Shown here: in pieces, positions 1 to 64,000 of the stretch | Numbering within the stretch: position 1 is the stretch's first letter | How the letters are laid out: each line of letters starts with the position of its first letter | From: Actinernus sp. WN-2022 | Taxonomy: Eukaryota; Cnidaria; Anthozoa; Actiniaria; Actinernidae | Length of the DNA: 64,000 nt | Direction of reading: 5' to 3' | Assembly (NCBI GenBank): GCA_030867875.1 | Contig: JAOWCC010000751.1 | Coordinates: forward strand, 1 to 64,000 | Notes under the pieces: model-generated | The model's database searches: none | What the model saw: the letters and a program-made list of their open reading frames with translations, nothing else | What the model was told of the DNA's origin: nothing | Program-made: the position numbers and the translations under genes

Positions 1-817
1 GACACCAATCAACCTTTTCATAGTTAATATGGCGATATCAGACCTCCTTTATCCAGTAATTTATATTCCAAAACAACTTGTACAGCTAACAACGGAGCAC
101 GAATGGCTGTTTGGTTACACTGCTGGATCCGCAGTGTGCAAGCTATACCAGTTTCTTCTTAAACTAACTCTTGGTGTGTCCATTTTTAGTTTGGTTGCAA
201 TCTCGTTCGAACGATTCTTCGCAGTTCTTTTCCCTTTTAAGACAAAACTTAGAAGTGTTCGTTCACGTGTTTTTACCATTGTTTTCATATGGTTCGCAGC
301 CTTTCTAAGTTCTGTGCACAATTTTGGCACTTGGGAGATAACTACAAATCAGACATTCTTTGATTGTGTTCCCGTTGAACGCATTTCATATGAAGGCGTA
401 GCTGTTTTTGAGTTTTTGGCTCTTTTTCTAGTACCCGTTCTAGTCATGAGTGTCCTGTATTCTTTTCTCATTTTTCACCTACGCAAGAGAACGTTTCTCA
501 ACCGAGAAAACAGAGCAAGAAATGAGAAAGAGAGAAAAAACAATATCCGAATTGTTAAAATGGCTGTTACTGTAGTAAGCGTGTTTTCATTGTGTTTCAT
601 TTTCTATCATATTCAATGGCTTCTTCATCACTTTAGGTAACAAAAGCGATCATGTTGGTCGTATCCATTTTTCAGGTTCGCCATGTTTCTTGTTATTTCA
701 AACGGAGCCATCAACCCCATAATATATTTTATCTTCAGTCAGAACTATCGTCAGGGTCTGAAAAATATTTGGAAAAACGTCCGGTCCAATTCATCTAATG
801 AATTAGAACTCCACTGA
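1..817 (+). pseudogene. Rhodopsin-family (class A) GPCR, 5' partial, in-frame stop before TM7
   Basis: Reading frame is open from the left edge (frame of position 2), so TM1 and the true start lie outside the window. Visible in order: TM2 with the NxxxxNMAxSDLL motif (D2.50), the extracellular WxFG and conserved Cys, TM3 ending in ERF (a DRY variant), TM4 with its Trp, a loop-2 Cys, TM5 with Pro, and TM6 in which the usual CWxP is CFIF. TAA at 638-640 interrupts the frame; the same frame then continues through TM7 with NPIIY and a short tail to TGA at 815-817. A 39-nt GT..AG intron (638 region to 675) could be drawn around the stop, but removing it leaves only about 25 residues between positions 6.50 and 7.50, against about 35 in known receptors; unspliced gives 38. 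A nonsense mutation therefore fits better. Ligand class cannot be told. Confidence 0.8.
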
Positions 818-1256
818 GTGTTATCGTAGATATGAAAATTATTATACGAAAATACCGGCTAAGACGGGTGCAAATATGCGAGGGTATTGCACCACAGGCA
901 GCCCAAGCTAATGATTTTTAGAAGGATTGTATGGGAATTTTTAGAAAAATCTGAAACTGTATTTAAATGGCCAATAAAGTTATGAAATCTTACCTGTGTG
1001 TCGTAAAGTTGTTCCTCTTCATCACTGATGTGTTTATTTTTTATTTGAGTCACTTCTGGAGCCCCTTCCCCCCTACTAAAAGAAAGGGAAGAAACACGAA
1101 TCGCCATTTGTCATGTGGCGAGTCTTCGAGGCCTCGTAATTCTTCAAAAATCCAAACTTTCAGCATTTGACCTCCAGGAACCCCTTTCTCACATTCGATT
1201 CCTCTAGCACTCGACCCATTAATCGACCCATCGCTTATTTTCTCGCTATGCAAGTA
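818..1256. other. Intergenic, nothing recognised
   Basis: Non-repetitive sequence after the GPCR stop. The small reading frames on both strands here overlap each other and have no recognisable motif. No clear polyadenylation signal in the first 100 bases after the stop. Confidence 0.5.
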
Positions 1257-1866
1257 TAGTCAAATTCGACGGTTTCTGCAGCTAACCATGCATGTACCGA
1301 GCCGGGGTTCCACATCTAGCCTTCGTTAAACGGCTTTTCTTTGGGAACAGTGACGAACGAGTGCCGAAGGAATCCGACACCACGTCGACTGGTCGATTGG
1401 ATTAACAGATTAACTTCCGTTCCCCGAATCTCCGCGAAATAAACGGCGAGGTATCGGATTCTTTCGGCACTCGTTCGTCACTTTCCAAAACCGAAAGTAT
1501 GAAAAAGAGTTTCTCGTACAGTGGGGCTAAAATATGGAACTCGCTCCATAATGAAATTAGGGACTCCAACTCATTCCCTTCTTTCAAGACTAAAATTGCC
1601 GCTCAAAAATACCAGCTATAAAAATATTTAATCATTATTACGTAATATTCAAACATTTTATTTTTATCAGTATATTCATAATATATTTCTGTCACGCCCC
1701 TTGTGTAAATCAGCTGCTGTTGACAGGGCTAGCGTGCTTAAATAAAGTTATACTACTACTACTACTACTGCTCCCGAATAAAAGCCGTTTTAAAAACGAA
1801 GGCTACTTGATGGAACTCCGAGTCGGTACATGCTTGGTTAGCTGCAGAAACCGTCGAATTTGACTA
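1257..1866. mobile_element. Nested fold-back element with about 80-bp inverted ends
   Basis: The left arm (1257-1338) and right arm (1780-1866) are inverted copies, both containing the blocks TAGTCAAATTCGACGG and CAGCTAACCATGC (right arm diverged). Just inside the left arm lies a second inverted pair (1349-1382 against 1450-1484, core GACGAACGAGTGCCGAA). The space between holds a LINE 3' end, so the element was probably hit after insertion. No transposase. Target duplication not resolvable. Confidence 0.65.
1487..1770 (+). pseudogene. LINE 3'-end remnant (C-terminus plus tandem tail)
   Basis: A 44-codon frame (1487-1621) ends in the motif SFSYSGAKIWNSL followed by a Phe/Lys-rich stretch and stop. 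This is the extreme C-terminal signature of L2/CR1-like reverse-transcriptase proteins, and closely matches the end of the better preserved copy at 9660-10887 (SFSYSGAVLWNSL). The 3' UTR ends in AATAAAGTTAT and a (TAC)n run at 1750-1769, the short-tandem tail usual for this LINE group. It is a 5'-truncated dead copy inside the fold-back. Confidence 0.75.
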
Positions 1867-1943
1867 CTTACAAAGCGAAGAATTGAAATAATAATAATCG
1901 GGATTAATCAGTGACATATCCATGAGGTGGCTCTTCATCCACT

Positions 1944-2015
1944 CCTTATCCGAGAAGACGTGAAGGTCTAACCATTTGCAGCTCATGAACGAAATTGTTT
2001 CACAAAGGCAGCACC

Positions 2016-2056
<41 letters not shown>

Positions 2057-2154
2057 GGGGTTTGAACCGTCGACCGCCCCCACAACAGACCGGCGCTTAA
2101 CCACTGAGCTAACCGGGAGGGACTGGAGCTTAACCACTGAGCTAACCGGGAGGA
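1944..2154 (-). mobile_element. tRNA-derived SINE, family A, copy 1
   Basis: On the minus strand it starts with a tRNA-like head: A box GGTTAGCTCAGTGGTTAAG and B box GGTTCAAACCC-like (here GGTTTGAAC on the plus strand). The body matches copies at 15468-15917, 59808-60280 and 63567-63828 (block GAAGACGTGAAGGTCTAACC). The head is directly duplicated: the CTTAACCACTGAGCTAACCG block occurs at 2096-2116 and again at 2128-2149. It is a repeat, not a working tRNA gene: no complete cloverleaf can be drawn. Confidence 0.75.
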
Positions 2155-2501
2155 GGAAATAAGCGATGGGTAGATTAAATATGCGAGAAAGGGTTCCTGG
2201 AGGTAACTCAAGCATACTTTAGACTGCGAACAGTCCCTTTATATTTTTCTTGGTCTCTAGTCAGGCGGTGTCGGACACGACTCACGTGACTCAAGTCAGA
2301 GTGCTTCTAAAGTTGTGAAGCGTTTCCTGTTCAGAGAGGACGTTGTATGTGCTTTCTTTTATACCGTATCGGAATATTCTGAAAATATTATTCATATCCT
2401 TACTGAAACTGACAAGGAAAACATGTAAACAATGCTTGGATGACGTTTCAAGAGCAGATAAGACATTTTAAGTACCAACAATGTCTAATCACGCCTTTGT
2501 C
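2155..2501. other. Intergenic, nothing recognised
   Basis: Unique-looking sequence between the SINE and the TTAA element. No reading frame of note and no repeat seen. Confidence 0.4.
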
Positions 2502-2505
2502 TTAA

Positions 2506-4186
2506 GGGCCCATTGACATATTCCGTTGCTACGCAACACCGTTGCTATGCTCGCAGGAGCAGATGCGATTTTGACTTCCGGTTTATGCTAGCCTGAAAAA
2601 ACAGCCGACTCGGGGAATATGAGTCGGCTGTTTTCTCAAGTTAGTTTTATGCGTGTCCATCGGCCACCCGATAGTTTTAATACTTTAATACACATGTTAA
2701 TTTGTAAGTTTTATTCGTGGTTTACCTGAAAGGTTTTCATGAATGAATGAAGTATAAACTGGAAGTGTTCAAAAGTCGGAGCAAGCCGTACAGGTAGCGG
2801 GTGCTAGCGCTTTTGTTGCTGGAAAATGAAAAGCATGGTTTATCCTGTGAAAGACAATAATACTTGACAAGAAACTCAATCCGAAAGGCGCCTAACTGTA
2901 CTTCAACCTAGAGAAAGGGAAATAATTAATAATTTGTACCGAGCAAAAATGTAACGGCAAGCGTACGGCGCCGCCAACACAGTGATGAGTGAAACTAGTG
3001 TCAGTGAAAGCCGATGAATGGGAATGAAAACTTGTATTGGACTCTCAAATGTAGCCGAGCTCTTCCCGCTGTTCATAGATTGAAAGAACATCTAGTAAAT
3101 AGTATCTACAGTTGTCAAAGATATAGAAGCTGAAATCGCTGCTTCCAGCGAGAACATGGCCTCTAAAAACACGAAGAAAAGTACGGCCACTCAAGAAGTC
3201 GAGCATTTCGACCGGCACTCGGCAGGTTTTCAAACTCAAATCGTCCACAAACATGCACACTTTTGTCTCCAGATAATGCCTCCGGGATCCTGGTAAAGTT
3301 GTGATTGAACCTTAGTGCCACAAATTAAAATACAGGTCAGTTTTCATCCTTAAAAAAGTATTTTTGATGTCGGAAAACAAACTGTTGTGAACGCCATGAG
3401 ATTCAACTTCAAGTGAAAGTTGTCGAAACTCGGTCTAATTTTAGCTCGATTTCTATTGGCTCTTTGGTTTGCCGCGAAATGGGTTCCTGGCATATGTGCC
3501 ACACAGTCCAAAGCTCATTGCAGACAATCAAGCTTGGCTGAATACTCCAATCTGCAATGAGCTACCCCAAAACTGGCCATTGTCGGAGGAAATAGGAGAA
3601 AATGCACATCCTGTTCGACCAATTATTGTAGACTTTACTGTAACAACAGTTCTGCGACTATTTCACGTTTACAAAATAGGCACTTTTGCGCATGCGTTAA
3701 TTTATTAACTTCCGGTTTCTAAAAATCCTAAACATTTTGCGCGCTTTCACTAAACACCAAACTTTTTCCCGTTAAAATGTTGTTGACCACGTTCTCCACA
3801 AAATCGAGCATGGATTTTGGAAACCGACAATAAATGCCAAAGTTATGGCTTTTCATTCGCCAAAAATGCTTAAAATTGGACTGAAAAGTGTTGTAAAATC
3901 TTCATTTTTTGTCGTAATGGCAAACGCATGCTCCGATTTATGCGCCTTTATCAGTAGGTTCGGAAAATATTCATAAATTACAAGTAGATCAAAAATCCTT
4001 GGAGAGTTTAGAAATTTTCTGATTTTGAGACGTCATCATGACGTCACTTGATGACGTCATCAGACTACAAGACTTTACCCTAGGAGTCACCTTGACAATA
4101 ATCATTGTCCACTCTTTAATTTTCCGGGTTTTACGAGGCTTCAAACTTTCCATAGCAACGGCCGATTTAAATATGTCAATGGGCCC
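2506..4186. mobile_element. TTAA-flanked non-autonomous element, 1681 bp (piggyBac-like)
   Basis: Ends are inverted: GGGCCCATTGACATAT at 2506 and its complement ending at 4186, followed inside on both sides by a CGTTGCTATG block. TTAA stands directly outside each end (2502-2505 and 4187-4190), the insertion signature of piggyBac and relatives. Inside is a perfect hairpin at 2600-2631 (ACAGCCGACTC arms) and two blocks rich in GACGTCAT-type motifs near 4030-4070. The longest frame (3469-3708) has no transposase features, so the element must move in trans. It lacks any visible host gene. Confidence 0.75.
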
Positions 4187-4190
4187 TTAA

Positions 4191-4657
4191 GATCACTTGA
4201 AAACTGTGCTAAACTATGCTAATTTCTTCATTATAGTGCAGGTGTATGTAGGGTCGTTCTATGAATGATTTGGAGTCGAAAATGGTTAGAGTTTTTTTAA
4301 ATTTCAGGGTTAGGTTTTTAGAAGGTTTGTTTGAAAATTTCAGAAAATGAATTATTAAGGCCCTGACTGTAGCCTGTAGACGCGAGAGAAAATAACGCCT
4401 GCCGTCATCTTACGGAAATTTGAATTCTGCCCTTTTCCGCATGGATTAACATGATTATTAAACATGTCAATCAAACTTTGTGTGCTCGTAACTTTGTCGG
4501 TACCTAAGATATGTAGTCAAAACATTGCACAGTTCATTGTTATTACCTTTATTTCTCCTGTCCAAGTCTCTACAGTGTGGGATTTATGCACGACCACGGC
4601 CTCTATAAAGTCGCTCAGTCCCCGCTCAGTTTTTCCTTCATCAGTTCACTTACTCGA
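4191..4657. other. Intergenic, nothing recognised
   Basis: No convincing reading frame or repeat. Confidence 0.4.
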
Positions 4658-4757
4658 CCCTGGGAAACCAGGCGACTCTTACTAGCTTTAGGAAATTCCG
4701 TAATTTCCTGGGAAACCAGGCGACTCTTACTAGCTTTAGGAAACTCCGTAATTTCCT
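4658..4757 (+). repeat. Two-copy tandem repeat, about 48-bp unit
   Basis: The unit beginning CTGGGAAACCAGGCGACTCT and ending in GTAATTTC is present twice in a row with one or two differences. An overlapping small reading frame is produced by the duplication only. Confidence 0.8.
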
Positions 4758-5076
4758 TCAGTCCTACGTCTAGATCGTAGAGGGAGATGGCATTTAGTCC
4801 TGTTTAGTCCCAGTGTATTTAGTTTCGATTAACTTTGCAAATAGGACAATGCCGAAGCGCTAAGTCCTGTCTGACTCGACTTCCACGGCAAACAGTTGGA
4901 AAATAAGGCTTTTACCTGTTGGTAAAACCGCCAAAATATCTCGCCTAGTGTAGACTATATGTTTTTCGTGACAAGAGACCAAGAAAAATAAAGCAACTGT
5001 TTGCAGTCTAATTCAAGCATGTTAAGGCATGGTTTATTCAGCAATTCTGTTGAAATGTACAGTGAATTTGTACTCT

Positions 5077-5224
5077 TAGCCTGCTTGCAGGCTCTGGTTG
5101 ATTTAGGCGTCAGGTTAATTTGGGTTCCTGTGGTGGGAGAGAGGTTCCCCGGCCCTACTCTCTCTCCCACAGGAACCCCAAATCAACGAGATCCCCAAAT
5201 CAACCAGAGCTTGCAAGCAGGCTA
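5077..5224. mobile_element. Palindromic fold-back element, 148 bp
   Basis: Arms TAGCCTGCTTGCAGGCTCTG (5077) and the complement (AGCTTGCAAGCAGGCTA, ending 5224) continue inward through GGTTGATTT and GGGTTCCTGTGG, leaving a small loop around the GGCC at about 5151. The RNA or single strand would form one long hairpin, typical of a MITE. No coding capacity. Confidence 0.8.
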
Positions 5225-5401
5225 ATGTACTCTATGTAAAGTGTATGGCAAAATAGGCTCTCGTCTTGACACACTTATTCTATTTGATGTGTTGCATAGA
5301 ATATCGTTGCCTTTTCAGTCTGTCCAGAATGGCTTACTGTATTTTGCGAAACGAAACAAAACTGCATTATTTTGCGAAACTGTATTTTGAGAGAATAGCT
5401 A

Positions 5402-7939
5402 TTGCTACTGTTACTGCGTAGGGAATGTAGCAAGAAAATAAAATCTCTAGAAACGGAACTTTGTCATCACAAGGAACAATTACGTAAAGTTTGTACTCCT
5501 GAAACATTTACCTTTTTTATACATAAACTTGATTCCATGACTTTATCTCTCGAGTCTACCCTCTCCTATAGAAGAACTAATAAATATAATCATAATATCA
5601 TGACTAACACTTATACACGGCATAATCGTACTAACGTTACTCCTAGGAATAATTCACCAATACTTACTCCTGTTAATAACACGTACAAAAAACGCAATCG
5701 ACGTAAAAACAAAAAGATCAATATTAGACTAGATACCACTGCTGTCATTAATTTATGTAATACACCACTCTCTAATGAAGAAACTATTCTATCTCGTGGC
5801 TTAACCTTTTGCCCTACACCACAACGCATCAACTGGCCGGAAGTAGCAGCTGACTTTAACGACTTTGCTCGACGCATGCGACTCGCTGATTTTTTTCACG
5901 ACTACAGCTCTGATCCCACCCCCCATAACCCATTCCATAACAGAAGTTCATGGACTCCCCCTGTAGACAGGGAACCTGCCTTAAATGCTTTCTTAAACGC
6001 TATTCAACAGGATATAATTACTAGTAAACCTAATCACATCTCCGATAACTTATCCACACTCGAACGCCAAGCCATACGTCAACTTACTAATCGACAAGAC
6101 ATAGTAATCAAACCCGCTGACAAAGGCTCTGGTACTGTCGTGATGGACAAAACCTGGTACATCAACGAATGTAACCGACAACTTAGCGACACTAAATTCT
6201 ACAAACAACTCGACGCAGATATTACTAACGACATACAAAAACGCATTACTTTCTATGTCCATCGCATGTCTAATGAGAACTTAATCGACGCTAAAATTAA
6301 ACAGTACCTCATACATACTAATGCTAAACCTGGACGTTTCTACATTTTACCCAAAATACATAAAACTGGTAATCCTGGACGCCCCATAATTTCATCTAAC
6401 AGCCATCCCACTGAACGCATTTCTGAATTCGTCGATTTTTATCTCAAACCTCTTGTCTCTTCTCTCCCTTCGTACATTAAAGACACCACTGATTTTCTTA
6501 ATAAACTCCTTAACCTTGGTAAACTTCCTGATAATGCCATTCTTGTAACTTTAGATGTATCATCCTTGTATACTAACATTCCCCATAAAGATGGTATTGA
6601 TGCATGTCATCATTTCCTACAAACTCGTATTAACAAAGATATTCCTACTAATACACTTTGTGACTTAATACGCATGATCCTCTCTATGAATAATTTCTCT
6701 TTTAACAACACACATTACCTCCAGATTCATGGCACAGCCATGGGTACTAGAATGGCTCCTTCTTTTGCTAATTTATTCCTCGGTAAATTTGAAAATAACG
6801 CCCTTTCTCAGGCTCCTTACACACCACACACTTGGTTAAGATACATTGATGACATTTTCATGATCTGGACCGAGGGTCAAGATCATTTATACACTTTCAT
6901 TGATTTTCTTAATAATCTTCATCCAACTATCAAGTTCACCTCATCACATTCATTTACTCATGTACCATTTCTTGACGTAACCGTTTCCTTGCGTGACGGT
7001 TACATTGAAACTGATCTTTACACTAAACCCACTGATAAACACCAATATCTTCTTAACTCCTCTTGCCATCCCTTGCACACTAAACAAGCTATCCCTTTTA
7101 GTTTAGCTCTCCGTCTCCGCCGCATTTGCTCTAACAACAACGCTTTTAAACTCCGCACTAACGAATTGAAAACTTATCTCCTCCAACGAGGTTATAACCG
7201 CACATTTCTTAACAGACAAATTAAGCGCGCTGCTGACATTGCTCGTAACGACGCGTTACATACTAAACGTTCGCAAAACTCACAACGTATACCATTCATT
7301 ACCACTTATAACCCAGCACTTCCTAACATTTCTCGTATAATTCACAAACATCTTAATATACTACTTTCATCCGATCGTTGCAAAAACGTTTTTGTTAGCT
7401 TTCCTCTCGTTTCCCACCGACGTTGTCCTAACCTTCGTGACCTTCTAGTTAAATCACAATTACCCAATAACACTACTAATCATTCCACGCGCACACTCCC
7501 ACTTGGCTCATTCCGTTGCGGACAAAATTGTGCCACTTGCCCTTACATCGTCAACGGTCTTAAACAATACACTTTCCATTCCACAGGTGAAACCCGTTTA
7601 ATCCATTCGCATATCACTTGTAACTCTAAAAATTTAATATACATGGTACAATGTAATCTCTGTCACCTCCAATACATAGGTGAAACCAAACGACGCCTCA
7701 AAGACAGATTCAACGAACATAGACGATCAGTTGACAAACCTAACATTAAGTCTAAACCCTCCACTGTTGCAGAACATTTTCTTTCTAACCCTAACCATTC
7801 TAAAACTAACATGCAACTCATTCCCTTAGAACTCATGCATTCCTCACGAGACTCGATTCGTAAAGCCAGAGAATGCTACCTTATAGACAAGGCCAAAACA
7901 CTTGAACCTCATGGCATCAATAGACGTGATGAAACATAG
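5402..7939 (+). CDS. Penelope-like element protein: reverse transcriptase plus GIY-YIG endonuclease
   Basis: An uninterrupted 845-codon frame. N-terminal third is basic and Asn/Thr-rich; then a reverse transcriptase with the fingers motif KPADKGSGTVVMD (near residue 240), LDVSSLYTNIP (near 390), HGTAMGTRMAP (near 445) and the catalytic YIDD at residues 481-484, followed by the Penelope-type DLYTKPTDKHQYL segment. A Cys cluster (CGxxCxxC) precedes the C-terminal GIY-YIG nuclease: IYMV at 746-749, YIG at 758-760 and the downstream RLKDRFNEHR helix. Products of this class nick DNA and prime reverse transcription. The frame opens after TAG at 5396 with no ATG until 5537 (residue 46), so the start is uncertain: either M46 or an upstream part is lost. 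Codon use and lack of breaks suggest a young copy. Confidence 0.92.
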   Translation: MLLLLRRECSKKIKSLETELCHHKEQLRKVCTPETFTFFIHKLDSMTLSLESTLSYRRTNKYNHNIMTNTYTRHNRTNVTPRNNSPILTPVNNTYKKRNRRKNKKINIRLDTTAVINLCNTPLSNEETILSRGLTFCPTPQRINWPEVAADFNDFARRMRLADFFHDYSSDPTPHNPFHNRSSWTPPVDREPALNAFLNAIQQDIITSKPNHISDNLSTLERQAIRQLTNRQDIVIKPADKGSGTVVMDKTWYINECNRQLSDTKFYKQLDADITNDIQKRITFYVHRMSNENLIDAKIKQYLIHTNAKPGRFYILPKIHKTGNPGRPIISSNSHPTERISEFVDFYLKPLVSSLPSYIKDTTDFLNKLLNLGKLPDNAILVTLDVSSLYTNIPHKDGIDACHHFLQTRINKDIPTNTLCDLIRMILSMNNFSFNNTHYLQIHGTAMGTRMAPSFANLFLGKFENNALSQAPYTPHTWLRYIDDIFMIWTEGQDHLYTFIDFLNNLHPTIKFTSSHSFTHVPFLDVTVSLRDGYIETDLYTKPTDKHQYLLNSSCHPLHTKQAIPFSLALRLRRICSNNNAFKLRTNELKTYLLQRGYNRTFLNRQIKRAADIARNDALHTKRSQNSQRIPFITTYNPALPNISRIIHKHLNILLSSDRCKNVFVSFPLVSHRRCPNLRDLLVKSQLPNNTTNHSTRTLPLGSFRCGQNCATCPYIVNGLKQYTFHSTGETRLIHSHITCNSKNLIYMVQCNLCHLQYIGETKRRLKDRFNEHRRSVDKPNIKSKPSTVAEHFLSNPNHSKTNMQLIPLELMHSSRDSIRKARECYLIDKAKTLEPHGINRRDET

Positions 7940-8186
7940 CTCACTTTCACCTTATTTTCTATTCATCTATTCACATTGTATTAGTTTTTTGCATCCATTA
8001 GTTTATCGTAATTTGTTACCTTCCTTTATTTACCTTATCTACATCACTTTATTATTTCATCATTTTTTACCAGTATCCGTTCCATTGCGTCACTTCCTAT
8101 TTACATATTGTGAAATCCTATATATTGTGAAATCCTATATATTGTAACCCCCTATTTTAGAACTCTCTAGTTACAACATCTAGTAC

Positions 8187-8236
8187 CTGAAGAAGGCTAG
8201 TTTGGCTAGCCGAAATATAGTACGTTTAAAACTATA
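8187..8236 (+). ncRNA. Hammerhead-ribozyme-like motif at the 3' side of the Penelope-like element
   Basis: CTGAAGA (8187-8193) is followed by a 6-bp hairpin (GGCTAG 8195-8200, CTAGCC 8206-8211) and GAAA (8212-8215); then TATAGT (8216-8221) can pair with ACTATA (8231-8236). Core order CUGANGA, stem II, GAAA, stem III is that of a hammerhead, and Penelope-like elements are known to carry such ribozymes. Against it: an extra A before stem II, a C where U16.1 should close stem III, and no clear stem I. Probably a degenerate or non-canonical version. Confidence 0.35.
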
Positions 8237-8260
8237 CACGTTGTTTCAGCTTTGCTATAG

Positions 8261-8488
8261 TCCTTGGACTTCTCGCTTCTATTTATTATTATTTGGCTGT
8301 TTAGATCTTCATACATATCCAACGTTCAACAAGCAGGATATTCGTCCACGGTTTTTGCTTATTCGCGAGTCTATTGCTACATAGCTTTTTTACCTTCTGG
8401 GAATACTAAAAAGAATACAAAATTATATCGCTGTTGTCAAGATCGGAATTCATATCATAGGAAATTCGCTCTACTAAGCCGCTCAAAG
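8261..8488. other. Intergenic, nothing recognised
   Basis: AT-rich sequence; possibly the last bases of the Penelope-like element or its flank. Confidence 0.3.
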
Positions 8489-8645
8489 GTACTTAGTGCC
8501 CCGCTTAACGTCCAATGGACCCCCTCCCACCTTAACGTCCACATGTTTGCTCCAATCTCGTTCCCAGAACAGTTATGGTCTTAATTGCCCACACTAACGT
8601 CCGGCACGCCTCGACCCCCTCTCCCTCGTTAAGCGGGGCCCTAAG
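8489..8645. mobile_element. Short inverted-repeat element, about 155 bp
   Basis: Left end CTTAGTGCCCCGCTTAACG and right end complement CGTTAAGCGGGGCCCTAAG are inverted copies with two mismatches. The interior is C-rich on the plus strand with repeated AACGTCC motifs. No coding frame. Probably a MITE. Confidence 0.6.
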
Positions 8646-9659
8646 ACTATGTCGACGGTGCTTTCAGAGAAGATGTCGACGTTTTATAGTACCTTAGCTT
8701 CAGGGAATAAATGGATAAAGGGGCTTTGTAATATGTTGTGTTTACAAACTTCCCCGAAAGTTCCTTGTCCCGAATCTTTCTTTGGTGGTTCGAGCGTTTG
8801 ACGGCATCATTGCGCTCCGGATTCATTTTTTTTTTTGCACAATAAAAAAAACAACTGAAGTAGCGGCGGAGTAAAGCCAAAATGGCACCACTGAACTGTT
8901 GCCTCGCGGCAACACCATGGTTTTCCGGCCAAAATCGCTTCCCGGCCAAATTCGATTTACGTACATGTGTGACGTATGAAGTGAATGCTAATTTTGTCAA
9001 GGAAGCAAAATACGCTGATTCCTGCCGGCCGCGCATGAGGAGCCTTAGGTCTCTTTTTCGCCTAATACAGTTTCGTTTCGTTTCACAAATTCAATACCGT
9101 TTCTCTCAAACGTATTGACGGCCGGTGATAAAAGTGAATGCTTCCGCCGTTATTCACCCGCAAACGTCCGCATCACCACATTCTCTAGCGCGACATTATT
9201 TCTGCCACAAACATTTTATAGTCTGCCGTAGCCTGATCATGCTATGAACATTTTGAAGACTTTCATTAGATTGTGGCCTTACGACAGGAACGCGGCGTAT
9301 CCACGCCTTTTTTGTGAGGGGGGGTGTTGAGCAAGTCATAGAGGGGTGGGGTTACAAAAATAATTTTATTGAAATCTAGAGCCTCTGAAATGCTAACGCT
9401 ATTTCTAGTGATCTACAAGAGTCCTAGGGGGTTGGAACCCCTGAACCCACCCCCTGGATCCGCCTCTGCACGATGAACTGGAATGATTGCATATCGAACG
9501 GCATAACATGTATTTGAATTAGATAACGCGACTAGCTAAAGGCCGCTTTAAGTTGTGCATCAGAAATAGGGTACATATTATAAGGGTCAAGTCTGGATAA
9601 GCCTATAGATAGTCATATGTTTTGGTCATAGTTTTGTCAATAGACCAGTTCGCGGTTAA
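8646..9659. other. Intergenic, low-copy fragments only
   Basis: Overlapping frames on the two strands at about 8650-9115 have no known motif. The block at 9410-9475 (GGAACCCC...CCCCCTGGATCCGCC) resembles the end of a common invertebrate repeat, but I cannot define limits. Confidence 0.35.
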
Positions 9660-10637
9660 TTCCGACATTTTGAAATGGGTGAAAACATGGCGCTAAATAC
9701 CTGTGGCATTCCCCAGGGAACTATCCTAGGTCCTCTCCTCTTTATACTTTACATAAACGATTTGCCTAATTGTCTCTCTCATTCTCAACCTCGGATGTAC
9801 GCCGATGACACGCACTTAACTTTTGCCAGCAATGATATCAATCACATAGACCATGAGTTGAACCAAGATCTTGTGAGGGTTAGTGAATGGCTCGTTGCAA
9901 ATAAGCTCACCCTTAATAAGTCCAAGACTGAATACATGTTAATAGGGTCAAGGCAAAGGTTAAGTACGTTTGACAGAGCTCCCTCTCTTTTTATTGATGG
10001 TGCCTCTATTAATCGGGTTACATCCACAAAATGTCTTGGAGTGCATATTGACGAACACTTATCTTGGAATGTGCACATAGACAAACTGTCAAAGAAAATT
10101 GCCTCTGGCATTGGCGCCCTGAAACGCACGAGACCTTTTGTACCTATTGAAACACTTTTGTGTATCTATAATGCTTTAGTGCAGCCCCATTTCGACTACT
10201 GTAGCGTCGTTTGGGGAAATTGCAATAAAACTCTTGCCACTAAACTTCAAAAGTTACAAAATCGTGCTGTACGAATTTTGACTTTCTCCAATTACGACGC
10301 CAATGCTGATGATCTTTTCAAAAAACTTGGCTGGAGAAAACTAGACAATCACCGAAAATTTCTAACAACTACTATGGTCTATAAATCGCTAAATGGCCTA
10401 GCGCCTGAATATCTGTGTTCGAAGTTCGCTGACCGTAGTAGCGTTTCGAGCTATTCCCTAAGGGACACTGAGGGCAAACTAGCTATTCCTCTGCCCCGCA
10501 CCAATTTTCTAAAGAACAGCTTCAGTTATAGTGGTGCGGTGCTTTGGAATAGCTTACCTGTCGAGCTGCGGCAAGCAAACTCTCTCACTCGTTTTAAATC
10601 TCACTGCAGCGATTTCTTTAACAATTAATAAATTTCA

Positions 10638-10668
<31 letters not shown>

Positions 10669-10887
10669 TCCTATTTTATTCATAGTTAATATTAGTTTGA
10701 GATAATTATAGTCAGTTATTGTATAGTTAGATATAAGTTAGGTGTATGCGTTATTCAAATTATTCGATATTAACATTGTATACGTACTGATTAGATATTT
10801 TAACTATTCCTACATTTTATAATGTAATCGAAGGCCTGATGTTTTAACCGTGTATAAATAAAGTTATTACTTACTTACTTACTTACT
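9660..10887 (+). mobile_element. 5'-truncated L2/CR1-like LINE with (ACTT)n tail
   Basis: Contains the reverse-transcriptase C-terminal half (9675-10628), a 3' UTR and a terminal run of TTACTTACTTAC at 10864-10887 after ATAAATAAAGTTA. The 5' break lies just before the GIPQG motif at about 9670. A short 3' tandem tail in place of poly(A) fits L2/CR1-type LINEs. The remnants at 1487-1770 and 44010-44370 end with the same protein signature. Confidence 0.85.
9675..10628 (+). CDS. LINE reverse transcriptase, C-terminal part
   Basis: A 317-codon open frame beginning within the RT domain: GIPQGTILGPLLFILYINDL at residues 11-30, catalytic YADD at 42-45, then the thumb and the typical C-terminal segments KCLGVHIDEHLSW, YCSVVWGN, LQNRAVRIL and SFSYSGAVLWNSLP. 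The endonuclease domain and first RT motifs are missing, so the copy cannot replicate. No stop or shift within the retained part suggests recent insertion. The ATG used as start is not a natural start. Confidence 0.9.
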   Translation: MGENMALNTCGIPQGTILGPLLFILYINDLPNCLSHSQPRMYADDTHLTFASNDINHIDHELNQDLVRVSEWLVANKLTLNKSKTEYMLIGSRQRLSTFDRAPSLFIDGASINRVTSTKCLGVHIDEHLSWNVHIDKLSKKIASGIGALKRTRPFVPIETLLCIYNALVQPHFDYCSVVWGNCNKTLATKLQKLQNRAVRILTFSNYDANADDLFKKLGWRKLDNHRKFLTTTMVYKSLNGLAPEYLCSKFADRSSVSSYSLRDTEGKLAIPLPRTNFLKNSFSYSGAVLWNSLPVELRQANSLTRFKSHCSDFFNN

Positions 10888-11259
10888 GTTTGTATGGGAA
10901 TCCGATGCTGAATAATTTCCGTAAAATCGAATTTCTGAAATATTCACTCCCCCCCCTCCCCTCCCCTTTTTGCCCCTTCCCTCTATAACTCCCCTTTTTC
11001 AGTTGCCCATATTTTTATGAGGAGGATCAAAAAATTATGACTCTCCACCTTTCCACCCCTCCCCACTAAATTTCTGAGACACCATATTTGTGAATATGTG
11101 ACATCATTGCTGGGAACGAGGTTGACATCATTGATGTGTACAGTACATGCGCTATTTAGATAAACCGCTGACCAGTTGACACGTCAACTTTTCATCCACC
11201 ATCTTGGAAATCAGATTCTTGTTTTAAGAGCTGGATTTGTCTTCTTTTATCTATTAAGC
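10888..11259 (+). promoter_or_regulatory. Probable promoter and 5' UTR region of COPB1
   Basis: The 370 bp between the LINE tail and the COPB1 start codon. No TATA box is obvious; the block at 10940-11060 is C-rich with polypyrimidine runs. Stops in all frames upstream of 11260 support that ATG. Transcription start not determinable. Confidence 0.3.
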
Positions 11260-11353
11260 ATGACTACAGCAGCAGAACAACCATGTTACACTCTAATCAA
11301 TATTCAGAATGAATCGGAACCTCCGACGGAGCAGAAATTGAAAGACGATATTG
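11260..11353 (+). CDS. COPB1: COPB1 exon 1
   Basis: Residues 1-31 plus one base (phase 1). Start ATG 11260 followed by the conserved CYTLIN segment and SEPPTE; donor GTGAGT at 11354. Confidence 0.93.
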
Positions 11354-14300
11354 GTGAGTTTGAGAAGGATCGAAAACCAACCTAACTAGTAACTTAACTA
11401 AGGCTGAGTTGATTCCTAATAACGAATTTATGAATGTAAAATAACAGGATCAACTAAGAGAAAAGTTACAACTGATTAACCAATATATAAATAAACGGAT
11501 TAAATATCTCGATTTTCCGGGTTTCTTGGTGTTGCAGATCACCGGTATATACTTCATGGTAGTGTTTCGTTCTATATACAGTTTGGTCATGCTGGAGAAG
11601 ATGTATTAACGCTCCCTGCATAATCATTTCCTCAACTGTTTTACAGTATTATGCAGGGAGACTATATGGAACAAAACACTACCATGAAGTATATACCAGA
11701 TCACCACATGACATAAAACAAAGAAACTATTGAGTATTGTCTTCTAAAGCAAAACAATACCCTGAAATACAAAAAACCCTAACCCCAGAAACAATGAATT
11801 AAACAATGAAACTGCTACACCAAGAAGCACCCGATTTTACACAAACTATAAACCTCCTTCCCAACCGTATAATATTCACTACTCGTGCCAGGAGCGGTTC
11901 AATATCGGAATTGAATTGCTGCTGCCTGTGAAGATTACTATTATAAATTCCAAGTGAAATTTTGAGCTAATACTAATGGCATCATAAACTCTTGGTTTGG
12001 GTTCCCTGTGGTTGTAGTGTGCTATACTTAAAGCCCAGGGCCCGGTTCCTGAAAGCCCTATTAGCGCTAAACCTGGATTAACTCTCAACAAAACATATTA
12101 GTTGTCATGGTAATTAACTCTGGATTAGCGCTAATCGGGCTTTCAGGAACCGGGCCCAGGAGGGGGACTCTGGTATTAAAATGATGGGGTTGCTTGGCAG
12201 TCATTTTGAAAAATGACCCCTAAAAGTATGCATAAAATAAAGTAGGTTTTTAAAACCATAATATTTTTGAGCCCTAAAAGGTATGGGATCAATCCGGGTT
12301 TCTGGGAAAGGAAAATCAAGATTAGAAATCTGCATCACCTCCTTGCCCCATCAAACCTTCAACAAGATTACTCCGTAGTTTTACCCATAATTTAAAATCT
12401 GAAAGTGTTTAAACTTCATGTCTACTTGCCTACACATATCACAATAGAACTTTCCATAGCAATATTTTGTTTGATGGTACTTTTTCGTTCAAGTTAGATT
12501 GTTAGCTAAATGTAGTCAACAAAAACTTGTTTGCAGTCGTGCATTTTATTGTAAGAGAGAAAACTGGACACTAGAATGCTGCCATGTGTGCACAGAACAA
12601 AATCAAAACATGGAGCACAGTGAGAAGTTTTCCTTTTCTTCTGCTGTACGTGGGTTATCACATCTACAAGGACATCTGGAAGTCATATCGGGGAGAAACT
12701 GATTGCTCATAGAGATGGAAAATCAGTTCGACAAATTTACTGTTGAAGTACTGAACAGCGGCAAAACAGTTGGTCATCTACCACATTCACAAGTACTTTT
12801 CTCACTCACAGAGGAACTATAACTGTTGAAGTTACTGGGAAACGTCGACACTGCAAAAAGCTTTGCAGTAGAATGGAGATTCCGTGTCTGGTGACATTTT
12901 GTTGTTTGAGGAAAGTGACTGTTGACCGCTTAAAAGATCTTTTAACAAAGAAGATTTATTAACGGAAAGATCCGGAACAAGTAACAAACAAGAAACAGAC
13001 AACACAAATGGCTCTTTTAGGAACCACCAAGCTTTCGAATGTGATGATTAGTGATTCCTTTCTTTTTTTTGTTTTGTGTAGTGTTAATCAGTCAGACTTT
13101 GTTTTTTTTAAATGTTAATTTATGGAAATTTATTGAACTTTTATAGATGTTCTTGCAGATAAGTTGCACCCCCGTTTTGGGTAAAAAGGTGTGGCTTATC
13201 TGCGCTGCTGTTTACGGTATATAGGAGAAGAGAAATAACTGGGTCAAATTTGTAAAGTAAATAGATAGTACTCATATTCACAGTTCAAGGTAATTTGAAA
13301 ATAGCAGTATGCACCTTAACACAGCACGACGAAAAAAAAAAGCAAATCTCTAGGGAGCTACAAATCCAAATCTCTAGGGAGCTACAATCACAGACAATTG
13401 TTGAGACACTCGACAAAATACATGTAGTTATTATAATTATGAGAAGAAAAAAATACTGGCTGAAGCTTCACAAACCCCCCTTCCCCTTTCAATGTTGGTA
13501 ATGAATGAATTTCAAATTAAACGTGCACCTAAACCAACACTGAAGGGGGAGAGAGGGTTTATTTAAAGAATGGTCTCTAAAAGTGAGCAGTGTCCCAAGT
13601 CATTTTGTCAGACTGATTGTAGCCCGAGGTAGGAAGCTTAATTGTGAAGTAAATTACCTCTTTACCTGTTTTTTTTAGTACCAGTATTTTTGTTTACCTA
13701 CGAAAAGCAAGTTAAACAACTCGCTTCGCAACACAACGTGTGTACATTCTACAAGCTTAGTAACCAGGCATTCCTAAACAACATGCATAATAATGACTAG
13801 TAATACCTACTTATGTCTGACTCAATCATATCATTATTATTTATCATAACCATATAATTATTTGTATTAACTAACTCAACTTAATTTATATGTAAGTCTT
13901 AAATAGACACCGTATTTTTCTAAATAATTTATATGTAATGTAATTTTGAAAATATGTAAAGGCACCGTCTGCCACTGTCGGTTTTATAGTGCAACAAGCA
14001 TTACCGATTAAACATACAAATAAAGACAGATACAGATACATTCAATCTGAAGAGAGAACATTGAATGCCAGGACTTCAAAGTTGCGCTGGCAGTATTGAC
14101 TAACAATTACTCACAACCAGTACTGGCGAAGGTGCTGACAACTTTGCCTAAAAACTGTCTGCTAATAAATCGTTGAGGATGGAAAGAGTGAGTAATGTGA
14201 CTTTGCTTCAGTACAGAAGGAGGAATAGAGATAGCTATTTGCCTAAAATTTACAATTTTGTACATGTTCATGAACCACAACGTCTTGCACCAACGTCATA

Positions 14301-17300
14301 ATGTAATATTATTGAACAACCAGTGGCTAGCAGCTTCAAGGTACTCACCTAAGTGATGACCAATAACTCAATAAAATGTTCTTATTTTTTTTATTTTTGC
14401 ACCTGCACTTGTAACTAACTTAAAGTTTAATTTAAGATATTTGCAGTGAAGGCAAACCTTGTGAATAACCATACATAAATAACAATATATAAATAAAATT
14501 GATTGATCAGTCCAGGTCATTATGGTCAAATGTTTTAGTGACAAGTCGAGGGGAAGACTGTGATTTTCATGAGTTTAACAGTGCCAACCAGTTCAGAGTA
14601 TTGAGGAACAAGCTGTCTCCTTGTGATAAGATTTCATCGACTGTGTTTGTAATCCATAGCTGAACAGTACTGGTTGACATTGGTCAAACAAAGAACAGTG
14701 CACATTGTCTTCCCCTTGATTTGTCACTAAAACATGTTAAAAGTTACAATGTGTACATGTTTCTAAGAATCAACCTAAATTCCAATTTGAACCAGGAATT
14801 TGTTGAAGACTTAACTACAAACCACTGGCTTGGGAGACCCGGTAATGAAACTGTATCTGTAATTGATTCACAGAAAAAGGTGATGTTAGAATAAAGACTG
14901 AAACATTGAAGAAAGTTATTCAGTTAATTCTGAATGGTGAAAAGATGCCAACATTGCTGATGACAGTGATCAAGTTCTTGATGCCGCTACAAGATCACAC
15001 CATCAAAAAACTACTGCTGATCTTCTGGGAGATCATTCCCAAGACAGGAACGGATGGCAAACTCCTGCATGAGATGATTCTGGTGTGTGATGCATACAGA
15101 AAGGTTGGTATTGGGGCATATGAATTGTATTTACACATCGTGTGTAATGGGAGGCTGTATTGGCTGTTAGAAACTTTGTACATAATTATAATACTGAGCT
15201 CATGTGTAAAGCTGGAATAAGCAACAACAAATCCAACACATTAAAAGTGAACCTCCTTATTTATAGGATCTACAGCATCCAAATGAATTCATCAGGGGAT
15301 CAACACTGAGGTTTCTCTGTAAACTTAAGGTGAGAATGTGTTAATGTATCAGTAATTGGTCTGTTATGGAAAAGACAAAGAAATGGAATGAAGGAAAACG
15401 AGGAGAAACTAGCAACTTTTGCTATTTTCTCCTTAACCTGTGATATTCTCTCTTTAAAGGTACAGCTATTTAAAGCAACCTTATTTAATGTTGATAACTC
15501 ATGAACGTCTGATGAGACTGATAAACTTGAGGCCGGCATAGCATCTACACTTTAACATCCTTATCCGAGAAGACGTGAAGGTCTAAGCAATAGGCCCTTT
15601 GCAGCTAATAAATCACTGGTTGTACTGGAGAGCAAAACAATATCCATCTTCATTTATGTAAAGGCTGTACGATATCGGTATTGCTACATGTATTAGCAAA
15701 ACGTGTTTGTAAATGCTATTTTCAACCTCTAATCAATTGTCAATCTTTCTAAAACGGCGATTTTAAAGATAGCTTGCCATCAAGCATCCATGGCAATGCC
15801 TTTCCCATGGGGATTACAAGCTCAATTCATTTGTTAATGAAGTATTATATCAGCACGTGATTGTTAGCTGCAAAGGGCCTATTGTAGTTTGAGAATGTTA
15901 TTGTTTCACAAAGGCATGTGGACAATGTCTCTGTTTATTTTTTCAGGAGCCTGAACTCTTGGAGCCACTGATGCCTGCAATAAGGACTTGTTTAGAACAT
16001 AGGCACTCCTATGTCAGGCGCAATGCTGTTATGGCTATCTACACCATTTACAGGTACATGATCGTACTGTGTATATTGTAGTTCAAATATTTCATCTCAG
16101 TTTAAATAAATTTGAACAACTCTTGGAGCCACTGATGCCTGCAATAAGGACTTGTTTAGAACATAGGCACTCCTATGTCAGGCACAATGCTGTTATGGCT
16201 ATCTACACCATTTACAGGTACACTACTGACAGAAAGTAATGAAAGCGAATTTCGCCGAAATTCGCTCTTTGTTATATTCGAAATTTCGTACGAATGTTCG
16301 GAGATATTTCGATACGCAAGAAACGAATTTACCTCGAAATTTCGCACATCATTTCGAAGTTTCGAAGTAAAATTCGAATGGTTCGAAAATTCGTATTGAA
16401 ATTTCGAATAGCTCTGCTCGAAATTTCTCATTGGGAATGTACAATTCGTTGCGATACGTGGTAAGCGTGTAAACAAAGCAAAATCTAACGCAAAAACAAG
16501 AGTGCCGTGGACTCAAACCATTTTTCGCACCAGGTGGAAACTGTTCAGATACGCAAATGAAGTAAAATAAAAAACTTTCAAAACGTTTCATTCTGTAGCC
16601 ATCTCGATTTCTAAAAGAAAATTTAATCTGTAGAGAATATTTGGTGCGATCTCAAAGCAAAACAAACACTGCGGAGCTGAGTCATTGATTATTCAAATCA
16701 GTTCGCGAAAAATGTCACACTTCTGTGTCGCGGAATTCAAGACTCGGACCTCGTTACCTTTGAAAACGGATCTACATTAAATAAAAAGAACTCCAGAATG
16801 TTATGTTTAGTAGACGTTATAATTTGCAAGCAAAGTTGAGAAGCTTTGTGGTGATTTAAACTACAATGCAATAAAATCACACTTCCCGCGAAGTTCGCGG
16901 CACTCTTGTTGTGTGAAAAACCAGACAGTCAGTCTCCACGGCTCAAAGCACATGTCAACAGAGAATCTTTGTATCTCCAAAAAGCTGGCTTCAATTGAAA
17001 ACATACACAATTACTTCAACAAATATTCTGAAGGATTGGCAGATCTGAGTTGAAACTACAGAAGCTAAAGTTTATCAGATGCTCTAAAAAACACCAAACC
17101 AGCGCTGGGACGAACTGTTTCGTAACGCAATCCTGTATTTCGGTGACAGAATGCACAAATGTCAAGATTAGCGTTAGAACGTTTTTAGTCCTTCGTGAAA
17201 GCTCCAGAAGCTTTGATTGAGTATTAACGGATTGAGTGCACCGTTCGAACGGATTGCTTGAAACGTTCGAAAAGTTTGAAAAGTTCGATTGCTCGTTACC

Positions 17301-20300
17301 GAGATGTATTATTCACTTACATGTAATCTCACGGAAAGTTTGGATTTAAGGCTGCCTTTTTCGTTAATGAGCAAATGAGGATTGGGAATTAAGTTTCACA
17401 TCTTGCTGTACAATCGATTCGAAAATTCGATCCATCGTAATTTCGATTCAACATTTCGAATCGAAATTTCGCTCGAAATTTCGCCATGATGTTCGAAAGA
17501 GTGGAACGAAATTTCGAAGTTAAAGACAAAAGGCAAATCGAAATTTCTTTGAAATTTCGGAAACTGTTAAACTTCGAAGTATTTCTTCGAAATTCGATGA
17601 ATTTCGAAGAAATTCGCTTTCATAACTTTCTGTCAGTAGTGTACATGGTCGTACTGTGTACAATGTATATTGTAGTTCAAATATTTCATCTCAGTTTAAA
17701 TAATTTTGAACTAAGGGTAAGCAATTTTGAACTAGGGAAATTATTTTTGAACTAGGAACTAGGATTGTTTTTGGATTCACATAGTATTTTTTACCAGGAG
17801 TTATTTACTCTAGTCACTGTACCTACTGACCATCTGCCAACTAGTGCTTGCCAGAATGTATTTTTCCAATTGAATTTTATGTTCATACTGGGTTTGTGTC
17901 ATTAATTTCTGAGCAGTTTTAGTGAAATTCCAAGCTACATGTATTACATGGTTTTACTGCACATATGCAAATTTGGACTAGATTGTGGGGGACTGGATAC
18001 TAGTAGTTCAATCATGACATATTACGTCATTTCGAGAAAAAAACACTTTGAATTTAGTAGAGCAAGCGGTTCACAGGCTACCAAAGAATCAGTAGAATTA
18101 AAATTACTTCCAGAGAGTTTTGATTCATATAAAAATGAAAGAAAACTTGGAAGAGTAATGTTAGTAGTATTTACTTGAAAGGTCTACATCTTCTAAGAAA
18201 CAGCATAATTATATACACGTCGGGCTAGGATGGGTGTAAAATGTTTCATTTGAACATAATTATCTTTACCTTCTTTAATTCATTTGTCGTGTAAATTGGC
18301 ATCTGGGCTGGGACAGTTAAGGCAAAAAAAAATTATATTCATTTTGTGAGAAAATTGAAATTGATGACGTCATAGTAATAATAATAATAATGTCTTTATT
18401 CACCTAATAAAATATATATGAGATGTTACAATATTTAAGAATATAAATCGCAAAAATTTAACGCATGTAGCTCACAATTATGGACATACTAATTTATACT
18501 TTAAAATTAGCCTATTAATAAAGCTATTTTTGAAATGCTCGGTGTTTACTTTCGGCATGAAACAACTTTTTGACCTAAGAGGAATAGACGAATCCTTAAA
18601 CCTAGGTAGGAGTGTAAAAAGTGGGTGTGTCGAGTTATTGCTGATCTTATGAAATAGTTTTCTATCGGCTTTCTCTAAAAGTTGGTGAATAAGATATAAG
18701 TTTGACATATACCACCTCTTGTAGCATCTCTTGAAAAACATTGCACAGTTGATAAGTCCGCTTCACTCGCTCCATATACTGGTAGACAGTACATTATTTT
18801 CGGTAGCACGATGGATTTATACAGATGATCTACCTCTGCCTGTGTATATCCTTCCTTTCTTAGGCTCCTTATAACATACAAACATTTGTTGGCTTCTTGG
18901 AGTTTTTCTTTTACGTGGTAATTAAACTTACAATCTAACTGAAGCGTGATCCAGAGCACAGTGAGCTTTTCGTGTTGGTGAATATCATGCAGAACAGGAT
19001 AATTAGATGTATTCCCTTTCTTACTTAAAATTAATTCCTTGCACTTTGATGTGTTGCAACTCATTTTGTTTTCTTTAGTCCAATCCATAAATGCCTGCAA
19101 AGCTAATTCTGATTTATCTGGAGAGTCCTTAAGTACTGGAACTATAATAGTAGAATCGTCTGCATACTTGATTAAACTGGTGTCTATAGACCCATTCAAA
19201 AAATGGCGTCCAATTTAAAAAGCTATTGTCCTGTTAGCGTGAATACGAGACTAGTCAGTACACACAAAAGCTTTTGAACGTGTAAGCGAGGCTAGTCAGT
19301 CCTAAACAATAGTTAATTAAATTGGATGCCATTTTTCGAATGGGTCTATAAGCTCATTAATTTCTAAATCATTAAAAAATATATTAACCAAGTATTAGGT
19401 CCACTTACACTACCCTGTGTAGTTTCCTTATTTACGTTTTTCCAACTACATGTAATTCCGTTGCTGATAACTCTTTGTTTTCTACCCTCTAAAAAGCTAA
19501 TATACCAATTTATAATGTATGGATTTAGAGGACTATTTTTCAGCTTTTCTACTAGCAGATTGTGGTTAACATTGTCAAAGGCTTTTGAAAAGTTCATAGT
19601 AAAAAGCCTGGCAGCCTTAGTATTACTGTTATCTAAGATCTTCAAAAAATTGTGTTGCATTTTAAGTAGTGCATTAGTGCAACTGTCACCCGAACGGTAA
19701 GCAAACTGCAACTCGCTTAAGTAATTTTCAATGCTATTCTTACTAAACGTGTTGTACACGGTCCTTTCAAACACTTGTGCAATGATTGGGGTTACGTTTA
19801 TGCCTCTAAAATCCTGATACTCAACAGGGATGTCCACTTTTCGTAGCGGGTTAATGTTCGCTTTCTTCCATGCCTCCGGCCAAGTTTGAGTTGATAGCGA
19901 CAAATTCCACAATGATTCTATCACCGGAGTAAGGATTTCCGCATGTTCTTTCCATATGTTTAGTCAATCATAGTCTAGTCGATGATGTCAATACATAACC
20001 ATATTAAAAAGTTTAACATACAATATTTTATCACGTACAAGTCGCACCTTACATATAAGCTGCACCTCACATATAAGCCACACCCCTAACTTCAGCCTGA
20101 TAAACAGAATCTTGTTTTTCTCAAAAGGTTTAAGGAAAAAACCTTGTGTATAAGCCGCACCACAAAATTCAGTAAGAGTAGTCTTGTGTTCGAGTTCATA
20201 AATGCCTGTAATTGAAGCAAAAATTCTTCATATTAAGAGATCTTCATATCACAACAACGAATTGGTTACAACTTTCCTTGTCCTTTCTTGTGTATATTTT

Positions 20301-23300
20301 AACCTGCTGTCTTTAAATCACTTCAGAATTCTTCTGCTGTTGTTCCTCCATTAACCAACAACATATTTAAGGAACTTCATTCCTTTAAGCACACAAGAAA
20401 GTAAGATTTTCTGGCAAAACTATATGAGCACGTGTCTGAGTCCGTGGTCGCCATCTTGGATTTTCAAGGAGGCCTGGGGTGAGAGTTTTCTCGAACGTCC
20501 GATTGAGCGTGAGCTCCAAAGTTGAACATGAACTTGATGAGAATTATACTTTATTTGAAAATTTGAAGGCTTCCAAGACCAATTATGGCCTTTAACAACA
20601 CTAGGAACCATTCGAGGAGTTAGCAGAGAAGATGACAGGCAACTGGACAGCTAGTTTTCTTTGGAAAGCGAAGGAGAGGAGTTTGAGTAGAAATCTTGCT
20701 GACACTCGTGTTCTGTGAATTGTATGTGCCATTTCTATTGTTCATATGGCTTTGTTTACGGTCATTGCAAAAAACGTTTTCTGAAAACACTCACATATAA
20801 GCCACACCCCCAACTTTGTGGCAATTTTTTGTTACTTTAAAAATCTGAAAGTCAAAAAAGGTGCGGCTTATACATGATAAAATATGGTATTTATAATTTC
20901 TATAGCTGGTTTGAAGGAGCTTGTCAAGAGATGATGAAAGCCACAAACCGTTTCTCGATACGAGAAAAATGCAGATATCACATGTTGAGTGAATTATACA
21001 GGCCCCCCTGAACCAGACTTACAGTTCAAACAGACATGGAAATACTGTTGGTCGAAGTTGTGCTATGTTTGTGATTGAGTTAAGTAAACTCTTTTTATAT
21101 ATATAAGGCTAGATATTGTCGTTTTCGATTTTTGGATTTCAACCTCATGAAAATATTCGTGATTGTTAAATTATGACGTCACACATTGGATGATGTGACA
21201 GACAAGTTTTGTTGCATTACTTTGGATTGAAAAAGTTTTGAATGAAAGAATTTGATTCTCCTTATTCTCTGATAGCTTGGTGATATTTCTGACAAGGTAT
21301 CAGTACAATTTAGTACCAAACATGTGACAATAATTGATTAGATTTATATACTGAAATCTGGGGGTAACTTACCCTTTGACAGCAGGTTTGTGGATGAAAG
21401 ATATAATAATTTGGGCCTGGACCCGTCACCGCAAATGGTTGCTGTGTGTTTTAGGGACTCGAGGAGATAGTTTAAAAATTCATATCTAATTTATACAGTG
21501 GCGACAAACGCTTTTCAGTGTTGAAGACGTCTCAAGTATATCTATCAATTCCCAGGAACTCGACACAATATTTAAGAAAACATCAATATTATGACAATGT
21601 CGATTGTGACATCATCAATTTAAATTTTCTCACAAAATGAATATCAAAAAATTTGCCTTAACTGTCCCAGCCCAGATGTCAATTTTCATGATGAATGAAT
21701 TAAAGAAGGTGAAGATAATTATGTTCAAATGAAACATTTTACACCCATCCTAGACCGACATGATACATTGTAGTAAAAACAATGTTGATACCATTTAACA
21801 ACAAACATTGAACAAGAGTGATTGCAATAAAGCTGGAGCAGTTCCTAGAATAATACACATAATGTGTTGCCAGACCAATCCATTAAATATTTTATTTTCA
21901 TTTCTTTCTTGCATCTAACAGACTAAAAGAGTTTGTTTCATGGGTTGTCACTTGTGAGGATTAAACTAACCTGAGTATCAGTCCCTCTCTCCCTTCCTTT
22001 TCACCACCCCTTCCCCCCTAAGGAAGGAATGGCCGCTTGCTAAAAAGCCATATTCTGGACTTTTCCTTCATTGGTCAGAAAAACAAAAGAAACAGGATGT
22101 TGTATTCAAACATGACTTTGATTGACATAAACGGATTTTAATTAAAATCAAACAAATTAGACAAAAACATCAATCACATGTCTGGATTTTTTTCTTAAAA
22201 TGGGGTGGGAGGCGGAAAGCGACCATGGAAAGAATTGTGTCAGGCCCTCTTTCCCTTCCTTTCTTAGGGGGGAGGGGGTGATGAAAAGGAAGGGGGGAGG
22301 GACTGATACCCAGGTTAGCTGTAAAATATTAATTATTATCGCAAGTACAAAAAAATAAAACAATAGTTGCTAATTGACCAATCATAGCTGTCAAAATAAC
22401 TTAGTCATGTATTAAATGTACATTACATGACTGTACAACTTACAGTTTATTTATATCTATTTTCTCTTAAATCTTGACAACTACAGTTCTCGTCATGCTA
22501 AAAAAAAAAAATCTAAATACAGGCAACAATGTCAATTATAAATACAGGCAATAAGGTATATATCAATAAGTAGTTTATTTATTTATTTATTTATTTTAAA
22601 TTTGTAAACTATAGCTATTTTGTGTGTGTATGTTTGTTAGTTAATTCACCACTTTGATTTTCTTTCCATCTTGTAAAAAAAAATACTTGTAATATTGTAC
22701 TATCTCTACTGACCATAAGCCATTTAAGCCTCTGGCTTTGGCCTTTCTTCTGTACGTTCTCCCTTATAGTATTTGTAAATAAATTGAATTGAATTGAATT
22801 ACTGAACCTCCTTCTAGGAATTTTGACTTCCTAATTCCTGATGCCCCAGAACTAGTACACACTTTCCTGGAGCAGGAACAAGATGCATCGTGCAAACGGA
22901 ATGCATTCATGATGTTAATTCATGTGGACCAGGAGAGAGCATTAGATTACCTCAGCACCTGTATTGATCAAGTGAACACTTTTGGTGATATACTGCAGCT
23001 GGTTATTGTGGAACTTATTTACAAGGTATGACAGAGGCTATGCGTAGTAGTACATGTAACTGTGATTTTGTTACAAATTGCTTGCAATGAGCTCTTAGGA
23101 CTTACTCAATAGAATAATATGAGTCACAGACCAAAACTAACAAGTCCTGAAACCAAAAACAATGAATCTCTGAACAAGATTGAAATCAAAGTTTATCATA
23201 ATTGTAGTACTAAGTTATAGTTTATCATTTGCTACATGGTCAGTTTGGCAGGTCTTACGATTGCTTTGTGATGTATTGCAAGGGTGCATTTGTTTGGTAT

Positions 23301-26300
23301 AGATAGATAGATTGCTTTATTTACCCTCTGTCTTGACGGACAATATTTAACAATTATTCACCAAAGTGGAGGTGAATAGTGGTGGATATTTACTGAGCTG
23401 CTTCGGCAAGGTAAACATCTACCACTATTCACCTACACTGAGGTGAATAATAATAATTATTGTTTTAGTATATACCACACTGCAGGTGAATAGCCAGCAC
23501 CAAATAGTTATTTTATTTTCTGTCAAATGGACAAAAATGTGTGCGAGGTGATTGCTGCTTTGCTCGGAGGTGCATATGAAATCATATTCACTGTTTGAGT
23601 AGCCAATCAGAGCATCACAAAAAGTGATAATTTATTCACCGGTGTGGTATATACTAATTCGAAATATTCTTATTCTGGAATAAGGATATTCTGGTTATTC
23701 TGCCTCCAGGAGCAGAATACCCAGAATGCATTCCATTGAAGTATTCCAGAATAAGAATAGCTCCCAATGAATGCTTACACATATTATTCTAGCTATTCTT
23801 ATCCCAAATGAACGCATCCTAAATTTGCCTTTTCTGTCCTTGGGGATTGCATGTAGAAAAATTCGAAGTTAGTTTTTGTGTCTGCCCTAATATTGACAAT
23901 GATTTTCATCATAACATGGTGGTCAAAATAGCTGTCATCTATATTGACCATGTCACATGACGAAAATCATTGTCAATATTAGGACAGTCACATAAAACTT
24001 ACCTCAATTTTTTTTTAAACAACAGACAATGGAAAATTTAGATGACTGCTTTTTGCAGCAAACTTTATGTGATGGTGCATGTGCCTTTTGTCAGCATTAT
24101 TGTCTGTCTTCTTATTGACAATAAATATTAGCCAATCAGAGAGCAAGAAAATGGGCAGTTATTGTAAAATAATAATTGCATATTTTTCATTTTTATGCAT
24201 AAATAATTCAGAATGCAGAGATAACACTATCACTGTAGTAGTGTCGTTAATATTGCAGTACATACAACAATGGATGACTGCTTTCCATGAAATATAATAA
24301 TGAAGGTCTGTATCAGCATGGAAGTTAAACACTGGTTTTCTCAACGAAGGGTTTGCTAACGGCAATGAAATGCAAGTTTTGGCTGACATTTCAAGGTCTT
24401 GTTTACTCTGACGATTGGCTACAACAATTTTATACTGTAGTGCTTGAAATGTCACCCTTGACAACTATTAGTTGTGGACTAGGATTAAACTATGATTGTG
24501 TATCTAACCCATAGTGATGATACAATCAATGATGCTACATCTGTTTGTTTGTATGTTTTTTAAACTGCATATCTTATTTTTCATAATGACCAGGTGTGTC
24601 ATGCTAATCCTGCAGAGCGTGCTCGTTTCATCCGCTGTATCTACAACCTCTTGAATTCCTCCTCACCTGCTGTCAGATACGAAGCTGCTGGTACACTAGT
24701 GACATTGTCATCTGCACCAACTGCCATTAAGGTATGTGTAGAAATTGTTGTACTGTTTAAATAAACTAGCTACATGTACATGTACTATGGGAGAAGCCCA
24801 ACAGTCCTAAAATGATGATAAAACTTAGTTGGAGGTTCAGTGCCCAGAGCCACGCTGGACGTTCAGTGCTTGCGAGCTTGGTTGCCAGGATACTCTGACA
24901 ACCAATCAGCCCCAAAGTAGTAAGCCCGATCATGACTCATTTCTAACAGGACCTGAAACAACCATAGAGACTGATCAAAGTCAGGACAAGCAAATGAAAA
25001 ACAACATGCAGTCATAACGATAAACTAACATTCCTGGATGACTGACTTTGACCAAGGGCTGTGTGAACACACCACCACAGTGACCCCAGTGTATACTGAA
25101 TATTTAGCCATGCCAAATTGCAGTTAGTCTAGATTAATAATGTGCTAGGAATGAATTAATAATGGTAATAATCATGATTCTATACATGACATTGGATGAG
25201 GTCAAATTTTCCTTTACTGAGGTAAAACTCATGAGCTTTCTTTACTGCAGTACACCTACCCAACATGTCAAATGAGAGAAACTGAATGGAGATGAGTTTT
25301 GTGCTGTATTGTTGACACACTGGTATTTCTTGAAACAGAGTAATGCCAGTTCTCATATATATACAATTTCCCTTTTCTGATTAATGCTTCAAAAAAGTTG
25401 ACATGTGTCATGTGTAAATCAACAAGGTTTATGCTACCGAAACCACTAAACTGTTGGCTGCCTCTAAATAAACAATCAATTGTTTGACTACTTTCAATTC
25501 GCTCATGTGACTATTTGGGGTGTGTGAACAAATCGAACGCACCTCAAAAATAACGATTGATTGTTTGATTGCCAACAGTTTAATTGTTCCCGAGATTGAG
25601 ACCAGTTTCGTTGGCGTTCAGAACTCACTGCCCAAATATTTAGTACCTGCTTGAAGCAACAAGAATGAAAGTGGAACATGTGCGTGGAGAAATGTTCAAG
25701 TCTTGAATCTTCACTCATCTTCACCAAAGACAGCAGTGATATTGCAATCAAATTTCTAACTGAAATGAAGTGTGTGTGAAACTTCTGCTCTTGGTCTGCC
25801 ATGCTATAGTAATGCATGAATTGAAAGTACATGTAGTCAAATGATCAATCATTGTTTGGGGGCCACCAACAGTTTAATGATTTCAGTAGTATAAACCATG
25901 AGGCAAATTGCACCCTATTCAGGTCGGTGTACTACAGCAAAGTTTATTTTCATCCTCAGCTGGAGTTTACTATAGTGAACAATGAAAAGGGGGTCACATT
26001 CGCAAAAGGCTTTACTGTAATAAACTTTGGCGAGTGTGACCTGCCACTCTGGTTAGCTCAGTTGGTAGAGCACGGTCTAGAGTGTGGGAGGCTGGGGGTT
26101 CAAATCCCGGCAATAAGCTGTTGGCCTTGTCTCCTTCTACTTCTAATCAGTATTTGAAGGGGACGTGAAAGAACCTGTTGTACTACTCGAAAAAGAGCAG
26201 GGGATTGTCACCCGGTACAGCAGCCTGGCCATTGCACTAACCACACATTCAACATTGTAAACTGCATGGCAGCTATTAGCGCCGTAAAGCAGTCCGAAAT

Positions 26301-29300
26301 AATTCACTGACGGGATATGTCAGTAATATGGGCTAAAGTGAACAAGTTCCACCGTAAATACGTTGTGGGTAAGTGGTGGGTAAGTGGTCGGTAAGCTGTT
26401 GGTAAGCTGTCGGTAAGTGGTTGACTCATTTGAACCAAAATATGCTTTATACCTTCTTAAGTTTCCAACGTTCTGGCAATGATAAACCGCTTCGATAACA
26501 GATAACAAATAAAAATATCCGCGGCACTCACTGTTGGGCCTTTCCTGTTGTGTCAAAAACCAGACAATCAGTCTGAAAGCGCATGAATCGTTATCTCATA
26601 CGAATGTCGCCGAAATTTTGGGCAACTTTTCGTTCGAAATTTCGACGAAAATTCGAATGCCAAGGCGAAATATCGGCAACCTGCGAACAACATTTCATTT
26701 ATTGTCAAACGAAAATTCGGACCAGGTTATCGAAATATTGTACCTGTTCATTGCGCAATTTCGTATTTTAACCTTTCTTTCACGGCAGGATTAACGCGTG
26801 ACAAATTCGAATTCATGACAAGCAGTTTTACAAAGTAACGTACAATAAGATGGTTTTGGTAAATACCCTGCATGCCAGAGGCGTCGAAAAGTCAAGATTC
26901 TAAAATAATAGATTTGCTGCAGTTTGCCGCAGTTTGCCTGTGTTGTTAAAGAACATGTGATATCAGATAGATGGGAATCCAAGATGGCGTGGGTTCACTA
27001 ATTCACGGAGTTGAATCGAGAATATGCTGCAAAGAAGAAAAGACAGATATATTGAGTACACTATTTTCATCAATATCCAACTATCTACAACGTAGTAAGA
27101 ATGTGCTATTGACAAATTTCGTTCTAACATTGGAAAGCTACGTGATATCAAGAGCGTTATAAGCGTGTATAATACGCACATACGCACACTTTGAGGCGAA
27201 AATTCCCCGTTTGTACTATCAGCTGGATTTTACTTTGAGACGAAAATTCCCTGTGAAAACCATTCTCAAGTATTGTCGGTAAGCTGTCGGTAAGACAGTG
27301 GTTGGTAAGCTGTCGGTAAGTGGTTGGTAAGCTGTCGGTAAGTGGTTGGTAAGCTGTTCGTAAGTGGTTGGTAAGCTGTTGGTAAGTGGTTGGTAAGTGG
27401 TTGTTACCGACAACAAATTTATGGTGCAACTTGTTCACTTTAGCCAGTAATATGTAAAGTGCCATGAGACTGTGGTGATATGGCGCTACAGTACCGCCGG
27501 GAATTATAGGGACATCCGACCGCGGAAAAACCTCGTGCACCAGACGCGGAGCTGCAGTACGGTGCCGCGGTCACCGCACAAATGACCGCGGTCACCGCAC
27601 AAATGACCGCGATAGTTTTTGAGGACGCCGCGGTTGCAAACTGAGGTGATAAACCGAGGTGCTTGCCGCGGTGCCGCAATGGACTGTCATACATGTACGT
27701 TGTTAGCAGTCTTCGTACTTGAAAGCTTTGAATGTGATGGATGACAAACAGCTTATGCATTGAGCCTAATCACCCAAAGAACGATCACCGGCATTAAACT
27801 TCTCGTAAACAATCTTCTGTTAACTTTCGTAAGTTGTCTTTCTTACTTGAGACCGCCGTTCGCGTTCTAAACTAACGAAACCAAATCACAGCTTCAAAAT
27901 AAGCATTTCTTGAGAGACGACCCGCTAACAATCTTCTGTTAACTTTCGTAAGTTGTTTTTCTTACTCGAGACCGCTGTTCGCGTTCTTATTAACTAACGA
28001 AGCAACTGCTTCAAAATAAGCATTTCTTGAGAGACCGGGCCCGCTAACAATCTTCTGTTAACTTTCGTAAGTTGTTTTTCTTACTCGAGACCACCGTTCG
28101 CGTTCTTATTAACTAACGAAGCAACTGCTTCAAAATAAGCATTTCTTGAGAGACCGGGCCCGCTAACAATCTTCTGTTAACTTTCGTAAGTTGTTTTTCT
28201 TACTCGAGACCGCCGTTGGCGTTCTTATTAACTAACGAAGCATAACACCAAATAAACTTTTGCTTCAGTGTAGTTTCACATTTACGGCAGATCCTTGTCT
28301 TGTTACTAGGTTTCGGCAGAAATAATTGTAAATGTTTGCGTATTAAATTCTCAACTCTTCTTGGAGTCTGAATTTCCACGTGCAATCAGTCAGGCGTGAA
28401 CGTGTCAGTCTGATGTTTTTACAGAACATCGACAGAGTTTTGAAGCAACGTTTGTCATATTGAAAGATGTACAAAAACTTCTATACTCTTACCAGAAAAC
28501 TTCTACTCGGAAAGTGCAATTCCTTTTGAATTAAGAGCTTTAACGCATCGAATCAGATCAGTCAATTCGCGTAAATGGCAATTACTTTCTCCGCGGTATT
28601 TGTATCAGAAATGAGACACGCGTCTGGCTGACAGTTCACGATTGACAGGAACTTTTATTATACTGCGCAGTAAGAATCTTGACTTTTTGACGCCTCTGGC
28701 ACGCAGGGTATTTACCAAAACCATCTTACCGTACGTTTGTAAAACTGTTTGTTATGAATTCGAATTTGTCACGCGTTAATCCTAGTGAAAGAAAGGTTAA
28801 AATACATACGTAATTGTGCAATCAACAGACACGTTTCGGATCACGATACTTCGATAACTTGGTCCGAATTTTCGTTTGACAAATGTGACCGAACACGGGA
28901 AAACATACATTAACGGGAAAGCGTTAAACGGGCAAATATAAACGGCTTGCTAACGGGTTTTAAAGCCGTTTAAACGACTTTACAAGGTCGTTAAACGGGC
29001 AAGGAGAAAATTCAAACGACTTGCCAAATTGTTTAAACGCTTTGCTTCAAGGAGCTAACGACTTTGCAAGTCGTTTAAACGGGTAATAAAATATTCCTAA
29101 CGTCTTTGCAAGTCGTTTAAACGGGTAGTGAAAAATTCCTAACGACTTTACAAGTCGTTTAACGGGTAGTGAAAAATTCCTAACGACTTTCCAAGTCGTT
29201 TAAACGGTTACAAAAGTCGTTTAAATGCTTAGCAAAAAAACTTAAACGGGCTAAGGTCGTATCACTATCCGAACACGCGCCCTCTGGAAGAGTTGCAATG

Positions 29301-32300
29301 TCTCGATTTGGTATTCGTGAGGATAAAAGACCAGCAAGAACCATTGGTGTCTATCCGATTTAATTTTCTGCCTATTCCACGCCTTGAACCCCCAAGATAA
29401 CAAATCAATGCAATATCACACGTCCAAGAAACACTTGATGCGAACGGCTCGCTTTCAATTTGTTTTGGAATATGTGACCAAATACACACGGGAAAACGTA
29501 CCTTAACGACAATCCGTTCGAACGGCAAAATAAACGGGCAACGAACGCTTTTAAAAACCGTTCGAACGGTTTCTCAAAGCGTTCGAACGGGCAGTAAAAA
29601 ATATTGAACGGGCACGCTATTTCCTGCAGGCGTTCGAACGGCTTGATGTAAGCGTTCGAACGGCCTGATTTAAAACTCGAACGGATTGCCCTGACCGTTC
29701 GAACGACTTGTCCTGACCGTTCGAACGTTCAGGGCAATCCATTCGAACGGTCAGGGCAATCCGTCCGAACGACTTGCCCTAAATTAATGTTCGAAGAGTT
29801 AAACATAAGCATTCAAACGCTTTCGCATTAATGTTTACACGACTACCGAACGGTATGAATTCTACCAAACTTTAACAAAGGCTTTTAATTTCGTCGAACT
29901 TTGAGTACATTTACCGTAAATGCTTTGAGTCAGTTGTAAACAATGTATACTCGGTATTTTGAAGCGGGTAGTCTTCGTGAAATCTCTAATTCTAAAGACT
30001 TAGATTGAGCATTCGACGGCTGTGTGAAAATGCTTTCGAATGGCCAAATAAACGTGCAATGAACAAATAACGATCCCTGAAAGAAGGAATTAGTCTGGCA
30101 TTAGAGCTAGTAAACTGCGAGATTTGTTTACGCGTGCCAGTTCAGGGAAAGATCAGATTTCACCTCTCCTGGCCTGGGAAATGTTTTAATATACGAATCA
30201 TGACACACAAAACTCTCAGTAATACTCGTCTTACAAATTCTTCATTTCGCTCGCTCCGCTCGTAAACTCACTATCAATGGATGGAAAAGGAGGGACTGCT
30301 TATTCTTGTTTACAAGCGGCAAACTGGACGTTCATAATCTGTCAACGGCGTGACTAGTGATCAGTTCTGATCGATTCAACCAGGGAGGTGGAAGATTGAA
30401 CTTGCAAGTACATGCAAATTTTAAAAATTCATTTGCACGTTAGCGTGTTCTTCTGATGACGGAGCACAACAAACGACAATGCACTAGCCTGCTAAAGCAG
30501 AAGCTTAGTTTCATTTTTAGCTGAATAAACATGCACTTGATGGACGAAACACAGGTCCAAACAAATAACAATCATTAGCATAATACCAGTGGTGTAAATT
30601 TTGCGCGCTCTGATTGCAATTAATTGGCGTGCGCTTTTCAATGAGATTGTCAGTTTTTGTTTCCATGGAAACCTAACAACACGCCTGTAGGTTTTTTTAC
30701 AGATCAAACTCTGGATCAAACCAGAACGCGAAATGGATGAAGCTGAATGCGAACAAAACACTGAAAATTTGCAGAAATTCTTAAGTGACAGCTGTGGATG
30801 CTCTCTTGGACAAGGCGGCGGGCCGTGCTCAAAGCAGTTTACGGAGGAGATAATTTTATTTAACTTGAATAATGTTCTAGAACTTTCTAGTACCGAGCAA
30901 GATCTGGTCATTCTGGCCAGCATTCAAGCTTTTTCTAGAAGAGAAGCAATTGGAGAAAAACGAAGAAGAGGTCCGCGATGTAACTTCATGTTTCAATCAA
31001 CTATTGTTTGCAGGGACATGTTTTTAAAACTCTATGGAATTAGTGACTGGAGATTTCGTCGATTAAAGGAACATTATGAGTTGAACGGAATCTCGCTGAG
31101 GGTTCATGGGAACACCAAAAGACTGCCATGGAATGTGATCTCACAGTCATCACTAGAGGACGTGATGGCTTTCATCGACAATTACGTGGAGGAGAATGCC
31201 ATAACGTTACCTGGCAGAATTCCTGGGTACAAAAGCGATGAACTTCAGCTTCTGTCAAGTTGTGAGACAAAGAAAAGCGTGTGGAAGACTTACACAGCAG
31301 TCTGTGAAGCGTCAGGCAAATCTCCAATCAGCAACTCGAAGTTCAATGAGATGTGGGGACAGTTTTATCCCACTGTGATTTTTGCTAAGCCAAGAACGTA
31401 CCTGTGTATGACTTGCCAGGATAATACATCCAAACTGCTGCGATCGGCCAACCTTTCCGAGGCCGAAAAGTCTGACTGCGTTAAGGTGCAGCAACTTCAC
31501 TTGGACCGTGCCCTAGCTGAACGAGACCACTACCGCAGTGCGTGTACCAAAGCAACCGAGGCTTTAGGTACTAGGACGATGAGCGGGACAAGAGAGCCAT
31601 GCTCCTGGAGTGTTATGATGCACTACAGTTTTGATTATGCGCAGCAAATTCATATTCCAAGTAATCCAATGCAGCCAGGTCCGATTTATTTCAAGGCACC
31701 GAGGAAGTGTGGCATATTTGGGGTGATGTGCGAGGCTGTACCGCGACAAGTCAACTTTTTGATTGACGAAGCTTCTGCTACTGGGAAGGGAGCCAACGCG
31801 ACAATCAGCTATCTCCATTATTTTTTGGAGCATCACGGACTGGGGGAAACGGAAGTTCATCTTCATGCTGATAATTGCGCGGGGCAGAATAAGAACAATT
31901 ATTTCTTGTGGTACTTAGTCTGGAGAACACTGATGCAGCTGCATCACTCCATTGCATACTCATTTTTACTTACTGGACATACAAAGTTTGGACCGGACCG
32001 TTGTTTCGGACTAATTAAGAAAGCATATAAGGTAAATTATATATCATCGTTATATGAATTTGCTAGTATGGTAGACTCCTCAAGTAATGTCGGAGTTAAC
32101 AAATCCCAGTTAGTCGGTACACACGATGGGAGAGTTATTGTTCCCGTGTATGAGTGGTCTGTTTTCTTAGAACAGTTTTTTCGCAAATTGCCGAATATTA
32201 AGAAGTATCACCACTTTCGGTTTTCTCGAGAGCATCCAGGCATAGTATTTTTTAAGGAGCAGCCCAGCTCAGAGGAGCAGTCATTTATGTTACTGAGAGA

Positions 32301-35300
32301 TCAGGGACTCGTGCCAGCACGCTCAGCTCGTCCTCGAGTTATCAGGCCAGAGGGGCTGTCAGACGAGCGAAAGCAGTATTTGTACCGAGAAATCAGGCAG
32401 TTTTGTAGGCCTGGCACCGAAGATTTAGTTACACCAGCTCCATAGGAATTTTAAGGTCGAAAGCTAAATAAGTTTATCAAAATTTGCTTCACATTTGAAC
32501 ATGGAATAGGAATGGTTCAGTGCGACTACTCTAACTATTACTTAGTATTAGGTTATCGTCGTTGTAAATATATACCTACTGTAATATTAGGGTTTGCATT
32601 ATAACACGTTAGTTTTGTCAATATAAAATTAGCGACTTAAATTATTGATGTTGTAAATAAACTTTATTTCTATCTTTAATTTTAATTGTGATCTTTGATA
32701 CAGCGCGCATAAAACACGGCAAGAAAATTTACAGAGAAATGGCTAAAGTGAACAATCTGCACCGAAATATACGTGAAGTATTCACAAGAGGTGCCGCCTT
32801 TAGAAATATAATATATGCATCTGGAGCTTTAAAATGATATGTTTGGCGAGGTTTTAAATGCGCTAGAAGTTGAATTATTGGGAATGCAGGCTGCTCTTGA
32901 TTCACCGCTAAGTCGTTGCACACAACGCGAGAAGCCGCTTTTACGAAATAATCATTTTCAAAGTTCCTCGTAACATCGCATCACAGCCGCCTTTAAAAAT
33001 ATAATCTATGCATCTGGAGCTTTAAAATGATGTTTGGCGAGGTTTTAAATGCGCTAGAAGTTGAATTATTGGGAACGCAGGCTGCTCTTGCATGATTCTT
33101 AAATCACCGCTAAGTCGTTGGACACAACGCGAGAAGCCGCTTTTACGAAATAGTCATTTTCAAAGTTCCTCGTAACATCGCATCACAGCCGCCTTTAGAA
33201 GTATAATCTATGCATCTGGAGCTTTAAAATGATATGTTTGGCGAGGTTTTAAATGCGCTAGAAGTTGAATTATTGGGAATGCAGGCTGCTCTTGATTCAC
33301 CGCTAAGTCGTTGCACACAACGCGAGAAGCCGCTTTTACGAAATAATCATTTTCAAAGTTCCTCGTAACATCGCATCACAGCCGCCTTTAAAAATATAAT
33401 CTATGCATCTGGAGCTTTAAAATGATGTTTGGCGAGGTTTTAAATGCGCTAGAAGTTGAATTATTGGGAACGCAGGCTGCTCTTGCATGATTCTTAAATC
33501 ACCGCTAAGTCGTTGGACACAACGCGAGAAGCCGCTTTTACGAAATAGTCATTTTCAAAGTTCCTCGTAACATCGCATCACAGCCGCCTTTAGAAGTATA
33601 ATCTATGCATCTGGAGCTTTAAAATGATATGTTTGGCGAGGTTTTAAATGCGCTAGAAGTTGAATTATTGGGAACGCAGGCTGCTAAGTCGCTAAGTCGT
33701 TGCACAAGAACAATGCGAGAAGCCGCTTTAACGAAATAATCATGTTCAAAGTTCCTCGTAACATCGCATCACAGCCGCCTTTAGAAATATAATCTATGCA
33801 TCTGGAGCTTTAAAATGATATGTTTGGCGAGGTTTTAAATGCGCTAGAAGTTGAATTATTGGGAACGCAGGCTGCTCTTGCATGATTCTTGAATCACCGC
33901 TAAGTCGTTGCACACAACGCGAGAAGCCGCTTTTACGAAATAGTAATTTTCAAAGTTCCTCGTAACATCGCATCACAGCGGCCTTTAGAAATATAATCTA
34001 TGCATCTGGAGCTTTAAAATGATATATTTTGCGAGGTTTTAAATGCGCTAGAAGTTGAATTATTGGGAACGCATGCTGCTCTTGCATGATTCTTGAATCA
34101 CCGCTAAGTCGTTGCACAAGAACAATGCGAGAAGCCGCTTTAACGAAATAATCATGTTCAAAGTTCCTCGTAACATCGCATCACAGCCGCCTTTATAGAA
34201 ATATAATCTATGCATCTGGAGCTTTAAAATGATGGTTGGCGAGGTTTTAAATGTGCTAGAAGTTGAATTATTGGGAACGCAGGCTGCTCTTGCATGATTC
34301 TTAAATCACCGCTAAGTCGTTGCACAAGAACAATGCGAGAAGCCGCTTTAACGAAATAATCATGTTCAAAGTTCCTCGTAACATCGCATCACAGCCGCCT
34401 TTATAGAAATATAATCTATGCATCTGGAGCTTTAAAATGATATGTTTGGCGAGGTTTTAAATGCGCTAGAAGTTGAATTATTGGGAACGCAGGCTGCTCT
34501 TGCATGATTCTTGAATCACCGCTAAGTCGTTGCACAAGAACAATGCGAGAAGCCGCTTTAACGAAATAATCATGTTCAAAGTTCCTCGTAACATCGCATC
34601 ACAGCCGCCTTTATAGAAATATAATCTATGCATCTGGAGCTTTAAAATGATGGTTGGCGAGGTTTTAGATGCGCTAGAAGTTGAATTATTGGGAACGCAG
34701 GCTGCTCTTGCATGATTCTTAAATCACCGCTAAGTCGTTGCACAAGAACAATGCGAGAAGCCGCTTTAACGAAATAATCATTTTCAAAGTTCCTCGTAAC
34801 ATCGCATCACAGCCGCCTTTAGAAATATAATCTATGCATTTGGAGCTTTAAAATGATATATTTGGCGAGGTTTTAAATGCACTAGAAGTTGAATTATTGG
34901 GAACGCAGGCTACTCTTGCATGATTCTTGAATCACCGCTAAGTCGTTGCACACAACGCGAGAAGCCGCTTTTACGAAATAGTAATTTTCAAAGTTCCTCG
35001 TAACATCGCATCACAGCCGCCTTTAGAAATATAATCTATGCATCTGGAGCTTTAAAATGATATATTTTGCGAGGTTTTAAATGCGCTAGAAGTTGAATTA
35101 TTGGGAACGCAGGCTGCTCTTGCATGATTCTTAAATCACCGCTAAGTCGTTGGACACAACGCGAGAAGCCGCTTTTACGAAATAGTCATTTTCAAAGTTC
35201 CTCGTAACATCGCATCACAGCCGCCTTTAGAAATATAATCTATGCATCTGGAGCTTTAAAATGATATGTTTGGCGAGGTTTTCAATGCGCTAGAAGTTGA

Positions 35301-38300
35301 ATTATTGGGAACGCAGGCTGCTCTTGCATGATTCTTGAATCACCGCTAAGTCGTTGCACAAGAACAATGCGAGAAGCCGCTTTAACGAAATAATCATTTT
35401 CAAAGTTCCTCGTAACATCGCATCACAGCCGCCTTTAGAAATATAATCTATGCATCTGGAGCTTTAAAATGATGGTTGGCGAGGTTTTAAATGCGCTAGA
35501 AGTTGAATTATTGGGAACGCAGGCTGCTCTTGATTCAGCGCTAAGTCGTTGCACAAGAACAATGCACAACGCGAGAAGCCGCTTTTATGAAATAATCATT
35601 TTCAAAGTTCTTCGTAACATTATAGCCGCCCTCCACCCTAAAAGAAGAGACCCACACAAACGCGAGTATTCATGTATTCATATTTTATTTACTAACTTTA
35701 AGTTTAACAGATAATACAGCGTCATTATTTACACGGCACGTGTTGCGTTTCCCGCTGAATCATTGCTACCTCCCCTACGCGAACCAAAAAACTTAGTCGC
35801 CCTGCACTTGCCGTTAATTTTTCCCTTAATCTTACGCCACACTGTAACCTCATTCTCCCCAGACGCCAGTGGAAACCTCGTGAAAAGGAGTACTGAAAAA
35901 TAAACAAAGAAAAAAACATTAGGTCATAGAAAGGTTATAGAAGAAGGAGGCCACAAGCATTACTGGATTGCATTTAGTTGAGGTATAATCAGTGATCAAT
36001 AAGACACATTTTGTGTAATTTTACACTCCACCCCACAAAGTATTGTATATTTACAAACCTTTCAGAGAGTTCAGTTTAGTAGAATCTAGGGCTGATTTCC
36101 CGTAATTGCCATCTGTGTTGGAGGAGCTCAGGTCTTCAGGGGTAAAAAAGTACGACAGTAGTCTTACTGCACAGCGGTGGCGTTCCTTTTCCTCGTGAAG
36201 TGTCTTGTGCACTTGTGGAATCTTGCGCGGAGTGAAGCAGCTGCGCAGCAGCTCGTCCGACACAGCGCTAACCAATATCGAGACTGGCGGCAGTGGAGTC
36301 GAAGTCAAGCGTTGTTCGGCGACCGCGTTATTTGAAGTATCCGGGCAGATCTGTTGCAGTGTGTCTAGGTTAATAGTGTGAAGCAACGGAGTCTCGATCT
36401 CCTCGCGCATCTCATCAGTCGTTTCTGCGCACGCGTTCCCTTGTAGCTGCAAAGCATAAAAACAAAGATATTACTCTTCAATGATTTTTCGTGAATAAAT
36501 ATTTCAACCTACAAGAGAACGTAATATCCCTTGAAAAATGTTATCAAATAATCTATGCTGTACCGATACCAAATTGGTGTGTGCCCTTCACGTTACAATG
36601 TCTTTTCCAGTAAGGAATGTGTGTTACTTACCAAGCTTACGGAAACGTCGGGAGTAGAAGGTAGTGGCACAACGCCGATGGAAACTGACTCCAGGGATTC
36701 CAGGCGGTGTTCTATCCGGTTCAACGCCGCTTGCATCCTTGATTCCATGGATGCTATGGATTCTCCTAGCCTTTCTACAACCTGTAACATTAGAGTGATG
36801 CAGTTAAGTGAAAGAAGGTGAGTATTAAATAAAGAACCGTGCTTATATTTACCTTGTATAACCTGTCGTTGGCCGCTAACTGATCATTCAGCACTCTCTC
36901 CTGTCCTGACTCCAGCGCTCGTAATTTCTCTCTCAGGATCTCGCACTCCTTCTCTTTTTCTTTGAGCGGGCTGAAGCTCTCGTCCAGAATGGTGGCGGTA
37001 CTGATCTTCGGACGTTCTTCATGCATTTTTTCCCACTGCTGCTCTTTCTCCCGCTGTTCAGCTAAGTACTGATCGTACGGATGAACCGCAGCCTTGGCTG
37101 AGTTTTCATCTTTTTGGGCAGGCTTTTCCCTGACAAATCCTGTTAAAATGACGAGAAGCTACTTTATAAAGGCTCACAATATTTATGTAGTATATAAGCC
37201 CTTTTTAAATTGAAAAATGGCTCTCACCTTTCCATGATTTTACCTCCCATGTTTCAACCACTTCGGCATCGTACCACCGGGTACCAAATTTTACTTGAAC
37301 AACGTCGCCGGGAAGAAGGCTCGGCCATCGCTTTTCACTGGGTGTACTCTCACGGAGGTGCCGTATCTCTTTCCTCTTTGGCCAGTGAGGGTGATCGTGC
37401 CACTCACACTTTGTTTTCCAAAGCACCTTAACTTTATTGTTGACCGACATTGTAATTAAATTGAAGGAGTTCGTGCTTGTAAGATTGCGAGACAATAATG
37501 AATGCTTTTCACGTTCACGCTTGTTTATCCTTTCGACATGTGCATAATTAGATGGCATCTGATTGGCTGAAGCAATGCCATTTATCGCGTAGCAACCATT
37601 GTTTGGTTGAAGTTCCGCGCACGAGCAATTTGCGCTACACGCACTGATAATCAGTGGTGCGGAAAAGTGTAAACATGTATTTGACAGCGAACAGACATCA
37701 TGACTGCAAAACCGGTTATTCGAGAAATGTGATACTAGTTCGAACATGGAAGTGAGAATGGCAAGTCGTGCCACCAGAGGTTCTCGTCGCTTCGCTCCCA
37801 GACACTCGTTGCAGAGACACTCGTTGCAGAGGCGCTTCGCGCCTAACTTTCGCGAAGGGAGGCAGTAGAACCTCTGGTACCAGGGTAGGTGGATTTCCAC
37901 TGTCGCGTATTTTGTTACGACGTAAAACCCGTGTCAAGAAAATGTCCATAAATAATCTCACTGTCATATTTAAAGTTCGTTATTTAAACGTCACAACCCT
38001 TTTCACTTACGTTTTTGAAATGGTGGTTTGCTCACGTAAAAAATCATTTTTGCTTTCATTTTTTTACGTACGTAGAGAAAAACGCAACAACCTGACTAAC
38101 TAAACGGCTTATGTTTGAGCTAACGACTTTGCAAGTCGTTAAACGAACGGATAGTGAAATTCCTAACGACTTTCCAAGCCGTTTAAACGGGTAGTGAAAT
38201 ATTCCTAACGTCTTTGCAAGCCGTTTAAACGGGTAGTGAAATATTTCTAACGACTTTCCAAGTCGTTTAAACGGGTAGCCGAAATTTTTTAACGAGTTGC

Positions 38301-41300
38301 AAAGTCGTTTAAACGGGTTCTCTTGCTGAGCTAACGACTTCTCAACTCGTTTAAACGGGCAAGGAGAATTTTCTAACGCTTTAGTTGATGAGCTAAACGA
38401 CTTTAGAAGCCGTTTAAACGGGAAGCTAACGACTTGGACCGTTAAACGGAAAGGCGTTAATGTATGTTTTCCTGTGTTCGGTCACAAATCGTCGAAATGT
38501 CGCTGAACAAAGAGCGAAATTCGTCGAAATATGTTTGCATGACTTTTGCACAATACTGTAACGAAGCCAACCGCTTCTTTTTAGCCACGGCACGCTAACA
38601 ATCTTCTGTTAATTTTCGTAAGTTGTCTTTCTTACTCGAGACCGCCGTTCGCGTTCTGATTAACTAACGAAGCCAACTGCTTCAAAATAAGCATTTTTTA
38701 ACACACGGCTCGTTAACAATCTTTTGTTAACTTTCGTAAGTTGTCTTTCTTACTCGAGACCGCCGTTCACGCTCACGTTCTAACGAAGCCAACTGCTTCA
38801 AAGTAAAATGTATGAGATGTACATGTAGATGTTACATGCGGTCACGGTTAGCGCCGCGGCATGACCACCGCGGTACGATTACCGCGGCGACCTCAAAAGT
38901 GACCGCGGCTATCTCAAAAGTGACCGCGGCGACCTCAGGAATGACCGCGGTCACCGCAAAAATGACCGCAGTTTTTCACAGTAAAACCGCGGGCATTGCA
39001 TGCGGCACAGTCGCGGTAAATGTCCCTATAATTCCCGGCGGTACTGTATATAAATATGGCCATTATTTATTATTAGGAAAAACATTTGATAATGGACTCG
39101 AGCTTGGCTTTACATGCCATCCAGATGTTACTAATAAGACAAGTGTGATTTACCAGTAATTAATGTTTTGTTTGTAGTCTGCTGCATCATGCTACATCGA
39201 GCTGATTGTTAAGGAGAGTGATAATAATGTCAAACTGATCGTCCTGGACAGACTGATCAAACTGAAGGAGAACCCAGCTCATGAGAAAGTCCTTCATGTG
39301 AGTACACTTGCATAACATTATACATAGAGGTTTTTAATTGGTTAACCAGTTAATATATGGCTGGGTATTTTGACAAGTCATATGTATTTTGATGAGCCTT
39401 TAGGCAAGCTAATGCATGTGATGAGAAAAATTGTGCAGCCATAATTATTCTAACAAAGTGGTCTAGAGCTACAGGTCTTGGAATTTAAAAAATCCTTAGT
39501 TGCCACTTGACTACTAAAATAAAATGTATAGTCACCAGTCGGCAAATGTTAGTGGCTGAATTGTTGACTAATAGGTAAGTTTTAGTTGCCAAACATTTTT
39601 AGTCAATGACTGTTCTAGTAGACTTATAGTAGGAGGCTTACTGTCCATTTTGTGTGTGTATCACTCTGAAAAGAATAACAAAAGTAGGTTGTTTTAAATC
39701 ACAAAGAATAATTGACTTTTGTTAGGTTCACTTGGTAATGTATTATAATAACCAAAATCAAGGAGATACAGTGGATCTTATATGCATGTACAATATTCAA
39801 ACCATTCATAAACATGTATGTATTTAACATACATGTACTATTTAGGAACTTGTGATGGACATCCTGCGAGTACTTGCATCACCTGACCCTGAGGTTCGCA
39901 AGAAAACACTTCAACTTGTCCTGGATTTAGTTACATCAAGAACTATCCACGAGGTAAGATGGCACATTCTACATTTGCTATGTCAAGATTGTTAGTGAAC
40001 ACAAACATTCATTTAGTAGGGTATCCATGTTGCTTTAAAGTATATCCTCAGTAATTGCCATATTTTACCACAGCTTTACCTGTCTAATGGTAGATTAGCT
40101 GTGTGTTACCATATGAAAAGTCTCCATCTGCTTTTTATTAACTCATACACTTGGTACAAAAACCACTTTCTTCCCGAACATGTAATAATTATGTAATAAT
40201 AATGTATAAATAATTAGTAAGCGTAACATTGTGTGTAGAGTGAATGAACTGCAGTTTAATTTATAATTTAACGACCAATGTTATTCTGTAATTGAGAGTG
40301 AATGAACTACAGTTTATAATATTCTCATGTCCAATGTTATTCTGTAGAGTGAATGAACTACAGTTTATATTCTCATGTCCACTGTTATTCTGTAGAGTGA
40401 ATGAACTACAGTTTATAATATTCTAATGTCCAATGTTATTCTGTAGAGTGAATGAACTACAGTTTATAATATTCTCATGTCCAATGTTATTCTGTAGAGT
40501 GAATGAACTACAGTTTATAATATTCTAATGTCCAATGTTATTCTGTAGAGTGAATGAACTACAGTTTATAATATTCTCATGTCCAATGTTATTCTGTAGA
40601 GTGAATGAAATACAGTTTATATTCTAATGTCCAATGTTATTCTGTAGAGTGAATGAACTACAGTTTATAATATTCTCATGTCCAATGTTATTCTGTAGAG
40701 TGAATGAAATACAGTTTATATTCTAATGTCCAATGTTATTCTGTAGAGTGAATGAACTACAGTTTATATTCTAATGTCCAATGTTGTTCTGTAGAGTGAA
40801 TGAATTACACTTTGTAATCAAAATCCAATGGTATTCTGTCACCAGGTTGTTGCTGTACTTAAGAAAGAAGTGTCAAAGACTCACTTTGAGAGTGAACATG
40901 CCGACATTGGCAGCTATAGACAGGTACTAAGACCTACATGTATGTGCAACTTCCTAGCAGGGAGGGTGTTTTCAGATGAAATATCCTGCATGCTGCCTTT
41001 TTGCAAAAAAAAAATCTTACACAGGAATGCAAGTGAAAATAAATATCATGCACACAGCTTTGGGAAAGAAAAAAGGGCAGAATGAGAAAAACAAATAATT
41101 CACATGTATTGCCTGGAAAAAAAACATTTGTACCATTCAAGTGGGTGGACAAATAAATTACCTGCACAAACTACATCACCCACTCCTCCCCTAAGAAGTT
41201 AAATAGTTGGCCCCTTAGTACAGAAAATCTTTGATTCATTACTTTCAGAAATGAATGTTGTCATGTACATGTAACTTGTTGTTATGCCTGAATGTGTAGT

Positions 41301-44300
41301 GGTGCAGTGGATGCACGTATGTACTGGAACGAGTTATCAGGGTTAGGTGGATTTCATTTCCGAGCGTGCCGTTAATGCATGTGCTTTCTAATGTCGCATA
41401 TCCTTTTTAATTGGGAATGTGTTTGGGATATGCGATTTCTTAATTAATATTAATAGTACTCGCTTAATATTACTGGCAGGTGGCTCAAACCTGGACAGAC
41501 ATGGTAGTGGGTCCGTATCAATCACTTAGTGGTGATGATGTAACGATGATGTCATCGGTCACATGGTTTTACGTACATGCCCATACATGTATCTCCCTTA
41601 TTTCTAATGCCAGCCAGCTCAAATCTGGACAGACATGGTAGTGGGTCTCTATCAATCACATAGTGGTGATAACGTCATCGGTCACATGGTTTTAAGTACA
41701 TGCCCATGTCTCGCTCATTTCTAATGCCAGCCGGCTCAAACCTGGACAGACATGGTAGTAGGTCCCTATCAATCACTTAGTGGGGATGACGTAACGATGA
41801 CATCATCGGTCATGTGATTTTAAGTACATGCCCGTATCTCCCTCTAATGCCAGACAGTTCAAACTTGGACAGGCATTGGGTCCCCACAAATCACGAAGTG
41901 GTGATGATGTAATGATGACATCATCGGTCACATGATTTTAAGTACATGCCAAAATAGCTCACTGACCATCCGCAAGTTGCCCTTAGGGGTCCTATGTTAA
42001 TCTACAGAGTGATATTGTTGTAATATTATCCATTTTAACCTAGTGATATTGTAATATTATCCATTTTAACCAAATGATATTGTAATATTTCCAGATGCTG
42101 GTTCGCACCCTTCATGCCTGCAGCGTCAAATTCCCAGATGTTGCCAACTCTATTGTTCCACTGGTGAGCCTAATATATGTACTATTTACAATATGAGTGG
42201 CGATGTTGTATTGGATATACATGTAAAATGGCGAGCCGCTTCGGCGAGCCATTGTATATCCGATACAACATTGCCACAAATATTTTAAAGTACTTATGAT
42301 ATGCACCACAGCAAATTTTAAGCTTTGATTTCTCCCACCCTGCTATCGATGTGGGATGAATTATTTTCTCACAAAAACATGTCCCATATCAAAGAAACAG
42401 TGTGTATGCAATAAGAGAGCAGAGCGTAGCGTGCAGAAAAACAGGTCCCACATGGAAGAGATGGTGTGTACATAATAAGAAAGCAGATGTACTTTGTCAT
42501 TTCACCAGGCCTGGGATAGGGAAAGTCAGTGATTGGTCGGAGACCTCCCCATACTAACGCTAGCATGTTAGTATCCTGTATCATTCGATAGAGGATTCTA
42601 GTTAGCTTACAGTTAGTACAGTAGTACAGTAGTACAGTAGTAGTTAGTACAGTTAGTATTAATAGTGCTTATTAGTATCATTGATACAGAATACTAATAG
42701 GCTAACTAGAATTTTGTATGGGGTTTACAGGGTATCCACGTGACCCGAATGCTGGGTCTGGATTGGCTAGTACCCTTATTAATTATTAATGAATAATTAT
42801 TATAAATATATATATATTATTTTACCTCTTATTAGCAAAGTGTAACCAAAAATGAGGATCCATAACTTTCAAACGTACAATAGGGACTGAGCAAACAAAG
42901 TTAATAGAATGTTTATTATACATGTAATAATATATAGCTTCTTCATTTTCTTAGAGACCGTCCATACAGGAAGTTACGGACTGCAAATTGACCAATCTAG
43001 CTTGTAGAGTTTTTGTCCCAATTAACCGATTTAGCTTGTACATTTGAAGAGGTCAGTGCAAAAACTGATCAAGGGACGATTTGAGTTGCTCGACTTCGTT
43101 TTTACTTTTACGGTCGTGTTGGCTCTCCTTCAGACTTAACACGGGCCGAAAGGAATTATGGGTACACAGCAAAAATTTTGACAGGGAAACTCTATATACC
43201 AGGTAGTTTCGTCTTAAGAATCTTTTAGAAGTCCCCAGGCGAAGCACAAACCAGGCCTGACACGACTATCTTTGGAAAGCTCAGACCACGAAACTTACCG
43301 AAATGGCCTTCTTAACTCCAAAATATTCACAGTTTGCTTCGCCTGAAGATGCGACTCTATGTATTAATCTCCAGCGATAACAAACCGCCTTTTAGTCAAA
43401 CAGTTCTTCGTTCAACCATGAGTTAAGCCGGCGACTTAATGATGTCCAACAACACTTTACACAGAGTCAAAACAAATTTGGGGGAAAATGCCGATCATGG
43501 TAAAAATATTAATTAGGCCGCCATTCCAACAAAAATCTGCGATCCACCGGTTTCAACCATCTCTCCAGCTTGGCGGCTAGCGAAAGTCTGTTCGAACGGT
43601 TAGCAATTTCCCGCCCAATATACAATGAATGAGTGCGGGTGCGACAAATATTTTTTTCTAAACCTATTGGCCAGTCATAGCTTGCAAAATTACTTAGCTA
43701 TAATATATAATAATAATAATAATAATTATTATTATTATTATAACTAATGTATTACTATGACTACATTGTGTATGATGTCTGAAGTTTATCTGCCATTTGA
43801 ATAAACACTCAAAACATTGTACTCGTGATATTATTAAATGAATACAACTGCCACATTGAAAGATAGTTGTAAAGGTGATGGTTGAAATGTTTGTAGACTT
43901 TCAGTTGAAGGGTAGACACTTGTTTCCATACCTCAAACTGCTCTTGGCCACTAGAGGACTGTGTACTAATTTACATAGGCACCAATCAAGTATAAAAATG
44001 GAAATGGGTCACAATTTGGTGTGGTCATCTACATACTCCTTACTTAACACTCACTGTATCAGTCTACCCACACCGAAAACCAACTACCTGAAATTGTCAA
44101 TAACGTACAGAGGTACGAGGCTTTGGAACAGTCTCGGTAACGACCTAAGGTCAACTGCATCACTTAATAGTTTTAAAATTAATCTTAAAAGAAACACTGA
44201 ACTACTGTAAATAACTGAATAGAATAAGTTAATTAGTATAAGTTAATTAGTTTTATATTACTATTATTATTATTATTAGGGTAGAATAGCGTAGTTATAA

Positions 44301-47300
44301 GCACGACCACATCAGCAACGCTGTAAATTTATCGTGGGTAAATAAATATTATTATTATTATTATTATTATGGCGCAGTGGTCAAGACATTACATTTTTGC
44401 TTTCTACGCTGTGGGTCGGGTTCAAGTCCCAGTAGAAACGTTAACTTTTTTCCTCTTGTTTATCAGATTTCTCTTCTTGTTTACATGTGAACGCTATATA
44501 GTCACAAGTTAGCCCTAAAACCTCTTTGTTTACCTTGGAATTTATGTTTACTGACTGGTTCGGGTATATTTTATGGTCAGGTTAGAGTTTGGCTTTAGTT
44601 AGTGTATGTTCAGACCAAGGGTGGTTTGAGGTATGGAAACAAGTCTCTACCCAGTTGAAGGGGTGAGTGCCAGGACATTATTGACTTGTGATCAAGTTCC
44701 AAATTCTCCCTAATAAAACAGAATAAATAGGAAAATATATAACTTGAACACCCCTTCAATTCTTTGTGATCTATTCTCCAAGAAAATGCACAAGGACTTT
44801 CAAAACAAGCCTGCACTCACAGGAGCTCCAGTGGTTGCTTTGACATACATCACTAGTTATTTGCTCTTTATCAACAGACAATGAAGATTTTTCATGACTT
44901 TTAGCTTCGACCCCAAGTTTTGTCACAGACACCTAACTTTCCTATGTTGACCTCATACTCAAAAACATTTTGAAAGCATGGTGGGAACTGATACTCCTGG
45001 AAGGGAAATTTTATTTTCTCATTTCACTTTAACAAACAATATAATATAAATCAGATCATCCATTAATATTTTGTCACTCATTCTGTTTCCTAAATGGACT
45101 CATTGGCATCACCACAACACAATTCCACACAAATCTGTTTTTAGCTTTTTAATACATATACAAAATGTATATTAAAATGTCCTACATAACCCTTATGTTT
45201 TGTTTACATTAAAACATATTCTTTTTTCCTCACTTTCATTGCAGTTGATGGAGTTCCTGGGTGATTCTAATGAGCAGGCGGCATGCGATGTACTTGTGTT
45301 TATACGTGAAGCCATCCAGAGATTTGAACTACTCAAGCCTGTTATTATGGAGAAGCTGTTAGAGAACTTCCACATGATCAAGAGTGTCAAGTAAGTGCAA
45401 GTGTTCAGTAGGTTCAAATATTAGTTGCATTCTATTGGCTGATAGGAATTACAGTGTGACAAGACAACCGGGGCAACTTAGGCAACAAGAACTCAATATT
45501 ATTGTAAAATGAAAATAAACTAGTCCAACTTTCAAATCCTAGCATATCCACACAATTTCATCATTCAAAATGTGCCATAAAGCAATGATTTAAGAAATAT
45601 ATGTCTTTGCTGTGTGTCTGTTATCTGTCAGACATACAGATGACATCAAAATGCAGCAAGAACGAAGCTGAGTGAAGTAAAATCATTTGTCACAAGCCAT
45701 GCTTACTCAGAAAATATGGTTCAGTACAATTAATACATGTATGGTTTGTGACATAATATAAATAAAATACTTCACTCATCGCTTCACAGTGTTGCTACAA
45801 TTTTTTTTTAATTATTTAACATACAGCATCATTGTCTTTTCCCTACTAGCAGAGAGATCTTCCTTCCCACAGCAAGAGAGAGAGAGAAAGGGAAGAGTCC
45901 TCTTCCTGTGTAGGACACTGGCACAGGTCTCTTCCAGGGGTTTCAATAGAAGGCGGCTATCAGTGATAAACTGCCAGTTACTTTGCTTCTTACCACCAAC
46001 TACTTCACGCAATCATATTTTTTTTCGTTAAGTGTTGAGTAAAGTTTACTAGTAGGTAAACCACCGCCTCTAACGTCAGGACTGCCAGTTGCCTAAAACG
46101 TTATTGAAATCCCTGCTCTTCCCTTTCTCTCTCTCTCTCCGCTCTCTCTCTTGTCGTGGGAAGGAAGAGATTTCTGCTAGCAGGGAACACTTTATTATTC
46201 TATCAAGGACAAAGATGTATGCCACACGATTATGATTATTTATTATGCCACAGTGTATACTAGACCTTCCAATTCTCACCCCTCCCCACCCCCTCCCCAC
46301 CCCCTCCCCACCCCCTCCCCACCCCCTAGTACACTGCATCAGGTCCTGGAGTCAAAAACATGAAAGCAAGGTCAGATGGTTCTCATTCTGGAGGCCTTGA
46401 AGCTTGCAAAGGAAACACGAATGTTGTTGGTTGAACAGAATAATGACACTCTTTTGCTCTGTTTGTTATAATTATAATAATTATTAATATTGAATTTCAT
46501 TATATGCAACCAGCTGAGGACCAACTTTCATGCTTTAGACTACGAGCGAGGTCTATTAGACAAGTGTGACTATTTTTGTCATCACACCCTAATGTCATCT
46601 ACATGTATGCATCTAATTGAAGGGCCATGTGCAATTTGACAATAATAATTATATTTATTTGACTCGGTGACATACATGTACTTAGTGAAAGTGTGCATTG
46701 ACAAAAGGGAAGATGTTATTATAAACGTGGGTTTGATCTAGTCAAGCAGTGCTAATATGCAGGTACGTGCTCTTCAAAATAGCCTTCTTACCCACCCACC
46801 CTTGAAATAACACAATAATTATGTTTTATATAGAAACAGCTTGATTACTTGCTTGTTTTGAGGTGTCATATTCCTCTTTCATCTGAAAGTCTCTCTTAAC
46901 TAGCGAGAAGAGAAAATGCAGGTTTTCTTATTCTTAAGGTACGTAAAGTAATTATTTTAGTTTTTGAAATTGTCACTGATGCCCCTCTTGCACATGGCCC
47001 TTTATTGTTAGCAAGAATTGTGAAAACTGTAGGGTACAAAATGATCAACTTGTCAGAGTGTGCACTATGGTCCATGCAATACATTTCTAAGGATTTAAAG
47101 GCATGGTTTATATTGTATGTTCATTTTGACATGCAGAATTCATCGTCATGCACTGTGGATCCTGGGTGAATATGCTAATGAGAAGGCAGACATTATGGGT
47201 GTCATGGAGGAGATCCAAAAGGGACTGGGAGATGTGCCGATGGTTGACGACGAGATGAGGAAAGCCACTGGTGATGTGCCTGAAGGTACATAATTATGTA

Positions 47301-50300
47301 CACACATCATTTACTTAAGAATCATTTGTACAAGTCATGGAACAAAATTAATGATTATTCAATAAGGAAAGATACCTACATGTACATGTACTATATGGTT
47401 GTGTAGGATCTATAAACTTGTCAACCTCATTCCCAGGGGTCTTTACACGCCTAATCCAAGATGGCATTGAAAGAACCCCTGGTACTAGCTGGTGGGATTC
47501 GGCCATTGATTGGCTAGACATTTCGCGCATGCTCATTATTTCGAATAGTGCATGCATTTTTTATTTAGAAAATAAACTGGTGATGTTGTCTTTTGCATTC
47601 AAAATTCTTTGAAAACAATGTTTGCAAATTCATAAGTACTTAGCGTTTTTGCCGTTTTAATACTTGCTCCTATGCTGGGTACAAGTACAACAACATACAG
47701 TTGGAATTCATTGGGATCACACTTCAACAGTTAAACATTCTTCTGAGCGATGATGAATCCAAGATGGCAGATGTTCCTCAAAATATGCACACGTGTTGGG
47801 CATATTTTTGGGTCACATGAATCTTGGATTGGGTGCATAGACTCCTGGGAACGAGGTTGTAAACTTGTCTCATGTAGTGATGTTGTCACCTTGGCATTAT
47901 GCGTTATTTATGTCTATAAGCAAATGTTGGACATGCATCGCCTACAATGCAAAACAGCCAAATTTAATGTGGCTAAATAAATACACTAAATATTAATAAC
48001 TGTTCAAGGAATTTCTACCAGGGTACATTGTAAATATTGTTTTGTCTTGCCTCTAAACTGTCAGATCATGTACAATGTAGCTAATTGGCCTTTTGCAGGA
48101 ATGCAATCACATAGTTGTACTGGATAACAAATAAAAAATCTGATTTCTTTTATTTAAAGGCACTTGTACAGTACAATACAATACTTTATTTATCCACGTA
48201 ACACCTACAATGTAGGAGTTACAAACTCGTTAAAATGTGCACATGAAAGCAATATGGGTGAAATAAAATAAGATGAAATTCGATTGTTACATAATGATTT
48301 AGGTTTTGGATTCAATTACTGTTGCAAGATCAGAAGTGTGATTAGCAATACCTATTTATAAATGGGCTGCGCCAAGCAAAAAGGGACCTTATGGTATATT
48401 TTGCCAATTTTGAGGTAAGGGCAGTTTGGAACAGTTGGACAACTGATTTAGATAAGGGAAAGAATGATTTGACAAAATTCAGTTCCTAAAGTAGAAAAAA
48501 TTGCTGTTCAAGAGTTTCCAGTAAAGCCTTTCCCATGGGATCATGGGCTCAATTCATTGGCTATTGAAGTGATATACATTTGTACATGTATCAGCATGTG
48601 ACTGTTTCCAGTAAAGCTTTTTCCATGGGATCACAAACTCAATTCATTGGTTATTGAAGTGATACATGTATATCAGCATGTGAATGTTTCCTGCAAAAGG
48701 TCTATTACAGCCACTAACAATAATTATTTTAGTACACAAAAATTCCAGTAGATTTTGATTTCTTTCTTATTTGGATCATAGACATTTTTTTTAATTGAGT
48801 GAGCCCTAAGGAATTGTTGCATACAATTTGTAACAAAATCATTGCTCATGTAGAACTAAAACAATTATTACGTTATTTTTAGGGTCGATATCAGTGTGAT
48901 AAAGCTGTGAATAAAAATCTGTATCAACAGTGAAATGATACAATATCACTTCTCGGTAAAGTGATGATGTTACTTCAACCGATTGTATTGCCCAATTAAA
49001 TTTTCCGTAATAAATTATTTACTAGACCAATCAAATTGCTTGTATTATTTATTGGTGAAAATGTAATAAGCAGCTCAAAGACTCTACATTCGCATTAATT
49101 TATACATGTAACATTAAAAACTCATGAATACAACTGAGCTCGTAAACAGGTAATAATCTAGTATATATATCAGTAGAGTTTCACATGATTTTCTTATTGA
49201 CCAGTTGGAGAAGAGGCTCCAGCTGCCAGTGCTGCTAGCCAGCGATTGGTAACAGCAGATGGCACTTACGCTACTCAGAGTGCATTTAGTCAGCCTGGGT
49301 CAGCTATTGGGCTTGCAAAACAGGATGAAGAGAAAAGGTTGGTGTCAATAATATTTACTTAATACAAACCTTACTAGCAGACACTAATACATGTCTGGTA
49401 AAGTTTTAAAAGACCAAGCTGCAACTGAGACATGATTGCTGGTTCATGTACGTTTCTGTTTGAAGCACTTGACCAAGTGTTAATGCCCAAATACATGCAT
49501 GTATGACTTGTACACATTCCCTGCCATGTTAGCTGGTTAACCAACTACTAACAGTGTAATAATCTATAATTTATGTCATGCAGTTTTCAATCATGAGTGT
49601 TCGTTAGTACCTCCAAAATAAATGCTGTTGTACTGGTAGACAATCCCCTACTCTTTCATGAAATAGCACAACTGGTTCTTTCACATCCCCTTCATATGTA
49701 TTAGAAGTGGAAGGAGACAAGGCCAACTGCTTATATGTTCCTGCCCAAGGACACAACTCTAGACCATGATTATAAACCTGCAAAGAATGAATGCAATACA
49801 TGTATGCACAAGAATGCAAAAAAATAGCCAGGAGACTTTATTATATACATGTACCGTAAACACCCGTGTATAAGCCGCACCCATAGATAAGCTGCACCCC
49901 AAGATTTAGGTTTTTTTTTTTTGGAAAAATACAAAAAATAATTAGAAAATCTTTTGTCATAGTTCATAAACGCTTGTACTTTATGCCAAACTTCTTTAAA
50001 AAAAAAGAATAATCTTTTGTTGGAGTTCATAAATGCTCGTACTTAAGCAAAACTTCATCAGATTGTCATAAATACATAATCGCAACTTTAATTCGATCGA
50101 ATATGGTTCAACTTGCCTTGTCATTTCTTGTGCATATTTAACCTGCAGTCTTTAAATCACTCCAGAATTCTTCCGCTTTTATTCTCCCATTAACTAACAA
50201 CAATTCCAAGGAACTGCTTTCCTTTAATTGCTAGAGCAAGAAAGGTTTTCTGGCGAATCTATACTTGCACGAGTAGGTCTGAGGTCCGCCATCTTGGATT

Positions 50301-53300
50301 CTCATTAACTAGTGCCAATCTCCCACGTGTAAAATTGCAAAGAATGCCTGGTTGTTTAGTTGCCTGCTTTGACAAGCGCTGCAAATCAGCGTGTTTTGGA
50401 AGGCAATAAGCTTAATCACATTTAAAATTAGGTCTAAGGTGGGTCTTAGAAGAGTTTTTGCTTTAATTCTTTCAAACTGCATGTTTTTTTTTCAATGATT
50501 ATGCTTAAATTGCTATATTACATGATCGGATGTGATTTGAACCTGATTGTAATATACAATGTACGCACCATTGCATAATAAAAGCTTCATACAGGTTCAT
50601 GATATGTAAATATATGTTAAAGTTGGGTCTCCTTTCTAGGTGTTACCGTAGATAAGCCGCACCCCTGATTTTGAACGAAAATTTTGGATGAAAAGGTGCA
50701 GCTTATCTATGGGTGTTTGCGGTAAGTCTTCAAAGAATACACGCAATACGAGACCGTAAAAATGATAAAATGGCTTTCCGGTTGCCATTTTCTGCAGTTT
50801 TTGCAGATTTGTTTATATAATAAACAACTTATTAGTTGGCTAAGCAGCTAATATGGTTGTATTTTTACTCATTTCTATTTTGGCCCCCCTAAAAGCTTGC
50901 CAAAATACAAATGACTCGCAAAAATACACAGCCATAATTGCCACTTACATGTAGATGAAGTATAACCTCTATGTACTGGGGTAATTTTTTTTTTATGGCT
51001 TTGCTGTTGCCTGCAAAGTGCAGTTTTTGCCCAAAGGCTCACCAAAATGCATACGACTCATACAATTCACAGCTACATGTATATTGCCTTGAGTAGTATA
51101 GCCGGCGTCAAAATGATACCGCCTCGTATTTTTTCCACTCAAACGTTTGATGGCCCCCTCCCTCAATACCTTTTTTGGACCTGTGAAATTTTTGACCACA
51201 ATGTGTGTTTATTGTACCAAATCCCAACTTATTATCTCTGGAATACCATAGATGCTGTGATTGGGTACAATAAACACACATACTATGGTCAAAAATTTCA
51301 ACAAAGTCCAAAAAAGTTATTGAGGTAGGGCGCCATCCAAACGGTTCTCCTGTGGAAAAATACGAGGCAGTATCATTTTTGACGCCGGCTATACTACTAG
51401 GTTTCTACCCAAGAATATCGATTCTGCATTCTAATTAGAGAATAGAATATTAATTATATAGATATCGGCGACGATGAAGAAAGGCTATTGTAGTTAGTTG
51501 ATGTTTGGGAAGGATACGGGATGTGTAAGGAGTCTAGGTCGTTCGAAGACAGGGTACTGTGCTCAGCATAATTTCCAGATACGAAGGGGGAGCACATCAC
51601 CCACTCCATGTTCTAAGTGTGGTCGTGGCTGTCTTACGAGTTGTGGACTTTGCTCGAAGTGCGGACAAACACAACGCCATCACCTCTGGGCGTTACAACG
51701 CCGCACCATCGGTTTATCCCCAGCTTACTAGCTTATCTGGAGAGAGCTTTCGACTGCAGAAAGTCTGCGATACGCTTGCCGAGCTCGAACAGCAGGCAAA
51801 GCACTACGAAGTCGTTCGCAAAAAGTATGCTCGAGCCGTGGTATTGTTCATGGGATTGTCGTGGCCACAGGTAGCCTGAGTCGCGTCTTATCCGCTTCCG
51901 CGCTGGGCACATCATTGACTGGTATTGGGCTTCCAATAGGCCTTTCTCTAGGATCACTTGGATTTCTTTGTGCCGTTGTTTCGGCTTTGACGGCTGTTGC
52001 CAGTAAGAAACTTGGGGCCCACGTTTCTAAGCACGAAAAGACTGTTATGCTAGCTCGGGCAAAGGCTAATTCCGTGGAGGACAAAGTTTCAAAAGCCCTA
52101 GCAGATGGCACCATTTCAGTAGCTGAGTTTGGAAGTATCATTGGTGAGCAAGGGAAATACGAAGCGCTTAAGCTCGAAATACGACAAAAAAACAGGCGAG
52201 AAGGAGGGTTAAAAAACATCAAAGAACTTTGCTCCGAGATCCGAAAAGAGATGAGAGCAAAGCTAGGCAGTCTCGTGGGATAAAAATCGATATTTCCTAT
52301 GAGAGAAGCCAGCATGGATTTTATTTCAACTTTGCGAAGAGCCATAGCAAAGCTATAGTTAATTAATTCGTATGTCGGGTTCGTATGCAAATTTCTGTCT
52401 AGTCACGTCAAACCGTGTCACGGGCTGCTAATTACCATAAACGTAGACATAAATATGATTTTGTTTCCCTACGTCATTGTCTAGCACATGTGGTCCAACG
52501 GTTCTGCGCTGTGCTCAAGAGAAAATGGAGGCCTCTTGAGTTCAGGGTTCGAACCGGCAGACTACATGTGGTAGGCCGGTTTGTGTGGAGTAAAAAGCCT
52601 CCAGCTCCACACAAATCGTAGCGCGTCTGTCGATGTGGCAGAAAAAAGCTGAAATGCCGGGCCCGGCAAACGAAAAAGCAAAAAAGCAAAAAGCAAAAAC
52701 CTCTCTAGGGACGAAAATGGTGAAGGAAGGTGAAAGTGGTTCCTAGAGAGGTTCTGGTGACACCAGTTTTGCTTTTTTATTCTTACATATTTTTATTCTT
52801 TTCGGCTAACACATTCACTTTGCGAAGAGCTTCATATAAATTACAGCTAAGCAATTACTCTATCGTGAGCTCTCTTATCAAGTTGAAGAGGTCTTGTTCG
52901 CTTATCACCTTCTGCTTTGGCTCGCTTAGGTCTTGTTCGCATACCACCTGCTGCTCTGCTTGATATCTTAATTCGGCTAACCTTTTCAAAGCGCTCCCTA
53001 GTACGGCGTTGTAACGCCCAGAGGTGATGGCGTTGTGTTTGTCCGCACTTCGAGCAAAGTCTACAACTCGTAAGACAGCCACGACCACACTTAGAACATG
53101 GAGTGGGTGATGTGCTCCCCCTTCGTATCTGGAAATTATGCTGAGCACAGTACCCTGTCTTCGAACGACCTAGACTCCTTACACATCCCGTATCCTTCCC
53201 AAACATCAACCAACTACAATAGCCTTTCTTCATCGTCACATATATCTATATATATTCTATTCTCTAATTAGAACGCAGAATCAATATTCTTGGGTAGAAA

Positions 53301-56300
53301 CCTAGTAGTATAGCCGGCGTCAAAAATGATACCTCCTCGTATTTTTCCACAGGAGAACCGTTTGGATGGCGCCCTACCTCAATAACTTTTTTGGACTTTG
53401 TTGAAATTATTGACCACAGTATGTGTGTTTATTGTATCCAATCACAACATCTATGGTATTCCAGAGATAATAAGTTGGGATTTGGTACAATAAACACACA
53501 TTGTGGTCAAAAATTTCACAGGTCCAAAAAAGGTATTGAGGGAGGGGGCCATCAAACGTTCGAGTGGAAAAAATACGAGGCAGTATCATTTTGATGCCGG
53601 CTATACTACTCCTTGTTAGCTAACTACTAACCTCTATCATCTCCATCATAGACCTACTCTGCGTCAATACTTATTGGATGGTGAATTCTTTATTGGTGCT
53701 GCCATTGCCTGTACACTTGCAAAACTGGCACTTCGCTTCCTGGAGAAGGATGCGGATCAGACCAAACAGAATGTGAGTAGCCATTGTTGATAGAATTTCT
53801 CAGTTTACTAAAATTACTGCATTACAATAATATAAATGCAAAAGTTGTCAAGACTCAATGTGCAAATAAATTTTGTCTTAAATATTTTATTTGTTATAGC
53901 AGGCTGAGTATTACAGCTTAAAGCTGGTGGGGAGGGGGGGGGGCTGCTTTTACTCCTTACACACTCCCCACTGCATTAACTGTTTTGGACACACTACACT
54001 CGACTCACGGTTGATTTTTATGGAGGGAGGAAAACTGGAGAACCCGGAGAAAAACCCTCGAATGCAGATAAGGAATCAACAACAAACCTAACTCACATAT
54101 GGTGCATGAGCTGAGAATTGAACCCGGGACCACAGCCGTGAGGGGCGAATGTATTACCACTGCGCCAACCTGCACCTCCCTGTGGTTTGCTAAGTTTTTA
54201 AGTAATGACTGGAGAACTCAACTGCAGCAGAAAGTAGAAAGTGTTAATTTTCTATTCTTTTGTTTTAATTTCATTGGTTGATACTCATCTGATAACCAGC
54301 TAGGCAATATGTTTTCTCTAGATAACTTTTAAAATCGTATTGGGGAAAGTTAGCAAATTAGTGATTCAAATATATAAAATTATTTGTCTTCCCCATTTCT
54401 GGATGGTGATCAAGGTTCTGTTTTCACAGAAAGAATACCAACAGTACACAGTTTACTTTATGTTCTGTATGTAACTTTGACTGTGGACATCTCACACAGT
54501 ACTTAAGGCACTTAAGGCATATTTAAGAGGTTTCTATTTCCAATATACTAATTATGCGATATAAATTTGATGCGAATTCAGGAATTTATTGCCACTTCTT
54601 TCTCCTTGTGAATGAAACCGTTTTCTGATTTTGACAAAATATAAGGAAGAATCACTGATATAAGCTTCAAATATAACACAGATATTTACAAAAGGTCATC
54701 TCTACCTGCATTTTTTTGTATTATAAATGAAGACTGGTTGTTATGTGACCAGCTTGAATATACAATGTACATGTATTATAAATAGATATCTCTATAACTC
54801 ATGGATGCAACACTCACATCGAAAAATATTCTACTATTCACTTGATGTTAATGTTTGACCAGGGTACGAGCCAGGCTGTGCCATTGCGCCATTCCCCCTT
54901 TAAAAACACATTTGTCCCTTGAAAAATATGATAAGGGTCAAATTGTCCTGCTTTATCTCGCTTTCAAAGGAAATTAAATGGCAAAAGGGCCAAATTGGGC
55001 CACATTGTCCCTTCTGGCTCAATCTCTGTTTGACCATAATTATATACTGTATATACACTTTCGGCTTTTCAAAGTGCCACAACAATGTACATTGTACATA
55101 TAGATGATGACTTTTTTGTACTGAAGCTGATGGGTATCTCATGTTTAAAGGTTTTCTGTGCCAACTGTATGCTGATCATGTCGAGTATTTTACATCTTGG
55201 AAAGTCAGGACTACCAAAGAAGGTACGTGTAATGTGTTAAATATTTAACAATTGTTCCCTGAAGTGGAGATAACGAGTCCACTACTCGGTAAATATCCAC
55301 TGATAGTCAACAGCACTGAGGGGAATAATAATAATATTTTTTATTTTATTTTATTATACCAGACAAGTGGAATGATCATGAGTCTCAAATTAGTTCAGAA
55401 AGCCATTTACATTACAAGTGAATACGTGTGAGACCAATAAGGTGTTTTGTCTCCAAGCCAGGCAAAGTTCCCATTAACGCACAAAGTGCATATTTTACAC
55501 ACAGAAAACCATAAAGATGCACAGTTTTTCACCACCATGGACGTACACACTTTCAGAAAGCCACCATCTTGGATTTGAAAGCTGAGAGAACCCTGGGCAA
55601 TAGATTGGACCACTGAGGAGAGACTGGGTCCAATGCAGACTTCTTTGGAACAGAGCCATTTTCTGCCATTTTGTTTATTTAATCCATGGTCCTTGTTCTT
55701 TTGTTCAACTATTTGACTTGTGTAAATTATGGATACATCTAAAGCACAAAAGTTGTGACTGTGACAATCCATAACATTCCAACAGCAAGAACTGAGCTAT
55801 GTGTTCCAAATGGCTCAATAAATTATCGTGGTTAAGGTATAAAGCAGAAAAATGTCTAAGTGGTTGTGGAAATACTGCATTCAGCTATTAGGTACTAGGC
55901 ATGGGACTCTTGAAAAATAGAAAGGTCCCCCATTTAACTGAAGAGGGGTCTTAATGACCCTTATTTTTGAAAACTACATGTAGTGGGAACTCTGCCAGGA
56001 GGTGAATAGTGCAGGAAATTCTGAGTTTGAGTAGCCAATCAGAGTGTGCAAAAATCAATATTCACTTGTGTGGTATATACTAAATGTGAAATGTTGATGG
56101 CCAACAAATGTGCACCATGCATAACCACTGGTTTAGAGCAGCCTTAACATGTTTATGCAACCCATGATGTGACTAGTCCTGGTAGATGGACTGCCGTCAC
56201 TCAGCCCTTTAAGACTCTGATTGCCAGCAGGAGCAACTAAAACACCCAAATGCGGAAGAAATATTACATTTGATATGTCATCCAATGAGAATAGAGGGAG

Positions 56301-59300
56301 AGTATATAGGTCCATTTGATTGATGGATGACAAAACTCTAAAAGATGCTGTAACATTGCTGCAAAGAATGTCTAACTACAGGTATGCTCAGATTTCATTC
56401 TCCTCTTTTTAGCCTATAACTGATGATGACGTAGACCGTATCTCGCTGTGCCTGCGTGTGGTTGCTGAGCGAGTACCACTGATGAAAAACATATTTACTG
56501 TTGAGTGTCGTCAGTCCCTTTCCACCATGTTGGAAGCCAACAAGAAGCTTGAAGAAGCACAGAAAGTCAAGGTCAGTGTTACAGGGACACTGTCAACCCC
56601 CAAATGATAAACTTTCTCATGAAAAAAAGACGAAAATAACTACTCAGATTAGAAGAGCATGCTTTCCAGGTATACTGGAGAAAATCGGAGATTATTTTAA
56701 CAAAGGATGACAAAGATTTGAGTGGATGAAAAATACTGCTTCTAAGAGAGATTTAGAGCAACTTCAAATCGGTTCACTATAACTGAAATCAAGTTTCTAG
56801 AATAAGCTTTTGTAATCCACTTCAATCTTTGCCATCCTTCATTGAAAAAGTTTTGAAAATCATATGCTGACATTCACATGGTTCTGTTCTATCTCAGGGT
56901 GTTATTTTTGTAGTTTTGTTGTTAAGAAACGTAAAGGTCCAATTTGATGGACGTTGCCCCCTTGACAAACTTTAATACTGTGTTTATTTCAAAATGCTTT
57001 CCTCAGACTAATGTTGAAAAAAGGAAAGAAAAGCAAAAAAGTCCAATAATCCTCCATTTTTTTATGCAAAATGCTTAATTTTCCTCCCTGATAAGATTAT
57101 TTGAAGGGCTGTGTGCAACAAGGGCGTAAATGACTCCTGATCACATTCTAAATTCTCCCTTAGAAAACAAAGAATTGGAGGGAGAATTTAGAATGTGATC
57201 AAGAGACACTTATGCCCTTGTTGCACATACCCTTCATATATATTTTTTAGTGAAATTATGAGAAAATATCTAAAAAATGAAGTCCAATTCAATTCAATTA
57301 TTACATTGCTAACTAACTGTACTTATACACACACATATACATGTATGATTGTTTCCACTGGTTTTTTTTTATGTTCCAAAACATCCTTGCCTTGGTATTT
57401 CAGGTGATACATGTATTTAGAAGAATGAATAGGAAGCATACTCTGTACTTTGTGATTTATTACATACATTGTACATGTAGCAGAGGTGGTAATGAGTACT
57501 AATAGAATGAATAGGAAGCATTTGGCCATGCTACAACTCTGTACTTTGAGATTTATTACATAGCAGAGGTGGTAATGAGTACTAATAGAATGAATAGGAA
57601 GCATTTGGCCATGCTACAACTCTGTACTTTGAGATTTATTACATAGCAGAGGTGGTAATGAGTACTAATAGAATGAATAGGAAGCATTTGGCCATGCTAC
57701 ATCTCTGTACTTTGTGATTTATTACATAGCAGAGGTGGTAATGAGTACTAATAGAATGAATAGGAAGCATTTGGCCATGCTACAACTCTGTACTTTGTGA
57801 TTTATTACATAGCAGAGGTGGTAATGAGTACTAATAGAATGAATAGGAAGCATTAATATTGGCCATGCTACAACTCTGTACTTTGTGATTTATTACATAG
57901 CAGAGGTGGTAATGAGTACTAATAGAATGAATAGGAAGCATTTGGCCATGCTACAAGTACTCTGTACTTTGTGATTTATTACATAGCAGAGGTGGTAATG
58001 AGTACTAATAGAATGAATAGGAAGCATTTGGCCATGCTACAACTCTGTACTTTGTGATTTATTACATACATGTAGCAGAGGTGGTAATGAGTACTAATAC
58101 CCAGCTGTGTACCAGAGGTTGTATTATTCCCAGCAGCAGCCCGAGTGGCTGAAATAGACAGTAATTGTGTCCTGTTGGGAGCCACAAGAGTCAAGTAAAG
58201 ATATTTCATTGCTCGACTGTTGTGGCTTTGCCGCTCGGGCTCTCCTGGCTCAGTGTTGGCAGGAAAAATTACCTGTGGCACCCAGGGTAATGAGTACTTG
58301 GTCTCTTTCTTTGTTTAGGCTGAGGCGGAGAAAGTGCTTGCCATACAAGCAGATGACCCAATCTCATTCCTGACATTACTGGCCAAGTCAGAGAGTGGAA
58401 TAACAGAGGTACAACAACTTTTATGTTCCTCCTTTTGTTACGTGTACAACATGTATGTTATGTATATACGTAAAATGGATTTTGTTTCCTTTTCACCTGT
58501 ATTATTTTGTGTATTTTCATGATAGGATAGTATTTATTTTGTGTATTTTCATGATAGGATAGTATTTATTTTGTGTATTTTCATGATAGGATAGCATGTA
58601 TTTTGTGTATTTTCAGGATAGGATAGCATGTATTTTGTGTATTTTCAGGATAGGATAGTATGTATTTTGTGTATTTTCATGATACATGTTAGGATAGTAT
58701 TTATTTTGTGTATTTTCATGATAGGATAGTATGTATTTTGTGTATTTTCATGATAGGATAGTATGTATTTTGTGTATTTTCATGATAGGATAGTATGTAT
58801 TTTGTGTATTTTCATGATAGGATAGTATGTATTTTGTGTATTTTCATGATAGGATAATATGTATTTTGTGTATTTTCAGGATAGGATAGTATGTATTTTG
58901 TGTATTTTCATGATAGGATAGTATTTATTTTGTGTATTTTCATGATAGGATAGTATGTATTTTGTGTATTTTCATGATAGGATAGTAGTACATGTATGTA
59001 TTTCAACTATACATATAGGACTCGAAATAAGGTTTGCATGATTGCATGACAACTTGCTAGTAGAATCATGCTGAACTTTTTGTTCTTTCTTGTTGCTAGT
59101 GGATCAGACCATGTTAAATCTTTGTTTGTTTATCTTCGGATAAATGAGGCTCTTGCAAGGTACACTAACGTATCGGAGACGGTCATTTCACACACACTAC
59201 TTACTACGTTCATATATTATCTGCACTCAATGCTCAACTCACATGTTAATTTTTATGGGGAGGAAAACCGGAGAAAAAACGTCGGAGCATGGATGAGAAT

Positions 59301-62300
59301 CAACAAACTCACCTCGCATATGATGTTGTGTCTGGGAATCGATCTCGGGCGAGAGAGACGTGAGAGACGAGCGGTTTTACACGTTGCGTCACCCAGCTCA
59401 CCAGTTGTTAGTCAAAATTAGTGACAACTAGCAAGGAGTATTTTGCTAGTGGTATTTTCCTCTAATCTCAAGCCCAGTATGTAAGTACGACTAATGTCTG
59501 ACTTTGTTTGGTAGGACCAGTTTGCTGTGAGTCTTTCACAAGCTGTTGGATCCTCCGGCAAGAAGGAGGAAGATCTACAGAGCACCAAACTTAACAAAGT
59601 TAGTAATAACAACATTATAGAGAGAATAATTTTGATATAGAGAGAACCCCTTTCATGGATAACTAGTTCCCTGTAAAAACTAGTGCAGGTCTATATTGGC
59701 AGGAAAGATTAAAACACTGTCGTAATAAACTAACTGGAAAGTGAGTCTGGCGTTACTGTCTGACTACTGTAACGGCAGGGCCAGTTAGACAACAAGTACT
59801 AAATATCTGCCTGCCAGTTCGCTCAGTGGTTAAAGGCACTGTGTCATGGTTTTGCATAATTTATTATGTCTAGAATCAATGATCTATTGGTGGCTGTTAA
59901 TTGGCTCCTCCCTTAATGCTTGATTGAAAGGATAATTATCAATATTTTCCTGAAGACTAGATCTACGCACAGTTTTTTAATCATTTTTGAACATTTACTT
60001 TGATTTCATCCATCCCACACGTGTCTAAGGGTCGTCAGTTAATATGGAAATCACTGAAAATAAGTTTGATGTGGCCCGGACATAAAGGCCTGTCCCTCAC
60101 CGAGACACAGATCCTTTAAGCGCCGTCTGTTGTGCGGGAGGTCGCGGGTTCAAACCCCAGCCGGACCAACTCTCAGGGTCATAAAATAACCGAGTAGAAG
60201 GTGTTGCCTTTGTGAAACAATCTTGTTCTCAAACTGCAAATGATCAGACGTCTTCTTGGATAAGGACGATAAATCGTTGGTCCTTATTCGAGTGGTTTTA
60301 AAACTGAAAACTGAGCATATCTACACGATTTTCTTCATTCAAAAGATTTTGACTTCAGAACGAGTCCACCAAATTTGATCCCAAGCCTGTGACGAGTTGG
60401 CGTGACTGTTTGTTGGCGTGACTGTTTGTTGGCGTGACTGTTTGTTGGCGTGACTGTTTGTTGGCATAACATGTTAGGTGTGCCATGATTTGCATCCGTG
60501 TTGTAGATTATATTATAAATGTGGTCCAGAACACACTTGTGTTGGATTCTTCACATAGGATAACGTTACAAAGCCTTGCAAATGAACCTAATTCATTCAA
60601 ACGTTTATTGGTAAATCTACTTCTAGGTATCACAGCTGACTGGCTTCTCTGATCCAGTCTATGCGGAGGCTTATGTTAATGTCAATCAGTACGACATTGT
60701 CCTGGATGTGTTGATTGTCAATCAAACTACTGACACCCTACAAAATGTCACTCTGGAACTAGCAACACTGGGTATGTATGTGTAAAGCAACATGGCTGTC
60801 AGTGAATTTTAAACAGATAGTAATTAGGTACAAATAAGTGCTGCAAATTATTTGAGAAATTATGAATGGAGAATCATAACAGGTGGCTAATTATCCTATG
60901 AATCTTATATTTCAGCCAATCAGAGCTCAGCTTTACTATCAAATACAGGGTGGTATTTCATGGTATTTCTATGAAATACATAGAGGATATTACACGGTGG
61001 TGAGAAGATATGAAGTGTATCCTCGAGAGTCGAAAATATTTCACGTGTGAGCGCAGCGAACGAGTGAAATGTTTTGGACTCGAGAGTATAAACTGCATAT
61101 CTTGAAACCACCGTGTAATTTTCTTTTTATTATATGCACAATTAAACTGCTCTAAGAACTCTTACCTATTCATTTTACTTACTGTCAGTACAAACTTCTA
61201 CGTAATCTTTCTAAGCTGTTCTGGAGAGTTTCATCGGGTTTTCTTGTCTCTTCGTTGCAGTCGAGAAAATCTTTAGAGAGTTTTAGATCGTATTTGGCTT
61301 TTTGTGCTCGGTATATTCATTGTCATGCAGCTAATTTAAGCTGTTTACACAAACCTAACCGCCATCTTTGTAGTTCAGAAGGCGGCAAGCGTGACGTCAT
61401 CGATATTTTCACTAGTGTGGATATGGAAAATACGCTACTCAGTACCCGGATGTAGTTTCGTATGAGTTCTATGAGTGGTTTATTTCTCAGTAAAACACTA
61501 TCGTCCAATATAATAAAGAGCGGTATTTCATGGCTAGATCAAGGCCAATCAAAATGCAGGAAATTTCGCGCGCCCTTTCTTTATCAGCCAATAAGAAAAG
61601 AAGATTTTGAATACATAATTAGTCTGCAGACGCGTCCGCCACTTGAATTTTTTCCAACATTTGCAGTCTATCGTGCGATAAGTTACTTTGTTTTCGTGAT
61701 AAATCTTCCCGTAGATAAAGACGAGTTGTATACCAAAATAATATGAATTTCGAGTGAAATTTTCGCCTGTATTCCATAGAAAACCATGAAATAACCAGGA
61801 CAGATATTAACAATACAAAGAAGTATTCACCTAATTCAGATCTCATTCTCCCGTGGCAAGAAGTCTTGTAACAATGGTATCAGATCAAGGCCAATTGTCC
61901 CAAAGATTGCAAACCTGGAGTGCGTCAAATAATTCTTAGTTTCTGTCTGTTAACTGCGCTGTTATGTTATTCAGTTGTGTCTTAAGGAAATTTTGTTATT
62001 TTCCACCATTGACTGTAGATTTTTCTCTTTCTGTGACAAGCTGAGACATATAATGCCTTTATAAATAAGGACAATTTCCATCTGCATTTAACCGAAGCTT
62101 ACGTTTGTATCATGATGTCTGTACTGTGTTATGATTGGCTGCTTGAGTCAAAGTGTCATGTGATGTTCACGTGCAAGACACGTTTTGAGTTTCCTTTGCA
62201 AACTTCCTACATCTGTGGGAAAATTGACTCCTTCATGGCCAAGGAGGGAAAGAAGAAAACATTACAGTCTGAAGTGCAGTTACAGATTAGCTACGTAAGT

Positions 62301-63117
62301 TTCCTATAAAAGGTTTGCAGATTGAATGTTGAATGCAAAAGGTAATTTATGGAATGTGCGATATCACTCACTTTAGTTCCCAATAGCTTAAAATAGAGGA
62401 AAAGGATAAAAATAAAACAATCAATGCTTGCTGTTTCGTTGATTACTTGACTCTTGGTTACAGCAATTTTAGCATTAACAGTAATTAGTAATTAACAGCA
62501 TTAACAGTAATTAAGGCCAGGTTTACAGTATGTTGAACCTGGGATGGATTTTAAACAACAACAGCCATATTAAGTAATGTTTCATGTAAGAACGATAGCA
62601 CTAACGGCAAAGGAATGTAGTGAGGTGTTAATGTTGTATTATTAAATCTCTTGATTTTATTGGTTTAAATATAACAATCGTCCAAAAAGTAAGAGATTTT
62701 ATTAAAGTTTGATGAAATGATTTACATGGTGGTTCCATATCTCGTTTATATAGGAAATCGTATGTGAGGAACCTTATCAAATGTGCCAGTTTCGTAGCTT
62801 TAGTGTTTGGCAATTCCTATTGGTTGGAAAAGGATTTCCTCGTGAAAATGGCATGAAACAAGCACTTTCTACAAACTTTATTTCAGAATATTTATCCCTA
62901 TATCGCCCAGTGTATCTATATTCTACAACACACAAGAATATTATGTGAGCGAGGCTCATGGCCGCAGAACAATGGATTCTGCTATAGTTCTTAGCTGAAT
63001 CATTACTTAAAAGTATAGCTAACTTATACTGTTGATTTAATCTATTCAGGTGATTTGAAGCTTGTGGAAAAACCTCAGCCAATTCTGCTTGGTCCGAATG
63101 ACTTCTCCAACATCAAG
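11260..63117 (+). CDS. COPB1: COPB1, coatomer subunit beta (beta-COP), 20 exons, 3' partial
   Basis: Beta-COP is a large subunit of the adaptor-like (beta/gamma/delta/zeta) half of coatomer, the COPI coat that Arf1-GTP recruits to Golgi membranes for Golgi-to-ER and intra-Golgi transport. Exons (all flanked by AG/GT, phases continuous): 11260-11353, 14874-15103, 15267-15329, 15947-16053, 22818-23025, 24594-24731, 39178-39297, 39846-39953, 40846-40923, 42095-42163, 45245-45390, 47137-47285, 49205-49337, 53652-53772, 55151-55222, 56413-56571, 58319-58408, 59515-59598, 60627-60771, 63050-63117. They give 794 codons that align along the animal beta-COP family, about 950 residues long, through the adaptin-like helical trunk (roughly residues 20-540), the linker and the start of the C-terminal appendage. 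Roughly 160-170 C-terminal residues are expected beyond 64000. No frame break is seen. Start ATG fits the conserved N-terminus (TAAExxCYTLIN). Confidence 0.97.
11536..11706. mobile_element. Fold-back element in COPB1 intron 1
   Basis: Arms GATCACCGGTATATACTTCA (from 11538) and the complement (TGAAGTATATACCAGATCACC ending about 11704) continue through ATGGTAGTGTTT; an inner pair CTCCCTGCATAAT / ATTATGCAGGGAG lies within. One long hairpin of about 170 bp, MITE-like. Confidence 0.75.
12038..12157. mobile_element. Palindromic MITE in intron 1, 120 bp
   Basis: Arms GGGCCCGGTTCCTGAAAGCC (12038) and the exact complement ending 12157, continuing through ATTAGCGCTAA. The loop is about 40 bp. No coding capacity. 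Confidence 0.8.
13150..13222. repeat. Short member of the TACGGTA / AAGCCGCACC repeat family
   Basis: Inverted GATAAGTTGCACC and GGTGTGGCTTATC followed by TTTACGGTA match the ends of the 0.87-kb elements at 20021-20888 and 49852-50724. It is a deleted or solo-end copy. Confidence 0.6.
13337..13388 (+). repeat. Two-copy tandem repeat, 25-bp unit
   Basis: The block AAATCTCTAGGGAGCTACAA occurs twice head to tail. The rest of intron 1 (13389-14873) shows no further element that I can define. Confidence 0.7.
14874..15103 (+). CDS. COPB1: COPB1 exon 2
   Basis: Residues 32-108. Holds the conserved [16 protein letters not shown] and [10 protein letters not shown] segments of the first helical repeats. 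Acceptor CACAG at 14873, donor GTTGGT at 15104. The frame also reads on into the intron, which is not coding. Confidence 0.95.
15267..15329 (+). CDS. COPB1: COPB1 exon 3
   Basis: Residues 109-129 ([20 protein letters not shown]), almost identical to vertebrate beta-COP. Acceptor TATAG, donor GTGAGA. Confidence 0.95.
15468..15917 (-). mobile_element. tRNA-derived SINE, family A, copy 2, interrupted
   Basis: The 3' body is present: GTCTGATGAGACTGATAAAC, CTTGAGGCC and TATCCGAGAAGACGTGAAGG match the copy at 63567-63828. After GTCTAAG the SINE is split by an inverted-repeat element (15588-15884) and resumes with TTGTTTCACAAAGGCA. The tRNA head is missing. It ends 30 bp before exon 4. Confidence 0.75.
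15588..15884. mobile_element. Inverted-repeat MITE inserted in the SINE, 297 bp
   Basis: Ends CAATAGGCCCTTTGCAGCTAA and its complement TTAGCTGCAAAGGGCCTATTG are perfect for 21 bp. The interior includes CCCATGGGGATTACAAGCTC. Diverged relatives of the right half stand twice in a row at 48500-48715. Confidence 0.8.
15947..16053 (+). CDS. COPB1: COPB1 exon 4
   Basis: Residues 130-164 plus two bases (phase 2): [20 protein letters not shown] then SYVRRNAV. Acceptor TTTTTTCAG, donor GTACAT. Most of this exon is tandemly duplicated just downstream. Confidence 0.95.
15955..16220 (+). repeat. Tandem duplication of COPB1 exon 4 (unit 164 bp)
   Basis: 15955-16118 (nearly all of exon 4 plus the first 65 bp of its intron) repeats from 16119. 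The second exon-like copy (16119-16217) differs by one replacement (CGC to CAC, Arg to His) and keeps a GT donor at 16218. The rest of the second unit continues at 17642, after an inserted element. A cryptic acceptor TTTCATCTCAG at 16090-16100 would make a 117-bp in-frame extra exon (16101-16217). Confidence 0.85.
16221..17641. mobile_element. TA-flanked non-autonomous element, 1421 bp (Tc1/mariner-like insertion signature)
   Basis: Ends CACTACTGACAGAAAGT and complement, inverted for about 32 bp with one mismatch. TA stands outside both ends (16219-16220 and 17642-17643) and the uninterrupted site CAGGTACATG is seen in the neighbouring duplicate at 16051. Both flanks carry many CGAAATTTCG-type palindromes (16250-16420, 17400-17620). 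Interior frames have no transposase motif. Confidence 0.88.
17710..18216. other. Intron 4 sequence, nothing recognised
   Basis: Short direct repeats of an AATTTTGAACTA block around 17700-17760; otherwise unremarkable. Confidence 0.4.
18374..19980 (-). pseudogene. Decayed LINE reverse transcriptase (minus strand)
   Basis: Read on the minus strand: 19924-19364 gives [48 protein letters not shown] and [10 protein letters not shown], then shifts frame; a 158-bp element interrupts; 19199-18675 continues with [13 protein letters not shown] (catalytic YADD) and [12 protein letters not shown]; after another shift 18741-18478 gives the C-terminal [16 protein letters not shown] part and stop. The 3' end has a (TAA)n tail at 18375-18393. 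At least two frameshifts, no endonuclease domain. Confidence 0.85.
19189..19346. mobile_element. MITE inserted in the LINE, 158 bp
   Basis: Ends GACCCATTCAAAAAATGGCG and the complement (CGCCAT-like, TTTTTCGAATGGGTC) are inverted for about 30 bp. TATA stands on both sides (19185-19188, 19347-19350), so a TA or TATA target duplication. The LINE protein reads across the join ([19 protein letters not shown] on the minus strand) when the insert is ignored. Confidence 0.85.
20021..20888. mobile_element. 0.87-kb inverted-repeat element, family D copy 1
   Basis: Ends CAATATTTTATCACGTACAAG and complement of CTTATACATGATAAAATATGG, followed by repeated AAGCCGCACC / AAGCYACACC blocks. The interior (20170-20460) matches 49990-50300 of copy 2 (CTTTAAATCACT, CAGAATTCTTC, CGCCATCTTGGATT). 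Non-coding. Confidence 0.75.
21966..22318. mobile_element. MITE with about 50-bp inverted ends, 353 bp
   Basis: Left arm CTAACCTGAGTATCAGTCCC and right arm complement GGGACTGATACCCAGGTTAG, continuing through CCCTTCCTTTTCA and a C-rich run. Interior non-coding; a frame on the minus strand across it is an accident of the pyrimidine tracts. Confidence 0.8.
22319..22817. other. End of intron 4: simple repeats
   Basis: Holds a (TTTA)n run at 22568-22594 and a (GAATT)n tail at 22786-22800 preceded by GTAAATAAATTGAATTG, which looks like another LINE 3' end without recognisable coding part. Confidence 0.5.
22818..23025 (+). CDS. COPB1: COPB1 exon 5
   Basis: Residues 165-234: [33 protein letters not shown] and [15 protein letters not shown]. 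Acceptor TTCTAG, donor GTATGA. This is the most conserved part of the trunk. Confidence 0.97.
23350..23657. mobile_element. Hairpin MITE pair in intron 5, family E copy 1
   Basis: 23350-23463 folds on itself (ATTCACCAAAGTGGAGGTGA against TACACTGAGGTGAAT, and GGTGGATATTTAC against GTAAACATCTACC). Next to it 23465-23657 has ends TTAGTATATACCACAC and complement. A related pair occurs at 55241-56093. Confidence 0.7.
23660..23998. repeat. Two further fold-back repeats
   Basis: 23660-23830 has mirrored blocks of TATTCTTATTCTGGAATAA. 23884-23998 is a palindrome with arms CTAATATTGACAATGATTTT and complement around a 40-bp loop. Both MITE-like. 23999-24593 shows nothing further. Confidence 0.65.
24594..24731 (+). 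CDS. COPB1: COPB1 exon 6
   Basis: Residues 235-280: [20 protein letters not shown] and [16 protein letters not shown]. Acceptor ACCAG, donor GTATGT. Followed by the 14.4-kb intron 6. Confidence 0.97.
25447..25878. mobile_element. Inverted-repeat element, about 430 bp
   Basis: TAAACTGTTGGCTGCCTC at 25447 and complement of CCACCAACAGTTTAATGA at the right end are inverted, each next to a CAATCAATTGTTTGAC block. A third partial copy of the end is at 25552-25590. 24732-25446 shows nothing definable. Confidence 0.55.
26046..26240 (+). mobile_element. tRNA-derived SINE, family B, copy 1
   Basis: Head has A box TGGTTAGCTCAGTTGGTAGA and B box GGTTCAAATCC, 43 bp apart, then a body (GTTGGCCTTGTCTCCTTCTA, GGGGACGTGAAAGAACC, GGGGATTGTC) that recurs inverted at 49600-49775. 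The acceptor-stem ends do not pair, so not a functional tRNA. Confidence 0.75.
26331..27445. mobile_element. 1115-bp element with 9-bp target duplication (Mutator-like signature)
   Basis: Ends GGCTAAAGTGAACAAGTTCC and complement of the same block (right end CTTTAGCC at 27445). AGTAATATG stands on both sides (26322-26330 and 27446-27454), a perfect 9-bp duplication. Just inside both ends are tandem GGTAAGTGGTTGGTAAGCTG repeats (26369-26425 and 27277-27405). The interior 26697-26905 is an inverted copy of 28668-28880 in the neighbouring large element. No transposase of its own. Confidence 0.85.
27543..27680. repeat. Left terminal CCGCGG repeat block
   Basis: GACCGCGGTCACCGCACAAAT-like units repeat in tandem right inside the terminal repeat. 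The mirrored block at 38850-39010 has GACCGCGGCGACCTCAAAAG units. Likely part of the element's subterminal recognition region. Confidence 0.7.
27806..28245. repeat. Left 119-bp tandem repeat, four copies
   Basis: Units start with AACAATCTTCTGTTAACTTT at about 27809, 27928, 28046 and 28166, and contain TACTCGAGACCGCCGTTCGC. Two further copies in the same orientation stand near the right end (38596-38800). Confidence 0.85.
28900..29262. repeat. Left block of GTTTAAAC palindromic repeats
   Basis: About eight units of the form AACGACTTTGCAAGTCGTTT followed by AAACGGGTAGTGAAAAATTC. The unit is itself a palindrome (AACGACTT / AAGTCGTT). The mirrored block is at 38100-38460. Such arrays are usual binding sites for element-encoded proteins, but here that is inference. 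Confidence 0.8.
29500..29830. repeat. Block of CGTTCGAACGG palindromic repeats
   Basis: At least ten CCGTTCGAACGG-like palindromes spaced 20-30 bp apart. No equivalent block is present on the right side, so the element is asymmetric here. Confidence 0.8.
30733..32445 (+). CDS. DUF7869-type protein, probable RNase-H-fold transposase
   Basis: Intact single-exon frame of 570 residues. N-terminal region with a Cys-rich [13 protein letters not shown] segment (20-32), a basic stretch (77-83), then a CMTC pair (225, 228) with His/Cys downstream (256-271) that may bind zinc. The C-terminal half shows HYSFDYAQQ (Asp301), NFLIDEA (Asp345), [13 protein letters not shown] (Asp380) and [12 protein letters not shown] (Asp422). 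I recognise this pattern as the family annotated DUF7869, multicopy in many invertebrate genomes. Inference: Asp301, Asp380 and Asp422 could form the acidic triad of a DDE/D-type enzyme acting on the ends of the element that holds it. Start chosen at the first ATG after stops; polyadenylation signal AATAAA at about 32658. Confidence 0.85.
   Translation: MDEAECEQNTENLQKFLSDSCGCSLGQGGGPCSKQFTEEIILFNLNNVLELSSTEQDLVILASIQAFSRREAIGEKRRRGPRCNFMFQSTIVCRDMFLKLYGISDWRFRRLKEHYELNGISLRVHGNTKRLPWNVISQSSLEDVMAFIDNYVEENAITLPGRIPGYKSDELQLLSSCETKKSVWKTYTAVCEASGKSPISNSKFNEMWGQFYPTVIFAKPRTYLCMTCQDNTSKLLRSANLSEAEKSDCVKVQQLHLDRALAERDHYRSACTKATEALGTRTMSGTREPCSWSVMMHYSFDYAQQIHIPSNPMQPGPIYFKAPRKCGIFGVMCEAVPRQVNFLIDEASATGKGANATISYLHYFLEHHGLGETEVHLHADNCAGQNKNNYFLWYLVWRTLMQLHHSIAYSFLLTGHTKFGPDRCFGLIKKAYKVNYISSLYEFASMVDSSSNVGVNKSQLVGTHDGRVIVPVYEWSVFLEQFFRKLPNIKKYHHFRFSREHPGIVFFKEQPSSEEQSFMLLRDQGLVPARSARPRVIRPEGLSDERKQYLYREIRQFCRPGTEDLVTPAP
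32735..32770 (+). repeat. Solo copy of the 26331-27445 element end
   Basis: GGCTAAAGTGAACAATCTGC followed by ACCGAAATA matches the ends of the 1.1-kb neighbour. No opposite end was found near it. Confidence 0.55.
32790..35625 (+). repeat. Satellite array, about 14 units of 190-215 bp
   Basis: Each unit has CATCTGGAGCTTTAAAATGA, GCGCTAGAAGTTGAATTATT, CACCGCTAAGTCGTTG and AAGTTCCTCGTAACATCGCA. Units start near 32793, 32987, 33187, 33382, 33582, 33774, 33970, 34184, 34394, 34604, 34812, 35022, 35221 and 35432. Length variants (with or without GCATGATTCTT and CAAGAACAATG) alternate, giving a higher-order pattern. It fills the gap between the 3' ends of the two genes. Confidence 0.92.
35729..37450 (-). 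CDS. BEN-domain protein with central coiled coil, five exons
   Basis: Minus-strand exons 37450-37228, 37139-36853, 36781-36632, 36446-36059, 35892-35729, all with GT/AG borders and matching phases, giving 403 residues. N-terminus: a compact beta-rich segment ([33 protein letters not shown]) that looks Tudor- or SH3-like. Middle: charged helices ([38 protein letters not shown]) predicted to form coiled coils. C-terminus: a BEN domain, from SDELLRSCF through [28 protein letters not shown] and [18 protein letters not shown] domains bind DNA or other proteins in chromatin factors. Being inside the element and convergent with the DUF7869 gene suggests a DNA-binding helper. Polyadenylation signal near 35690 (minus strand). 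Confidence 0.85.
38100..38490. repeat. Right block of GTTTAAAC palindromic repeats
   Basis: About seven AACGACTTTCCAAGTCGTTT-like units, mirrored to 28900-29262. The flanking sequence AACGCCTTTCC and ATGTATGTTTTCCTGTGTTC at 38450-38482 is the complement of 28887-28920. Confidence 0.8.
38596..39010. repeat. Right 119-bp repeat (two copies) and CCGCGG block
   Basis: Two copies of the 119-bp unit (38596-38713, 38714-38800), then CCGCGGCGACCTCAAAAGTG-type tandem units to about 39010, next to the terminal repeat. A small plus-strand frame across it is a by-product of the repeats. Confidence 0.8.
39178..39297 (+). CDS. COPB1: COPB1 exon 7
   Basis: Residues 281-320: [20 protein letters not shown] and [20 protein letters not shown]. 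Acceptor TTTGTAG, donor GTGAGT. It begins 131 bp after the large element. Confidence 0.97.
39298..39845. other. Intron 7, nothing recognised
   Basis: AT-rich intron without a definable repeat. Confidence 0.5.
39846..39953 (+). CDS. COPB1: COPB1 exon 8
   Basis: Residues 321-356: [20 protein letters not shown] then [12 protein letters not shown]. Acceptor TTTAG, donor GTAAGA. Confidence 0.97.
40225..40845 (+). repeat. Minisatellite, 40-51-bp unit, about 12 copies
   Basis: Unit: TGTCCAATGTTATTCTGTAG followed by AGTGAATGAACTACAGTTTA and TATTCTAA/CA. Short and long unit forms alternate. The last degenerate copy (CCAATGGTATTCTGTCACCAG, 40825-40845) supplies the 3' splice site of exon 9. Confidence 0.9.
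40846..40923 (+). CDS. COPB1: COPB1 exon 9
   Basis: Residues 357-382: [20 protein letters not shown] then IGSYRQ. Acceptor CACCAG, donor GTACTA. The open frame continuing into the intron is not conserved. Confidence 0.95.
41478..41955 (+). repeat. Tandem repeat, about 125-bp unit, four copies
   Basis: Units contain CTGGACAGACATGGTAGTGG, ATCACTTAGTGGTGATGA and CATCGGTCACATGGTTTTA. Copies are 80-90 per cent alike and vary in length. The last copy is the most diverged. Confidence 0.85.
42005..42094 (+). repeat. Three-copy 31-bp repeat ending at the exon 10 acceptor
   Basis: GTGATATTGTAATATTATCC with TTTTAACC repeats three times; the last copy turns into AATATTTCCAG, the 3' splice site of exon 10. 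Confidence 0.85.
42095..42163 (+). CDS. COPB1: COPB1 exon 10
   Basis: Residues 383-405: [20 protein letters not shown] then VPL. Acceptor TTCCAG, donor GTGAGC. Confidence 0.95.
42195..42296. mobile_element. Hairpin MITE in intron 10
   Basis: Arms GTGGCGATGTTGTATTGGAT and complement (ATCCGATACAACATTGCCAC) around GGCGAGCCGCTTCGGCGAGCC. About 100 bp, near-perfect palindrome. Confidence 0.75.
42355..42665. repeat. Local duplications
   Basis: A block of about 90 bp with ACATGTCCCATATCAAAGA and GTGTGTATGCAATAAGA is repeated (ACAGGTCCCACATGGAAGAG, GTGTGTACATAATAAGA). 42606-42660 is a short tandem run of AGTACAGT/AGTTAGT. The rest up to 43990 shows nothing clear. Confidence 0.6.
43990..44370 (+). 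pseudogene. LINE 3'-end remnant
   Basis: 44025-44210 encodes the C-terminal signature [20 protein letters not shown] and [15 protein letters not shown] with a stop at 44208-44210, matching the end of other L2/CR1-like copies here. The 3' UTR ends in a (TTA)n tail at 44345-44370. All upstream RT domains are gone. Confidence 0.8.
44372..44445 (+). mobile_element. tRNA-like SINE head
   Basis: TGGCGCAGTGGTCAAGAC (A box) and GGTTCAAGTCCC (B box) 40 bp apart, directly after the LINE tail. The sides do not pair as an acceptor stem. Body undefined; 44446-45244 shows no other element. Confidence 0.5.
45245..45390 (+). CDS. COPB1: COPB1 exon 11
   Basis: Residues 406-453 plus two bases: [40 protein letters not shown] and NFHMIKSVK. 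Acceptor TTGCAG, donor GTAAGT. Confidence 0.97.
45838..46194. mobile_element. MITE with purine/pyrimidine-rich inverted ends
   Basis: CCCTACTAGCAGAGAGATCT / TTCCTTCCCACAGCAAGAGA at the left and the complement at the right, both leading into (GA)n or (CT)n tracts. About 355 bp, non-coding. Confidence 0.75.
46274..46328 (+). repeat. 10-bp C-rich minisatellite
   Basis: CCCCTCCCCA repeats five times. The minus-strand reading frame with Gly/Arg repeats over it is an artefact. Confidence 0.9.
46617..47010. mobile_element. Inverted-repeat element, about 390 bp
   Basis: GAAGGGCCATGTGCAA (46620) and complement TTGCACATGGCCCTTTA (46987-47003) are inverted. A related end (AAGGGCTGTGTGCAA) is found in the palindrome at 57102-57236. 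Confidence 0.5.
47137..47285 (+). CDS. COPB1: COPB1 exon 12
   Basis: Residues 454-503 plus one base: [38 protein letters not shown]. Acceptor ATGCAG, donor GTACAT. End of the helical trunk. Confidence 0.95.
47286..48499. other. Intron 12, first part
   Basis: No clear element. 48170-48290 (CAATACTTTATTTATCCACG) resembles the 3' end of a minus-strand LINE but has no coding part. Confidence 0.4.
48500..48715. repeat. Two diverged copies related to the 15588-15884 MITE
   Basis: GTTTCCAGTAAAGC, CCATGGGATCA and CTCAATTCATTGG occur twice in tandem about 100 bp apart, ending in TGCAAAAGGTCTATTACAG, similar to the right half of the MITE in intron 3. Confidence 0.6.
49205..49337 (+). CDS. COPB1: COPB1 exon 13
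   Basis: Residues 504-547 plus two bases. Ala/Ser-rich linker, then [17 protein letters not shown], the conserved linker motif. Acceptor GACCAG, donor GTTGGT. Confidence 0.93.
49600..49775 (-). mobile_element. SINE family B, copy 2 (minus strand)
   Basis: Reverse complement carries GCAGTTGGCCTTGTCTCCTT, GGGGATGTGAAAGAACCAG and GTAGGGGATTGTC, as in 26046-26240. The tRNA-like head is replaced by other sequence. Confidence 0.75.
49852..50724. mobile_element. 0.87-kb inverted-repeat element, family D copy 2
   Basis: Ends TACCGTAAACACCCGTGTAT and complement of ATGGGTGTTTGCGGTA, each followed by GATAAGCYGCACCCC blocks. Shares its interior with 20021-20888. Non-coding. Confidence 0.8.
50725..51092. 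other. Intron 13 spacer
   Basis: Nothing recognised. Confidence 0.4.
51559..52283 (+). pseudogene. Cargo gene of the inverted-arm element, cnidarian multicopy family, frameshifted
   Basis: Frame one (51559-51879) runs from the arm into [20 protein letters not shown] and [10 protein letters not shown], a coiled-coil; frame two (open from about 51840 to 52283) continues with [20 protein letters not shown], a Gly/Ala/Leu-rich hydrophobic segment, [20 protein letters not shown] and a C-terminal charged helix. The join needs a shift near 51845. This layout (coiled coil, two small-residue hydrophobic helices, KHEKT, coiled coil) I recognise as an unnamed family repeated in coral genomes; function unknown. 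A second arm frame (51498-51731) gives a Cys-rich [19 protein letters not shown] segment. Confidence 0.55.
52855..53239 (-). CDS. Reading frames starting in the right arm
   Basis: The minus strand repeats the left-arm start and then diverges into unique sequence. In one frame it ends [20 protein letters not shown] and stops at 52855 (97 residues); in another it keeps the Cys-rich [19 protein letters not shown] segment and a basic tail (130 residues). Whether either is translated is unknown. Confidence 0.35.
53652..53772 (+). CDS. COPB1: COPB1 exon 14
   Basis: Residues 548-588: [20 protein letters not shown] and [20 protein letters not shown]. Acceptor CATAG, donor GTGAGT. It begins 43 bp after the inverted-arm element. 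Confidence 0.96.
53930..54190 (-). mobile_element. tRNA-derived SINE, family C, copy 1
   Basis: Minus-strand head: GTTGGCGCAGTGGTAATAC (A box) and GGTCCCGGGTTCAATTC (B box). Body on plus strand GGAGAACCCGGAGAAAAACC matches the copy at 59150-59420. 54191-55150 shows nothing else definable. Confidence 0.7.
55151..55222 (+). CDS. COPB1: COPB1 exon 15
   Basis: Residues 589-612: [20 protein letters not shown] then LPKK, the conserved LGKSxLPKKPI segment continuing into exon 16. Acceptor TTAAAG, donor GTACGT. Confidence 0.95.
55241..56093. mobile_element. Family E hairpin repeat, copy 2, enlarged
   Basis: Starts with AACAATTGTTCCCTGAAGTG and GGTAAATATCCACT like copy 1 and ends AGTAGCCAATCAGAG ... 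TGTGGTATATACTAA. About 0.6 kb of extra sequence (55340-55985) separates the halves and is not present in copy 1. 56094-56412 shows nothing. Confidence 0.6.
56413..56571 (+). CDS. COPB1: COPB1 exon 16
   Basis: Residues 613-665: [35 protein letters not shown] and a charged helix. Acceptor TTTTAG, donor GTCAGT. Confidence 0.96.
57102..57236. mobile_element. Palindromic MITE in intron 16
   Basis: Arms GAAGGGCTGTGTGCAACAAG and complement (CTTGTTGCACATACCCTTC), continuing through GATCACATTCTAAATTCTCC. About 135 bp. Confidence 0.8.
57415..58100 (+). repeat. Minisatellite, about 83-bp unit, eight copies
   Basis: Units contain AGAATGAATAGGAAGCATTT, GGCCATGCTACAACTCTGTA and AGCAGAGGTGGTAATGAGTA. Highly alike; single insertions (ATATT, AGTAC) in some. 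Reading frames on the minus strand are repeat artefacts. Confidence 0.93.
58319..58408 (+). CDS. COPB1: COPB1 exon 17
   Basis: Residues 666-695: [20 protein letters not shown] then [10 protein letters not shown]. Acceptor TTTAG, donor GTACAA. The ADDPISF motif is conserved and marks the linker to the appendage. Confidence 0.95.
58505..58988 (+). repeat. Minisatellite, about 32-bp unit, 14-15 copies
   Basis: Unit ATAGGATAGTATGTATTTTG followed by TGTATTTTCATG. Very homogeneous. Fills the first half of intron 17. Confidence 0.93.
59100..59420 (-). mobile_element. tRNA-derived SINE, family C, copy 2
   Basis: Minus-strand head: GGGTGACGCAACGTGTAAAA and a B-box-like CGAGATCGATTCCC. Body GGGGAGGAAAACCGGAGAAA as in copy 1. 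Flanked on both sides by short CTTGCTAGT / ACTAGCAAG sequences. Confidence 0.65.
59515..59598 (+). CDS. COPB1: COPB1 exon 18
   Basis: Residues 696-723: [20 protein letters not shown] then LQSTKLNK. Acceptor GGTAG, donor GTTAGT. Confidence 0.93.
59808..60280 (+). mobile_element. SINE family A, copy 3, split by a TTAA element
   Basis: A box GTTCGCTCAGTGGTTAA (59817-59833) and, after the insert, GCGCCGTCTGTTGTGCGGGA and B box GGTTCAAACCC (60148-60158), then the body GGTGTTGCCTTTGTGAAACA and CAGACGTCTTCTTGGATAAG. Insert 59834-60115. Confidence 0.85.
59834..60115. mobile_element. TTAA-flanked MITE, 282 bp (piggyBac-like signature)
   Basis: TTAA on both sides (59830-59833, 60116-60119). Ends AGGCACTGTGTCATGG and complement of CCGAGACACAGATCCT are inverted with a few mismatches. 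Lies between the A and B boxes of the SINE. Non-coding. Confidence 0.85.
60396..60468 (+). repeat. Four-copy 19-bp tandem repeat
   Basis: GTTGGCGTGACTGTTT repeats four times head to tail. Confidence 0.85.
60627..60771 (+). CDS. COPB1: COPB1 exon 19
   Basis: Residues 724-771 plus one base: [49 protein letters not shown]. First strands of the appendage domain. Acceptor TCTAG, donor GTATGT. Confidence 0.97.
60949..61798. mobile_element. Inverted-repeat element with an inner hairpin
   Basis: Ends GGTGGTATTTCATGGTATTT and complement of AAACCATGAAATAACC. Inside the left end is a palindrome (60990-61122) with arms ATTACACGGTGGTGAGAAGA and complement around GTGAGCGCAGCGAACGAGTG, a hairpin type common in cnidarian DNA. 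61799-63049 shows nothing else definable. Confidence 0.65.
63050..63117 (+). CDS. COPB1: COPB1 exon 20 (last in window)
   Basis: Residues 772-794: [20 protein letters not shown] then IK. Acceptor ATTCAG, donor GTGAGT. The next exon lies beyond 64000. Confidence 0.96.
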
Positions 63118-63129
63118 GTGAGTTGGTTC

Positions 63130-63724
63130 GCACGGGCCTTGAAAAGTCCGGTTTGAAATACCGTCATGTCCTTGAAAAGTCCTTGAAATACCGTCATGTC
63201 CTTGAAAAGTCTTTGAAATACCGTCATGTCCTTGAAAAGTCCTTGAAATACCGTCATGTCCTTGAAAAGTCTTTGAAATACCGTCATGTCCTTGAGAAGT
63301 CCTTGAAATACCGTCATGTCCTTGAAAAGTCCTTGAAATACCGTCATATCCTTGAAACGTCTTTGAAATACCGTCATGTCCTTGAAAAGTCTTTGAAATA
63401 CCGTCAGGTCCTTGAAAAGTCCTTGAAAGACCGTCATGTCCTTGAAAAGTCCTTGAAATACCGTCATGTCCTTGAAAAGTCTTTGAAATACCGTCATGTC
63501 CTTGAGAAGTCCTTGAAATACCGTCAGGTCCTTGAAAAGTCCTTGAAATACCGTCATGTCCTTGAGTAAAGTAAAGTAAAGCAACTTTATTTAACGTCAG
63601 TAACTCGTAACAGTCTGATGAGACTGATAAACTTGAGGCCGACGGGAGTCCTACGATTTTACGTCCTTATCCGAGAAGACGTGAAGGTCTAACCATTTGC
63701 AGTTGTTTCACAAAGGCAGCACCA

Positions 63725-63762
<38 letters not shown>

Positions 63763-64000
63763 CCGGGGTTTGAACCCGCGACCTCCCGCTCAACAGACCG
63801 GAGATTAACCACTGAGCTAACCGGGAGGCGGTTAGCTCAGTGGTTGAGAAGTCCTTGAAATACCGTCAGGTCCTTGAAAAGTCCTTGAAATACCGTCAGG
63901 TCCTTGAAAAGTCCTTGAAATACCGTCATGTCCTTGAGAAGTCCTTGAAATACCGTCATGTCCTTGACAAGTCTTTCAAATACCGTCATGTCCTTGAGAA
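63130..64000 (+). repeat. 30-bp minisatellite, about 20 copies, runs off the right edge
   Basis: Unit TTGAAATACCGTCATGTCC plus TTGAAAAGTCC, starting 15-20 bp after the exon 20 donor. Because the unit is 30 bp, it is open in frames on both strands (repeating VLEKSLKYRH on plus). Interrupted by a SINE at 63567-63828. Confidence 0.95.
63567..63828 (-). mobile_element. SINE family A, copy 4, inserted in the minisatellite
   Basis: Full-length: minus strand A box GGTTAGCTCAGTGGTTAATC and B box GGTTCAAACCC, body, and a (TAAAG)n end at 63567-63582. At the head side the first 20 bases are also present in inverted form (63829-63846), giving a hairpin. TTGAG flanks both sides. Confidence 0.88.

What the first reader, a model, noticed from the sequence alone, without database searches (positions are those of the whole stretch)
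27489..39046. 11.6-kb DNA element joining a DUF7869 gene, a BEN-domain gene and a satellite
Seen: perfect 27-bp inverted ends, TA on both sides, two intact convergent genes, a 14-unit satellite between them and ordered subterminal repeat blocks. Known: DUF7869 proteins are numerous and uncharacterised; BEN domains bind DNA. Inferred: this is a two-gene transposon in which the DUF7869 protein cuts and joins and the BEN protein binds the palindromic repeats. I do not know a named superfamily with this content.
Basis: partly seen in the sequence, partly recalled or inferred. Interest (0 to 1): 0.92.

Follow-up and report, generated by a model that had tools for sequence, protein, structure and literature searches.

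The report
Nested two-gene DUF7869-BEN transposon
A 9.6-kb jumping DNA unit in what is likely a coral genome carries one gene predicted to cut and paste it and a second predicted to bind DNA; it sits inside a separate, smaller jumping element, and it may belong to a transposon group that has no name yet.

Summary
The 27-bp, TA-flanked ends belong to a gene-less element (up to about 2 kb) with at least 40 copies in the same genome; 14 of 20 fetched copies hold the uninterrupted site. In the window a 9,601-bp element (28885-38485) splits that site. It has its own 31-bp inverted ends (GTGACCGAACAC.., 30 of 31 bases alike) and AAAT on both sides. Both genes, the satellite and the palindromic arrays lie inside it. 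Other inner copies show a 4-bp ANNT duplication in 17 of 19 testable pairs. DUF7869 genes elsewhere in the genome have the same kind of ends, and BEN sequence lies beside DUF7869 in 7 of 30 loci against 0 of 31 controls. The DUF7869 protein is predicted to hold an RNase H/integrase fold with a conserved D301/D380/D422 triad. It fits none of the superfamilies I could check, and the held library has no paper naming DUF7869. Transposition, catalysis and BEN binding remain inferred.

The parts
28885..38485 (.). Inner transposon, 9,601 bp, carrying both genes, the satellite and the palindromic arrays
   Evidence: Empty site in other outer copies; ends and AAAT duplication
28885..28915 (+). Left terminal inverted repeat of the inner transposon (GTGACCGAACACGGGAAAACATACATTAACG)
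   Evidence: 30 of 31 bases match the right end
38455..38485 (-). Right terminal inverted repeat of the inner transposon
28881..28884 (.). Target duplication AAAT, left copy
38486..38489 (.). Target duplication AAAT, right copy
28967..29237 (.). Left subterminal array of 42-bp repeats with the palindrome CGTTTAAACG (4 exact)
38120..38420 (.). Right subterminal array of 42-bp repeats with CGTTTAAACG (6 exact)
29474..29771 (.). Second end-like block (GTGACCAAATACACACGGGAAAAC) followed by 22-bp repeats with CGTTCGAACG (7 exact)
30733..32445 (+). DUF7869 gene, 570 aa, single exon; candidate catalytic residues D301, D380, D422
32793..35620 (.). 14-unit satellite between the two gene 3' ends; 2 units in the relatives L054/L055
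35729..35892 (-). BEN gene, exon 5
36059..36446 (-). BEN gene, exon 4
36632..36781 (-). BEN gene, exon 3
36853..37139 (-). BEN gene, exon 2
37228..37450 (-). BEN gene, exon 1
27489..28884 (.). Left part of the outer, gene-less, TA-flanked element (ends at 27489-27515; 119-bp repeats 27808-28242)
38486..39046 (.). Right part of the outer element (end at 39020-39046)

Best explanation
Window 28885-38485 is a 9.6-kb DNA element with its own 31-bp inverted ends and an AAAT target duplication, inserted into a separate gene-less element; its DUF7869 gene likely encodes the DDE/D transposase that moves it, and its BEN gene is predicted to bind its end repeats. Shown: ends, duplication, empty site, other copies, co-occurrence of the two genes in other loci, conservation of the candidate acidic residues. 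Predicted: the RNase H/integrase fold. Inferred: that the DUF7869 protein cuts at GTGACC..GGTCAC and joins the ends to target DNA with a 4-bp stagger at ANNT; that the BEN protein binds the subterminal palindromes (CGTTTAAACG, CGTTCGAACG) and helps pair the two ends; that short gene-less copies arose by internal deletion and are moved in trans. The satellite probably grew inside the element and is not needed for movement.
Confidence: 0.82

Rival explanations
1. One 11.6-kb transposon with the 27-bp ends and TA duplication; the short copies are internal deletions of it.
For: The outer ends are perfect inverted repeats with TA on both sides, and the window copy holds both genes between them.
Against: The short copies lack exactly the stretch bounded by a second pair of inverted ends plus one copy of AAAT, which a deletion would not be expected to produce. 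The inner ends occur at many places with their own 4-bp duplications, and DUF7869 genes elsewhere have GTGACC-type ends.
Confidence: 0.01
2. The inner element is a transposon already catalogued (for example in Repbase) under a name that I could not search.
For: Repbase could not be searched here; DUF7869 proteins are very numerous (823 hits at E 0.001 or less), so curators may hold entries for such elements.
Against: 37 of 37 aligned members match DUF7869 and none matches a Pfam transposase family at E 0.05. Ends and duplication differ from those I could check. No paper with DUF7869 in the held library.
Confidence: 0.25
3. DUF7869 and BEN are passengers; the inner element is moved by an unrelated transposase supplied from elsewhere in the genome.
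For: Gene-less copies move in trans anyway, and no transposition was tested.
Against: DUF7869 genes of 45 to 82% identity sit next to the same kind of ends at several places, and the protein is predicted to have an integrase-like catalytic domain.
Confidence: 0.08

Closest known systems
PIF/Harbinger (transposase plus a second, MADF/Myb-like DNA-binding protein)
   Same: Works alike on this model: two genes, one catalytic and one DNA-binding. Harbinger gene layout is recalled; PMC9710019 seen only as a search listing.
   Different: No Pfam match to a Harbinger-type transposase in 37 members; a BEN protein instead of MADF/Myb.
RAG-like (RAGL) transposons
   Same: Two convergent genes, as the start of the abstract of PMC7204232 says (listing).
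   Different: No RAG or Transib Pfam match; 4-bp ANNT duplication instead of a 5-bp one (5 bp is recalled).
Ginger1 / Ginger2
   Same: Integrase-like DDE enzyme; Ginger1 has a 4-bp duplication (passages of PMC2836005).
   Different: Ginger targets are CCGG/CCGT or RTATAY and ends follow TGTNR; here the target is ANNT, and TGT ends fit only a 2-bp duplication. No integrase-type Pfam match.
DUF7869 (PF25273) and BEN (PF10523) protein families
   Same: Both proteins pass the curated cut-offs.
   Different: DUF7869 has no assigned function in Pfam; here it is tied to a defined mobile element.

Membership tests
DUF7869 (PF25273) | Score above Pfam's curated cut-off | tested here: met
   66.6 bits against 26
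BEN domain (PF10523) | Score above Pfam's curated cut-off | tested here: met
   29.9 bits against 23.2
DDE/D transposase (broad class) | RNase H fold with three acidic residues in the expected order | tested here: inconclusive
Tc1/mariner (considered for the inner element) | TA target duplication (passage of PMC10045372) | tested here: not met
   17 of 19 pairs have a 4-bp ANNT; read as 2 bp inside A-NN-T, the middle is TA in 6 of these 17 only
Tc1/mariner (considered for the outer element) | TA target duplication | tested here: met
   TA on both sides in 14 of 14 outer copies with both ends in the stretch
Tc1/mariner (considered for the outer element) | Mariner-type transposase in an intact relative | not tested
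   No intact, gene-bearing outer copy was sought
piggyBac | 4-bp duplication with CC..GG ends; TTAA target (recalled) | tested here: not met
   Ends GT..AC; target ANNT, no TTAA among the 17
Ginger1 | TGTNR ends with a 4-bp CCGG/CCGT duplication (passages of PMC2836005) | tested here: not met
   ANNT duplications; TGT ends would leave a 2-bp duplication
PIF/Harbinger | Harbinger-type DDE domain (Pfam DDE_Tnp_4, recalled) | tested here: not met
   No such match in 37 members at E 0.05
IS481EU | TNT..AYA ends with 4-, 15- or 25-bp duplications (passages of PMC10045372) | tested here: not met
   TGT..ACA ends would leave a 2-bp duplication; the 4-bp reading has GTGACC ends

The most novel reading that the evidence does not exclude
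This is an unnamed superfamily of animal DNA transposons: the large uncharacterised DUF7869 family is its transposase, a BEN protein is its dedicated DNA-binding partner that reads subterminal palindromes, and it inserts at ANNT with a 4-bp duplication. Some animal BEN genes may have spread with such transposons.
Probability: 0.6. Interest if true: 0.82.

Novelty: new variant of a known kind. Interest (0 to 1): 0.74.

Why it matters
It gives a testable function to a large protein family with no assigned role: DUF7869 as a transposase, with end sequences and a target site to test it on. It pairs an integrase-like enzyme with a BEN domain, a DNA-binding domain known from chromatin factors, which suggests both an accessory role in end recognition and a possible mobile source of BEN genes. 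A near-identical second copy at another locus (99.9% over 3,152 bp) points to recent movement or duplication.

Tried and rejected
Rejected: the single 11.6-kb element. Rejected: that the end-like block at 29474 is the left end of a further insertion; a search for its partner between 32446 and 38120 scored 26, against a mean of 23.9 and a maximum of 37 in 200 shuffles, while 38121-38482 scored 36, which is the known right end, and the start of that block is kept in the deletion derivative. Rejected as an identity for the outer element: the coral CMITEs of PMC2872659, tied there to piggyBac (abstract and outline seen).

Led nowhere: viral-contig scans found no relative. The genome-contig scan gave two contigs filed as bacterial MAGs, probably contamination. 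A PDB sequence search gave one chance-level hit. Paper searches: DUF7869, 0 papers; BEN domain + transposase + transposon, 5 papers, none about a BEN-carrying transposon by title, one checked, whose BEN mention is in its reference list; searches listed no such element by title.

Not finished: the genome-wide search with BEN exon 4 (asked 20 times, never answered), the search with the outer right end, and the rest of the C1684 copy. The BEN co-occurrence therefore rests on loci with about 1.5 kb of flank.

Rows that overlap or were set aside: L046/L051, L040/L053, L043/L059 and L044/L060 overlap in place; L054/L055 are near-identical; C813/C909 look like two assemblies of one site, as do L011/L012; L015-L017 share one flank. 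L037 has a poor end-like match that points away from its gene. L033's match is the internal block. Of 26 inner pairs that I could form by eye (window left out), 20 were fetched. The 31 control loci are L002-L032: 29 from this genome at places not listed, some overlapping each other, plus the two MAG contigs, which do encode a DUF7869 relative. In one search the window's own right coordinate was three bases short, so its row reads False; one search gives AAAT on both sides.

Full report
What is in the window. The inverted repeat 27487-27515 / 39020-39048 is perfect over 29 bases, that is TA plus 27 bp. Between the two ends lie a single-exon 570-aa reading frame with DUF7869 and, converging on it, a gene on the minus strand whose five exons, all with GT/AG borders, join into 403 codons with a BEN domain. 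The splice junction inside the BEN domain agrees with the relatives P0123-P0125. A 14-unit satellite separates the two 3' ends.

It is two elements. The genome that holds the window (G000, 1.39 Gb, 1,772 contigs) has at least 40 copies of the left 276 bases at 93-100% identity (40 of 475 candidates scored). In 6 of the 7 other loci first cut out, 27489-28884 runs on into the sequence that starts at about 38485 in the window; the seventh stretch is too short to tell. Printed out for four of them, the site reads as TTTGACAAATCG (one with a change beside it), against TTTGAC-AAAT-[GTGACC...GGTCAC]-AAAT-CG in the window. I fetched 20 of the 39 other copies. 14 of 20 show both outer ends in the stretch, about 0.9 to 2.1 kb apart, all 14 with TA on both sides; 14 of 20 hold the empty site; in 0 of 20 was an inner-type end seen inside the outer copy, though in 6 the far end lies beyond the stretch. 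So a gene-less, TA-flanked element was the landing site of a 9,601-bp element at 28885-38485.

The inner element moves by itself. Its right end has at least 40 copies at 89-100% (40 of 123 candidates scored), and its left end gave 50 matches in 40 of 558 candidates. From these lists I formed 26 pairs by eye and fetched both junctions of 20 (1.6 to 13.3 kb from end to end). One pair has a damaged end. Of the other 19, 17 have the same 4 bases on both sides: ATAT six times, ATTT three, AATT three, ACAT two, AAAT two, ACTT once. All begin with A and end with T. Slid by 1, 2, 3, 4 or 6 bases the agreement is 0 of 20; flanks of different copies agree in 51 of 380 pairings, which reflects the ANNT preference. 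Of 20 flank pairs, only the window's own matches the outer element. Because the outer T and A are nearly constant, the same data can be written as TGTGACC..GGTCACA ends with a 2-bp duplication inside A-NN-T; I use the 4-bp form.

The unit is coherent. One short copy (C1380, 1.65 kb, duplication ATAT) aligns to 28883-29628 followed by 37674-38486: an internal-deletion derivative of the gene-bearing element that keeps both arrays. The exact palindrome CGTTTAAACG occurs 10 times in the 64-kb window, all 10 inside the inner element, 4 near its left and 6 near its right end; CGTTCGAACG occurs 9 times, 7 of them in a second left block.

DUF7869 goes with these ends. The protein has 89 matches in the genome (76 of 189 candidates scored). 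Five are full length or nearly so and without stops: the window, C813, C909, C1684 (75%) and C235 (69%). Among 30 fetched DUF7869 loci, GTGACC-type ends lie near the gene in L038, L045, L046/L051, L047, L052, L054, L055 and L059, and they face the gene in 8 of 8 checked (six upstream, two downstream); the C1684 copy has one as well. L037 has a poor match that points away. In 31 control loci (124,291 bases) there were four matches, three of them from one related element on C734 and one spurious. That C734 element carries the same kind of ends 5.3 kb apart, without a clean 4-bp duplication. The near-identical copies on C813 and C909 (99.9% over 3,152 bp, probably one site assembled twice) lack the first 754 bases of the inner element and end on the right with GGTCAC-AAAT in unrelated sequence.

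BEN goes with DUF7869. With about 1.5 kb of flank, BEN sequence appears in 7 of 30 DUF7869 loci (L038, L043, L044, L054, L055, L057, L058) and in 0 of 31 control loci. BEN identity in these ranges from 31 to 93%, so the pairing is old. In L054/L055 the genes converge as in the window and only 2 satellite units lie between them; in L043, L044, L057 and L058 they lie on one strand; L038 is a weak match. Outside this genome, a DUF7869 protein (P0026) and a BEN relative (P0121) of Oculina patagonica lie on contigs of identical length, 64,437,903 bases, so probably on one chromosome; adjacency could not be seen.

What is known. No member of the 37-protein alignment matches a Pfam transposase family at E 0.05; three weakly match HTH_28. 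Repbase listed 23 eukaryotic DNA transposon superfamilies in 2022, 21 with a DDD/E transposase (passage of PMC10045372). Ginger1 and Ginger2 differ in ends and target (passages of PMC2836005). Most of the other superfamilies were not tested one by one. DUF7869 is in none of the papers held. Repbase itself could not be searched, so a catalogued but differently named family is the main rival.

Host. Named relatives among the listed proteins are stony corals: Montipora, Oculina and Acropora. The species of the window was not identified.

Noticed in passing
G000:C931 positions 35539, 72227, 90559: Three outer-element left ends on one 131-kb contig, same strand, spaced about 36.7 and 18.3 kb: looks like a tandem array of an 18.3-kb unit that holds an outer element.
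   Followed up: no
L034 (G000:C813:11433744-11438453), first 400 bases: The near-identical DUF7869 copy lies just after an exon that reads like UDP-glucose 4-epimerase (recalled, not searched), so probably in or near that gene; its left end is cut off at window position 29639.
   Followed up: partly
L029 403-5717: A 5.3-kb relative with GTGACCACACACGGGAAAAC ends, no long reading frame of DUF7869 type, and no clean 4-bp duplication, next to an outer copy.
   Followed up: partly
L062 (G000:C813:5433390-5434697): A much more distant DUF7869 frame (33% identity, 441 codons without a stop), possibly another subfamily.
   Followed up: no
window 57478-58099, 58499-58987, 63137-63997: Further tandem arrays with 83-, 32- and 30-bp units in the same window.
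   Followed up: no
L031 and L032: DUF7869-like sequence in two small contigs filed under bacterial MAGs (one from a sponge symbiont), most likely contamination by animal DNA.
   Followed up: no
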